Program-made: the position numbers and the translations under genes | Part shown: one piece after another, positions 1 through 41,508 of the stretch | Layout: every line of letters begins with the position of its first letter | How positions within the stretch are numbered: position 1 is the first letter of the stretch | Assembly (NCBI GenBank): GCA_002361155.1 | Contig: DERZ01000051.1 | Coordinates: forward strand, 492-41,999 | Length of the DNA: 41,508 bases | Direction: 5' to 3' | Source: Porphyromonadaceae bacterium UBA3327 | Lineage (GTDB): Bacteria > Bacteroidota > Bacteroidia > Bacteroidales > Muribaculaceae | The notes under the pieces: generated by a model | Database searches by the model: none | The model's input: only the letters and a program-made list of their open reading frames with translations | What the model was told of the DNA's origin: nothing

Positions 1-150
1 CTTTGTGCATTGGTTCAGCGGATTTATCTAAACTAAGGAATGCTATTTCAAGAAGTTAAGACTTCTTAAGCTGTGCTCGATATCCAATAACGGCATATCG
101 GGATTAACGTTTGTCAATACATCTGATCACGTCTTTAGCATTCCTCAATC

Positions 151-420
151 ATGTTCATAATATTATCTTTGCTGGTGCTCGGCATGGGCATCGGCTACAT
201 CTTGCGTCGTTTACATTATTCAGCCGACACTTCACGCACTGTCTCAATCACGATAGCTGCCTTGATTTTTATTTTTGGCACAGGTGTGGGTTCCAATAGG
301 ACTATTCTTGAAAATATCGGAATTCCTGCTCTGACAATCTCAATCCTCGGAATACTGGGAAGTCTGGTTGCCGCATATAGCTATGACCATATTTTGGGAA
401 AGAAAGGAAGTGGAAAATGA
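151..420 (+). CDS. LysO-family lysine exporter, N-terminal part (DUF340-like)
   Basis: This 89-residue membrane protein has three hydrophobic segments, at about residues 2-18, 29-47 and 56-78, with an FGTGVGSN stretch near residue 40. It matches the N-terminal portion of LysO (YbjE), the inner-membrane exporter of L-lysine. E. coli LysO is about 299 residues, and this protein plus the next one (211 residues) add up to that length. The stop overlaps the next start in an ATGA, which suggests translational coupling and a two-subunit transporter. Two-gene LysO is known in Bacteroidetes, so this is probably not a frameshift. The substrate is inferred from the family. The DNA looks AT-richer than the genes that follow. 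Confidence 0.8.
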   Translation: MFIILSLLVLGMGIGYILRRLHYSADTSRTVSITIAALIFIFGTGVGSNRTILENIGIPALTISILGILGSLVAAYSYDHILGKKGSGK

Positions 421-1052
421 AGTTAAAAAACATAACCGAGATCATATTCCTGCCATTATTGCTTGTATCCGGAATTGTGACAGGTTTTGCCGGAGTAATA
501 CCCCAATGGATCATAGACAGCAACCTTTCATCTCTTCTGCTCGCTTTACTGGTATTTCAGGTCGGACTTGGATTGAGTTCACGCAGCGACTTTTCTGAAA
601 TAGTGCGGACAATAAGTATCAAAACCCTCCTGCTCCCTATATTCACAATTACAGGATCGCTGACGGCAACTGCTTTAGCATTTTTAATTCTCAAAGACCT
701 AAATCTTAAAGACTGTCTTGCAGTGGGAAGTGGATTCGGCTATTATTCATTATCTTCGATGTTAATCATGAAGTTTAAATCGGTTTCGGACATAGAGGCC
801 GCTACAATGCTGGCCACCACTGCATTGCTTGCGAATATCATCAGGGAAGCAGCGGCCTTGATTTGTTGTCCCATTATTTCAAAAAGTGGCAGAGGCATAT
901 CCGCCATATCACTGGCCGGAATTAACTCAATGGATGTATGTCTTCCTGCCATTTTGAATGATCATAGCCGGAATAATCTTATGCCTCTTGCCATAACACA
1001 CGGCATAATTCTTGAAATATCAGTACCACTTCTTCTTTATTTGTTTTGTTAA
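417..1052 (+). CDS. LysO-family lysine exporter, C-terminal part
   Basis: This 211-residue polytopic membrane protein has about five to six hydrophobic segments (near residues 8-28, 36-55, 68-90, 115-135, 140-160 and 190-211). It corresponds to the C-terminal two thirds of LysO and contains the conserved GSGFGYYSLSS and HGIILEISVPLL stretches typical of that family. The start codon lies inside the stop of the upstream gene (ATGA), so the two halves are made together and very likely assemble into one lysine exporter in the cytoplasmic membrane. The stop codon sits inside the left arm of a long palindrome that probably ends the transcript. Lysine specificity is inferred from family knowledge. 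Confidence 0.85.
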   Translation: MKLKNITEIIFLPLLLVSGIVTGFAGVIPQWIIDSNLSSLLLALLVFQVGLGLSSRSDFSEIVRTISIKTLLLPIFTITGSLTATALAFLILKDLNLKDCLAVGSGFGYYSLSSMLIMKFKSVSDIEAATMLATTALLANIIREAAALICCPIISKSGRGISAISLAGINSMDVCLPAILNDHSRNNLMPLAITHGIILEISVPLLLYLFC

Positions 1053-1087
1053 GAGAGTCGTACATTTGTACGACTCTCTTAACAAAA
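1044..1087. terminator. Perfect 44-nt palindrome between convergent lysO and uvrC
   Basis: The 21-nt arms at 1044-1064 and 1067-1087 are exact reverse complements around a 2-nt centre, beginning with TTTTGTTAAGAGAG. The palindrome includes the lysO stop codon and lies 100 nt beyond the uvrC stop on the other strand. It is best read as a bidirectional terminator, although the run of T after the stem is poor on either strand. Confidence 0.65.
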
Positions 1088-1186
1088 CTATTTATGACTC
1101 CAGATTCGACATCTTCAAACTTTTGCAATGTACTTATGGAAAACTTTTATCTGTGTACACTCTTTTCGGATCTTATATCTGATAAT

Positions 1187-3160
1187 TTACGGTGTGTCGG
1201 GATGGAAATGGGTGTGGACTATTTTTGCGCGGGATTTACCAACCACCGCTGCAATCTGCTCTATGTCAGCCTCTTTTAGTCTTTTAATACTTTTGAATGC
1301 TTTCATCAGGGCGGCCGCGGAGGTCTCCCCTATTCCTTTTATCGAATCCAATTCACTGACTGTCTGTGATTTACTACGACGGTCGCGATGATGGGTTATA
1401 CCGAACCGATGCGCTTCGTCACGCAGTGCCTGGATCACTCTGAGCGATGGAGATTTCTTGTCGAGGTATAGCGGAAGCGTATCACCGGGGAAATAAATTT
1501 CCTCAAGACGCTTGGCAATTCCCACCAGAGCCACATCTCCCCTGATACCCATCTCGTCGAATGCCTCCACGGCTGCGGAAAGCTGTCCCTTGCCGCCATC
1601 CACCACCACCAGCTGCGGGAGAGGCTGTCCTTCGGCCATCATCCGCGTATAGCGCCGGTGAAGCACCTCCTTCATCGAGGCGAAGTCATCTGCCCCTACC
1701 ACAGTCTTTATATTGAAATGCCTGTAGTCGCGCTTCGCCGGCTTGCCGTTGCGGAACACCACGCAACTCGCCACCGGATTCGTGCCCTGGATATTTGAAT
1801 TATCAAAACATTCGATGTGCCTCGGGAACTCTCTGAGCCGGAAATCGCTTTGCATCCGCTCCATAAGACGGTCGGTGGCTGCATCTGGATTAAGCTGCTC
1901 GACCTGCTTCTCGCGGTCACGCATATACTGCATGGCGTTTCTCATTCCCACCTCGAGACTCTTGCGTTTCGGCCCCCGGCGGGGCACTATGAAATCCACA
2001 CCTCCGAACTCCACATCCGGCTCAAACGGCACCACCACCTCCGAGAACTTTCTGCTGAACCTCTGTCCCACCTCGGCGATAGCCATGGAGAGAATCTCCT
2101 CTCGTGAGGTATCGTTGCGCTGCCGAACATACTCCAGATTCAGGCTTTGCGTGACCGCTCCGCGGTGCAGATGCATGAAATTGACAAACGCCCTGGAATC
2201 ATTCTCCACGTATGCGAACATATCGGTATCGGGCACGTCGGTCTCCCCTATGACACTTTTGGCATTGTAGCGCTTCACAATCTCATACTTCTCCTTGGCA
2301 TCCTGAGCCTCCTCGAATTTCCATTTTTCGGCAAGCGTATCCATCTCGTTTCGCAGATATCTTTCCAGCTCCACTGTCTCTCCGTTGAGAATCTGGCGCA
2401 CGCGTGAGATATAAACCCGATAATCCTCCGGATTGATCAGACCGCGGCACGCACCAGCGCATTTGCCGATATGATAGTCGAGACAGAGCGAATACTTGTT
2501 GCGGGCGATTCCTTTCTCGTCGAGCGCATGGCGACAGCTGCGCAGCGGGAAAGTTTCGCGGATAAGGTCGAGCACCACCTTTGCCGCCTGCGTATTGGAA
2601 TATGGCCCGTAATAGCGTGCCGCGAGACCTCGCTCACGCGTCATGAACACACGCGGATACAGTTCGTTGGTGACGACAATCCATGGATAAGATTTGTCAT
2701 CCTTAAGCAGAACGTTGTAATGCGGCTGATACTCCTTGATCATTGCGTTTTCAAGGTTGAGCGCATCCTCCTCGGTCGGCACCACAATAAACCGCATGTC
2801 GACAATATTGCGCACGAGGAGATTTGTTCTGACCGAATCATGCCGACGGTTGAAATAACTCGACACGCGGCGTTTCAATCGTTTCGCCTTGCCTACATAG
2901 ATCACCTTGCCATGCCGGTCGATATACATATACACACCCGGCGAATCGGGCAGGTTCAGGATTTTCTCGCGCAACTGGGAACCGGGACGATTGCCGGCTA
3001 TGTCATCGCGTGTCCGGTCGGAAGTGATCTCAATTCTGATACCTCCCTGCTCGTCGATATCGCGCCCTACTCCGGTCAGGTTCATACCCGCCTGAAAGTC
3101 AGTCTGACGGCCGGGAGAGTCAGATAGAAATGCATCCTTTTCTGGATTCTCGGTATTCAT
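1187..3160 (-). CDS. uvrC: Excinuclease ABC subunit C
   Basis: UvrC is the dual-incision nuclease of nucleotide excision repair, acting with UvrA and UvrB. In order it shows a GIY-YIG domain (LPDSPGVY at about residue 70, then IYVGKAK), a UVR motif with charged helices near residues 240-275, the UvrC RNase H-like endonuclease domain (ECFDNSNIQG, VVDGGKGQL) and a C-terminal helix-hairpin-helix pair (IKGIGETSAAALMKAF). From the ATG at 3160 it is 657 residues, longer than the usual ~605, because of a low-complexity stretch before the GIY-YIG domain. A TTG at 3232 and an ATG at 3085 are alternative starts. The promoter-like TAATTTTG at 3163-3170 argues against the TTG and leaves the ATG at 3085 possible. 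Confidence 0.95.
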   Translation of the reverse strand: MNTENPEKDAFLSDSPGRQTDFQAGMNLTGVGRDIDEQGGIRIEITSDRTRDDIAGNRPGSQLREKILNLPDSPGVYMYIDRHGKVIYVGKAKRLKRRVSSYFNRRHDSVRTNLLVRNIVDMRFIVVPTEEDALNLENAMIKEYQPHYNVLLKDDKSYPWIVVTNELYPRVFMTRERGLAARYYGPYSNTQAAKVVLDLIRETFPLRSCRHALDEKGIARNKYSLCLDYHIGKCAGACRGLINPEDYRVYISRVRQILNGETVELERYLRNEMDTLAEKWKFEEAQDAKEKYEIVKRYNAKSVIGETDVPDTDMFAYVENDSRAFVNFMHLHRGAVTQSLNLEYVRQRNDTSREEILSMAIAEVGQRFSRKFSEVVVPFEPDVEFGGVDFIVPRRGPKRKSLEVGMRNAMQYMRDREKQVEQLNPDAATDRLMERMQSDFRLREFPRHIECFDNSNIQGTNPVASCVVFRNGKPAKRDYRHFNIKTVVGADDFASMKEVLHRRYTRMMAEGQPLPQLVVVDGGKGQLSAAVEAFDEMGIRGDVALVGIAKRLEEIYFPGDTLPLYLDKKSPSLRVIQALRDEAHRFGITHHRDRRSKSQTVSELDSIKGIGETSAAALMKAFKSIKRLKEADIEQIAAVVGKSRAKIVHTHFHPDTP

Positions 3161-3162
3161 CG

Positions 3163-3170
3163 CAAAATTA
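3163..3170 (-). promoter_or_regulatory. Possible -7 box (TAATTTTG) for uvrC
   Basis: On the minus strand TAATTTTG fits the Bacteroides -7 consensus TAnnTTTG. A partial TTG lies about 22 nt upstream, so the -33 box is weak. The box sits only 2 nt before the ATG at 3160, so use of this promoter would give a near-leaderless transcript or a start further in. Confidence 0.35.
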
Positions 3171-3259
3171 CAGATAAACGAATTTATTCGCGCAATTCCA
3201 CATCCGGAGACTACATTACGGTACAGCTCCAATAATGATATTGCACATAATATAAAACG

Positions 3260-3300
3260 AAAGCAACCGGAAGATTCGCATAAGAATCGCCGGTTGCTTT
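3260..3300 (-). terminator. Rho-independent-type terminator after apt
   Basis: Arms AAAGCAACCGG (3260-3270) and CCGGTTGCTTT (3290-3300) pair perfectly, with an additional inner GATTC/GAATC pairing. On the minus strand the stem is followed by a T-rich stretch (CGTTTTATA). It lies between apt and uvrC and would separate their transcripts. T residues on the plus side make it potentially bidirectional. Confidence 0.75.
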
Positions 3301-3303
3301 TAT

Positions 3304-3339
3304 AGCGTCATACATCTGTACAGTTAAATGTACGACTCT
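3304..3339 (-). repeat. Imperfect stem-loop downstream of apt
   Basis: AGCGTCATACAT (3304-3315) and ATGTACGACTCT (3328-3339) pair with one G-U and one mismatch, around a CTGTACAG palindrome. The core TGTACGACTCT is also found in the palindrome at 1044-1087. It lies just before the stronger apt terminator, so it may be part of a double terminator. Confidence 0.4.
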
Positions 3340-3367
3340 TTTATAATACTCAATAAGTAAGTGCGAG

Positions 3368-3892
3368 TCAATACTTCAGCAGGGATGTCACCTCACAGTC
3401 TTCGGGAAGGACTTCGCGGCCATTCAACGCCGTGAGTTCAACGACAAAATTGACATATACTTTCTTCGGATTCATCGAACAGACAAGATCATAGCATGCA
3501 CGAATCGTCCCGCCGGTGGCGAGGAGGTCGTCGTGGATCAGAACAACGTCATTCTCATTGATGGCATCACTGTGGAGTTCTATGGTATCGACACCATATT
3601 CCTTGGCGTATGCCTTCTTGATGGTAACCGAGGGGAGTTTTCCCGGCTTACGTGCGGGCACGAATCCGCATCCGAGATTGTATGCCATTACAGAACCTCC
3701 GATGAAACCGCGAGATTCTATACCGACAACTTTTGTTATTCCCTTGTCTCTATAGAGATCTGTCAAGGCATCGCTCATCAGATGCAGAGCTTCCCCATCT
3801 TTAAGCAGAGTTGTAAGGTCCCGGAAAATGATACCCTTCGACGGAAAGTCGGGAATATCGCGGATTTTCAATCTCAAATCTTCAATTTCCAT
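3368..3892 (-). CDS. apt: Adenine phosphoribosyltransferase
   Basis: Apt converts adenine and PRPP to AMP in purine salvage in the cytoplasm. The 174-residue length is normal for the family. The PRPP-binding loop is seen at residues 116-129 (VVLIHDDLLATGGT), and the type I fold signature GIESRGFIGG is at about residues 57-66. The gene is downstream of mnmG on the same strand with a 148-nt gap that holds three inverted repeats, and is followed by a strong terminator. The order ybeY-mnmG-apt-uvrC fits what I know of Bacteroides chromosomes. No clear promoter is visible directly upstream. Confidence 0.96.
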   Translation of the reverse strand: MEIEDLRLKIRDIPDFPSKGIIFRDLTTLLKDGEALHLMSDALTDLYRDKGITKVVGIESRGFIGGSVMAYNLGCGFVPARKPGKLPSVTIKKAYAKEYGVDTIELHSDAINENDVVLIHDDLLATGGTIRACYDLVCSMNPKKVYVNFVVELTALNGREVLPEDCEVTSLLKY

Positions 3893-3941
3893 ATTATTCC
3901 TTTAAATTATAAAAATTATATCTTTGGACATCTCTCGATTT

Positions 3942-3966
3942 TTTTATCCGATTTCATCGGATAAAA
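3942..3966. repeat. 25-bp perfect inverted repeat upstream of apt
   Basis: TTTTATCCGAT (3942-3952), a 3-nt loop, then ATCGGATAAAA (3956-3966). It lies 50 nt upstream of apt. There is no T-run after it on the minus strand, so it is not a typical mnmG terminator. An operator or RNA stem is possible. A second inverted repeat, AGTGTCA (3970-3976) with TGACACT (3992-3998), lies next to it. Confidence 0.5.
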
Positions 3967-4017
3967 TCAAGTGTCAATTTCTGTATATTTGTGACACTGG
4001 CCCAAATAAAGCCAAAT

Positions 4018-4033
4018 TGTTCCACGTGGAACA
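4018..4033. promoter_or_regulatory. parS-like site (ParB/Spo0J binding palindrome)
   Basis: TGTTCCACGTGGAACA is a perfect 16-bp palindrome matching every fixed position of the chromosomal parS consensus TGTTnCACGTGnAACA, and is the form known from Pseudomonas. It lies 8 nt past the mnmG (gidA) stop, a gene often near oriC and parAB. I saw no second copy in this window. ParB binding is inferred from sequence. Confidence 0.75.
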
Positions 4034-4040
4034 CTCCACA

Positions 4041-5978
4041 TCAGCGACCAAGAATTATCAATAAAACATTGATATCCGACGGAGACACACCGGGGATTCT
4101 AGAAGCCTGCCCTATTGTTTCAGGCTGCACCCTGTCGAGCTTCTGCCTCGCTTCGGTAGAGATCGCAGAGACCGACATAAAGTCAAAACCGGATGGAATC
4201 TTCACATAATCCAGCCTCTGCTGCTTATCCGCATTTTCCTTCTCCCTCTTTATATATCCGTCATACTTTATCAGAATTTCTGCAGCCAGTATGATCTCCG
4301 CTCTCCGCTCCTCCTCTATCTCTTTCACTCGCACGCAAAGCGGCTGGAACACTTCCGCGAGAAGGGAAAAATCCACACCCGGACGACGTATGAGTTCCGC
4401 CACTTTAACCGACGCTGTCAGAGGTGCTGAATTCAGTGCGACCAATTTTTGATTAATCTCAGGAGTGGCCTTTACATTAGTCGTAGAGCACCATTCGATG
4501 AAGCTGTCGCGCTGTTCACGCTTTTCGAGCATCAGGCGATATCGGCGATCGGAAGCCAGACCGATTTCATATCCTATAGGGGTGAGTCGCATATCGGCGT
4601 CATCCTGACGCAGCAATATTCTGTACTCGGCCCTTGAAGTAAACATCCTGTATGGCTCATCCACCCCCTTGGTGACAAGGTCATCGATAAGCACTCCGAT
4701 ATATGCCTGGTCTCTACCCAGTACAATCGGATTCAGCCCCCGCGACTGTCTCGCAGCGTTGATTCCGGCCATCAGGCCTTGCGCCGCCGCCTCCTCATAT
4801 CCGGTGGTGCCGTTCACCTGACCGGCAAAATAAAGACCGCCCACAAGCTTGGTCTGGAGATCATGCGTCAGTTGCGTCGGGTCGAAGAAATCATATTCTA
4901 TGGCATAACCCGGACGATAGAACTGTACATTTTCAAGAGCGGGAATCTTGCCCAGCGCCTTTACCTGCACATCCCACGGCATCGAACTCGAGAATCCGTT
5001 TACGTAATATTCCTCGGTGGTCTCCCCTTCCGGCTCCAGAAAAAGCTGATGGCTATCCTTGTCGGCAAAGGTCACAAGCTTTGTCTCGATACTCGGACAG
5101 TACCTCGGACCGATGCTTTGAATCTGTCCGTTGTAAAGCGGAGATTCATCAAGGCGGGAAACCATCTCCGCATGGGCGGCAGGATTGGTATGCACTATCC
5201 AGCATGGACGGTTCTTCAAGGTTCTCCTCACTCCGGGTAGAAACGAAAATTTTTCATCCGGATTATCATCGCCCCATTGCACCTCTGCCTTTGAGAAGTC
5301 AATGGTTCTACCGTCGAGACGCGCCGGAGTGCCGGTCTTCATTCGGTCTGCACGGAATCCGATTCGTACCAATTGCTCGGTAATGCCCTTGGCGGCATCC
5401 TCCGAAATCCGTCCGCCCTCTACCTTGACTGAGCCGAAATGCATCAGTCCGTTAAGGAACGTACCCGCTGTAAGAATCACCTGCGAGGATCTGAATTCGA
5501 AACCCAGAGCAGTCCTTACTCCCCTTACAATCATGGATCTACGGTCCGTCTTATTTCCTTCCGGAAATTCTGTCGAGCCCTTGTCCGCAGATTCTATAAT
5601 GAGAGATGTCACACTGTCCTGAAATATGCTCAGCCCTTTAACCGAATCGAGAATCACCCTCCATTCATCAATATATCTGGAACGGTCAGACTGCACTCTC
5701 GGAGACCATACTGCAGGCCCTTTGGAGCGATTGAGCATTCTGAACTGGATAGCAGTTTTATCGGCCACAATTCCCATCATTCCACCGAGCGCGTCGATCT
5801 CGCGCACAATCTGCCCCTTGGCGATACCGCCTACAGCAGGATTGCATGACATCTGTGCCACACGGTTCATATCTTTGGTAATCAGCAAGGTAGATGCTCC
5901 AAGGCGTGCTGACGCCACCGCGGCCTCACAGCCCGCATGTCCGGCACCTATTACTATGACATCGAAATCGAACTGCAT
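4041..5978 (-). CDS. mnmG: tRNA uridine-5-carboxymethylaminomethyl(34) synthesis enzyme MnmG
   Basis: MnmG (GidA) works with the GTPase MnmE to install the (carboxymethyl)aminomethyl group at C5 of wobble uridine 34 in tRNAs, using FAD and a folate donor. The FAD dinucleotide-binding motif is at the start (VIVIGAGHAGCEAA, residues 8-21). The conserved CNPAVGGIAKG, GTFLNGLMHFG and AAAQGLMAGINAA stretches follow, and the helical MnmE-binding C-terminus ends the protein. At 645 residues it is slightly longer than the usual ~625. It starts 45 nt after ybeY on the same strand, so the two are probably co-transcribed. A parS-like palindrome follows its stop codon. Confidence 0.97.
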   Translation of the reverse strand: MQFDFDVIVIGAGHAGCEAAVASARLGASTLLITKDMNRVAQMSCNPAVGGIAKGQIVREIDALGGMMGIVADKTAIQFRMLNRSKGPAVWSPRVQSDRSRYIDEWRVILDSVKGLSIFQDSVTSLIIESADKGSTEFPEGNKTDRRSMIVRGVRTALGFEFRSSQVILTAGTFLNGLMHFGSVKVEGGRISEDAAKGITEQLVRIGFRADRMKTGTPARLDGRTIDFSKAEVQWGDDNPDEKFSFLPGVRRTLKNRPCWIVHTNPAAHAEMVSRLDESPLYNGQIQSIGPRYCPSIETKLVTFADKDSHQLFLEPEGETTEEYYVNGFSSSMPWDVQVKALGKIPALENVQFYRPGYAIEYDFFDPTQLTHDLQTKLVGGLYFAGQVNGTTGYEEAAAQGLMAGINAARQSRGLNPIVLGRDQAYIGVLIDDLVTKGVDEPYRMFTSRAEYRILLRQDDADMRLTPIGYEIGLASDRRYRLMLEKREQRDSFIEWCSTTNVKATPEINQKLVALNSAPLTASVKVAELIRRPGVDFSLLAEVFQPLCVRVKEIEEERRAEIILAAEILIKYDGYIKREKENADKQQRLDYVKIPSGFDFMSVSAISTEARQKLDRVQPETIGQASRIPGVSPSDINVLLIILGR

Positions 5979-6023
5979 AATGCTCTAAATTTCAGCAAGT
6001 AACGAATTAATCAGTTAATAACT

Positions 6024-6455
6024 TCAGTATGCGGCGAGTGCGGGAGGAAGCATGCGCAGCGCATCATTCTCCGCCCGTTCCATTATCTCACGCTCTCCCG
6101 GACCCTTGTCATCGATACCGCAAAGATGAAGCACGCCATGTATGATTACACGCAACAGTTCATCATTTACCGCAACACCTAAGGAAGCGGCGTTGCTTGC
6201 AACGGTATCAAGCGAAATGATCATATCTCCCGACAGCCGAGTTCCGCGTGTATAATCGAATGTGATTATATCTGTAAAATAATCATGCCCGAGAAATTTC
6301 CGATTAGCCTCCAATATACTCAGGTCATCACAAAAACGATAGAACAGACGACCGACTTCAAATCCTCTTGAAGCGGCAACATCCGCAATCCACTCTCTGA
6401 CCGCCCCGAAGTCAAGCTCCGGCATCCCGACATCATCAAATTCAAAATTAATCAT
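6024..6455 (-). CDS. ybeY: Endoribonuclease YbeY
   Basis: YbeY is a metal-dependent endoribonuclease used in 16S rRNA 3' maturation and ribosome quality control. This 143-residue protein contains the family signature HGVLHLCGIDD at about residues 104-114. The last ligand, usually His (HGxLHLxGxDH), is Asp here, a variant I also know from Bacteroides YbeY. I chose the ATG at 6455 because a good promoter at 6503-6533 would start the transcript about 40 nt upstream. A longer reading to 6554 adds a hydrophobic stretch that does not resemble the family. mnmG follows after 45 nt. Confidence 0.92.
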   Translation of the reverse strand: MINFEFDDVGMPELDFGAVREWIADVAASRGFEVGRLFYRFCDDLSILEANRKFLGHDYFTDIITFDYTRGTRLSGDMIISLDTVASNAASLGVAVNDELLRVIIHGVLHLCGIDDKGPGEREIMERAENDALRMLPPALAAY

Positions 6456-6502
6456 AAACTCGCCAAAACGGATAAGATCCTCCCCTCCCCCACAAAACAG
6501 TA

Positions 6503-6533
6503 CAAAGATAATAAAAAATTCAAGTTCAGCAAA
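6503..6533 (-). promoter_or_regulatory. Bacteroides-type promoter for ybeY-mnmG
   Basis: On the minus strand TTTG (6530-6533), a 19-nt spacer and TATCTTTG (6503-6510) match the TTTG-N19/21-TAnnTTTG consensus exactly. The predicted transcript start near 6497 leaves a leader of about 40 nt before the ybeY ATG at 6455. Confidence 0.8.
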
Positions 6534-6787
6534 GTTTAGAGCCAATGGCAACACAATGACGGCATGTCACACGAAAATATTTTAAAATAATCCTGTCAGG
6601 ATACCATAATTTTAGATGGACAGTTTTAAAAAAGTCTACATCCATTATAAAAAGCACGTATCCTGAAAGACGTCTATTCGTCTGTATATATGCGCAATAC
6701 ACTCAAAATAATCCATTTTAACCGTCTGAGAATTCAATTTAGGAAATCTCCCTGGCCTCAATACGTATTTATTCTATTCTCGCGCTA
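6534..6787. other. AT-rich intergenic region without a gene
   Basis: No coding region is supported here. It holds small palindromes, ATCCTGTCAGGAT near 6590-6602 and AGACG/CGTCT arms near 6669-6684. They lie downstream of the CNNM/CBS gene on the minus strand and might contribute to termination, but no convincing T-tailed stem was found. Confidence 0.4.
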
Positions 6788-7813
6788 TTATTTTTTCAGT
6801 CTCGCCTTGTACTTTTCAATCGCCACCGCCTGCATATCGGCAGCAGTATCCGCCTCGTCCACAATTTCCCTACCCAGCATGGTCTCGATCACATCCTCCA
6901 TCGTCACAATGCCGCGGAAGCAACCATACCTGTCTATCAGAATAGAGATATGCTCTTTCTTTTCGATCATCTTCTCCCAGATCTGAAAAACACTTGTATC
7001 CTCATCAAAACTCAATACCGGGCGCATTATATTCTTCATCACTGTGTCGAACGAGTCCTTGGCCAGCAATTCGAGGATTGTGGACTTCAACACGTACCCC
7101 ACGATACAGTCCCGGTTGTCACGCCATACCGGTATTCTCGAATAAGAAAGCTCACCTTTGGCGAAAAACTCCTTCACTGTCATGTATTCCGGCACGGAAA
7201 GCACCACCGGATTCGGAGTCATCACATCCTCGGCAGGCACGCCTGCCAACTTTATCGTATTCTGTATGATTTTACTCTCTTCAGTCTTAAGCACACCCTC
7301 TTCGGATGCGACGGCCACCATCGCCGACACTTCCTCACGGCTGACCGACAGCTGACCCTCCTTCGAGGAAAACAGCTTGGTGATAAGTTCGGACACCCAG
7401 ACGAGAGGAAAGGTGATGATGACAAGGATCCGGATTATGGAAGCCGACATAAGCGCCAGCTTGCGCCAGTATGACGCGCCTATGGTCTTGGGTATAATTT
7501 CCGACAAAACCAAAATGAGAAGAGTAAGAACTGCCGAGACTATACCGAAACTTGCCTCTCCGAAAATCTTTACGGCTTCGGCGCCGACACCGGCAGCTCC
7601 GATGGTATGTGCGACCGTATTGAGCGAGAGAATCGCCGCTATCGGTTTGTCGATATCTGTCTTATATTTCTTGAGCAACCGGGCCTGACTGGATCCGTCA
7701 GCTTCCTTCATGGTTACAAAAGACATAGGGGTAGAGAGCAGAACTGCCTCGAGAACGGAGCAAAGAAACGAGATGGACAGAGCTCCTATAAGATAAGTCA
7801 ATAATAGAATCAT
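6788..7813 (-). CDS. CNNM-domain/CBS-pair membrane protein (hemolysin/CorB-like)
   Basis: This 341-residue protein has an N-terminal CNNM (DUF21) transmembrane domain with hydrophobic segments around residues 1-25, 58-80, 87-108 and 120-145. It includes the ILSLNTVAHTIGAAGVG and LSEIIPKTIGA motifs typical of the family. Two CBS domains follow (about residues 195-250 and 262-318; DVMTPNPVV, YSRIPVWRDN, GCFRGIVTMEDVIE). The C-terminal CorC_HlyC domain of longer members is absent. Relatives are Mg2+ transport or efflux proteins (CorB, CNNM), and 'hemolysin' is a historical name. The metal is inferred. No clear promoter is visible upstream. Confidence 0.88.
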   Translation of the reverse strand: MILLLTYLIGALSISFLCSVLEAVLLSTPMSFVTMKEADGSSQARLLKKYKTDIDKPIAAILSLNTVAHTIGAAGVGAEAVKIFGEASFGIVSAVLTLLILVLSEIIPKTIGASYWRKLALMSASIIRILVIITFPLVWVSELITKLFSSKEGQLSVSREEVSAMVAVASEEGVLKTEESKIIQNTIKLAGVPAEDVMTPNPVVLSVPEYMTVKEFFAKGELSYSRIPVWRDNRDCIVGYVLKSTILELLAKDSFDTVMKNIMRPVLSFDEDTSVFQIWEKMIEKKEHISILIDRYGCFRGIVTMEDVIETMLGREIVDEADTAADMQAVAIEKYKARLKK

Positions 7814-7871
7814 AATGCACTTTTAGTTGAAATTAAAAAATATTGTTCTGATAATCAGATGTTGCAGTTAT

Positions 7872-7890
7872 CCGGCTTAGCCGGTTTTTT
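7872..7890 (+). terminator. Orphan plus-strand intrinsic terminator
   Basis: Stem CCGGC (7872-7876), loop TTA, GCCGG (7880-7884), then six T (7885-7890) on the plus strand. No plus-strand gene ends here, because the genes on both sides run on the minus strand. A 13-bp palindrome, TCTGATAATCAGA, lies at 7847-7859. It could end a small or antisense RNA. Confidence 0.55.
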
Positions 7891-7941
7891 CATAAAGGCA
7901 ACCTGATGTGTGCTAATGGCACAGCACTTTGAAAACAACAT

Positions 7942-8106
7942 TTATTCCCTGAATATGCAATATAATTCACGCGAAAAGATCAGACAGGATTCATACAGGC
8001 GCAAATCATCTTCATCCGAATTATCCTCGCTGTCTTCTGTCCGCGGCAGGCATCCTGTACCGGCGCCATCCCATGACTGATGAATGAGAGTCTCGAAGGC
8101 TTTCAT
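7942..8106 (-). CDS. Possible small acidic protein of 54 residues, unknown function
   Basis: An ATG-to-TAA reading frame on the minus strand encodes 54 residues starting MKAFETLIHQSWDGAG. A strongly acidic middle follows (TEDSEDNSDEDD), then a hydrophobic/aromatic end (YESCLIFSRELYCIF). It is upstream of the CNNM/CBS gene on the same strand, with a 128-nt gap that includes an opposing terminator-like stem. I do not recognise a family, and no clear promoter is visible upstream. It may be a real small gene or a chance reading frame. Conservation in relatives would decide. Confidence 0.35.
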   Translation of the reverse strand: MKAFETLIHQSWDGAGTGCLPRTEDSEDNSDEDDLRLYESCLIFSRELYCIFRE

Positions 8107-8246
8107 AATTTTTGTATCATACAGTTCTTACCATATAACGCTGCGCGCAGCTCCTTTGTTGTGTTTTAATAAGAAGCGACCACGATACACTCCGCTAAGA
8201 CTGATGTGACTGATGTCCCATATCGTCGGATATTGATTGGACTGAC

Positions 8247-8278
8247 TTTTCAAAATTCGCATATTTTGCGTAAATTTG
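8247..8278 (+). promoter_or_regulatory. Promoter upstream of glycosyltransferase and dcw cluster
   Basis: TAAATTTG (8271-8278) matches the -7 consensus TAnnTTTG. TTTT at 8247-8250 stands 20 nt upstream in place of TTTG. The predicted start near 8284 gives an 80-nt leader before the glycosyltransferase. Apart from this, 8107-8363 shows no supported gene. Confidence 0.6.
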
Positions 8279-8363
8279 CCTATTCAAATACAAATCAACC
8301 CGGCATATCACGGGACTAATATTGTGTTTGGATTCAAACATGACTCTATAAACACCGGTTTAC

Positions 8364-9536
8364 ATGAAAATTGGATATGATGCCAAACGGGCAGTCTTCA
8401 ACAATACAGGACTGGGGAATTACTCAAGGCTTGTGATCGAAGGGATAGCCTCTGAGAATCCCGAGGACAGCTTGCTCCTGTATACACCCCGTTTTCAAAG
8501 TCATCCTCGCACGGCATGCATGGAAAAGCTGGCAAACGTGGAATTCAGGCTCCCTCCTCCGCAGGGGTTCAAAGGCTCTATGTGGCGCACTTTCGGCATA
8601 CCCAACAATCTCCGCGCAGACGGCGTGGACATATACCACGGACTCTCCAACGAACTGCCGCTCAATATCACGTCAGCCGGCATCCCGACCGTGCTGACCA
8701 TACACGACGTGATATACCGCAAGCTGCCGCATGACTATACACTTGTCGACCGTATTCTTGATGATTTCAAGTATGGCAGAAGCTGCCGTGCCGCCACCCA
8801 TATCATCGCTGTCAGCGAATGCACCCGCAAGGATGTGGCAGAGGCCTACGGCATCGATCCGGACAAAATCAGTGTTGTCTATCAGGGATGTGCCGAATCG
8901 TTCCGTAAGGAATTCTCGCCGGCTGAAATCGATGCTCTGCGCCAACGCCTCAATCTGCCGCACCGATATATCCTCCAGGTAGGTACCATCGAGCCGCGCA
9001 AGAACCTCGAGCTCACGGTCCGCGCCCTTGCCTCGGTGCCCGAAGGAATAGACCTCGTGGCCGTGGGCCGCGACCGTCTCGGCTACCGACGAAAAGTGGA
9101 ACGGATCGCCGAGGAGACGGGGGTGCGGAACAGAATACATTTCTTCGAAGGACTCGAAGGGGACGCCATACCCCTGCTCAACCGTGGAGCCGAAATAATA
9201 GCCTATCCCTCAAGGTACGAAGGGTTCGGCATTCCCGTGCTCGAAGGGATAACATGCGGACGTCCCGTAGTTGCAGCCACGGGATCCTGCCTGGAAGAGG
9301 CCGGGGGGGGCGGAGCCATATACGTCAGCCCTGACTCTCCGCGCGAAATGGCCAACGCACTCAATGCCATAATCCACGGCGAAACCGATGTGGAGTCCAT
9401 TATCGGAAGAGGAAAAGAGCATTCACAGAAGTTCAACATCTCCGACGTGGCATCAGGGGTAAGATCTGTCTATAACAAGGTTGTAGATAAGTTTTTTTCA
9501 GACCTCGGCAAAAAGCAAGTTCGGAATTGTAAATAG
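8364..9536 (+). CDS. Glycosyltransferase family 4 (GT-B fold)
   Basis: This 390-residue GT-B enzyme moves a sugar from a nucleotide donor to a cell-envelope acceptor that cannot be named from sequence. The N-terminal acceptor domain starts MKIGYDAKRAV with a TGLGNYSR loop. The C-terminal donor domain has the strand-loop QVGTIEPRKNL and the E-x7-E motif (E286 and E294 in YEGFGIPVLEG), typical of retaining GT4 mannosyl/glucosyl/galactosyltransferases. It is the first gene of the long plus-strand run and ends 48 nt before rsmH, where mraZ often sits in other bacteria. It may share a transcript with the dcw genes, but its role there is unknown. Confidence 0.88.
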   Translation: MKIGYDAKRAVFNNTGLGNYSRLVIEGIASENPEDSLLLYTPRFQSHPRTACMEKLANVEFRLPPPQGFKGSMWRTFGIPNNLRADGVDIYHGLSNELPLNITSAGIPTVLTIHDVIYRKLPHDYTLVDRILDDFKYGRSCRAATHIIAVSECTRKDVAEAYGIDPDKISVVYQGCAESFRKEFSPAEIDALRQRLNLPHRYILQVGTIEPRKNLELTVRALASVPEGIDLVAVGRDRLGYRRKVERIAEETGVRNRIHFFEGLEGDAIPLLNRGAEIIAYPSRYEGFGIPVLEGITCGRPVVAATGSCLEEAGGGGAIYVSPDSPREMANALNAIIHGETDVESIIGRGKEHSQKFNISDVASGVRSVYNKVVDKFFSDLGKKQVRNCK

Positions 9537-9552
9537 TTTACAAAAAAATAAC

Positions 9553-9560
9553 TAACTTTA
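9553..9560 (+). promoter_or_regulatory. Weak -7-like box before rsmH
   Basis: TAACTTTA at 9553-9560 differs from TAnnTTTG in the last base, and no good TTTG is seen at -33. It follows the inverted repeat GTAAATAGTTTAC (9529-9541), which overlaps the glycosyltransferase stop codon. It might give the dcw cluster its own promoter. Confidence 0.3.
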
Positions 9561-9584
9561 CGAATAAATTCAATTTTGACAAGA

Positions 9585-10493
9585 ATGGAGGGGGAGACCT
9601 ATCATATACCGGCATTGTTGCCGGAGGCCATCAATGGATTAAACATCAGGGAAGCGGGAGTTTACGTGGACGCTACATTCGGTGGCGGCGGTCACTCCGC
9701 GGCGATTCTCGCCGCGCTTGGAAGCGAGGGACGACTGTTCGGGTTCGACCGCGACACCGACGCGCTCGCCAATGCACCTGCCGACTCCCGATTTACATTT
9801 GTACATTCCAACTTCCGTTATATCTCTAATTTCATGAGATACCACGGCGTAGAGCATGTCGACGGCATTCTGGCCGACCTGGGAGTGTCCTTCCATCATT
9901 TCGACACGGCCGACCGAGGTTTCTCATTCCGCAGCGACGCACCCCTTGACATGCGCATGAACCGCAACGGCGGCAAGACTGCGGCCGACATCCTCGCCGA
10001 TTACCCTGAGGAGGAACTGTCCCGGCTGTTCCGTACCTACACCGACCTGAAAAATCCACGCGCGCTGACCTCCGCAATCGTCAGGGCACGTGCCGAGGCA
10101 CCGGTCGACACCACGTTCCGGCTCGTCGAGGCCGCCCGCAAAGCCATCTCGCCCCAAAGGGAGAAAAAAGACCTCGCCCAGGTGTTCCAGGCTCTCCGCA
10201 TCGAAGTCAACGACGAGATGGGAGCACTCAAGGCTCTCCTCGGGCAGGCCGCCGAAGTACTGCGTCCCGGCGGCAGACTCGCAGTGATCACATATCATTC
10301 GATCGAAGACCGCATGGTTAAAAACTTCATCCGCAGCGGAAATGTCGAAGGAATTGTGGACAAGGATTTCTACGGAAGGGTCTCGACTCCCTGGAAACAG
10401 GTGAACCGATCCCCTCTCGTTCCATCCGAAGAAGAAGTAGAACGGAATCCGAGAGCGCGTAGCGCCAAACTGCGCGTCGCGGAACTTTTGTGA
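9585..10493 (+). CDS. rsmH: 16S rRNA (cytosine(1402)-N(4))-methyltransferase RsmH
   Basis: RsmH (MraW) methylates N4 of C1402 in the decoding centre of 16S rRNA using SAM. From the ATG at 9585 the protein is 302 residues, normal for the family. The HIPALLPEA opening and the SAM-binding DATFGGGGHS (residues 29-38) are diagnostic, as are the LADLGVSFHHFD and ITYHSIEDRMVK stretches. A TTG three codons earlier is an alternative start. It is the first true dcw gene here and is followed after 5 nt by the FtsL-like gene. mraZ, which usually precedes it, is absent. Confidence 0.96.
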   Translation: MEGETYHIPALLPEAINGLNIREAGVYVDATFGGGGHSAAILAALGSEGRLFGFDRDTDALANAPADSRFTFVHSNFRYISNFMRYHGVEHVDGILADLGVSFHHFDTADRGFSFRSDAPLDMRMNRNGGKTAADILADYPEEELSRLFRTYTDLKNPRALTSAIVRARAEAPVDTTFRLVEAARKAISPQREKKDLAQVFQALRIEVNDEMGALKALLGQAAEVLRPGGRLAVITYHSIEDRMVKNFIRSGNVEGIVDKDFYGRVSTPWKQVNRSPLVPSEEEVERNPRARSAKLRVAELL

Positions 10494-10498
10494 CTGCA

Positions 10499-10864
10499 AT
10501 GGCGAACAAAAAAAGTAAACAAGATAACGACAAGAAAAACAACAGGCATAATTTCTCATGGGTCGAGGAACTCCGTGCCGGACGCTCCATCTCGATAGAA
10601 TTCTTCAAGAAAAACGCCTGGCTGCTGCTGTTGATAACAGTGGCAGTCATCGCCATGATCGGTCTTCGGTATGAGACAAAGACAAAGATGTCTAAAATAA
10701 AATCACTCACCACCGAACTGCAGAGAGCCGAAAGCCGCAAGCTGCAGGAGAAATCCCTCTACATGTCGCTCATCCGAGAAACCGAGATGAAGAGACTGGT
10801 TCATGAAAAAGGACTCGCGCTTGAATTTCAGGAGCAGCCTCCATACGAAATCACCGACAACTGA
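10499..10864 (+). CDS. FtsL-like cell division protein
   Basis: This 121-residue single-pass membrane protein has a basic cytoplasmic N-terminus (residues 1-40, rich in Lys and Asn), a transmembrane helix at about residues 41-59 (AWLLLLITVAVIAMIGL) and an extracytoplasmic coiled coil (KMSKIKSLTTELQRAESRK). This is the FtsL topology, and its place between rsmH and ftsI is the position of ftsL in dcw clusters. FtsL helps bridge early and late divisome proteins and activates FtsW-FtsI. Sequence identity is low across phyla, so the name rests on topology and position. Confidence 0.85.
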   Translation: MANKKSKQDNDKKNNRHNFSWVEELRAGRSISIEFFKKNAWLLLLITVAVIAMIGLRYETKTKMSKIKSLTTELQRAESRKLQEKSLYMSLIRETEMKRLVHEKGLALEFQEQPPYEITDN

Positions 10865-10912
10865 ACGCAAACCCCACCGACGACAAAAGCGACAAATTCA
10901 TAACAACCGGCT

Positions 10913-13045
10913 ATGGCAGGAAACAACAAACGACATATTCTGATACGATACGGAGTGATTACCGTGCTGTTCGTGTTTTTCGGCATCATCGTGCTCGGAA
11001 AGCTGTTCAGTACCACGGTGATTGAGGCATCGGACTGGAACCGCCGTGCCAAAGAGGAGCTGTCGCGCGTAGACACCATCGCGCCCGAACGCGGCAACAT
11101 CCTCGCTGACAACGGCAACATCCTCGCATGCAACCTCAAGGTCTACGACATCAAGATCGACCTGCGCCACGAGAAGGTGAATTCCCACATACGCAAGAAC
11201 CGCGGCATTCCATGGAACAAAATAGACTCACTGGCCGACTCCCTCGACACATACTATCCGCGCGTCAAAGATCTGCGCCAGCATCCCGACACATTCCGGA
11301 AATACTCATGGCACGCGAAACTCAAGAAGGAATTCGAGAAGCAGCCCGAGCGGCGCAACCGCGCCCTCCGTCTGGCCCGCAACAAGACACTCGAGGACTT
11401 CGAGCGCATAAAGGGATTCCCCTATCTCAAGGATTTCAACGGACGCGGCACTCGCAATCCCCTTTACTGTCAGAACCGCAACGTCCGCATCTACCCATAC
11501 GGCAAAATGGCCTACCGCAGCATAGGCCGTGTCAACGAGAACCAGAAGACGCGCGAGATCCACGGATATTCCGGCCTGGAAATGGCGCTCGACTCGCTTC
11601 TCTACGGCAAGCCGGGCCTCGCCAAGCGCGTGGCCATGACCAGCGGAATATCCAACTGGGTGACCACCCCGCCCCGACGGGGATACGACATCCATACTAC
11701 CATCAACATCGATCTTCAGGAAATGCTTGAGGATGAGCTCCAGAAAGTCTGCGAAGAGGCCGATGCCGAATGGGGCACCGCCGTGCTCATGGAGGTGGCC
11801 TCGGGCGAAATCAAGGCTATATCCAACATCGAGTTGCTCGACGACGGCTCCTACGGCGAGGCGCTCAACCGCGCGGTCCTCCCCTTCGAGCCCGGTTCGG
11901 TGATGAAACCGATATCGCTCATGATCGCCTTCGAGGACAAGCTCGTAAAATCGGTCAACGACATGGTGGACTGCTCCCCTTTCCAACGCACCAACGACCC
12001 CCACGGGAGCGGACCGAAAAACATGAAGCAGGTGATAGAGCAGTCATCCAACCCCGGCATAGCCAGAGTGATATTCAGAGGATACGCCCAGGACCCTGAA
12101 AAATGGTGGGAGCGTCTCGCGGGGCTCGGTTTCTTCGAGCCTATGCACACAGGTATCGCCGGCGAATGCACCCCGCGCATCAAGCGCCTCACTCCTACCG
12201 ACTCCCGGGGAAACAACATCACCATGACGGCGCGCCATCTCGACCTTGCCCGCCAGGCATACGGCTACAATACAGAGCTCCCTCCCCTCTTCACGCTCTC
12301 GGTCTACAACGCCATCGCCAACAACGGCGTGTATGTCCGGCCGCATCTGGTGAAGAGCCTTATCGATGAAGACGGAAGGGACTCCGTGCTGCATGTGCGC
12401 AACATCCGCGACAGCATCTGCTCGCCGCGCACCGCCCGAATGGTAAGGGAATGCATCCGCGAAGTAGTCTGGGGAGAGCACGGTACAGCGCGCCTCGTGC
12501 GCGATGACCGCGTGGAAATAGCCGGCAAGACAGGAACCGCCTATCCCGTGGAACACGGGGTATACAACCATGCCAAGCGCCGTTATGCCTTTGCGGGATT
12601 CTTTCCCTACGAGAACCCGCAGTACAGCTGTATAGTCCTTGTGCTCGGCAAAGCCGGCAGCTCCGCCAACCGCACCTCTGGTCAGGTACTGAAAAACATG
12701 GCCATCAAAATGTATTCGCGCGGTATGCTCCGCAACGTATCGACCTATACAGCTGCTAAATCCAGCTCACGACCGGTGCTCGCGGCCTCCACCGCCACCA
12801 GCCACTCCGAAGTGGCCAAGGCGATAGGCGCATCCTCCGTGCGCCGCGCCAAGACGGTCACTCCGGGCGCGGCAGATACCGTTCCCTCAGTGATCGGATA
12901 CGACGCCCCCTCGGCCCTCAGGATCCTCGAACAGCGCGGCCTCAACGTGAGAATATCCGGCACCGGACACGTGGTGGGCCAGTCGCTGCCACCCGGCACC
13001 CCACTGAAAAAAGGTGAAACCATCATCCTGAGACTCCGGATATGA
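10913..13045 (+). CDS. ftsI: Septal peptidoglycan transpeptidase (class B PBP) with PASTA domain
   Basis: This is the divisome transpeptidase that cross-links septal peptidoglycan with FtsW. The 710 residues contain a membrane anchor at about 10-32, a PBP dimerisation/pedestal region with a charged insert near residues 90-175, and the transpeptidase domain. Active-site motifs are all present: SVMK with Ser329, SSN at 378-380 and KTGT at 539-542. A C-terminal PASTA domain spans about 655-710 (VPSVIGYDAPSA to the end). The sequence between them (about 605-650) is Ser/Ala-rich and probably a linker. It lies in order between the FtsL-like gene and murE. Confidence 0.95.
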   Translation: MAGNNKRHILIRYGVITVLFVFFGIIVLGKLFSTTVIEASDWNRRAKEELSRVDTIAPERGNILADNGNILACNLKVYDIKIDLRHEKVNSHIRKNRGIPWNKIDSLADSLDTYYPRVKDLRQHPDTFRKYSWHAKLKKEFEKQPERRNRALRLARNKTLEDFERIKGFPYLKDFNGRGTRNPLYCQNRNVRIYPYGKMAYRSIGRVNENQKTREIHGYSGLEMALDSLLYGKPGLAKRVAMTSGISNWVTTPPRRGYDIHTTINIDLQEMLEDELQKVCEEADAEWGTAVLMEVASGEIKAISNIELLDDGSYGEALNRAVLPFEPGSVMKPISLMIAFEDKLVKSVNDMVDCSPFQRTNDPHGSGPKNMKQVIEQSSNPGIARVIFRGYAQDPEKWWERLAGLGFFEPMHTGIAGECTPRIKRLTPTDSRGNNITMTARHLDLARQAYGYNTELPPLFTLSVYNAIANNGVYVRPHLVKSLIDEDGRDSVLHVRNIRDSICSPRTARMVRECIREVVWGEHGTARLVRDDRVEIAGKTGTAYPVEHGVYNHAKRRYAFAGFFPYENPQYSCIVLVLGKAGSSANRTSGQVLKNMAIKMYSRGMLRNVSTYTAAKSSSRPVLAASTATSHSEVAKAIGASSVRRAKTVTPGAADTVPSVIGYDAPSALRILEQRGLNVRISGTGHVVGQSLPPGTPLKKGETIILRLRI

Positions 13046-13128
13046 CTCGCTGAGGCTCAGGATATGACCGCGCCACCCGGACATGATTTTGAATCTGAAA
13101 ATTCCAACGACTATAAAATATCTGAAAT

Positions 13129-14589
13129 ATGACAATCAAACTTTCCCGCCTTCTTGAAGAGATCAAGCCCCTCGAAGTAATCGGAGAGACCGACAAAAAT
13201 ATCGAAAGCCTCCAGAGCGACTCCAGAAAAGTCGGCAAGGGAGGAATGTTTGTGGCAGTCCGCGGTGTCACCACCGACGGACACCGCTATATTCCGGTAG
13301 TGGCGAGCACTCATGTTGCCGCCATAGTCTGCGAGGACCTTCCGGCATCCATAGAGAAAGGAATCACCTATATCCGCGTGGCGGACAGCGCGGAGGCCCT
13401 GGGTCGCCTCGCCTCGGCCTGGTACGGACACCCCTCGTCGCAACTTCGGCTCGTGGGCGTGACAGGCACCAACGGCAAGACCACCACCGCCACCCTACTC
13501 TACGAGATGGCAAAACTCGAGGGCTACAAGGCCGGCCTTTTGTCGACGGTGTGCAACTATATCCAGGACCGTGCCATACCGACCACACACACCACCCCCG
13601 ACCCTCTTACCCTCAACGAGCTTCTTTCCGAAATGGTGGCGGCCGGCTGCGACTATGCCTTCATGGAAGTTTCGAGCCATGCAGCCCAACAGCGCCGCAT
13701 AGCGGGACTGAAATTTGCCGGCGGCGTATTCTCCAATCTCACCCGGGACCACCTCGACTACCATCACACGGTGGATAATTACCGCAACGCCAAGAAAATG
13801 TTCTTCGACACCCTTCCGGAGGACGCATTCGCCCTTGTGAACACCGATGACAAGGCGGGACTCTACATGACCCAGAACACGCGCGCCAAAGTCCACGCAT
13901 ATTCGTTGCGTGCCGATGCCGATTTCCGCTGCAAGATACTTGAGACACGCCTTGACGGCACACTGCTGATGCTGAACGGCCGCGAAGTGGAGGTGAATTT
14001 CACCGGGCGTTTCAACGCCTACAACCTCACGGCGGTCTACGGCGCGAGTCTCCTGATCGGCTGGCCACGCGAGGAGGTGGAAGTGAACATGAGCAGACTT
14101 GTGCCCGTAGCGGGCCGCTTCCAGACATTCCGGTCTGAGAAAGGCGTGACGGCGATTGTGGACTATGCCCACACCCCCGACGCGCTTGTCAACGTGCTCG
14201 ACACCATCCGCGAGGTGGTGGGCAACGACGGCGAGATAACCACCGTGGTGGGAGCCGGCGGCAACCGCGACCACGGCAAGCGCCCGATCATGGCGCGCGA
14301 GGCCGCATGCCGCAGCGACCGTCTCATCCTCACCAGCGACAACCCGCGCGACGAGGAGCCCTCGGCTATCATCGACGAGATGAAGGAGGGACTTTCCGCC
14401 GAGGAGATGCGCCGCACCCTCTGCATCACCGACCGCCGCGAGGCCATCCGTACCGCAATCATGATGGCGCGTCCCGGCTCCGTAGTGCTCGTTGCCGGAA
14501 AGGGACATGAGCCTTATCAGGAGGTGAAGGGAGTGCGCCACCATTTCGATGACCGCGAAGAGGTGCAGGAGGCACTTGCACAGCTATGA
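13129..14589 (+). CDS. murE: UDP-MurNAc-L-Ala-D-Glu:meso-diaminopimelate ligase MurE
   Basis: MurE adds the third amino acid to the UDP-MurNAc-dipeptide in the cytoplasm using ATP. It has 486 residues with the three Mur-ligase domains. The ATP-binding loop GTNGKTT is at residues 113-119 and the C-terminal DNPR motif at residues 404-407. DNPR is the signature for meso-diaminopimelate rather than lysine, so this organism should have DAP-type peptidoglycan. It starts 83 nt after ftsI and its stop overlaps the mraY start (ATGA). Confidence 0.96.
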
Positions 14590-15857
14590 TCTACTGGCTA
14601 TACGAACAATTCGGTTCCGGGTGGGATTTCCCCGGAAAACACCTGCTGGGATACATCTCCTTCCGGGCCGGGCTCACTTTCGCAATCTCGCTGCTGATCG
14701 CCCTGGTGTTCGGACAGAGAATCATCCGGCGACTGCAGCGGATGCAGGTCGGTGAAGAGGTTCGCAATCTCGGGCTTGAGGGCCAGATGCAGAAAAAAGG
14801 CACCCCCACCATGGGAGGCGTCATCATCATCATCTCCATTCTCCTGCCGCTGTTGCTCATAGGTAACCTCCGCAACATCTACCTGTTGCTGATGATTGTA
14901 GCCACGATATGGATGGGATGTATCGGATTTCTCGACGACTACCGCAAGCTCAAATACCACAACAAGGACGGCCTGAAAGGAAAATACAAAGTTATCGGAC
15001 AGGTAGGACTCGGACTGGTGGTGGGAATTACCATGTGGCTCTCCCCTTCCATAGTCATGAGCGAAAACACCGAGGTGATGCGCGGGCCTGACCACAGCAC
15101 GGAGATAGTGATGTCGAACGAACAGATAAAGTCGCCGCAGACCACCATCCCGTTCGTGAAGAACAACAACTTCAATTATCAGTGGCTCACTTCATGGGTC
15201 GACAACGCACAGGCGGCCGAGACACTCGGCTGGCTCGCGTTCGTGCTCGTGGTGATCATCGTGGTGGCGGCCGTGAGCAACGGTGCCAACCTCACAGACG
15301 GACTCGACGGACTCTGCGCCGGAACGTCGGCTATTATCGGAATAGCCCTCCTCATAATGGCATATTTAGGAGGAAACGTGATATACTCGAGTTATCTCAA
15401 CATCATGTATATCCCTGGTTCCGAAGAGATGGTGGTCTACGCATCGGCTTTCATCGGGGCGCTGGTCGGTTTTCTGTGGTACAATGCTTTCCCTGCGCAG
15501 GTATTCATGGGCGACACCGGCAGCCTCACGCTCGGCGGCATTCTGGCGGTATTCGCCATCCTTATCCGCAAGGAGCTGCTGATTCCTCTGCTCTGCCTGG
15601 TATTCTTCCTCGAGGACCTCTCGGTGATGATGCAGGTGGCATACTTCAAATACACTAAAAAACGCTTCGGCGAGGGGCGCCGCATATTCAAGATGACACC
15701 CCTCCACCATCACTTCCAGAAAGCGGCGGTACCCGGAGCCAACGTAAAATGGAATTTTCCGGTCAATCCCATTCCGGAGTCCAAGATTGTGGTGCGTTTC
15801 TGGATTGTCAGCATCCTGCTGGCCGCGCTCACATTCGTGACGCTGAAGATAAGATGA
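14586..15857 (+). CDS. mraY: Phospho-MurNAc-pentapeptide transferase MraY
   Basis: MraY transfers phospho-MurNAc-pentapeptide to undecaprenyl phosphate, making lipid I in the cytoplasmic membrane. Key motifs are the catalytic Asp pair D117-D118 (FLDDYRKLK), NLTDGLDGL (residues 235-243) and HHHF near residue 375. At 423 residues it is longer than the ~360 of E. coli. The extra length is a hydrophilic extracytoplasmic segment at about residues 155-205, as in other Bacteroidetes. The start overlaps the murE stop. Confidence 0.96.
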
Positions 15858-15889
15858 TCTGACCGACATAAAAACATCGACATAGAAAG

Positions 15890-17260
15890 ATGAACGAGAA
15901 GAAAGAGATACTGACAGTGCTCGGAGGGGGCGAAAGCGGCGTTGGAGCGGCCGTCCTCGGCAAGACCAAGGGAATGCAGGTGTTTCTAAGCGATATGGGA
16001 GACATCAGCGACCATTACCGCGAAATACTCGACTCCGAAGGAATCGAATACGAGACCGGACACCACACAGAGGAGCGTATCCTCGAAGCCGATGTAGTGG
16101 TGAAAAGCCCCGGAATACCGCCCTGCTCCCCTATTGTCCGTAAAATCATGGATAAAGGGATTCCCGTCATTTCCGAAATTGAGTTCGCAGCGCGATACAC
16201 CGACGCAAAAATGGTGTGCATCACGGGGAGCAACGGCAAAACCACCACTACCCTGCTTACCTACCACATCCTCAAGGAGGCAGGGCTGAATGTGGGACTC
16301 GCCGGCAACGTGGGACGCAGCCTCGCCTATCAGGTGGCACGCGCCGACCATGATTACTATGTGATAGAACTCTCCAGCTTCCAGCTCGAGAACATGTATG
16401 ATTTCAAGGCCGACATCGCCGTCATAATGAACATCACCCCGGATCATCTGGACCGCTACGACAACAAGATGGAGAACTATGCGGCGGCAAAATTCCGCAT
16501 TCTCCGGAACCAGACCGGTGATGACTGGTTCATTTACTGGAAAGACGACCCCGTGATAAAGCAACAGCTGGAGCAGATCCAGACCGAGGCCATGCAACTT
16601 CCTTTCAGCGAATTACAGGAAGATGGCAACGCGGCATACGTAGACGACGGCATCGTGAGATTCGTGACTCCGCGCGAAGTCTGGGACATACCGCGCGACA
16701 GACTCGCCCTTCCGGGCCTCCACAACCTCTACAACTCCATGGCCGCCGGCCTCTCCGCATCCATCCTCAACATCCGCAAGGAGGATATCCGCCATGCCCT
16801 CGAGAACTTCGAGGCAGTGGAGCACCGCCTCGAATACGTCGACACCATCGCCGGAGTCCGCTATGTCAACGACTCCAAGGCCACCAACGTCAACTCCACC
16901 TGGTATGCTCTTGAAAGCATGACCGGACCCACCGTGCTGATCCTCGGCGGCAAGGACAAAGGAAATGATTATACCGAAATCGAGCCGCTCGTCCGCAAGA
17001 AGGTGAAGGCTGTCGTATGCATGGGCAAGGATAACGCCAAGCTGATTGACTTTTTTTCAGGGAAAGTGCCTGAAATCCGCGATACCCATTCAATATCAGA
17101 AGCCATGGAGGCCTGCGCCATGCTCGCCTCCGACGGCGACACCGTCCTGTTGTCGCCCTGCTGCGCCAGCTTCGACCTCTTCTCAAGTTACGAGGACCGC
17201 GGCCGTCAGTTCAAGCAGCAGGTGAGAATACTCCGCGACCGCACCATCGGAAAAGACTGA
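15890..17260 (+). CDS. murD: UDP-MurNAc-L-alanine:D-glutamate ligase MurD
   Basis: MurD adds D-Glu to UDP-MurNAc-L-Ala. The 456-residue protein has an N-terminal UDP-binding Rossmann fold (VLGGGESGVGAAVL), the ATP loop GSNGKTTT at residues 113-120, ELSSFQLE and NITPDHLDRY in the central domain, and NDSKATN and LLSPCCASFD in the C-terminal domain. All are standard for MurD. It lies 32 nt after mraY, and the N-terminal extension of ftsW begins 11 nt after its stop. Confidence 0.96.
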   Translation: MNEKKEILTVLGGGESGVGAAVLGKTKGMQVFLSDMGDISDHYREILDSEGIEYETGHHTEERILEADVVVKSPGIPPCSPIVRKIMDKGIPVISEIEFAARYTDAKMVCITGSNGKTTTTLLTYHILKEAGLNVGLAGNVGRSLAYQVARADHDYYVIELSSFQLENMYDFKADIAVIMNITPDHLDRYDNKMENYAAAKFRILRNQTGDDWFIYWKDDPVIKQQLEQIQTEAMQLPFSELQEDGNAAYVDDGIVRFVTPREVWDIPRDRLALPGLHNLYNSMAAGLSASILNIRKEDIRHALENFEAVEHRLEYVDTIAGVRYVNDSKATNVNSTWYALESMTGPTVLILGGKDKGNDYTEIEPLVRKKVKAVVCMGKDNAKLIDFFSGKVPEIRDTHSISEAMEACAMLASDGDTVLLSPCCASFDLFSSYEDRGRQFKQQVRILRDRTIGKD

Positions 17261-17271
17261 AACAATTGCCA

Positions 17272-18750
17272 ATGAAGGAAAACGATATCCTCGAAAGAAT
17301 AGAAATCCGGGAGACCGTCGACGGGAGACCTGTCGACGGAGACGCCGGTTCCCGCCGGAGCACATCGTCCTCATCCGCAGCAACCACTGCATCCTCTCCG
17401 GCAGCATCCGGCGCCCGCAAGATGAGCACCAAATCAATGCGCCGCGCGAGCCGCCCTGACCCATACATCTGGGGAATCTACATCATGCTGCTTCTCATAA
17501 GCGTGGTGGAACTCTTCAGTGCCTCCAGCACCGAAGTTCACGGCGACAATGTCTACATGCCCCTCATCCGCCATGTCATATTCCTTGGAATAGGCCTCGG
17601 AATAGTGCTCTGGCTACAGAGAACCCCATACATGGTAATCAACAGGTTCGCATGGGTCTTCGCGCTATTCTCGCTGGGACTGGTTCTGCTGTCGACACTC
17701 TTCGGAGAGAGCATCAACGGAGCCCAGCGCGCCATCAGGGTGGCCGGCGTCACCATCCAGCCCGCGGAAATCGCCAAACTCGCCGTGGTCTGTCTGCTCG
17801 CCTACATCTACGGCAAGACGCAGACTCCCGGCGGTGTCAGCAACAAGGGCGTCGTGACATCGGCCGTGGTCGTGCTGGTGTTTGCCGCATGCCTTGTGAC
17901 CAATGGACTGACCAATACGCTTCTGCTTATGGTGGTGAGCATCTGCATGATGCTCATCGGAGGAATCCAGTGGAAGAAATTCGGAATGGTAATGCTGGCG
18001 TACGGTCTTGCAGTGGTGCTTCTGATGGGATTTAAGGAAATAGCCCCGAGCACGGCCGACTTCGACAATGTAGAGCCTATGCAGACTGCCATGGTAGCCT
18101 CTGCAGCAAACGGAGCCATATCCCCGGTACAGACCGGGATCGAAGCCGAGACTTCCGGGGGAAATCTGAAACGAAGCGGAACCTGGAAAGAACGTATCAA
18201 CCGGTTTATAGCCGGAGTCAACCCGGATGACCCGATCACCGACGAGAACCGGCAGGTGGTTTTCGCCAAATTCGCGCAGGCCAACGGCGGAATGGTGGGA
18301 CAGGGCCCCGGCAATTCCCGGGAAAGCGCGAGACTTCCTCTCGCATTTTCCGACTACATCTATTCCATCATCGTCGAGGACACCGGCTTCATCGGAGGGG
18401 CACTCGTGCTTTTGCTCTATCTTCTCCTTGTGGCGCGGGCCGGACGCATAGCCTACATGTGCTCGCGGGCCTTCCCGGCATTCCTCATCATGGGATGCGC
18501 TGTCATGATTGTCTTCCAGGCCCTTGTCCACATGGCGATTGTCACCGGAGTCTTCCCGGTATCGGGACAGCCGCTGCCATTCATCTCGAAAGGAGGAACA
18601 TCGGTGATAGTAATGTCGGCGGCGCTCGGCATCATGCTTTCCGTCAGCCGGTTCGCGGCACATTCCGGCAACAAGAAGGAAATCAGCGCCGAAATGAACG
18701 CGCTGCCCGACGACATGCAGGCCGCCAACTATTCAGCAGACCAACAATAG
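17272..18750 (+). CDS. ftsW: Septal peptidoglycan glycosyltransferase FtsW
   Basis: FtsW is the SEDS-family polymerase that makes septal glycan strands with FtsI. From the ATG at 17272 the protein is 492 residues. A disordered, Ser/Ala-rich cytoplasmic extension of about 65 residues precedes the first membrane helix (WGIYIMLLLISVVELFSASS). The SEDS signature NGAQRAI and the C-terminal PLPFISKGGTS motif are present. A hydrophilic loop near residues 265-330 matches the large extracytoplasmic loop of SEDS proteins. A downstream ATG (MSTKSM) could give a shorter N-terminus. Confidence 0.95.
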   Translation: MKENDILERIEIRETVDGRPVDGDAGSRRSTSSSSAATTASSPAASGARKMSTKSMRRASRPDPYIWGIYIMLLLISVVELFSASSTEVHGDNVYMPLIRHVIFLGIGLGIVLWLQRTPYMVINRFAWVFALFSLGLVLLSTLFGESINGAQRAIRVAGVTIQPAEIAKLAVVCLLAYIYGKTQTPGGVSNKGVVTSAVVVLVFAACLVTNGLTNTLLLMVVSICMMLIGGIQWKKFGMVMLAYGLAVVLLMGFKEIAPSTADFDNVEPMQTAMVASAANGAISPVQTGIEAETSGGNLKRSGTWKERINRFIAGVNPDDPITDENRQVVFAKFAQANGGMVGQGPGNSRESARLPLAFSDYIYSIIVEDTGFIGGALVLLLYLLLVARAGRIAYMCSRAFPAFLIMGCAVMIVFQALVHMAIVTGVFPVSGQPLPFISKGGTSVIVMSAALGIMLSVSRFAAHSGNKKEISAEMNALPDDMQAANYSADQQ

Positions 18751-18790
18751 CCCGGTCCGTCACATCGGACCGGTCATCAGCCAAGCAGCA

Positions 18791-19897
18791 ATGGAAAAAA
18801 GAAAATACAGAATACTGATAAGCGGAGGGGGAACCGGAGGACACATCTTTCCGGCCCTCTCGATAGCCGGAGCACTTAAGAGCCGCCTTGAAGCGGAGAT
18901 TCTCTTTGTGGGAGCCGAGGACAGGATGGAGATGGAACGGGTGCCGGCGGCGGGCTACGAGATAAAAGGCCTTCCGGTGGCAGGATTTGACCGCAGACGT
19001 ATATGGCGCAATGCAGGGGTTCTTCTCAAGCTCCGCAAAAGCCTGTCGATGGCCCGCGCCATAGTAAAGGATTTCAAGCCCGACATAGCCATAGGGGTGG
19101 GAGGCTACTGCTCCGGGCCGACGCTCAAGGCCGCGCAGCGGGCCGGTGTCCCCACACTCATCCAGGAACAGAATTCTTATGCCGGAGTCACCAACAAACT
19201 GCTTGCGGAGAAAGCCGACCGAATCTGCGTGGCCTACGACGGTATGGAGCGATTTTTCCCAGCCGACAAAATCGTGAAGACCGGCAACCCGGTGCGGACA
19301 AGTCTCACCGACAAAAGCCGCGACCGCAACGCCGCCATCGAGAGTTTCGGACTGAATCCCGACAAACCGACATTGCTCGTTGTCGGCGGAAGCCTCGGCG
19401 CGCTTACCATCAATGAGAGCTTCGAGGGGGGACTGGAAAAAATACTCAATGCCGGATTTCAGCTCATCTGGCAGACAGGCAAGAACTTCGGTGACCGCGG
19501 ACCATGCGCGGCAAAAGGAAAGAGGGGAGTTGTGGTGACACCTTTCATCACCGACATGGCCTCGGCATACGCAGCAGCCGACCTTGTGGTGTCGAGGGCA
19601 GGCGCAGGCTCCATCAGCGAACTCGAACTGCTCGGCAAGCCCTGCATCCTTGTGCCGTCGCCCAACGTGGCCGAAGATCACCAGACCAAAAACGCCCGCG
19701 CCCTTTCGGATGTCGGAGCCGCCGTTCTGATTACCGATGCCGACGCCCGCGGCTCGCTGGTGGACACCGCCGTGCGAACCATGGCCGACAGGCGGACTCT
19801 GGAATCCATGAGTTCCGCAATCTCCCGTCTCGCCCTCCGCGAGTCCGACCAGCGGATTGTGGACGAAGTTATTAAAATTTTAGACAGACGAAAATAA
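18791..19897 (+). CDS. murG: Lipid II synthase MurG
   Basis: MurG adds GlcNAc from UDP-GlcNAc to lipid I to make lipid II at the inner face of the membrane. The 368-residue GT-B protein has the G-loop SGGGTGGH at residues 11-18, GGYCSGP and QEQNSYAGVTNK in the acceptor half, and the donor-binding VVSRAGAGSISEL and PSPNVAEDHQ stretches in the C-terminal half. It lies 40 nt after ftsW and 1 nt before murC, so translation is probably coupled. Confidence 0.96.
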   Translation: MEKRKYRILISGGGTGGHIFPALSIAGALKSRLEAEILFVGAEDRMEMERVPAAGYEIKGLPVAGFDRRRIWRNAGVLLKLRKSLSMARAIVKDFKPDIAIGVGGYCSGPTLKAAQRAGVPTLIQEQNSYAGVTNKLLAEKADRICVAYDGMERFFPADKIVKTGNPVRTSLTDKSRDRNAAIESFGLNPDKPTLLVVGGSLGALTINESFEGGLEKILNAGFQLIWQTGKNFGDRGPCAAKGKRGVVVTPFITDMASAYAAADLVVSRAGAGSISELELLGKPCILVPSPNVAEDHQTKNARALSDVGAAVLITDADARGSLVDTAVRTMADRRTLESMSSAISRLALRESDQRIVDEVIKILDRRK

Positions 19898-19898
19898 G

Positions 19899-21266
19899 AT
19901 GAACATATACTTTGTCGGGGCCGGCGGTATCGGAATGGCCAATCTTGTGAGATACTATATGCGTCACGGTGTGGCCGTGGCAGGATATGACCGCACTCCC
20001 TCGCAACTCACCGATGAGCTCAAGCGGGAAGGGGCGCTCCTTACCTTCAAGGCCGACGAGACAGAGATTCCAGCCGGATTCCGGAACCCTGCGGAAACCC
20101 TTGTGGTCTACACTCCTGCCGTGCCTGAATCCAATCCTATACTCCAATACTTCCGCGACAACGGATTCGAAGTGGTGAAAAGAGCCGAACTGCTGGGACG
20201 CATCACCCGCGACACCGACGCCATCTGCGTGGCCGGATCGCACGGAAAGACCACCACAAGCTCCATGATAGCCAATATCCTGCGGGACACTCCCGGAGGA
20301 TGCACCGCATTCCTGGGAGGAATATTGCGGAACACCGACAGCAACCTTGTGCTTGACGAGAAATCACGTATCTCTGTGATAGAGGCCGATGAATACGACC
20401 GCTCCTTCCACCGTCTGCATCCCTGGATAGCCGTCGTGACATCCACAGACCCGGACCACCTCGACATATATGGGGACGAGGCCGGCTATCTCGAAGGATT
20501 CGCAGTATTCACCTCGCTTATCCGGCCAGGGGGGCGGCTACTGATGCACACGGGACTCAAACTGGACCCACGTGTCGCGGAAGGAGTAAGCATATCCACC
20601 TACAGCGGAGGCCCCGAGGGAGACTGGCACGCCGAGGATGTACGCTTCGGAGAGGGTAAGATCACCTTCACGCTTGCAGGTCCCGACGGACTGCGCATTG
20701 AGAATCTGAGTCCAGGAGTTCCGGTCGAGATAAACGTGGACAACGCCGTGGCCGCCGCCGCCGCCGCAATCATGGCCGGTGCCGGCGAGCAGGAGGTGCG
20801 CCGAGGGCTCGCGGAGTTCCGCGGAGCCAGGCGCCGGTTCGAGATATGGCTTGACGGAACGCAGAAAAAGGGGAGCGCCATACTCATCGATGACTATGCC
20901 CACAGCCCCAACGAAGTGCGGGCCTCGATCCGTTCCGTCAAGAAACTCTATCCTGGCAAGCGGCTCACTGTGATATTTCAGCCGCACCTCTACACAAGAA
21001 CCCGGGATTTCGCTCCTGAATTCGCCGACGCCCTGTCGGAAGCCGACCATGTGATCATGCCTGAGATTTATCCTGCACGAGAGCTTCCCATCCCGGGAAT
21101 CAGCTCCATGACTATCCTCGACAAAGTTAAAAATGCCGAAAAAACATTCTGCGAGCGAAAAGATTTGCTGAATCTGATAAAAAATAGTAACTTTGAAGTT
21201 TTAATGACTCTCGGGGCCGCCGACATCGACAGGCTCCTTCCCGAGATCCGTGACATTCTGTCCTGA
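19899..21266 (+). CDS. murC: UDP-N-acetylmuramate:L-alanine ligase MurC
   Basis: MurC attaches the first amino acid, L-Ala, to UDP-MurNAc. The 455-residue protein shows the nucleotide-binding GAGGIGM at residues 8-14, the ATP loop GSHGKTTT at residues 113-120, EADEYDRSF and TSTDPDHLDIYG in the central domain, and DDYAHSPNEV and FQPHLYTRT in the C-terminal domain. This set defines MurC within the Mur ligases. It starts 1 nt after murG, and ftsQ follows after 19 nt. Confidence 0.96.
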   Translation: MNIYFVGAGGIGMANLVRYYMRHGVAVAGYDRTPSQLTDELKREGALLTFKADETEIPAGFRNPAETLVVYTPAVPESNPILQYFRDNGFEVVKRAELLGRITRDTDAICVAGSHGKTTTSSMIANILRDTPGGCTAFLGGILRNTDSNLVLDEKSRISVIEADEYDRSFHRLHPWIAVVTSTDPDHLDIYGDEAGYLEGFAVFTSLIRPGGRLLMHTGLKLDPRVAEGVSISTYSGGPEGDWHAEDVRFGEGKITFTLAGPDGLRIENLSPGVPVEINVDNAVAAAAAAIMAGAGEQEVRRGLAEFRGARRRFEIWLDGTQKKGSAILIDDYAHSPNEVRASIRSVKKLYPGKRLTVIFQPHLYTRTRDFAPEFADALSEADHVIMPEIYPARELPIPGISSMTILDKVKNAEKTFCERKDLLNLIKNSNFEVLMTLGAADIDRLLPEIRDILS

Positions 21267-21285
21267 GGACAACCGCCTGACGCTG

Positions 21286-22188
21286 ATGAAAAGAGGACAC
21301 ACAATAGCAAAATGGACCGTTCTGGTGCTTCTGACAGCCTACGCCACGGCAATGACCGTGTGGGCGCGGCACGAGGCGGCACGCCATGTGTGCACCGGCA
21401 TCGAGGTGGAGGTTACGGGCGAGTCGCGCATGAACGACATCGTCACCAGAGGACTGCAGGAGGAACTCCGCAGGTATCCCGGTAAAATCAAGGGCGCGGC
21501 GCTGAGCACCATCAACACACACAGCATCGAGAAATACCTCGGAGGTCTCAGCAACTTCGAGAGCGTCAACTGTATGATCTCTTCCGGAGGAATTCTGAAA
21601 GTGAAGGTGAGACCTCTTGTTCCGGTGATGAGAGTGTTTGTCGGCGACAATTCCTACTACATAAACAAAGACGGCAAGCACATCACCTCCAGCCCTGAAT
21701 TCTTCACGGACGTTCCGGTGGTGACCGGCTCCTTCTCGCGGGAATTCCCTCCGACGGCTGTGCTTCCTCTTATACGCCACATAGAGAAAGACCCCTTTCT
21801 CAAGGACCTGACAAGCATGGTGGTGGCCCGCGACTCAAGAAACCTCATCATCGTCCCGCGAATCTTCGGACATGTTGTCAACATGGGAGACACTTCCGAC
21901 ATGAATGAGAAGAGCCGTGCCCTGTCGCTTTTCTACCGCAAGGTCATGCCCTACAAGGGATGGCAGGAATACGACACCGTATCGGTGAAATTCCGCAATC
22001 AGATAGTGGCCACCAGGCGTGACAAGACGCGCCTGAACCATGGGGAGGAGTATATCGAGGAGACTGACCCGGAGGAGGCTACCCTTCCCGAGACATCGTT
22101 CGAGGATGCCCGACATGAGCCGGCGCGACGCGCTGACGGCGAAGATTCCACCGCAAACACAAAGCCTAATACTCCCCCAGAGGATTGA
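21286..22188 (+). CDS. ftsQ: Cell division protein FtsQ
   Basis: FtsQ is a bitopic membrane protein that links early and late divisome proteins. From the ATG at 21286 it is 300 residues. It has a short cytoplasmic segment, one membrane helix at about residues 8-25 (AKWTVLVLLTAYATAMTV) and an extracytoplasmic domain with a POTRA-like start (IEVEVTGESRMNDIV) and a beta domain. A charged, Glu-rich tail closes the protein. A GTG at 21250 inside the murC end is possible, but it would place hydrophilic residues before the helix without support. Position between murC and ftsA backs the call. Confidence 0.9.
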   Translation: MKRGHTIAKWTVLVLLTAYATAMTVWARHEAARHVCTGIEVEVTGESRMNDIVTRGLQEELRRYPGKIKGAALSTINTHSIEKYLGGLSNFESVNCMISSGGILKVKVRPLVPVMRVFVGDNSYYINKDGKHITSSPEFFTDVPVVTGSFSREFPPTAVLPLIRHIEKDPFLKDLTSMVVARDSRNLIIVPRIFGHVVNMGDTSDMNEKSRALSLFYRKVMPYKGWQEYDTVSVKFRNQIVATRRDKTRLNHGEEYIEETDPEEATLPETSFEDARHEPARRADGEDSTANTKPNTPPED

Positions 22189-22192
22189 AGAT

Positions 22193-23515
22193 ATGAAAAA
22201 AGAGAGATATGTCGCTGCAATCGAGATAAGCAGCTCCAAGATAATAGCCGTAGTCGGCAAGACACGCGGCGCCGGTCAACTAGATATCATCGCCTCCGAA
22301 CAGGAGAAGAACAGCGAGAGCGTGCGGTACGGCATCATCAAGAATCCCGAAGAGACCTCAATGAGAATCGCGCGCATAATCGAGCGTCTTGAGCGAAAGC
22401 CTTCGGTGGCCCCCCGCGAAATCACGGGACTCTTCGTGGGTCTTTCGGGCCGTTCCCTGCGCAGCATCAGCACTGAAGTGTCTATCAATCTTCCCGATGA
22501 CACGGAAATCACCGAGGAGATAATCGAACGCCTCAAGAATCAGGCTCTCTCCACTGCCATCGACAGCTCGCTGGAGGTGGTCGACGCCGTGCCGAGAGTC
22601 TATGTGGTGGGAAAGATGGAGACAGCGTCCCCAAAGGGTACGATAGGGAACAGCATCAGCGCCACTTTCGACCTGATAGTGTGCCGCCCGGAAATACGCA
22701 AGAATCTCGAGCGAACCATATCCGACAAAATCGGCGTGGATGTCAGCGGATATGTGGTGACGGCTCTATCCACCGCCCAGGTGATACTTACTCCCGAGGA
22801 GAAGAGGCTCGGCTGCATGCTCGTCGACATGGGAGCAGAGACAACCACCGTCTCCATCTACAAGGAGGGACATCTGGTCTATTTCGCCACGCTGCCTCTT
22901 GGCGGCCGGCATATCACCAACGATGTCGCTACCCTCAACTTCCTTGAGGACAAGGCGGAGGAAATCAAGATTTCCGTCGGCAACGCCATAGCCCGCGAGA
23001 CTGCGTCCACCCTCAACATGAACGGAGTCAAGATGCAGGACGTGTCAAACCTCATTGTCGCGCGCGCCGAAGAAATTGTGGTCAACGTGATGGAGCAGAT
23101 CACATACGCCGGTCTCAAGGAAAGTTCATTGCCGCGAGGTCTCGTGATGATAGGAGGCGGCTCGAAACTCAACGGCATGATCGAGCTGCTTGAACAGCAT
23201 ACGGGTCTGCCGGTAAGACGCGGCCAGTTGCCATCATACATTTCCATAGAAGAGACAAAGTCTCCCCTTTCGGAGATGGTAGAGGTGGCAAGTGTGCTTT
23301 ATTCCGGAGCCATGAACACCGAAACCGAATGCCTCGAGACCCCCGGCAACGAGGATCTGCCCGCAACCGGAACGGGTAACGAACCGACCGGCACAACACC
23401 GGAAAAAACCGAGCACAGGCAGAAGCCCAAGGGTCCGTCGCTCTTCGGAAAACTTAAAGAAAAACTATACGGAATGGTCACCGGCGACGTGGAGGACAAC
23501 TCCGACATAATCTGA
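22193..23515 (+). CDS. ftsA: Cell division protein FtsA
   Basis: FtsA is an actin-like ATPase that anchors FtsZ to the membrane. The 440-residue protein begins MKKERYVAAIEISSSKI (phosphate 1 motif) and has the SHS2/1C insert, the LVDMGAETTTVSIY phosphate 2 motif near residue 208 and the GGGSKLNGM adenosine motif near residue 322. The C-terminus carries a Pro/Thr-rich linker and an amphipathic helix (LFGKLKEKLYGMV, about residues 419-431), the expected membrane-targeting sequence. The ATG at 22193 lies 4 nt after ftsQ. Confidence 0.95.
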   Translation: MKKERYVAAIEISSSKIIAVVGKTRGAGQLDIIASEQEKNSESVRYGIIKNPEETSMRIARIIERLERKPSVAPREITGLFVGLSGRSLRSISTEVSINLPDDTEITEEIIERLKNQALSTAIDSSLEVVDAVPRVYVVGKMETASPKGTIGNSISATFDLIVCRPEIRKNLERTISDKIGVDVSGYVVTALSTAQVILTPEEKRLGCMLVDMGAETTTVSIYKEGHLVYFATLPLGGRHITNDVATLNFLEDKAEEIKISVGNAIARETASTLNMNGVKMQDVSNLIVARAEEIVVNVMEQITYAGLKESSLPRGLVMIGGGSKLNGMIELLEQHTGLPVRRGQLPSYISIEETKSPLSEMVEVASVLYSGAMNTETECLETPGNEDLPATGTGNEPTGTTPEKTEHRQKPKGPSLFGKLKEKLYGMVTGDVEDNSDII

Positions 23516-23541
23516 AGCGATGACTCTCAAACTGTGACAAG

Positions 23542-24909
23542 ATGGACAACGACATATATAACAACGACATAACCGACGGTTCAAGCTTTGTGGCAACCGA
23601 TGACGGCGCGATCATAAAAGTGATCGGCATCGGAGGCGGAGGAGGCAATGCCGTCAACTACATGTTCAAGCAGAAGATACCACACATCAATTTCGTGGTG
23701 TGCAACACGGACCGTCAGGCACTCAACATGTCGCCGGTACCCAACCAGTTGCTTCTTGGCAAAGAGGTGACCAAAGGACGCGGGGCAGGCAACAAGCCGG
23801 CAGTGGGCAGACAGTGTGCCGAAGCGAGTGTCGACGACATACGCGCTATTTTCGACGACGAGACCGAAATGGTATTCATCACTGCCGGAATGGGCGGAGG
23901 CACCGGAACGGGCGCGGCTCCGGTGGTGGCCCAGATCGCCAAGGAATGCGGCATGCTCACCATCGGGATCGTGACGGTACCGTTCAAATTCGAGGGCGAC
24001 AAGAAGATTCTCATGGCTCTCGAAGGCGCTGCCGAAATGAGAAAGCACGTCGACGCGCTTCTCATAATCAACAACGAGAACCTTATCGAACTGTACGAGG
24101 ACTATAACTTCTTCAACGCCTTCAGCAAAGCCGACGACACCCTGGCCAACGCCGCACGGAGTATCTCGGAAATAATTTCCGAACCATGCTATGTCAACGT
24201 CGACTTCCAGGACGTGAAGACCACTCTCAAGGACAGCGGTTCGGCCATCATTGCCACTGCCACCGGCGAGGGCGAGAACCGCGTGACCAATGCCATCCAG
24301 AACGCGCTGCACTCTCCGCTTATGAAGGCCCATGACATATATTCCTCCAAAAGGCTTCTTATCAAGTTCATGTGCTCCAAGGATTCGAAAAATCCGATCA
24401 AGTCCAGGGAGATGGCCGAAATCCACAATTTTCTCACATCGAAACTTCCTCCCACAATCGAAGTGAAGTGGGGTATTGGCGACGATCCCTCGCTGGAAGA
24501 CAGGATAAAAGTCACGATTCTCGCATCAGGCTTTGACGTGACCATCCGCGAGAAGGATGAGAAAAACAAGAAAGGGGTGATCGACTTTCCAGGCAGCCCC
24601 GCTACGGAGCGGGACAAAGACTCGAGTAAGGAAGATGGAACTCCGACCGTAACGCCGGAGGATATCGCAGCCGTCTACGGCCGCGAGAAAGTCAAGGAAT
24701 GGAAAATGGCTGCGATGAAGCAGAAGTACGTGGTGCTGAAGCCTTCTCAATTCGATGACCATGAGACAATCATGTTGCTCGAGAGGGTTCCCGCATATAA
24801 CCGGGATATCCGTTTCAACCAACAGATCGAACAACTCGACTCCGCCGAGCCGGAGAAGCCGGCATCCAAACCCGATGACACAAACGGAGGAACAACAATT
24901 TCGTTTTAA
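23542..24909 (+). CDS. ftsZ: Cell division GTPase FtsZ
   Basis: FtsZ is the tubulin-like GTPase that forms the Z ring. The 455-residue protein has the nucleotide-binding fold with GIGGGGGNAVNYM near residues 30-42, NTDRQAL, the tubulin signature GGGTGTG (residues 118-124) and the T7-loop region near NVDFQDVKTTL. After the core come a charged linker (about residues 340-375) and the segment ERVPAYNRD, which resembles the C-terminal peptide that binds FtsA. About 30 more residues follow, ending TTISF. It is the last gene of the division cluster. Confidence 0.97.
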   Translation: MDNDIYNNDITDGSSFVATDDGAIIKVIGIGGGGGNAVNYMFKQKIPHINFVVCNTDRQALNMSPVPNQLLLGKEVTKGRGAGNKPAVGRQCAEASVDDIRAIFDDETEMVFITAGMGGGTGTGAAPVVAQIAKECGMLTIGIVTVPFKFEGDKKILMALEGAAEMRKHVDALLIINNENLIELYEDYNFFNAFSKADDTLANAARSISEIISEPCYVNVDFQDVKTTLKDSGSAIIATATGEGENRVTNAIQNALHSPLMKAHDIYSSKRLLIKFMCSKDSKNPIKSREMAEIHNFLTSKLPPTIEVKWGIGDDPSLEDRIKVTILASGFDVTIREKDEKNKKGVIDFPGSPATERDKDSSKEDGTPTVTPEDIAAVYGREKVKEWKMAAMKQKYVVLKPSQFDDHETIMLLERVPAYNRDIRFNQQIEQLDSAEPEKPASKPDDTNGGTTISF

Positions 24910-24959
24910 AAACCAGAACAACATACCAATATCCGCAAGTAAGACAGAACACCTGCAAG

Positions 24960-26681
24960 ATGGAAAATAAATTTTCAATGGTTGCCAAGACCTTCCAGGG
25001 CCTTGAGGATGTGCTCCGCGACGAGCTTATTTCTCTCGGCGCGGAAAACGTGGAGATGGGACGCCGCATGGTCAGCTTCGAGGGGGATCTCGAAATGATG
25101 TACAAAGCCAATCTGTGTTGCCGCACGGCCCTCAGGATTCTCAAGCCCATCGAGAAGTTCACCGCTCATGATCCCGACGAACTCTACGATATAGTCCGCG
25201 AGATCGACTGGCGGAAATACATGACTCCCGACACCACATTCGCCATAGACTCGACGGTGAACAGCGAGGATTTCACCCATTCCAAATTCGTAACATATAG
25301 AGTCAAGGATGGCATCGTGGACCATTTCAATGACACCGAGGGGCGTCGTCCCTCTATATGCGTGGCTGGTGCCGACCTGCTCTTCAACGTCCATATAGAT
25401 CACGACCGCGTCACCATCTCCCTGGACTCGAGCGGGGAGCCTCTTTCCCGCCGGGGTTATCGCCAGGAACAGACCGAAGCGCCCCTCAACGAGGTGCTCG
25501 CCGCCGGAATAATCATGAAGACAGGCTGGAGGGGTGACTGCGACTTTGCCGACCCCATGTGCGGTTCGGGCACTTTCCTTGTAGAAGCCGCACTTATCGC
25601 ATCAAACATCAACCCTGGTATTTTCCGTCAGAGCTTCGCGTTCGAGAAATGGCCCGATTTCGACAAAGACTTATTCGAGGAACTCTATAACGATGACAGC
25701 GGCGAACGTGAATTCGCATTCAGGATCTACGGCGGCGACATCGATCCGGATGCCGTGGCGATAGCCCGTCGCAACATCAAGGCCGCACAGGTCGACAATA
25801 TGGTGGAGCTCACATGCCGCCCCATGGCGGACTGGACCGAAAATCCCGACAATGGCGTCCTCGTGATGAATCCACCTTACGGGCGCAGACTGCGTCCCGA
25901 CGACATGGTGGAACTTTTCCGAGGAATAGGGACATGCCTCAAACAGAATTTCAAGGGATGGAACGCATGGATAATAGGGCCGGACAACGATGACTTCTCC
26001 AACATCGGGCTCAAGCCGTCGTTGAAAATTCCTTTGCTCAACGGCAGCATCGAGTGCTCGCTGCGCGAGTTCGTGCTTTTCGACGGTGCCTACAACGATT
26101 TCCGCGCCGCAGGCGGAAAAGTCAACTTTTATGAGGAAGAAGAGGAGGAGAACCGTCGTCCCCGGAAGATGAAGCGCATTTCCGACGACGAATGGCGCGG
26201 CGAGACAAAAAAATTCGGCGGCCATCAGAAAGAACGTCGCTACGACAAGAAAAAAACCTTCAGACGCGATGAGCGCCCGGAAAGCCGCAGCTACGGTCCC
26301 CGGGATGACAGACGCGACTTCAAGCCGCGAGAGGAACGCCGCAGCTACGGACCGCGCGAGGAGAGGCACGACTTCAAGCCAGGCGGAGAAAAGCGCAGCT
26401 ACGGACCGCGCGAGGAGAGACGCGACTTCAAGCCAGGCGGAGAAAAGCGCAGCTACGGACCGCGCGAGGAGAGACGCGACTTCAAGCCGCGCGGAGAACG
26501 CCGAGAAGATGACAGAGGAAATCGTCGGGAATATGAACGCCGTGACGACCGAAGAGGTTCCGGACGCGACGCCAGAATCGTCAAGCCGCAGGGACCCAAA
26601 ATTTCGGCCGACAAGGAACATATCATATCTCCGGTTCATTTCCGCTCACGAAAGAAGAACTATTCCGACAGTGAAGATTGA
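24960..26681 (+). CDS. THUMP-domain RlmL-like 23S rRNA methyltransferase with repetitive basic tail
   Basis: This SAM-dependent RNA methyltransferase is related to the N-terminal half of E. coli RlmKL, which makes m2G2445 in 23S rRNA. A ferredoxin-like/THUMP domain covers about residues 5-155. The SAM motif DPMCGSGTF starts at residue 198 and the catalytic NPPYG at residue 304. After residue 395 the protein changes to a highly charged tail of about 170 residues rich in Arg, Asp and Glu. The tail has four near-identical 18-residue units, RSYGPREERRDFKPGGEK and variants. The tail is probably disordered and RNA-binding (inference). The exact target base is not shown by sequence. The gene starts 50 nt after ftsZ. 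Confidence 0.9.
   Translation: MENKFSMVAKTFQGLEDVLRDELISLGAENVEMGRRMVSFEGDLEMMYKANLCCRTALRILKPIEKFTAHDPDELYDIVREIDWRKYMTPDTTFAIDSTVNSEDFTHSKFVTYRVKDGIVDHFNDTEGRRPSICVAGADLLFNVHIDHDRVTISLDSSGEPLSRRGYRQEQTEAPLNEVLAAGIIMKTGWRGDCDFADPMCGSGTFLVEAALIASNINPGIFRQSFAFEKWPDFDKDLFEELYNDDSGEREFAFRIYGGDIDPDAVAIARRNIKAAQVDNMVELTCRPMADWTENPDNGVLVMNPPYGRRLRPDDMVELFRGIGTCLKQNFKGWNAWIIGPDNDDFSNIGLKPSLKIPLLNGSIECSLREFVLFDGAYNDFRAAGGKVNFYEEEEEENRRPRKMKRISDDEWRGETKKFGGHQKERRYDKKKTFRRDERPESRSYGPRDDRRDFKPREERRSYGPREERHDFKPGGEKRSYGPREERRDFKPGGEKRSYGPREERRDFKPRGERREDDRGNRREYERRDDRRGSGRDARIVKPQGPKISADKEHIISPVHFRSRKKNYSDSED
26286..26501 (+). repeat. Four tandem 54-nt units inside the methyltransferase gene
   Basis: Units at 26286-26339, 26340-26393, 26394-26447 and 26448-26501 each encode an 18-residue block beginning RSYGPR. 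Units 2 and 3 are almost identical at DNA level, so copy number may vary between strains by slippage or recombination without changing frame. Confidence 0.9.
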
Positions 26682-27661
26682 TGGGCAACCGGGACACAAT
26701 GGGTAAGAAGGGATTCGCCGGCGCAATCGCCACCGCAATCCTGATGAGCGCGACCTCCTTTCTGGCGGGCGCGCCCATACCATTACAGACCGAGGCCGGC
26801 CTGTGTCTGCCGTCGCCTGGCGCATGGGATATCATGCCCCCGCTCTCATGGGCCATAAACCTTCTGCTCCTGCTCGGAATCACAGGCTCAATCTATATCC
26901 TCAACAAGAATTACGCGTTTGTTCCTGGAAACGACATGACTCTTCCGGGACTTCTGGCCGTGATGTCGTTTTCCTGCCCCTGGGTGGCGGGGACTCTGAA
27001 TTCATCCACCATTCTTCTCGCCGCGAATACAGCCATCCTCTCGATAGCCTTCACATGCTTCAAGCAACGGAACGCCACCCGGGAACTCTTCGCCATAGCC
27101 ACCATCCTGTCGCTGGGCACGATGGTGCAATATGCCTTCATTTTCATGATTCCGGCATATATCGCGATTGCAGCCTCCCTCAAATGTCTGCGCTTCAAGG
27201 AGACGATCGCTTTCATCCTCGGCCTGGTCGCCCCTTATTGGGTTGGAGTCGGTCTCGGAATCATACCGTTGTCCGATTTTTCGATGCCTGATATATCCGG
27301 CCTGTTTTCCGGCATAGAAGCGAAACGGTCCATGCTCGCCGGTCTGACGGCATGCGCCGCGACAGCGCTCGGAGCTCTTGTGGGCGGACTCTACAACTCG
27401 GTGAAACTATACGCCGGCAATTCGCAGCGACGCCTCTACAACATCTGCTTCAATATCCTCGGAGTGCTCTGCGCAGTCTGCATAGTCATTGACTTCGACA
27501 ACATGCCTGCATACATCGGCACTCTCTATCTGGTCGCCGCTGTCCAGTTCTCCGACATTTTTGCTCTCCACAACATACGGCATCGCTCGTGGTGGCTCGC
27601 AGGCCTCTGCACACTCTACGCCGCATCGTTCATTATGACAGAAATACAATTCTTCTTCTGA
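26681..27661 (+). CDS. Polytopic membrane protein of unknown function
   Basis: This 326-residue protein has about eight to nine hydrophobic segments (near residues 10-29, 52-70, 83-105, 108-125, 132-165, 170-195, 220-240, 260-280 and 300-320). It has few charged residues between them. I do not recognise a catalytic motif. It resembles uncharacterised integral membrane proteins of Bacteroidetes in general character only. Its ATG overlaps the stop of the methyltransferase (TGATG), and pdxB starts 2 nt after its end, so it sits in a tightly packed operon. Confidence 0.8.
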   Translation: MGNRDTMGKKGFAGAIATAILMSATSFLAGAPIPLQTEAGLCLPSPGAWDIMPPLSWAINLLLLLGITGSIYILNKNYAFVPGNDMTLPGLLAVMSFSCPWVAGTLNSSTILLAANTAILSIAFTCFKQRNATRELFAIATILSLGTMVQYAFIFMIPAYIAIAASLKCLRFKETIAFILGLVAPYWVGVGLGIIPLSDFSMPDISGLFSGIEAKRSMLAGLTACAATALGALVGGLYNSVKLYAGNSQRRLYNICFNILGVLCAVCIVIDFDNMPAYIGTLYLVAAVQFSDIFALHNIRHRSWWLAGLCTLYAASFIMTEIQFFF

Positions 27662-27663
27662 CC

Positions 27664-28698
27664 ATGAAAATAGTCATCGACGACAATATCCCCTATATCA
27701 AGGGGCGGCTTGAACCGGTGGCCGACACGCTCTATGTCGACCAGTTCGGATTCACCCCCGAGAATGTCCGCGACGCGGATGCCATCGTGATCCGAACGCG
27801 TACTCTCTGTAACGAGTCTCTTCTCGGCCACAGCCGCGTGCGCCTCATCGCCACCGCCACCATCGGTATGGACCAGATTGATATCCCGTGGTGCGCGGAG
27901 CGGGGTATCTCGGTCAACAACGCTCCGGGCTGCAACGCACCGGGCGTGGCCCAGTATGTCTGGAGCGCACTTCTGCGCGAAGGTTTCGACCCGGTCCGTC
28001 ACACTTTGGGGGTGGTCGGATGCGGCAATGTAGGCGGCATAGTGGCCGAATGGGGACGTCTGCTCGGCACACGGGTAGTGGTCAGTGACCCTCCCCGTCA
28101 GCGTGCCGGAATCGAAGATGACTACATGCCGATTGATAAGCTTATGGCCGAATGCGACGCGGTCACACTGCACACCCCGCTTACTCGGACAGGGGAAGAC
28201 CCGACGTTCCACCTTGCGGACAGGGCGATGTTCGCCCGCATGCGGCCGGGCGCGCTGCTCGTGAATGCCGCCCGCGGTCCGGTGGTCGATTCCGGGGCTC
28301 TTCTCGAGGAACTGCGCGCCGGACGCATCCGGGCCGTGCTCGACACCTGGGAGGGAGAACCCATCGTAAACAAAGAGTTGCTCTCGCTGACAGACTACGG
28401 TACGTTCCATATAGCCGGATATTCCCGCGAGGGAAAGCAGAGAGCCACCAGAATGGCGCTCGAAGCCCTGGAAAAGGGATTGGGCATAGTTGTGGACAAA
28501 AGCGGCCTGGAGGGCGCCTATCGGCCCCACAAGGCCATTTCAGCCGAGGGAATCATGGCGTCGTACGACCCCGGAACGGACAGCGACTCTCTCAAAGCCG
28601 CTCCGGAGCTGTTCGATACTCTCCGCAGAAACTATGACTTCCGTCCCGAATACCGTCCCGAAGCCGACACGTCGTCAACATGTAAAACTTCTTCCTGA
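27664..28698 (+). CDS. pdxB: 4-phosphoerythronate dehydrogenase
   Basis: PdxB oxidises 4-phospho-D-erythronate in the DXP-dependent route to pyridoxal phosphate. The 344-residue protein starts MKIVIDDNIPYIKG, typical of PdxB. It has the NAD-binding GCGNVGG loop at residues 119-125 and the D-2-hydroxyacid dehydrogenase stretches VNAARGPVVDSGALLEEL and FHIAGYS, which carry the catalytic Arg and His. The C-terminal part is the PdxB dimerisation region. The ATG at 27664 lies 2 nt after the membrane protein stop. Confidence 0.93.
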   Translation: MKIVIDDNIPYIKGRLEPVADTLYVDQFGFTPENVRDADAIVIRTRTLCNESLLGHSRVRLIATATIGMDQIDIPWCAERGISVNNAPGCNAPGVAQYVWSALLREGFDPVRHTLGVVGCGNVGGIVAEWGRLLGTRVVVSDPPRQRAGIEDDYMPIDKLMAECDAVTLHTPLTRTGEDPTFHLADRAMFARMRPGALLVNAARGPVVDSGALLEELRAGRIRAVLDTWEGEPIVNKELLSLTDYGTFHIAGYSREGKQRATRMALEALEKGLGIVVDKSGLEGAYRPHKAISAEGIMASYDPGTDSDSLKAAPELFDTLRRNYDFRPEYRPEADTSSTCKTSS

Positions 28699-28707
28699 TT
28701 TCACGGC

Positions 28708-29373
28708 ATGAACTATTCGAAGAAATATTACGTGGTCTGGACAGGAAGGCATCCCGGAGTATACGATGACCTTAACGACGCCATGGAGCAGGTGGACGAT
28801 TACCCCGGAGCCTCCTTCAAGAGTTATGCGAGCGCCCAAGAGGCCTCCGATGCTTTCCGGAAAGGTACTGCGCGCAGCGACCGCAACGATGTCGGCGGAC
28901 TTCTCCTGAACGCCCAGAGACATAACATTCCCGAAGCCGGTAAGCCGGACTACATGCAGTTTCCCGAAATCGACCTGAACGGCTGGGCCGTGGACGCCGC
29001 ATGCGCCGGTAATCCCGGACGAATGGAATACCGTGGAGTGGAACTTATGACGGGACGCGAGATTTTCCGTATCGGCCCCTTCGAAAAGTCCACCAACAAC
29101 ATCGGTGAATTTCTCGCAATAGTCCATGCGCTTGCCCTGATGGCGAATCTCGGCGAGCGGCACACCATTTACTCGGACTCGGTCACCGGAATGTCATGGG
29201 TGCGCAACCGCAAGGTGAAGACCCAGCTCAAACGCGACGCGTCGACCGAAAAAAGCTTTCAGATGATGGAGCGGGCACTCTCCTGGCTGAACACTCATTC
29301 CTACGATGTCAAGATCCGTAAGTGGGACACGGACAGATGGGGGGAGGTACCGGCTGATTTCGGTCGCAAATGA
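28708..29373 (+). CDS. Ribonuclease H1 with N-terminal viroplasmin (RHBD) domain
   Basis: This enzyme cleaves the RNA strand of RNA:DNA hybrids. Residues 4-50 (YYVVWTGRHPGVY, then SFKSYASAQEASDAF) form the viroplasmin/hybrid-binding domain also found in eukaryotic RNase H1. The catalytic domain follows, with the carboxylates Asp96 (VDAACAGNPG), Glu134 (NNIGEFLAI), Asp157 (YSDSVTG) and Asp217 near the C-terminus. It is 221 residues long. This arrangement is common in Bacteroidetes. It lies 9 nt after pdxB, 45 nt before queG. Confidence 0.93.
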   Translation: MNYSKKYYVVWTGRHPGVYDDLNDAMEQVDDYPGASFKSYASAQEASDAFRKGTARSDRNDVGGLLLNAQRHNIPEAGKPDYMQFPEIDLNGWAVDAACAGNPGRMEYRGVELMTGREIFRIGPFEKSTNNIGEFLAIVHALALMANLGERHTIYSDSVTGMSWVRNRKVKTQLKRDASTEKSFQMMERALSWLNTHSYDVKIRKWDTDRWGEVPADFGRK

Positions 29374-29418
29374 CCGAAAGCGGGCAGTAGAGCGCAACGA
29401 GGATGTCCGGATAAGTGA

Positions 29419-30339
29419 ATGAAGGAGGAAATCAGGAAAATATTGCTTGAAGGCGGTGCCTGCGCCGTAGGTTTTGCCAAAGCAGCCGAAGTAGATCCCG
29501 GGGAATGGGAACTTTTCGAGGAGTGGCTGTCACGCGGAAGGCACGCCGGAATGGAATATATGCGCAACCATCCTCAGATACGCCGCGATCCGCGCCTGTT
29601 GCTTGAGGGAGCCAACTCCATCATTTCCATTGCCTTCAATTATCGCGGAGACACCGCCCCAAACTCTCCTGTAGCGTCATACGCACTTGGAGACGATTAC
29701 CATGATGTTCTGCGCGACCTACTGAACCGGTGTCTGAACAGTTTCCCGACAGACGCGGGATACCGGATATGCATCGACTCCGCACCAATACTGGAACGAT
29801 ATTGGGCACGCAAGGCCGGAGTCGGCTTTATCGGCGACAACGGCGCGCTGATAGTCCCCGGAGCGGGCAGCATGGTATTCCTCGCCGAAATCGTCACCAC
29901 CCTGCCGCTGGTCCCCGACAGGGAATGGATCCGCCGATGCGGCTCATGCGGAGCCTGCCGCCGAGCCTGTCCCACCGGCGCACTCACATTCTCCGGCAAC
30001 TCCATAGACTGCAACCGATGTCTCAGCTATCTCACCATAGAACACCGTGGCGACTGGAATGACCCGGTTCACATAGAAGCGCTCTCTTCTGCCGCCACCA
30101 GAGGGATGACACCGCTCTTCGGTTGTGACCGCTGTCTTGCCGTATGTCCCCACAATGCCGGCAAAGTCCGCGCCCGCACTGTTCCCGCGCTCGCCCCACG
30201 CAAAGAAATCCTCGCCATAACCCCGTCTGATATCCTCTCAATGGAAAAAAGCGACTTCTCCGCCACCTTCCGGCATTCCCCGATAAAACGAGGGCGCTTC
30301 GACGGACTGCATCGAAACGCCCTGAATATGATCAAGTGA
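29419..30339 (+). CDS. queG: Epoxyqueuosine reductase QueG
   Basis: QueG reduces epoxyqueuosine to queuosine in the wobble position of tRNAs, using cobalamin and two [4Fe-4S] clusters. The 306-residue protein carries the two ferredoxin-like cysteine sets C174-x2-C-x2-C-x3-C184P and C198-x2-C201 with C236-x2-C239-x3-C243P. The cobalamin-domain stretches upstream (IDSAPILERYWARKAG and FIGDNGALI) are typical of the family. The C-terminal HEAT-like extension of some QueG proteins is absent. It is the last gene of the plus-strand run and faces meaB, whose stop is 39 nt away. Confidence 0.93.
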   Translation: MKEEIRKILLEGGACAVGFAKAAEVDPGEWELFEEWLSRGRHAGMEYMRNHPQIRRDPRLLLEGANSIISIAFNYRGDTAPNSPVASYALGDDYHDVLRDLLNRCLNSFPTDAGYRICIDSAPILERYWARKAGVGFIGDNGALIVPGAGSMVFLAEIVTTLPLVPDREWIRRCGSCGACRRACPTGALTFSGNSIDCNRCLSYLTIEHRGDWNDPVHIEALSSAATRGMTPLFGCDRCLAVCPHNAGKVRARTVPALAPRKEILAITPSDILSMEKSDFSATFRHSPIKRGRFDGLHRNALNMIK

Positions 30340-30378
30340 CGTAAACTATCGGACGCGGATAAAATGGCCGCGACGGGA

Positions 30379-31482
30379 TTATCTGTTCCCGCGGAGGGTA
30401 TCGTAGTAGCGGCTGAGTACCTCATGGGCCGCGGTGAAGGAGCTTTGCTCGTTGTTAAGGACGCGCAGCTCTTTCTGCTCAAGGAGGGCGCGGATCTCAG
30501 GACGGGTGTAGAAATCGTGGCGCAACTGCTCGTCAATAGTCTCTATCATCCAATACTTAGCCTGCTCATTGCGCTTCTGACGGAAGTAACCCGTCTCTTT
30601 CACATATTCGAAATAGCGGTCTATCATATCCCATACCTTGTCGATATTAAGTTCGAAATAACCGCTGTAGGTGATTACCTCGGGACGCCATCGGCTCGGT
30701 GTGGGAGGGAAAAGCTGCAAGGCGTTGCGGAACTGTGCCGCGGCGAGATTGGCGCGGTCGATGTTGTCGCCGTCCGCCTTGTTGATGACTATGCCGTCCG
30801 CCATCTCCATGATTCCGCGCTTGATTCCCTGGAGTTCGTCACCGGTTCCGGCCAGCTGGATCAGCAGGAAGAAATCCACCATGGAATGGACCGCGGTCTC
30901 GCTCTGACCCACTCCGACGGTTTCCACGAAGATATTGTTGTAACCTGCAGCCTCGCAGAGCACTATGGTCTCGCGAGTCTTGCGGGCCACGCCTCCGAGC
31001 GAGCCTGCGGAGGGGGAAGGACGGATGAATGCATCGGTATGCTGCGAGAGTTTCTCCATTCGCGTCTTGTCGCCGAGGATGGAGCCGCGCGTACGCTCAC
31101 TGCTCGGGTCGATGGCAAGTACGGCGAGCTTGCCGCCATCCCTGAGCACATGCAGACCGAACACATCGATCGACGTCGACTTACCGGCACCGGGGACGCC
31201 GGTTATGCCGATACGCCGCGAATTTCCTGAATAAGGGAGACATTTCTCTATCACTTCCTGAGCGATGGCCTGATGTTCTTCGGCCGTACTCTCCACGAGC
31301 GTTACGGCGCGGCCGAGCACGCTGACATCGCCCTTTAGGATACCCTCCACATATTCTGCGGCCGTGAGACGGCGGGGGCGCGTGGCCCGCTTATGCCGGT
31401 ACGGGTTCACTATCGGTTGCGAGGAGACTCCGGAATTCACCTGGAGTCCCTTATAAGCATTGTCGTTTTCCGGATGTTCCAT
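30379..31482 (-). CDS. meaB: Methylmalonyl-CoA mutase-associated GTPase MeaB (ArgK-type)
   Basis: MeaB is a G3E-family P-loop GTPase that protects and reloads the adenosylcobalamin-dependent methylmalonyl-CoA mutase, which Bacteroidales use in making propionate. The 367-residue protein has Walker A GVPGAGKS at residues 95-102, DPSSERTRGSILGDKTRM as switch region, ETVGVGQSE at 187-195 and the guanine-binding NKAD at 234-237. No mutase gene is in this window. Upstream on the same strand lie two DUF1573 genes, 55 nt away, so co-transcription is possible. Confidence 0.94.
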   Translation of the reverse strand: MEHPENDNAYKGLQVNSGVSSQPIVNPYRHKRATRPRRLTAAEYVEGILKGDVSVLGRAVTLVESTAEEHQAIAQEVIEKCLPYSGNSRRIGITGVPGAGKSTSIDVFGLHVLRDGGKLAVLAIDPSSERTRGSILGDKTRMEKLSQHTDAFIRPSPSAGSLGGVARKTRETIVLCEAAGYNNIFVETVGVGQSETAVHSMVDFFLLIQLAGTGDELQGIKRGIMEMADGIVINKADGDNIDRANLAAAQFRNALQLFPPTPSRWRPEVITYSGYFELNIDKVWDMIDRYFEYVKETGYFRQKRNEQAKYWMIETIDEQLRHDFYTRPEIRALLEQKELRVLNNEQSSFTAAHEVLSRYYDTLRGNR

Positions 31483-31537
31483 GATTATAAGGCTGTTTCT
31501 TTATTTCTTGTTATGATTAAGACCCCTTCACCGAGGA

Positions 31538-32623
31538 TTATCGGATCTCGCCGGCAACGGTGAATTCCTTTACCGGTGTCACTGGGTCGTCTGTTATGAT
31601 TCTGAGGGGAATGCGGAACGGACCCGCAGGGAGATCGCGCAGGTCGAGTTCAAGACTGACACGCACGCTCTTGTCCGGCTTTATCTCCTTGGGCAGACGA
31701 TTGTATTTCACTGCCACTATGTCCGAATATATCTTCCTTATCCGCAGGGGAGATCCGCCGTCGTTCAGGATAGCGAACCCGACGGGCTGGGCGGCATCAT
31801 GCCGGATGATTCCGAGATCCACCGGGTCCGGGACCGGAAAACAGCGGGGTGCCTTGGCAAGGTCCTTGCCGGACAAGGATTTTGCCGATGGAAGCACTGT
31901 GGCGCGCAGGGGCACCGTCACGCTTCTGGCATCTGGGCTCGCACTGTCGGCGACGAACGATACAGGAAGCTCCACAGGGCCGTACTCGCCCAAAGCTCCG
32001 GCCTTGAAATATATCACAAACGTGGCAAGATCGCCGGGCCCGAGCTTCTGTTGGGAGCACTCGATGCGGAGAGCCTGCGATTCGCTTGTGGCCAGCGGAC
32101 GAATTGTGTCGGTGGTCTGGTTGTACGCCTTTATAAAATATCCCGGTGTACGCGTGTCGGTTACGTTGCCGCCGATGATGACTGAATCGGAGAGCCGGAG
32201 CGGTCCTGCCTCCACGGGGTAAAACATATCGAGCGACTCAGGTGCTCCCAGCACATTGCCACGGATCATTATCACCTGCTCCGTGCCGTCACTGAGCCAG
32301 ACTTTGATTGATTTCTCGAATCGGCCCGGACGTCCCGCCGGATCGTAGGTATACGCTATGGAAAGAGTGTCGCCCGGAGCCGTTTCTGCATCGGAAAACT
32401 CAACTCCGGTACATCCGCATGAGGGCCGGGCGTCGATTACCGATATCGGGGTATTGCCGGTGTTGACAAAGCGCGAAACACCGGTCTGCGGACCGAGAAT
32501 CTCCTTCATCAGCCCGAAGTCATGGTTCTTCTCAATCCACTGTATCCCGGCATTCAGCGAAAAGAAGCCAGAAAGGAGCGCCCCGAAGAGAAATGCTCCG
32601 GTCCTCAGGCTTGATTTTCTCAT
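31538..32623 (-). CDS. Secreted DUF1573-domain protein (long form)
   Basis: This 361-residue protein has an N-terminal signal peptide (about residues 1-25). The DUF1573 region has HDFGLMKE at about residue 34 and the marker PSCGCTGVEF near residues 67-76. DUF1573 is an immunoglobulin-like beta-sandwich domain common in exported Bacteroidetes proteins with unknown role. The C-terminal half (DPVDLGIIRHDAAQPVGF) looks like a second related repeat. Its ATG overlaps the stop of the preceding short DUF1573 gene (ATGA), so the two are coupled. It probably acts in the periplasm or outer surface. Confidence 0.88.
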   Translation of the reverse strand: MRKSSLRTGAFLFGALLSGFFSLNAGIQWIEKNHDFGLMKEILGPQTGVSRFVNTGNTPISVIDARPSCGCTGVEFSDAETAPGDTLSIAYTYDPAGRPGRFEKSIKVWLSDGTEQVIMIRGNVLGAPESLDMFYPVEAGPLRLSDSVIIGGNVTDTRTPGYFIKAYNQTTDTIRPLATSESQALRIECSQQKLGPGDLATFVIYFKAGALGEYGPVELPVSFVADSASPDARSVTVPLRATVLPSAKSLSGKDLAKAPRCFPVPDPVDLGIIRHDAAQPVGFAILNDGGSPLRIRKIYSDIVAVKYNRLPKEIKPDKSVRVSLELDLRDLPAGPFRIPLRIITDDPVTPVKEFTVAGEIR

Positions 32624-33021
32624 TGCTTCTTATTCGGATTGACCACACCCTTTACCTTGAGGTAGACCCGCTTGGTCTTGCCGTTAGTCTTCACAGTCAC
32701 GGTCTTGTTGAACCCTCCGGGACGCCCGAGCGGATTGTAAGTCACCTTCACCACCCCCTTCTTCCCGGGAGCGATAGGATTCTGTGGGTATTCCGGCGTG
32801 GTACAGCCGCACTCCGCCGTCACATCCTTTATCACCAGATTGGCGTTGCCGGTGTTGACAAACTCGAACACATGGCTCACCTTACCGCCGCGCTCCGGCA
32901 CGGAGCCGAAATCATAGACGGTTTCCTTGAAAGAGATGTCCGCATTCTGCTTCTTGCGGGCATGGAGGCTCACCGGCGCAACCAACGCCAGCGCCATAAT
33001 CACGAATATAATGCGTCTCAT
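32620..33021 (-). CDS. Secreted DUF1573-domain protein (short form)
   Basis: This 133-residue protein has a signal peptide (MRRIIFVIMALALVAPVSLHA) and a single DUF1573 domain: TVYDFGSVPE near residue 35, the Cys pair in AECGCTTPEYP near residue 70, and a closing basic tail. The ATG at 33021 is chosen because it begins the signal peptide and follows a -7 box at 33049-33056. The stop overlaps the start of the longer DUF1573 gene. Paired, coupled DUF1573 genes suggest that the two products work together, but no function is known to me. Confidence 0.88.
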   Translation of the reverse strand: MRRIIFVIMALALVAPVSLHARKKQNADISFKETVYDFGSVPERGGKVSHVFEFVNTGNANLVIKDVTAECGCTTPEYPQNPIAPGKKGVVKVTYNPLGRPGGFNKTVTVKTNGKTKRVYLKVKGVVNPNKKQ

Positions 33022-33048
33022 AAAATTCCCATTTATTACATTATTCTG

Positions 33049-33056
33049 CAAATATA
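33049..33056 (-). promoter_or_regulatory. -7 box of the DUF1573-meaB transcript
   Basis: TATATTTG on the minus strand fits TAnnTTTG, and a TTGA lies about 21 nt upstream. It gives a leader of roughly 20 nt before the ATG at 33021. The following GCAG is shared with the ruvB promoter at 36972-36979. Confidence 0.6.
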
Positions 33057-33151
33057 ACGCTTAACAACGTATTTCATTCAATCCGGACCGACAAATTTCT
33101 CAATTAGCCCTCAAATCAAGCTCAAATCACAATCCCTACATCCCGTCAGAA

Positions 33152-33180
33152 CTCGCTAAAGCTCCCCGCTTAAACAAAAA
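33152..33180 (-). repeat. Left flanking repeat of the RAYT gene (inverted copy)
   Basis: This 29-nt sequence begins CTCGCTAAAGCTC on the plus strand and ends in AACAAAAA. Its reverse complement matches 34220-34248 at 26 of 29 positions. Read on the minus strand it contains GGGGAGCTTTAGCGAG. The two copies enclose the transposase-like gene in inverted orientation, as REP sequences often do around RAYT genes. Confidence 0.75.
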
Positions 33181-33202
33181 CCAGATAAAAAAGAGCATAT
33201 TC

Positions 33203-33233
33203 TTTGACAGTAACGACAAAAAGCTTACTTTTG
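33203..33233 (+). promoter_or_regulatory. Bacteroides-type promoter of the RAYT gene
   Basis: TTTG (33203-33206), a 19-nt spacer and TACTTTTG (33226-33233) match the consensus exactly. The predicted start near 33239 leaves a leader of about 85 nt before the ATG at 33324. The box lies just inside the left flanking repeat. Confidence 0.8.
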
Positions 33234-33323
33234 CCAAAGCAAGTCGCCACAAAGCCGAATCCACAAAACCGAAGTTTGGATGATGGTTGTCAGCGACTTG
33301 TATGTGAGTTATAATTTTTGTTT

Positions 33324-34244
33324 ATGGGCAGATATTGGACCGGCAACAGCCGGGCGCCTTGGCACGACTACCGGGCGCGACATATTTATCACATCACGCT
33401 GCTTAAACGGGCCGAAGTTCCGGATTTCGGTTCTCTGGCTGGTGATTGGCGGCTCCATTCCGGAACGCGCGGCAGTTCTTATGTCTCGGCTTCCCCTATC
33501 GGCAAGGCGGTAAAGGATTGTCTCAGAAACATCGGTTCCATCCATCCGGCCCTGCGCGTCCTGCAGTATGCTCTTATGCCGGACCATCTGCATATTCTCC
33601 TCTCGGTAGAGAGCATCCTTGATGAAATCCTCGGAAGAAAACTGGCCGCTTTTAAGGTGATGATCAACAAGCGGACGGGGTTCCCATGCGTCTTCGGAAA
33701 GGGCTTCAATGACCAGATTCTCTCCTTTGGCCGCAATCTTGACACCATCTACCAGTATCTGAGGGAAAATCCCCGGCGCCTCGCCGTCAGATTCGCAAAT
33801 CCGGATTTTTTCGAGCGGCGCAGCAATATCAGAATCGGAGACACGGACTGTCAGGCCTACGGTAATCTCCAGCTGCTTGAAAACCCCTTCAAGGATGCAG
33901 TGGTAGTCCATCGTGCAGACTCGGTGAAAAAGCGGGAGGAAAACCGGTTGCGCTGGCTGCATACAGCCGCCAACGGCGGCGTGATTGTGTCACCCTTCAT
34001 CTCCAAGGATGAGAAAGCCATCCGGCGCGAAGCGGAAGACCTCGGCGGCAGGATAATCTTCCTGACCAACGAGCCGCTGAAGGAACGCGAAAAACCGACG
34101 GCACACGACTTCTCCCTATGCAGCGAGGGCCGCTGTCTGCTTATCGCCCCGGCAGAGCCCCTCCCGTTCGGTCGCCAGACCTGTCTGAAACTGAATTCCC
34201 TCGCCGAACTAATTTCAAATTTTTGTTCAAGCAGCGAGCTTTAG
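33324..34244 (+). CDS. REP-associated tyrosine transposase-like protein (Y1/HUH) with C-terminal alpha/beta domain
   Basis: This 306-residue protein has an N-terminal Y1_Tnp (IS200/RAYT) domain: YHITLLKRA near residue 22, the metal-binding HUH motif HLH at residues 88-90 (ALMPDHLHILL) and the helix DTIYQYLRENP at 140-150, which supplies the candidate nucleophilic Tyr (Tyr145 or Tyr143). HUH enzymes cut single-stranded DNA at hairpins. After about residue 200 a second alpha/beta domain follows: GGVIVSPFISKDEKAIRREA, a strand GRIIFLTNE and CSEGRCLLIAP. It resembles a Rossmann-like (DprA/SLOG-type) fold in pattern only. The gene has its own perfect promoter and is flanked by inverted repeats, the right one overlapping the stop. 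It looks intact. A TTG two codons earlier is possible. Confidence 0.85.
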   Translation: MGRYWTGNSRAPWHDYRARHIYHITLLKRAEVPDFGSLAGDWRLHSGTRGSSYVSASPIGKAVKDCLRNIGSIHPALRVLQYALMPDHLHILLSVESILDEILGRKLAAFKVMINKRTGFPCVFGKGFNDQILSFGRNLDTIYQYLRENPRRLAVRFANPDFFERRSNIRIGDTDCQAYGNLQLLENPFKDAVVVHRADSVKKREENRLRWLHTAANGGVIVSPFISKDEKAIRREAEDLGGRIIFLTNEPLKEREKPTAHDFSLCSEGRCLLIAPAEPLPFGRQTCLKLNSLAELISNFCSSSEL

Positions 34245-34248
34245 CGAG
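34220..34248 (+). repeat. Right flanking repeat of the RAYT gene
   Basis: This 29-nt sequence (TTTTTGTTCAAGC to TTTAGCGAG) is the inverted partner of 33152-33180 with 26 of 29 matches. It covers the last codons and the stop of the RAYT gene. A further AGCTTTAG at 34278-34285 and GCCGGCCGGC at about 34254-34263 lie just downstream and may belong to a degenerate second copy. Confidence 0.75.
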
Positions 34249-34333
34249 AGCGAGCCGGCCGGCAGTCTGACGATACCAGCTTTAGTCCCGCAGTTTGACT
34301 ATGCCGGTTCTCAGACGGAGACTCTGGCACTGG

Positions 34334-35833
34334 TCATTTTCTGCCGGGGAGTGGGAGATGCTCGGCGCCTGCCACGACGCCGAGATAGATGCAGAGGAGG
34401 AGGGTGCGGGTAAGATATGTGAGCCAGGTTGCGAATATGGCCCCTGTCCATTCGCCGGCGGCGTAAAGCAGGGCGGCAAACAGTACATAGAGGAGAATCC
34501 GTCCTGACTGATAGGGGAGGGGATAGTATTTTTTACCGAGAAAATAGCTGACGACCATCACAATAAAATAACTTGCCAGAGCCGCCCAGGCCGAACCCAT
34601 GTACCCGTCGGGGATACCTATGGCCGGCACGAACCAGACGTTGAATCCGAACATGAGCGCGAAGCATAGCAGCGACAGATACATTCCCCAGTGCGTGCGG
34701 TCAGTAAGCTTGTACCAGAGAGAAAGGTTGAAGAACACTCCGAAGCAGAGATCTGCCGCCATCATCACGGGAACCACCTTCAGGCCGGGCCAGTAGGATG
34801 GGGAGACAAAGTATTTGAGCAAGGGAAGGAAATACATCACAGCCAGAAAGATGAAGAGTCCGAAAATGACGAAGTACTTCATGGCATCGCAGTATGCCTT
34901 GCTCCGGTCTTCCCCCTCCCCCCGCGCACGGGCAAAGATGAAGGGTTCGTAGGCATAGCGGAAAGCCTGCGTAAACATCACCATCACAATGGCTATCTTG
35001 ATGTTGGCTCCATAGATACCCACCATAGAGCGGGCTGCCTGCTCCTCGCCGCGGAAAAGGTATGGGATGAGAATCTGACCCATGTTCTGGCTGAGGATTC
35101 CCGCCACTCCGAGCACAAGCAGAGGCCAGCTATAGACAAGCATGCGGCGCAGGAGGGGAGCGTCGAACTGCACGCGGCGGCCGGTCAGCTCCGGCATCAG
35201 ACAGAGAAGCACCACCGCCGATGAGATGAGATTCGCCAGAAATATCCATCCGATTCCGAAACCGGCTCCTCCGAGCGGTTCATAGAACCAGGACACCAGT
35301 GCGGGCGCCGACTTCATCAAGGCCGGACATGCAAGGAGGAAGAAGAGATTCAGACTGATGTTGAGCCCTACATTAAGCAGCTTGATTCCGGCAAAGCGAA
35401 AAGCCCGGTTGCGATAACGAAGATATGCGAAGGGAATATTCGAGAAAGCGTCGATAGCCACCGTAATACCGAGAAGCCATACGAAAAGAGGATGGCCCGG
35501 CAACAGCAGCGCTCCCGACACCGGGCCGATCAACACGCTCACCAACACCATGAAAAGAAGCGATGTGAAACCCACCGATATCAGCGAGGTGGTATAGACG
35601 CGTTCCGGGTCCGGCTCCTTGTTGGCGTAACGGAAGAAACCCGTCTCCATGCCGTAATTGAGAATCACCAGAGCGACAGCCGTGAAGGAATACAGATAGC
35701 TCACTATTCCATACTCATCGGTCGGGAAAATCCAGACATACAACGGGACAAGACACCAGTTGAGAAATCTTCCTATGATAGAACTTAAGCCATAGACAGC
35801 CGTATCCTTGGCCAGAGATTTGATTCCAGACAT
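34334..35833 (-). CDS. Polysaccharide flippase (Wzx/MOP family)
   Basis: This 499-residue integral membrane protein has about 12 to 14 hydrophobic segments. The opening GIKSLAKDTAVYGLSSIIGRF is typical of Wzx/RfbX-type flippases of the MOP superfamily, which move lipid-linked sugars across the cytoplasmic membrane. The ATG at 35833 is chosen because it starts this conserved region. An upstream extension to 35920 is hydrophilic and unlike the family. It follows ruvB after 83 nt on the same strand and probably shares its promoter. The substrate is unknown. No other polysaccharide synthesis genes are adjacent. Confidence 0.88.
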   Translation of the reverse strand: MSGIKSLAKDTAVYGLSSIIGRFLNWCLVPLYVWIFPTDEYGIVSYLYSFTAVALVILNYGMETGFFRYANKEPDPERVYTTSLISVGFTSLLFMVLVSVLIGPVSGALLLPGHPLFVWLLGITVAIDAFSNIPFAYLRYRNRAFRFAGIKLLNVGLNISLNLFFLLACPALMKSAPALVSWFYEPLGGAGFGIGWIFLANLISSAVVLLCLMPELTGRRVQFDAPLLRRMLVYSWPLLVLGVAGILSQNMGQILIPYLFRGEEQAARSMVGIYGANIKIAIVMVMFTQAFRYAYEPFIFARARGEGEDRSKAYCDAMKYFVIFGLFIFLAVMYFLPLLKYFVSPSYWPGLKVVPVMMAADLCFGVFFNLSLWYKLTDRTHWGMYLSLLCFALMFGFNVWFVPAIGIPDGYMGSAWAALASYFIVMVVSYFLGKKYYPLPYQSGRILLYVLFAALLYAAGEWTGAIFATWLTYLTRTLLLCIYLGVVAGAEHLPLPGRK

Positions 35834-35916
35834 ATATTCAGCGGAGGAGAAGGGAAGTATTGGGTCAGTGTTATGAGCTAATCGGGACAAGAAGGAGAAT
35901 GGAGAGGGGATAGCCG

Positions 35917-36951
35917 TCACTCGTCGAAAAGGGAGGACTGGAGAGGAGTGTGGCGGCGGTTCAGATGTTCGTAAGCCTTGTCGGTGACTTCGCGGCCGCG
36001 AGGTGTGCGCTTCAGGAAACCCTCCTTGATGAGGAAAGGCTCGTAGACTTCCTCTATGGTACCGGCATCCTCACCGATGGCCGTGCCGATGGTGGTAAGG
36101 CCTACCGGACCTCCCTTGAACTTGTCGATGAGCGTGAGGAGGATTCTGTTGTCGATCTCGTCGAGGCCGTAGCGGTCGATATTGAGGGCCTCGAGGGCAT
36201 GACGGGCTATGGCAAGGTCAATGCTTCCGGAACCTTTCACCTGGGCGAAGTCTCTGACGCGACGCAGCAGCGCGTTGGCTATACGCGGTGTGCCTCGGCT
36301 TCGGAGCGCGATCTCAAGCGCCGCATCCTCGCTGATGCTGATGCGGAGAAGAGCCGAGGAACGCTTCACAATCCTTTGCAGAAGCTGGTGATCGTAGTAT
36401 TCCAGGTGGCATTTGATACCGAAACGGGCGCGGAGCGGCGCCGTCAGGTTGCCCGAGCGGGTGGTGGCTCCAATAAGTGTGAAGGGGGAGAGGGTCAGCT
36501 GCACGCTTTTGGCGCCGGGACCTTTGTCAAGGAGGATATCGATGCGGTAATCCTCCATCGCGGAATAGAGATATTCCTCCACCACGGGATGAAGTCGGTG
36601 GATTTCATCGATGAACAGCACATCATTCGGCTCGAGACTCATCAGGATACCTGCAAGATCGCCTGGCTTGTCAAGCACCGGGCCGGAAGTGGTCTTGAAG
36701 CCCACACCCAGTTCGTTGGCTATGATGTTGGAAAGAGTGGTTTTGCCCAGGCCGGGAGGGCCATGCAGCAGCGTGTGGTCGAGCGACTCGCCACGCATCC
36801 TTGCAGCCTGCACGAAGACACGGAGATTGTCCACAATCTTGTCCTGGCCGGAAAAATCATCGAAACGGAGCGGACGCAACGCCCGTTCGATGTCGTTTTC
36901 CACGCCGTCGGGACGTCCGCCGCGTCCCCGTATGTCGATATCCTCTGCCAT
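35917..36951 (-). CDS. ruvB: Holliday junction branch migration helicase RuvB
   Basis: RuvB is the AAA+ motor that drives Holliday junction branch migration with RuvA. The 344-residue length is normal. Walker A GPPGLGKT is at residues 64-71, Walker B with D115-E116 ([10 protein letters not shown]), sensor 1 in LIGATTRSG, and the arginine finger region RARFGI. A winged-helix DNA-binding domain closes the protein. The ATG at 36951 is supported by the family start and by a -7 box about 21 nt upstream. Confidence 0.96.
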
Positions 36952-36971
36952 AAATACTTGCTTATCGACTG

Positions 36972-36979
36972 CAAATATA
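36972..36979 (-). promoter_or_regulatory. -7 box of ruvB
   Basis: TATATTTG on the minus strand fits TAnnTTTG and is followed by GCAG, as at 33049-33056. No good TTTG is seen at -33. The predicted leader to the ruvB ATG is about 15 nt. Confidence 0.55.
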
Positions 36980-37188
36980 GCCATTTTTATCGAAAAACCG
37001 CTGTTTCCATGCCTCAAAATTGAGAATACCGGTGTGTGCGTGACAATGAAAAGCGGGAGATCGGACACATAGTCCTCACTCCCGCGACATCAAGGTTACG
37101 AAAAGGTGATGTAATATCAATAGTAACCTGAGAATTAGAGTCGACTTCAGATTCAGATATAATGTAGCCCGCCCGATGAAAAGAATGT

Positions 37189-37243
37189 CTCCGGATCCGG
37201 CAGGAATACAACTCCACACAATCTGTTCCCGCCGGATCCGGAG
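37189..37243. repeat. Long stem-loop with CCGGATCCGG arms in a gene-free region
   Basis: CTCCGGATCCGGC (37189-37201) and GCCGGATCCGGAG (37231-37243) are perfect inverted copies, and pairing continues imperfectly inward. On the minus strand the stem is followed by ACATTCTTTTC, so it could terminate minus-strand transcription. The surrounding 36980-37388 shows no supported gene. Another pair, AGGTTAC and GTAACCT (37093-37099, 37133-37139), is also present. Confidence 0.55.
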
Positions 37244-37350
37244 CCATTGTACGTATGGCTTTACATCCGCTTGCCGAATCAGCATGCGCTCACTACGGCA
37301 GGTATTGTATTTCAGTTAATTTCAAACAATCTCTGCGTTTATAACCTCAC

Positions 37351-37379
37351 CGGTTAATTTTGGTTCACAAAATTAACCG
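37351..37379. terminator. Terminator-like stem-loop after the unknown gene
   Basis: CGGTTAATTTTG (37351-37362), a 5-nt loop and CAAAATTAACCG (37368-37379) form a perfect 12-bp stem. It lies 10 nt beyond the stop of the gene at 37389. TTTT follows on the plus side, while the minus side lacks a T-run, so its direction is uncertain. Confidence 0.55.
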
Positions 37380-37388
37380 TTTTAACAT

Positions 37389-37811
37389 TTACCGCTCGTT
37401 AATAGCCTCGAAATAACAGTCTGCCACCACAAGCCACTCCTCGGGAGTTCCCTCGTCGGTATAGCCATGTTCCTCCGATGGCGTGCCGAGAGTCTCACCG
37501 GCCACCGAGGGGGTCAGAGTGACCACTACCGGGGGCACATCCACTCCGGGAGTATAATAATTCCGCACATTGAAACCTTCGGCATCTTCTTCCATAGCGT
37601 ACAAGGCGCCCTTGTAAAGATAGAGACCGGTAACACGGACAGTACGAGGTTTCCCGCCGCACGGATCGTCAAGTTTAATTTCAGGAATATAATGGAAACC
37701 AGCTTCGGCAATGTTCCATATAATAGCACCTATTTCGCGCTGCCGCATATCATCGGCAAGCCGGGATTTGGCCTTTGCCACAAGGGCGGCCGCTTCATTT
37801 GTGTCTTTCAT
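37389..37811 (-). CDS. Conserved-looking protein of unknown function
   Basis: This 140-residue soluble protein has a Lys/Ala-rich helical N-terminus (about residues 1-40, NEAAALVAKAKSRLADDM). A mixed region with beta-strand-like segments (TVRVTGLYLYKGALYAMEED) follows, then an acidic, Tyr-rich C-terminus. No signal peptide, membrane segment or known motif is visible. It is the last gene of the minus-strand group that starts with the wzi-like gene, 117 nt after the phosphatase, and is followed by a stem-loop. Clean coding character and defined boundaries support a real gene. Confidence 0.7.
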   Translation of the reverse strand: MKDTNEAAALVAKAKSRLADDMRQREIGAIIWNIAEAGFHYIPEIKLDDPCGGKPRTVRVTGLYLYKGALYAMEEDAEGFNVRNYYTPGVDVPPVVVTLTPSVAGETLGTPSEEHGYTDEGTPEEWLVVADCYFEAINER

Positions 37812-37928
37812 AGCCTTGTGTTATATTGTTATATATCATGCACAACAAACACAGCCGAAAAAAAGTTTTCTCAGGCTCACCTTCCGGAGAAAGGAGAACC
37901 GATCAAAAGAAGTACCGACGGATTGCGG

Positions 37929-39212
37929 TCAGTTTCCGGCAACCCGGACCTGCTCGCGCCAGAAGTCGGCAAGTTGTTTCCAGGGGAGAAGCGACGGCGC
38001 ACCCTGTATAGGCGCGACGGTACGCCCGTTGAGCCTCACGGCGGCATAATGGCGTCCGGTGACGGAGCGGAGAATAAGAATCGCCAAATTGGCTCCGAGC
38101 GGAGTGATTTCCTGCAGTCTCCACTCGTCGGCAAGATTGTCCCAATTGAGAGGAAGGGCGAAACAACCCGGCAGCCTCATCAGCGAGAAAAGCGGGAGCA
38201 GGGTCTCGGCATGCCCGAACCAACCCTGTAGGGCCACCCCATCATAATCGGGAGAACAAGCCTTGTCGACACTCTCAATCAGGGCAAGCAACAAGGGAGC
38301 GGCCGCCGCGCCGGCCGAAGAGTTCAAAGGAGAAATATTATTGCGCAGATAGTGGAGGAGATTGGAAGCCAGCCAGCAGCCGCGGTACTCCTCGACAGTC
38401 ATGAACGCAGTGGTAGGCGCGGGGAGTCCAGATGCGCGGTTAGCCTGAATCACACCGTATATCTGCATGGTGAGATGACGGAGACGGCGTTTGTTGTTGG
38501 TATAGTTGTCTCCGAGCAGCCGTTGGGCCGGCTCTATCGAGACATGTCTGTCGAGAAACTCGTCATATACCTTCTCCCATTCCCCGCCGCGCCTCCATGA
38601 GGCGTACGCGGTGTCGGTGTCGAAAAAATAGAGGAGGGGGGAGAACTGACGGCCCGAGGCAGCCGCAAACTCCAGAGAATCATTGAGAGACATCATCTCA
38701 TGGTTGAACTGATACATTGTCATCATCGCACGGGGTACAAACGTCGACCTGGTGTCGATATTCGACAAGCCCTTTCCAAGAGCGGGAAAAAGGCCGGGCA
38801 TCTGCCGGGCAAGCTCTTTTTCCTCTCTCACGCCTTCGGGTGACAACGCTCCCCAGTTCCCGTCAGAATGAGCCCTGACTTCTTTTATGTACTTATAGAA
38901 AGCCTTGGCCTCGCGGGTGATTTTCCCAGCTTTCGTCCGTTCGGCGAGAATTTTCTCGAGTTCGTCAACTTTCTTTGGGCCGGACAGATATCTCGCACCA
39001 TGCCTTGCCACGTACGCAACGAAAACGGGTCGCAGGGAGTCGGGCCACTGCGGCACGGGGTCGCAGGCCGAGAAGTCGTAAGGCATCATGGAGCCGTCAA
39101 GATACGCGGGGAGCGTATCAGGCTTCGGAGTGTCCCACGGGAGCGTGATCGCTGCCTGGAGAGCAGTGGTTGCCAGAAGCGACAAAGCGAGGATAACCAA
39201 CTTGAGTCTCAT
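37929..39212 (-). CDS. Secreted histidine phosphatase of the MINPP/phytase type
   Basis: This 427-residue protein has a signal peptide (MRLKLVILALSLLATTALQA) and the branch 2 histidine phosphatase motifs: RHG at residues 70-72 (YVARHGARY) and the proton-donor motif HAE at 334-336 (WFGHAETLLPL). HAE instead of HD is typical of multiple inositol polyphosphate phosphatases (MINPP), which remove phosphates from phytate. A MINPP is known from Bacteroides thetaiotaomicron. The substrate here is inferred. The predicted location is periplasm or cell surface. It follows a lipoprotein gene by 46 nt. Confidence 0.85.
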   Translation of the reverse strand: MRLKLVILALSLLATTALQAAITLPWDTPKPDTLPAYLDGSMMPYDFSACDPVPQWPDSLRPVFVAYVARHGARYLSGPKKVDELEKILAERTKAGKITREAKAFYKYIKEVRAHSDGNWGALSPEGVREEKELARQMPGLFPALGKGLSNIDTRSTFVPRAMMTMYQFNHEMMSLNDSLEFAAASGRQFSPLLYFFDTDTAYASWRRGGEWEKVYDEFLDRHVSIEPAQRLLGDNYTNNKRRLRHLTMQIYGVIQANRASGLPAPTTAFMTVEEYRGCWLASNLLHYLRNNISPLNSSAGAAAAPLLLALIESVDKACSPDYDGVALQGWFGHAETLLPLFSLMRLPGCFALPLNWDNLADEWRLQEITPLGANLAILILRSVTGRHYAAVRLNGRTVAPIQGAPSLLPWKQLADFWREQVRVAGN

Positions 39213-39258
39213 CTTTTTATACTGTCGGGATTATTGACATGGGCAATATGATTACGTC

Positions 39259-39696
39259 TCAGAAGCGGGAGCATCGGTAGATTGTCGTCGGGCTTTCGAG
39301 AACAAGCTTGCTGCAGTCAAGCTTAAGGATCCTGAACGTAACGTTACGCGACGGCATACGGAAAGTTTCGAGATATGAATTATAGTTGCCGGCGCCCTCG
39401 GGGAATTCCATCCCAATCTCATCGGCGCCTTTCGTGTATGAAATCAGCGCGTTTAACTGAGGTCCTCCGGCTGCAGACTCCTCGCGGAACTGCGCCATCT
39501 CAAGCTGAATGGCAAGGAAAAAATTCACCGGATGCGACACCTCTCCTGTAGCCACATCCTCCATGGTCTCGATGCGCCAGTTTCCGTCGATCTTGCCGTT
39601 GTTTGTGGCTCTGCGGCAGGAAAACATGGAAAGAACGGCTACCAATGAAGCCGCAAGCAGGGAGACCTGTATTATAATAAATATAACTTTTTTCAT
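39259..39696 (-). CDS. Small lipoprotein, lipocalin-like
   Basis: This 145-residue protein has an N-terminal hydrophobic signal ending in a lipobox-like MFSC (Cys27). The mature domain begins NGKIDGNWRIETM, a pattern of lipocalin-like Bacteroidetes lipoproteins, and is beta-rich to the end (NVTFRILKLDCSKLVLES). It is probably anchored in the outer membrane. Function is unknown. It lies between the wzi-like gene (34 nt upstream) and the phosphatase gene (46 nt downstream) and is likely co-transcribed with them. Confidence 0.75.
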   Translation of the reverse strand: MKKVIFIIIQVSLLAASLVAVLSMFSCRRATNNGKIDGNWRIETMEDVATGEVSHPVNFFLAIQLEMAQFREESAAGGPQLNALISYTKGADEIGMEFPEGAGNYNSYLETFRMPSRNVTFRILKLDCSKLVLESPTTIYRCSRF

Positions 39697-39730
39697 ATAA
39701 GTATCATTTACTCAGGTATGTGAACCTGAA

Positions 39731-41242
39731 TTATTTCTTTTTAGGAGCAAAAAGCCAACCTGTTTTCGAAATTCCGATCCGCGCGCCGTAACTGTTGCCG
39801 ATGATCGTGCCGGCATCCATACCGAAAGAAAGCGAACCTTCCCAGCCTTTAAGTCTGGCAGGATGCCACTTCACCTCGGCAAGCAGACTGAAATTCTTCT
39901 CAACTTTTGGGGTAGGTGTTCCCCATGCGCCCCACGAACGGAGCAGCGAGGCCTTGATTCTATAATCGACCTGGCTGGTTGGCGAACCCTTGAATCCGAG
40001 ATGATATGCAACCAGGCGGTTATGGTAGAAACGCATCACATGGTCCTTATTATATATAGGAGAGATAAAGAACGGATTTCCTATGCCCATTCCCCAGTTC
40101 TCCCAACCGCTGTAGATATAGTGGTTGAAATAGTTGTCGCGTGAGGAAATCTGCACATCGAGAGAAGGCACATGGTCCCAATAGACCGGGCCGGCCTGAT
40201 CCTTTGAATAGAGCAGTTCTGCCACGATTTCCGACACGAAGCGGTTTTTGGGGAACCGTGCCTCCACCCCGTAAAGTCCGTCCTTCCAGGGATAATCGAA
40301 AAAGAGCATCGAGTGGTCTTCGAATACATGCTGCCAGTAGGCTCTCACCATCCAGCCGGAAGGGTCGTCCCAACGGAGCGCGAAACTCCAGTTGCCAAGC
40401 ATGTTGCCCTCTACGTTGAGCTGCTCTCCCGGGTCAGTGTCCGGGCTGCCCCCCATCGGGATGAAAGCCTTGATCCATGCCTTGAGGTCCTTGGGATGGG
40501 GAGAGACGCGGGTGCGTCCGTCGGTATATGTAAAATAGCTTGTGCCTCCGAACTGGGTCTCCATATTAAGGCCGATCTCGCCGGTGAGTGGAAACTTTTC
40601 GGGATTACCGCCGCGCAGGTAGCCGCCGCGCGAGCAATAGAGAGTGTTCAGACTATACGGGGATCCGGGCGAGGGGTGCACCCAGTCCTCGATCCAGCAG
40701 GAATCGGTGAACATGCCGTAAGCGATATAACCCTTTACAGCAAACCAACCCTTGCAGCCCCAGAAATCGGCATAATCGAAAATACCGATACGCACCTGGG
40801 GAATAGGACGGGCATTACCGGAATAGACGAGGGCCCCCGACGAGAGATCGGAGTTCACTATCGGATCGGGAATCACCTTCTGTCCCACAAGGAGATTGAG
40901 ACAGCGGTATTTCACCTCGCCGTAGATCTGATGGGGCATGAACACCGACGTATTTCTGAGCGCGACGGCAAGGTCCACGCCTGCACCCCACGAGAACCGC
41001 TTGTTGCTGTCGATGTCGTGAAAGGCTCCGAGACGGAGCCAGCCGCTGTTGGGTTTAACCGAGGCGAGGCCGTGCATGTCGGAGGCGAACCAGAAAGGAT
41101 TATGGTCGCCGCCGCCGGCGTTCATCACCAGCTCGCCATGGTAACGGATAGAATCGTTCCATTCGGCACGGGCAGCCGGAACCGATGTCAGGAACATGGC
41201 CACGGCAATGAGTAAGGCATTGCGAAATGAATGTTTCATCAT
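39731..41242 (-). CDS. Wzi-like outer-membrane capsule assembly protein
   Basis: This 503-residue protein has a signal peptide (about residues 1-26, ending AARA). A long beta-rich region follows with alternating aromatic strands (HNPFWFASDMHGL, WLRLGAF, SWGAGVDLAVAL) and it ends with an aromatic-basic strand typical of beta-barrels. The pattern matches the 'capsule assembly Wzi' family. E. coli Wzi is an outer-membrane lectin that attaches capsule, while in Bacteroidetes the role is mostly inferred. Two adjacent ATGs (41242 and 41239) are possible starts. It is the first gene of an envelope operon with a promoter at 41351-41383. Confidence 0.82.
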   Translation of the reverse strand: MMKHSFRNALLIAVAMFLTSVPAARAEWNDSIRYHGELVMNAGGGDHNPFWFASDMHGLASVKPNSGWLRLGAFHDIDSNKRFSWGAGVDLAVALRNTSVFMPHQIYGEVKYRCLNLLVGQKVIPDPIVNSDLSSGALVYSGNARPIPQVRIGIFDYADFWGCKGWFAVKGYIAYGMFTDSCWIEDWVHPSPGSPYSLNTLYCSRGGYLRGGNPEKFPLTGEIGLNMETQFGGTSYFTYTDGRTRVSPHPKDLKAWIKAFIPMGGSPDTDPGEQLNVEGNMLGNWSFALRWDDPSGWMVRAYWQHVFEDHSMLFFDYPWKDGLYGVEARFPKNRFVSEIVAELLYSKDQAGPVYWDHVPSLDVQISSRDNYFNHYIYSGWENWGMGIGNPFFISPIYNKDHVMRFYHNRLVAYHLGFKGSPTSQVDYRIKASLLRSWGAWGTPTPKVEKNFSLLAEVKWHPARLKGWEGSLSFGMDAGTIIGNSYGARIGISKTGWLFAPKKK

Positions 41243-41350
41243 AATTGAGTTTTTTGTTTGATCCGGCACAACGCTGCGGGGGAACCGTAATCGGATTGTT
41301 CAGACAAGAAATCCACCCTGCAAAACAGAAAAAAAGGCCAAATCAGCAAG

Positions 41351-41383
41351 CAAAGTTAGCGAAATAATGGGAAAATAACGAAA
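41351..41383 (-). promoter_or_regulatory. Promoter of the wzi-like operon
   Basis: On the minus strand TAACTTTG (41351-41358) matches TAnnTTTG, with TTTC (41380-41383) 21 nt upstream in place of TTTG. The leader to the ATG would be about 100 nt. It diverges from the tRNA promoter. Confidence 0.65.
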
Positions 41384-41406
41384 AATAAGCAAAAAAATGT
41401 GAATTT

Positions 41407-41438
41407 TTTGGTCAGATAAAAAAGAATTACTATTTTTG
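41407..41438 (+). promoter_or_regulatory. Bacteroides-type promoter of the tRNA gene
   Basis: TTTG (41407-41410), a 20-nt spacer and TATTTTTG (41431-41438) match the consensus exactly. The predicted start lies about 40 nt before the tRNA 5' end. Confidence 0.8.
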
Positions 41439-41486
41439 CAATCGCAAAATGCGCGGAATCTCCATCGAGACCGGCATTTCAGCCGT

Positions 41487-41508
41487 GGCCCATTCGTCTA
41501 TCGGTTAG
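41487..41508 (+). tRNA. tRNA gene, 5' part only, probably tRNA-Glu
   Basis: The last 22 nt (GGCCCATTCGTCTATCGGTT then AG) have the form of an acceptor strand, T8, and the start of a D arm, and the TTCGTCTA..GG pattern is typical of bacterial tRNA-Glu. The gene is cut by the window end, so the anticodon is not seen and the isotype is an inference. A perfect promoter lies upstream. Confidence 0.75.

Follow-up and report, generated by a model that had tools for sequence, protein, structure and literature searches.

Genomic context of the palindrome

The window, that is, the whole 41.5-kb stretch of DNA analyzed here, carries a short palindrome between the genes mnmG and apt. The relevant features are as follows.

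1187 to 3232, negative strand: uvrC (TIGR00194, above the cut-off)
3368 to 3892, negative strand: apt, adenine phosphoribosyltransferase, the next gene downstream of the site (NF002636 and TIGR01090, both above the cut-off)
4018 to 4033, strandless and palindromic: putative parS site TGTTCCACGTGGAACA (exact pattern match, kept beside mnmG in relatives)
4041 to 5978, negative strand: mnmG, also called gidA (TIGR00136, 787 bits, above the cut-off; Pfam GIDA and C-terminal domains)

The palindrome comprises 16 bases, is perfect, and matches the pattern TGTTNCACGTGNAACA with 0 mismatches, all 14 fixed bases being present. Within the window it is the only match at up to 3 mismatches, and shuffles averaged 1.04. 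The preliminary description of this DNA had reported a palindrome that agrees with all fixed bases of the motif, and this was borne out at positions 4018 to 4033. It had also placed the site 8 nt past the mnmG stop; the site does lie directly after mnmG, but since the gene ends at 4041, the gap spans positions 4034 to 4040 and measures 7 nt. Positions 3900 to 4045 had no match in a plasmid collection. A search of the window for DnaA boxes yielded 10 matches at up to 1 mismatch, compared with 6.8 expected, and no exact one; with a count this close to expectation and no exact box, the window holds no convincing oriC.

Elsewhere in the window, a run of division and cell wall genes extends from 9576 to 19897, starting about 5.5 kb from the palindrome, and encodes RsmH, two Mur ligases, MraY-like and MurG-like transferases, and a protein of the FtsW/RodA family. 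By eye, we also noted a perfect inverted repeat, AAGAGAGTCGTACATTTGTACGACTCTCTT, at 1051 to 1080 after a LysO-like gene, as well as a stretch at approximately 3307 to 3342 between uvrC and apt that contains TGTACGACTCTT and partly resembles this repeat.

Copy number in the MAG

The MAG comprises 1.68 Mb in 64 contigs and is 79.7% complete. The preliminary description had proposed a scan of the full genome for the motif, with evenly spread copies speaking against parS; a chromosomal parS is expected in few, clustered copies. Our scan of the MAG found 1 perfect copy and no copy with 1 mismatch, and hence a single copy within 1 mismatch, plus 1 copy with 2 mismatches. As the reversed pattern, used as a control, produced 10 matches at up to 2 mismatches compared with 2 for the motif itself, the isolated 2-mismatch site elsewhere in the MAG carries no weight. 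By arithmetic, 14 fixed bases are expected about 0.006 times per 1.68 Mb, and the exact reversed pattern occurred in none of the 101 genomes of our genus and order set and in 1 of the 75 genomes of our phylum set. Copy numbers were similarly low in the genus, with 1 or 2 exact copies in each of the 55 genomes that carry the motif. Because the MAG is incomplete and split into 64 contigs, the genome may harbor further parS sites.

A chromosomal-type ParB

The absence of a parB gene from the genome had been named in the preliminary description as evidence against a parS; the gene is present. One ParB match was found in the MAG, on contig C55 (TIGR00180, 188.8 bits; cut-off, 58.45), and none in the window. 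The protein contains the domains ParB_N, HTH_ParB, and ParB_C, and its gene is preceded, at a distance of 5 nt, by a ParA-type AAA_31 open reading frame, a fragment cut by the contig end. The alignment with the solved ParB structure 6t1f, presumably of Caulobacter, covers residues 4 to 250 of 286. At two positions that we take to be specificity residues distinguishing ParB from Noc, the C55 protein agrees with 6t1f (Arg and Gly) and differs from the Noc rows (Gln and Arg). Two further positions, presumably belonging to the same specificity set, are occupied by His and Arg, compared with Thr and Ala in 6t1f. The profile score, the domains, the ParA-type fragment directly upstream, and the Arg and Gly residues mark the protein as a chromosomal-type ParB. 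A Noc binding site, for which we assume the consensus ATTTCCCGGGAAAT, was rejected as an identity of the palindrome, since the core of the site is CACGTG and the ParB does not have the Noc-type Gln and Arg.

Conservation of the site beside mnmG

Across the genus, the exact motif was found in 55 of 61 genomes (our own and 60 others): one copy in 49, two copies in 6, and none in the remaining 6. Five of these 6 motif-less genomes have no mnmG match, and the sixth (G044, corresponding to locus L301) has mnmG followed within about 340 bp by five 1-mismatch copies, each with one outer-base change. In all 44 genus genomes among the matches listed, an exact site lies within 300 bp of mnmG, and every copy in these genomes is either within 300 bp of mnmG or inside it. 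The loci of the other 11 motif-carrying genomes were fetched, and each has an exact site 26 to 122 bp past the end of the mnmG profile match. All 55 exact-motif genomes of the genus thus carry the motif beside mnmG. An extra site within mnmG was seen in G055 and G057, and in G008 and G036 another exact copy lies outside the 1.5-kb mnmG flanks that were fetched.

At the level of the order, 27 of 40 relatives contain the exact motif and 13 do not. Among the matches listed, which represent 19 of these 27 genomes, each of the 19 has a site no more than 300 bp from the mnmG match, and two extra sites occur elsewhere.

We further analyzed 80 mnmG-anchored loci, the best 80 of at least 583 confirmed loci, taken from named records and mostly from Bacteroidales. 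In the first 300 nt past the mnmG stop, an exact site is present in 64 of the 80 loci and one with up to 1 mismatch in 78; the median distance from the stop is 8 nt in the 64 loci with an exact site. At up to 2 mismatches, there were 87 matches in the 24 kb that make up the 300 nt after mnmG versus 19 in 328 kb elsewhere, a background composed of the mnmG bodies and the flank beyond 600 nt, with the zone from 300 to 600 nt excluded; several of the 19 are second sites 0.6 to 1.3 kb past mnmG. The exceptions among the 80 loci are L096, which is siteless, and L097, which has its sites elsewhere in the locus. In the aligned loci, the flanks carry little information past the first 2 to 3 bases next to the site. 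Since the sites were chosen by motif and the flanks were not, the conservation of the core is partly a product of this construction. It should be noted that some of the 80 loci may come from the genus or order genomes (L046 and G041 possibly being such a pair), so that the counts for the genus, the order, and the 80 loci should not be treated as independent of one another.

Small local clusters were observed as well: besides the near site, an exact parS motif lies 1,170 nt (L042), 1,102 nt (L052), 1,063 nt (L081), 1,206 nt (L040), 613 nt (L111), and 600 nt (L106) after the mnmG stop, and the near site of L040 has 1 mismatch. In the survey that gave these distances, the stop codon of mnmG was left unassigned for L003, L014, and L015, and L021 is without mnmG.

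The phylum sample consisted of 75 genomes, our own and 74 others drawn at a completeness of at least 97%. mnmG was found in all 75 and the exact site in 57, leaving 18 without the exact motif. At up to 2 mismatches, a site lies within 300 bp of the mnmG match in 67 of the 75 genomes, on its 5′ side, its 3′ side, or both. Among the matches listed, which represent 47 of the 57 exact-site genomes, 44 of 47 are within this distance; of the 10 others, whose loci were fetched, 5 have an exact site within 300 bp and G158 qualifies through 1-mismatch sites. Seventeen of the 18 genomes without the exact motif have sites with 1 or 2 mismatches within 300 bp of mnmG, and the mismatches fall mostly on the outermost bases, the outer T/A being relaxed. 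In G130 and G138, the sites are 504 and 356 bp from mnmG, respectively. No site was found near mnmG in 6 of the 75 genomes: G122, G142, and G145 lack one with up to 2 mismatches over a distance of 1.5 kb, and G133, G172, and G180 have no exact site near mnmG, only exact sites having been scored there. In 40 fetched loci, no site at up to 2 mismatches was found inside mnmG or more than 600 bp away from it. Sites flank mnmG on both sides in 14 of the 47 listed genomes, nine of which belong to one family (f56). In G160, G171, G144, G140, and G132, mnmG is bracketed by two exact sites located 12 to 23 bp outside the gene match, and the same bracketing was seen in G152, G156, G164, and G179 of the same family.

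Collectively, the presence of parB in the genome, the single copy found, and the strongly conserved position beside mnmG support well the parS identity that the preliminary description had proposed. The palindrome is almost certainly the parS centromere site of this chromosome.

Position relative to the replication origin and dnaA

In the MAG, dnaA lies on a different contig (C8) than the parS site. In the genus-mate G027, both are on one contig, approximately 80 kb apart, and in other closed genomes dnaA is near mnmG, at about 7 kb in G160 and G171. The five relatives sampled for GC skew have dnaA 0.37 to 1.19 Mb from parS.

Parabacteroides gordonii was chosen for its 4.48-Mb contig, on which the parS site next to mnmG lies at 2.250 Mb and dnaA at 1.064 Mb; a second exact copy of the site occurs at 2.580 Mb. 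In thirty sampled 20-kb stretches, the skew stayed below zero for the most part between 0.7 and 2.3 Mb and turned positive at about 2.28 to 2.35 Mb, 30 to 100 kb from parS; one later stretch, at 3.06 Mb, was negative again. The second exact site is common to two Parabacteroides genomes (G101:C1:2579852 and G102:C11:221883), has A/T at the free positions, and lies about 330 and 307 kb, respectively, from the site at mnmG.

Four single-contig genomes (G165, G114, G151, and G173) were picked from 18 for their distant dnaA (0.37 to 1.02 Mb); other genomes with a distant dnaA, such as G116, are outside this sample. For each, we fitted a two-switch model with arms of 35 to 65% to twenty 20-kb stretches, spaced at a sampling step of 108 to 170 kb. 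In the order given above, parS was 7, 25, 3, and 0.2 kb away from the near end of the best origin interval and 167, 185, 97, and 100 kb from its far end; parS was inside the interval in two of the four genomes and just outside it in the other two. An origin placed exactly at parS scored 1.21, 0.58, 0.67, and 0.98. Placing it at dnaA was far worse in three genomes (0.39 versus a best score of 1.40, −0.13 versus 0.70, and 0.18 versus 0.67) and only somewhat worse in G173 (0.82 versus 0.98). The sampled skew therefore supports an origin nearer to parS than to dnaA in all five relatives. Within the genus, the skew was too noisy to be relied upon (7 stretches of a 460-kb contig of G010), and one or two stretches from G058 and G075 carried no skew information.

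The preliminary description had expected mnmG to lie near oriC and parAB. The first part agrees with the skew origin near mnmG and parS in five relatives; the second does not hold for the MAG, whose only ParB match is on C55. Its further suggestion, that this segment is part of the ParB-loaded region and possibly close to the origin, is favored in its second part by the same five relatives; by extension from them, the parS region of this fragmented MAG probably lies toward the origin.

Alternative explanations

The palindrome could be a true parS in a region that is not near the origin in this organism, its link to mnmG reflecting inherited synteny only. This is an unlikely reading. Its argument is the gene order. 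Of the 80 loci, 74 had 1.5 kb or more of flank and 6 were too short; among the 74, tblastn located both apt and uvrC after mnmG in 58, uvrC only in 12, and neither in 4 (uvrC in 70 of 74 in total), which indicates that the neighborhood itself is conserved. Synteny alone fits poorly with a site that is kept in 78 of 80 loci although the flanks are uninformative past 2 to 3 bases, with sites that, across the phylum, are found before mnmG, after it, or at both of its ends, and with a skew switch near parS in five relatives.

It is very unlikely that the palindrome acts mainly as an RNA hairpin or intrinsic terminator of mnmG. A consensus scan for terminators did flag it on the mnmG strand (1 found, compared with a mean of 0.3 and a standard deviation of 0.5 in shuffles), but the hairpin was absent from both the minimum-energy and the centroid folds (z = −1.45). 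Moreover, in 68 exact sites read in the mnmG sense, positions 5 and 12 are T-G in 24, C-A in 20, C-G in 19, and T-A in 5. C-A breaks an RNA pair and is yet about as common as the wobble pair T-G, as would fit a strand-symmetric DNA site. Over 78 loci, A is more frequent than any other base at 21 of the 22 positions from 20 to 41, counting from the first base of the site, and with such A-rich 3′ flanks a T tract is not a general feature; many members of the phylum even have the site 5′ of mnmG. An intrinsic terminator as the main function was rejected on the basis of the 20 C-A cases among 68 sites, the A-rich 3′ flanks, and the missing predicted hairpin.

The probability that the palindrome is a random match or serves some other regulator of the CACGTG type is negligible. 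Nothing speaks for this reading except that binding sites are commonly palindromes, and the position is linked to a single gene, with one copy in 49 of 61 genus genomes. The small number of copies expected per genome, the reversed-pattern control, and the mnmG-linked position across the genus and the 80 loci rule out a chance match.

The explanation that we hold with high confidence is that this Bacteroidales bacterium has its chromosomal parS, probably a single one, at the palindrome, where ParB would load near the origin.

Comparison with known systems

The consensus of chromosomal parS sites is TGTTTCACGTGAAACA (Livny et al. 2007, as cited in PMC10197239). The system described here resembles chromosomal ParABS in having the same 14 fixed bases, a ParB of the same family encoded behind a ParA gene, an origin-side location in the relatives sampled, and few copies per genome. 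It differs in that neither parB nor dnaA shares a contig with the site, which is tethered to mnmG and often the sole exact copy; moreover, no canonical SMC was detected, and the outer T/A is relaxed in several genomes.

As regards SMC, the SMC_prok_B cut-off was passed in none of 41 genomes (our own and 40 relatives), at most 12 candidates being scored per genome, and in 10 of 14 controls; weak matches were taken as coiled-coil or ATPase background. With no canonical SMC detected, the known role of parS in SMC loading may not apply here. This result agrees with PMC10197239, according to whose portions on condensin neither Muribaculum intestinale nor Bacteroides caecimuris has a known condensin homologue.

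According to the portions of PMC10197239 on parS and the origin, ParABS homologues occur in 12 of 12 gut species, with 1 to 10 parS sites each that are mostly clustered, and the origin is not always at dnaA. The parS sites of M. intestinale and B. caecimuris in its Hi-C work are comparable to ours in that both species are of the same phylum and the sites were assigned by consensus at up to 2 mismatches; its system is also alike in the origin that is not always at dnaA and in the lack of a known condensin in those two species. As set out in these portions, the location of parS at the origin is partly circular, because the skew shift nearer to the parS cluster was called the origin; coverage reportedly supports these origin calls. 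mnmG is unmentioned in the portions of PMC10197239 on parS, the origin, and condensin. In the part of PMC2099444 considered here, gidA (mnmG) is among the genes discussed, in line with its place near the skew origin in our five relatives; unlike there, dnaA is 0.37 to 1.19 Mb from the mnmG-parS locus in those five. We found no description of an mnmG-linked parS in Bacteroidota in the open-access literature, a scope that does not include the Livny 2007 survey.

Proposed role and significance

By analogy with ParABS systems in general, a ParB dimer would read the two half-sites of parS, close with CTP into a sliding clamp, and spread from parS across the mnmG region. ParA, whose gene lies immediately upstream of parB, would then move the ParB-DNA complexes apart after replication, and the origin-side region would be segregated first. 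The binding and spreading of ParB at this site and its part in segregation are thus predicted from the general mechanism.

parS as a kind of site is known; a phylum-wide tether to mnmG that persists with a distant dnaA is something that we did not find in print. We lean toward the view that the tether of parS to mnmG dates back to the ancestor of the Bacteroidota and that parS marks the origin there, while dnaA has moved by as much as about 1 Mb; that mnmG-parS is accordingly the reliable origin marker in genomes and MAGs of this phylum; and that ParABS operates without a canonical SMC condensin in those lineages in which none was found.

The function of parS is established in a few model bacteria, and we found little literature on it in gut Bacteroidales. 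If our view is true, a fixed mnmG-parS landmark would help to place the origin in fragmented MAGs, where dnaA can mislead, and would be useful for estimating replication rates from coverage. The locus would also offer a single site at which to study ParB in bacteria without a detected canonical SMC.
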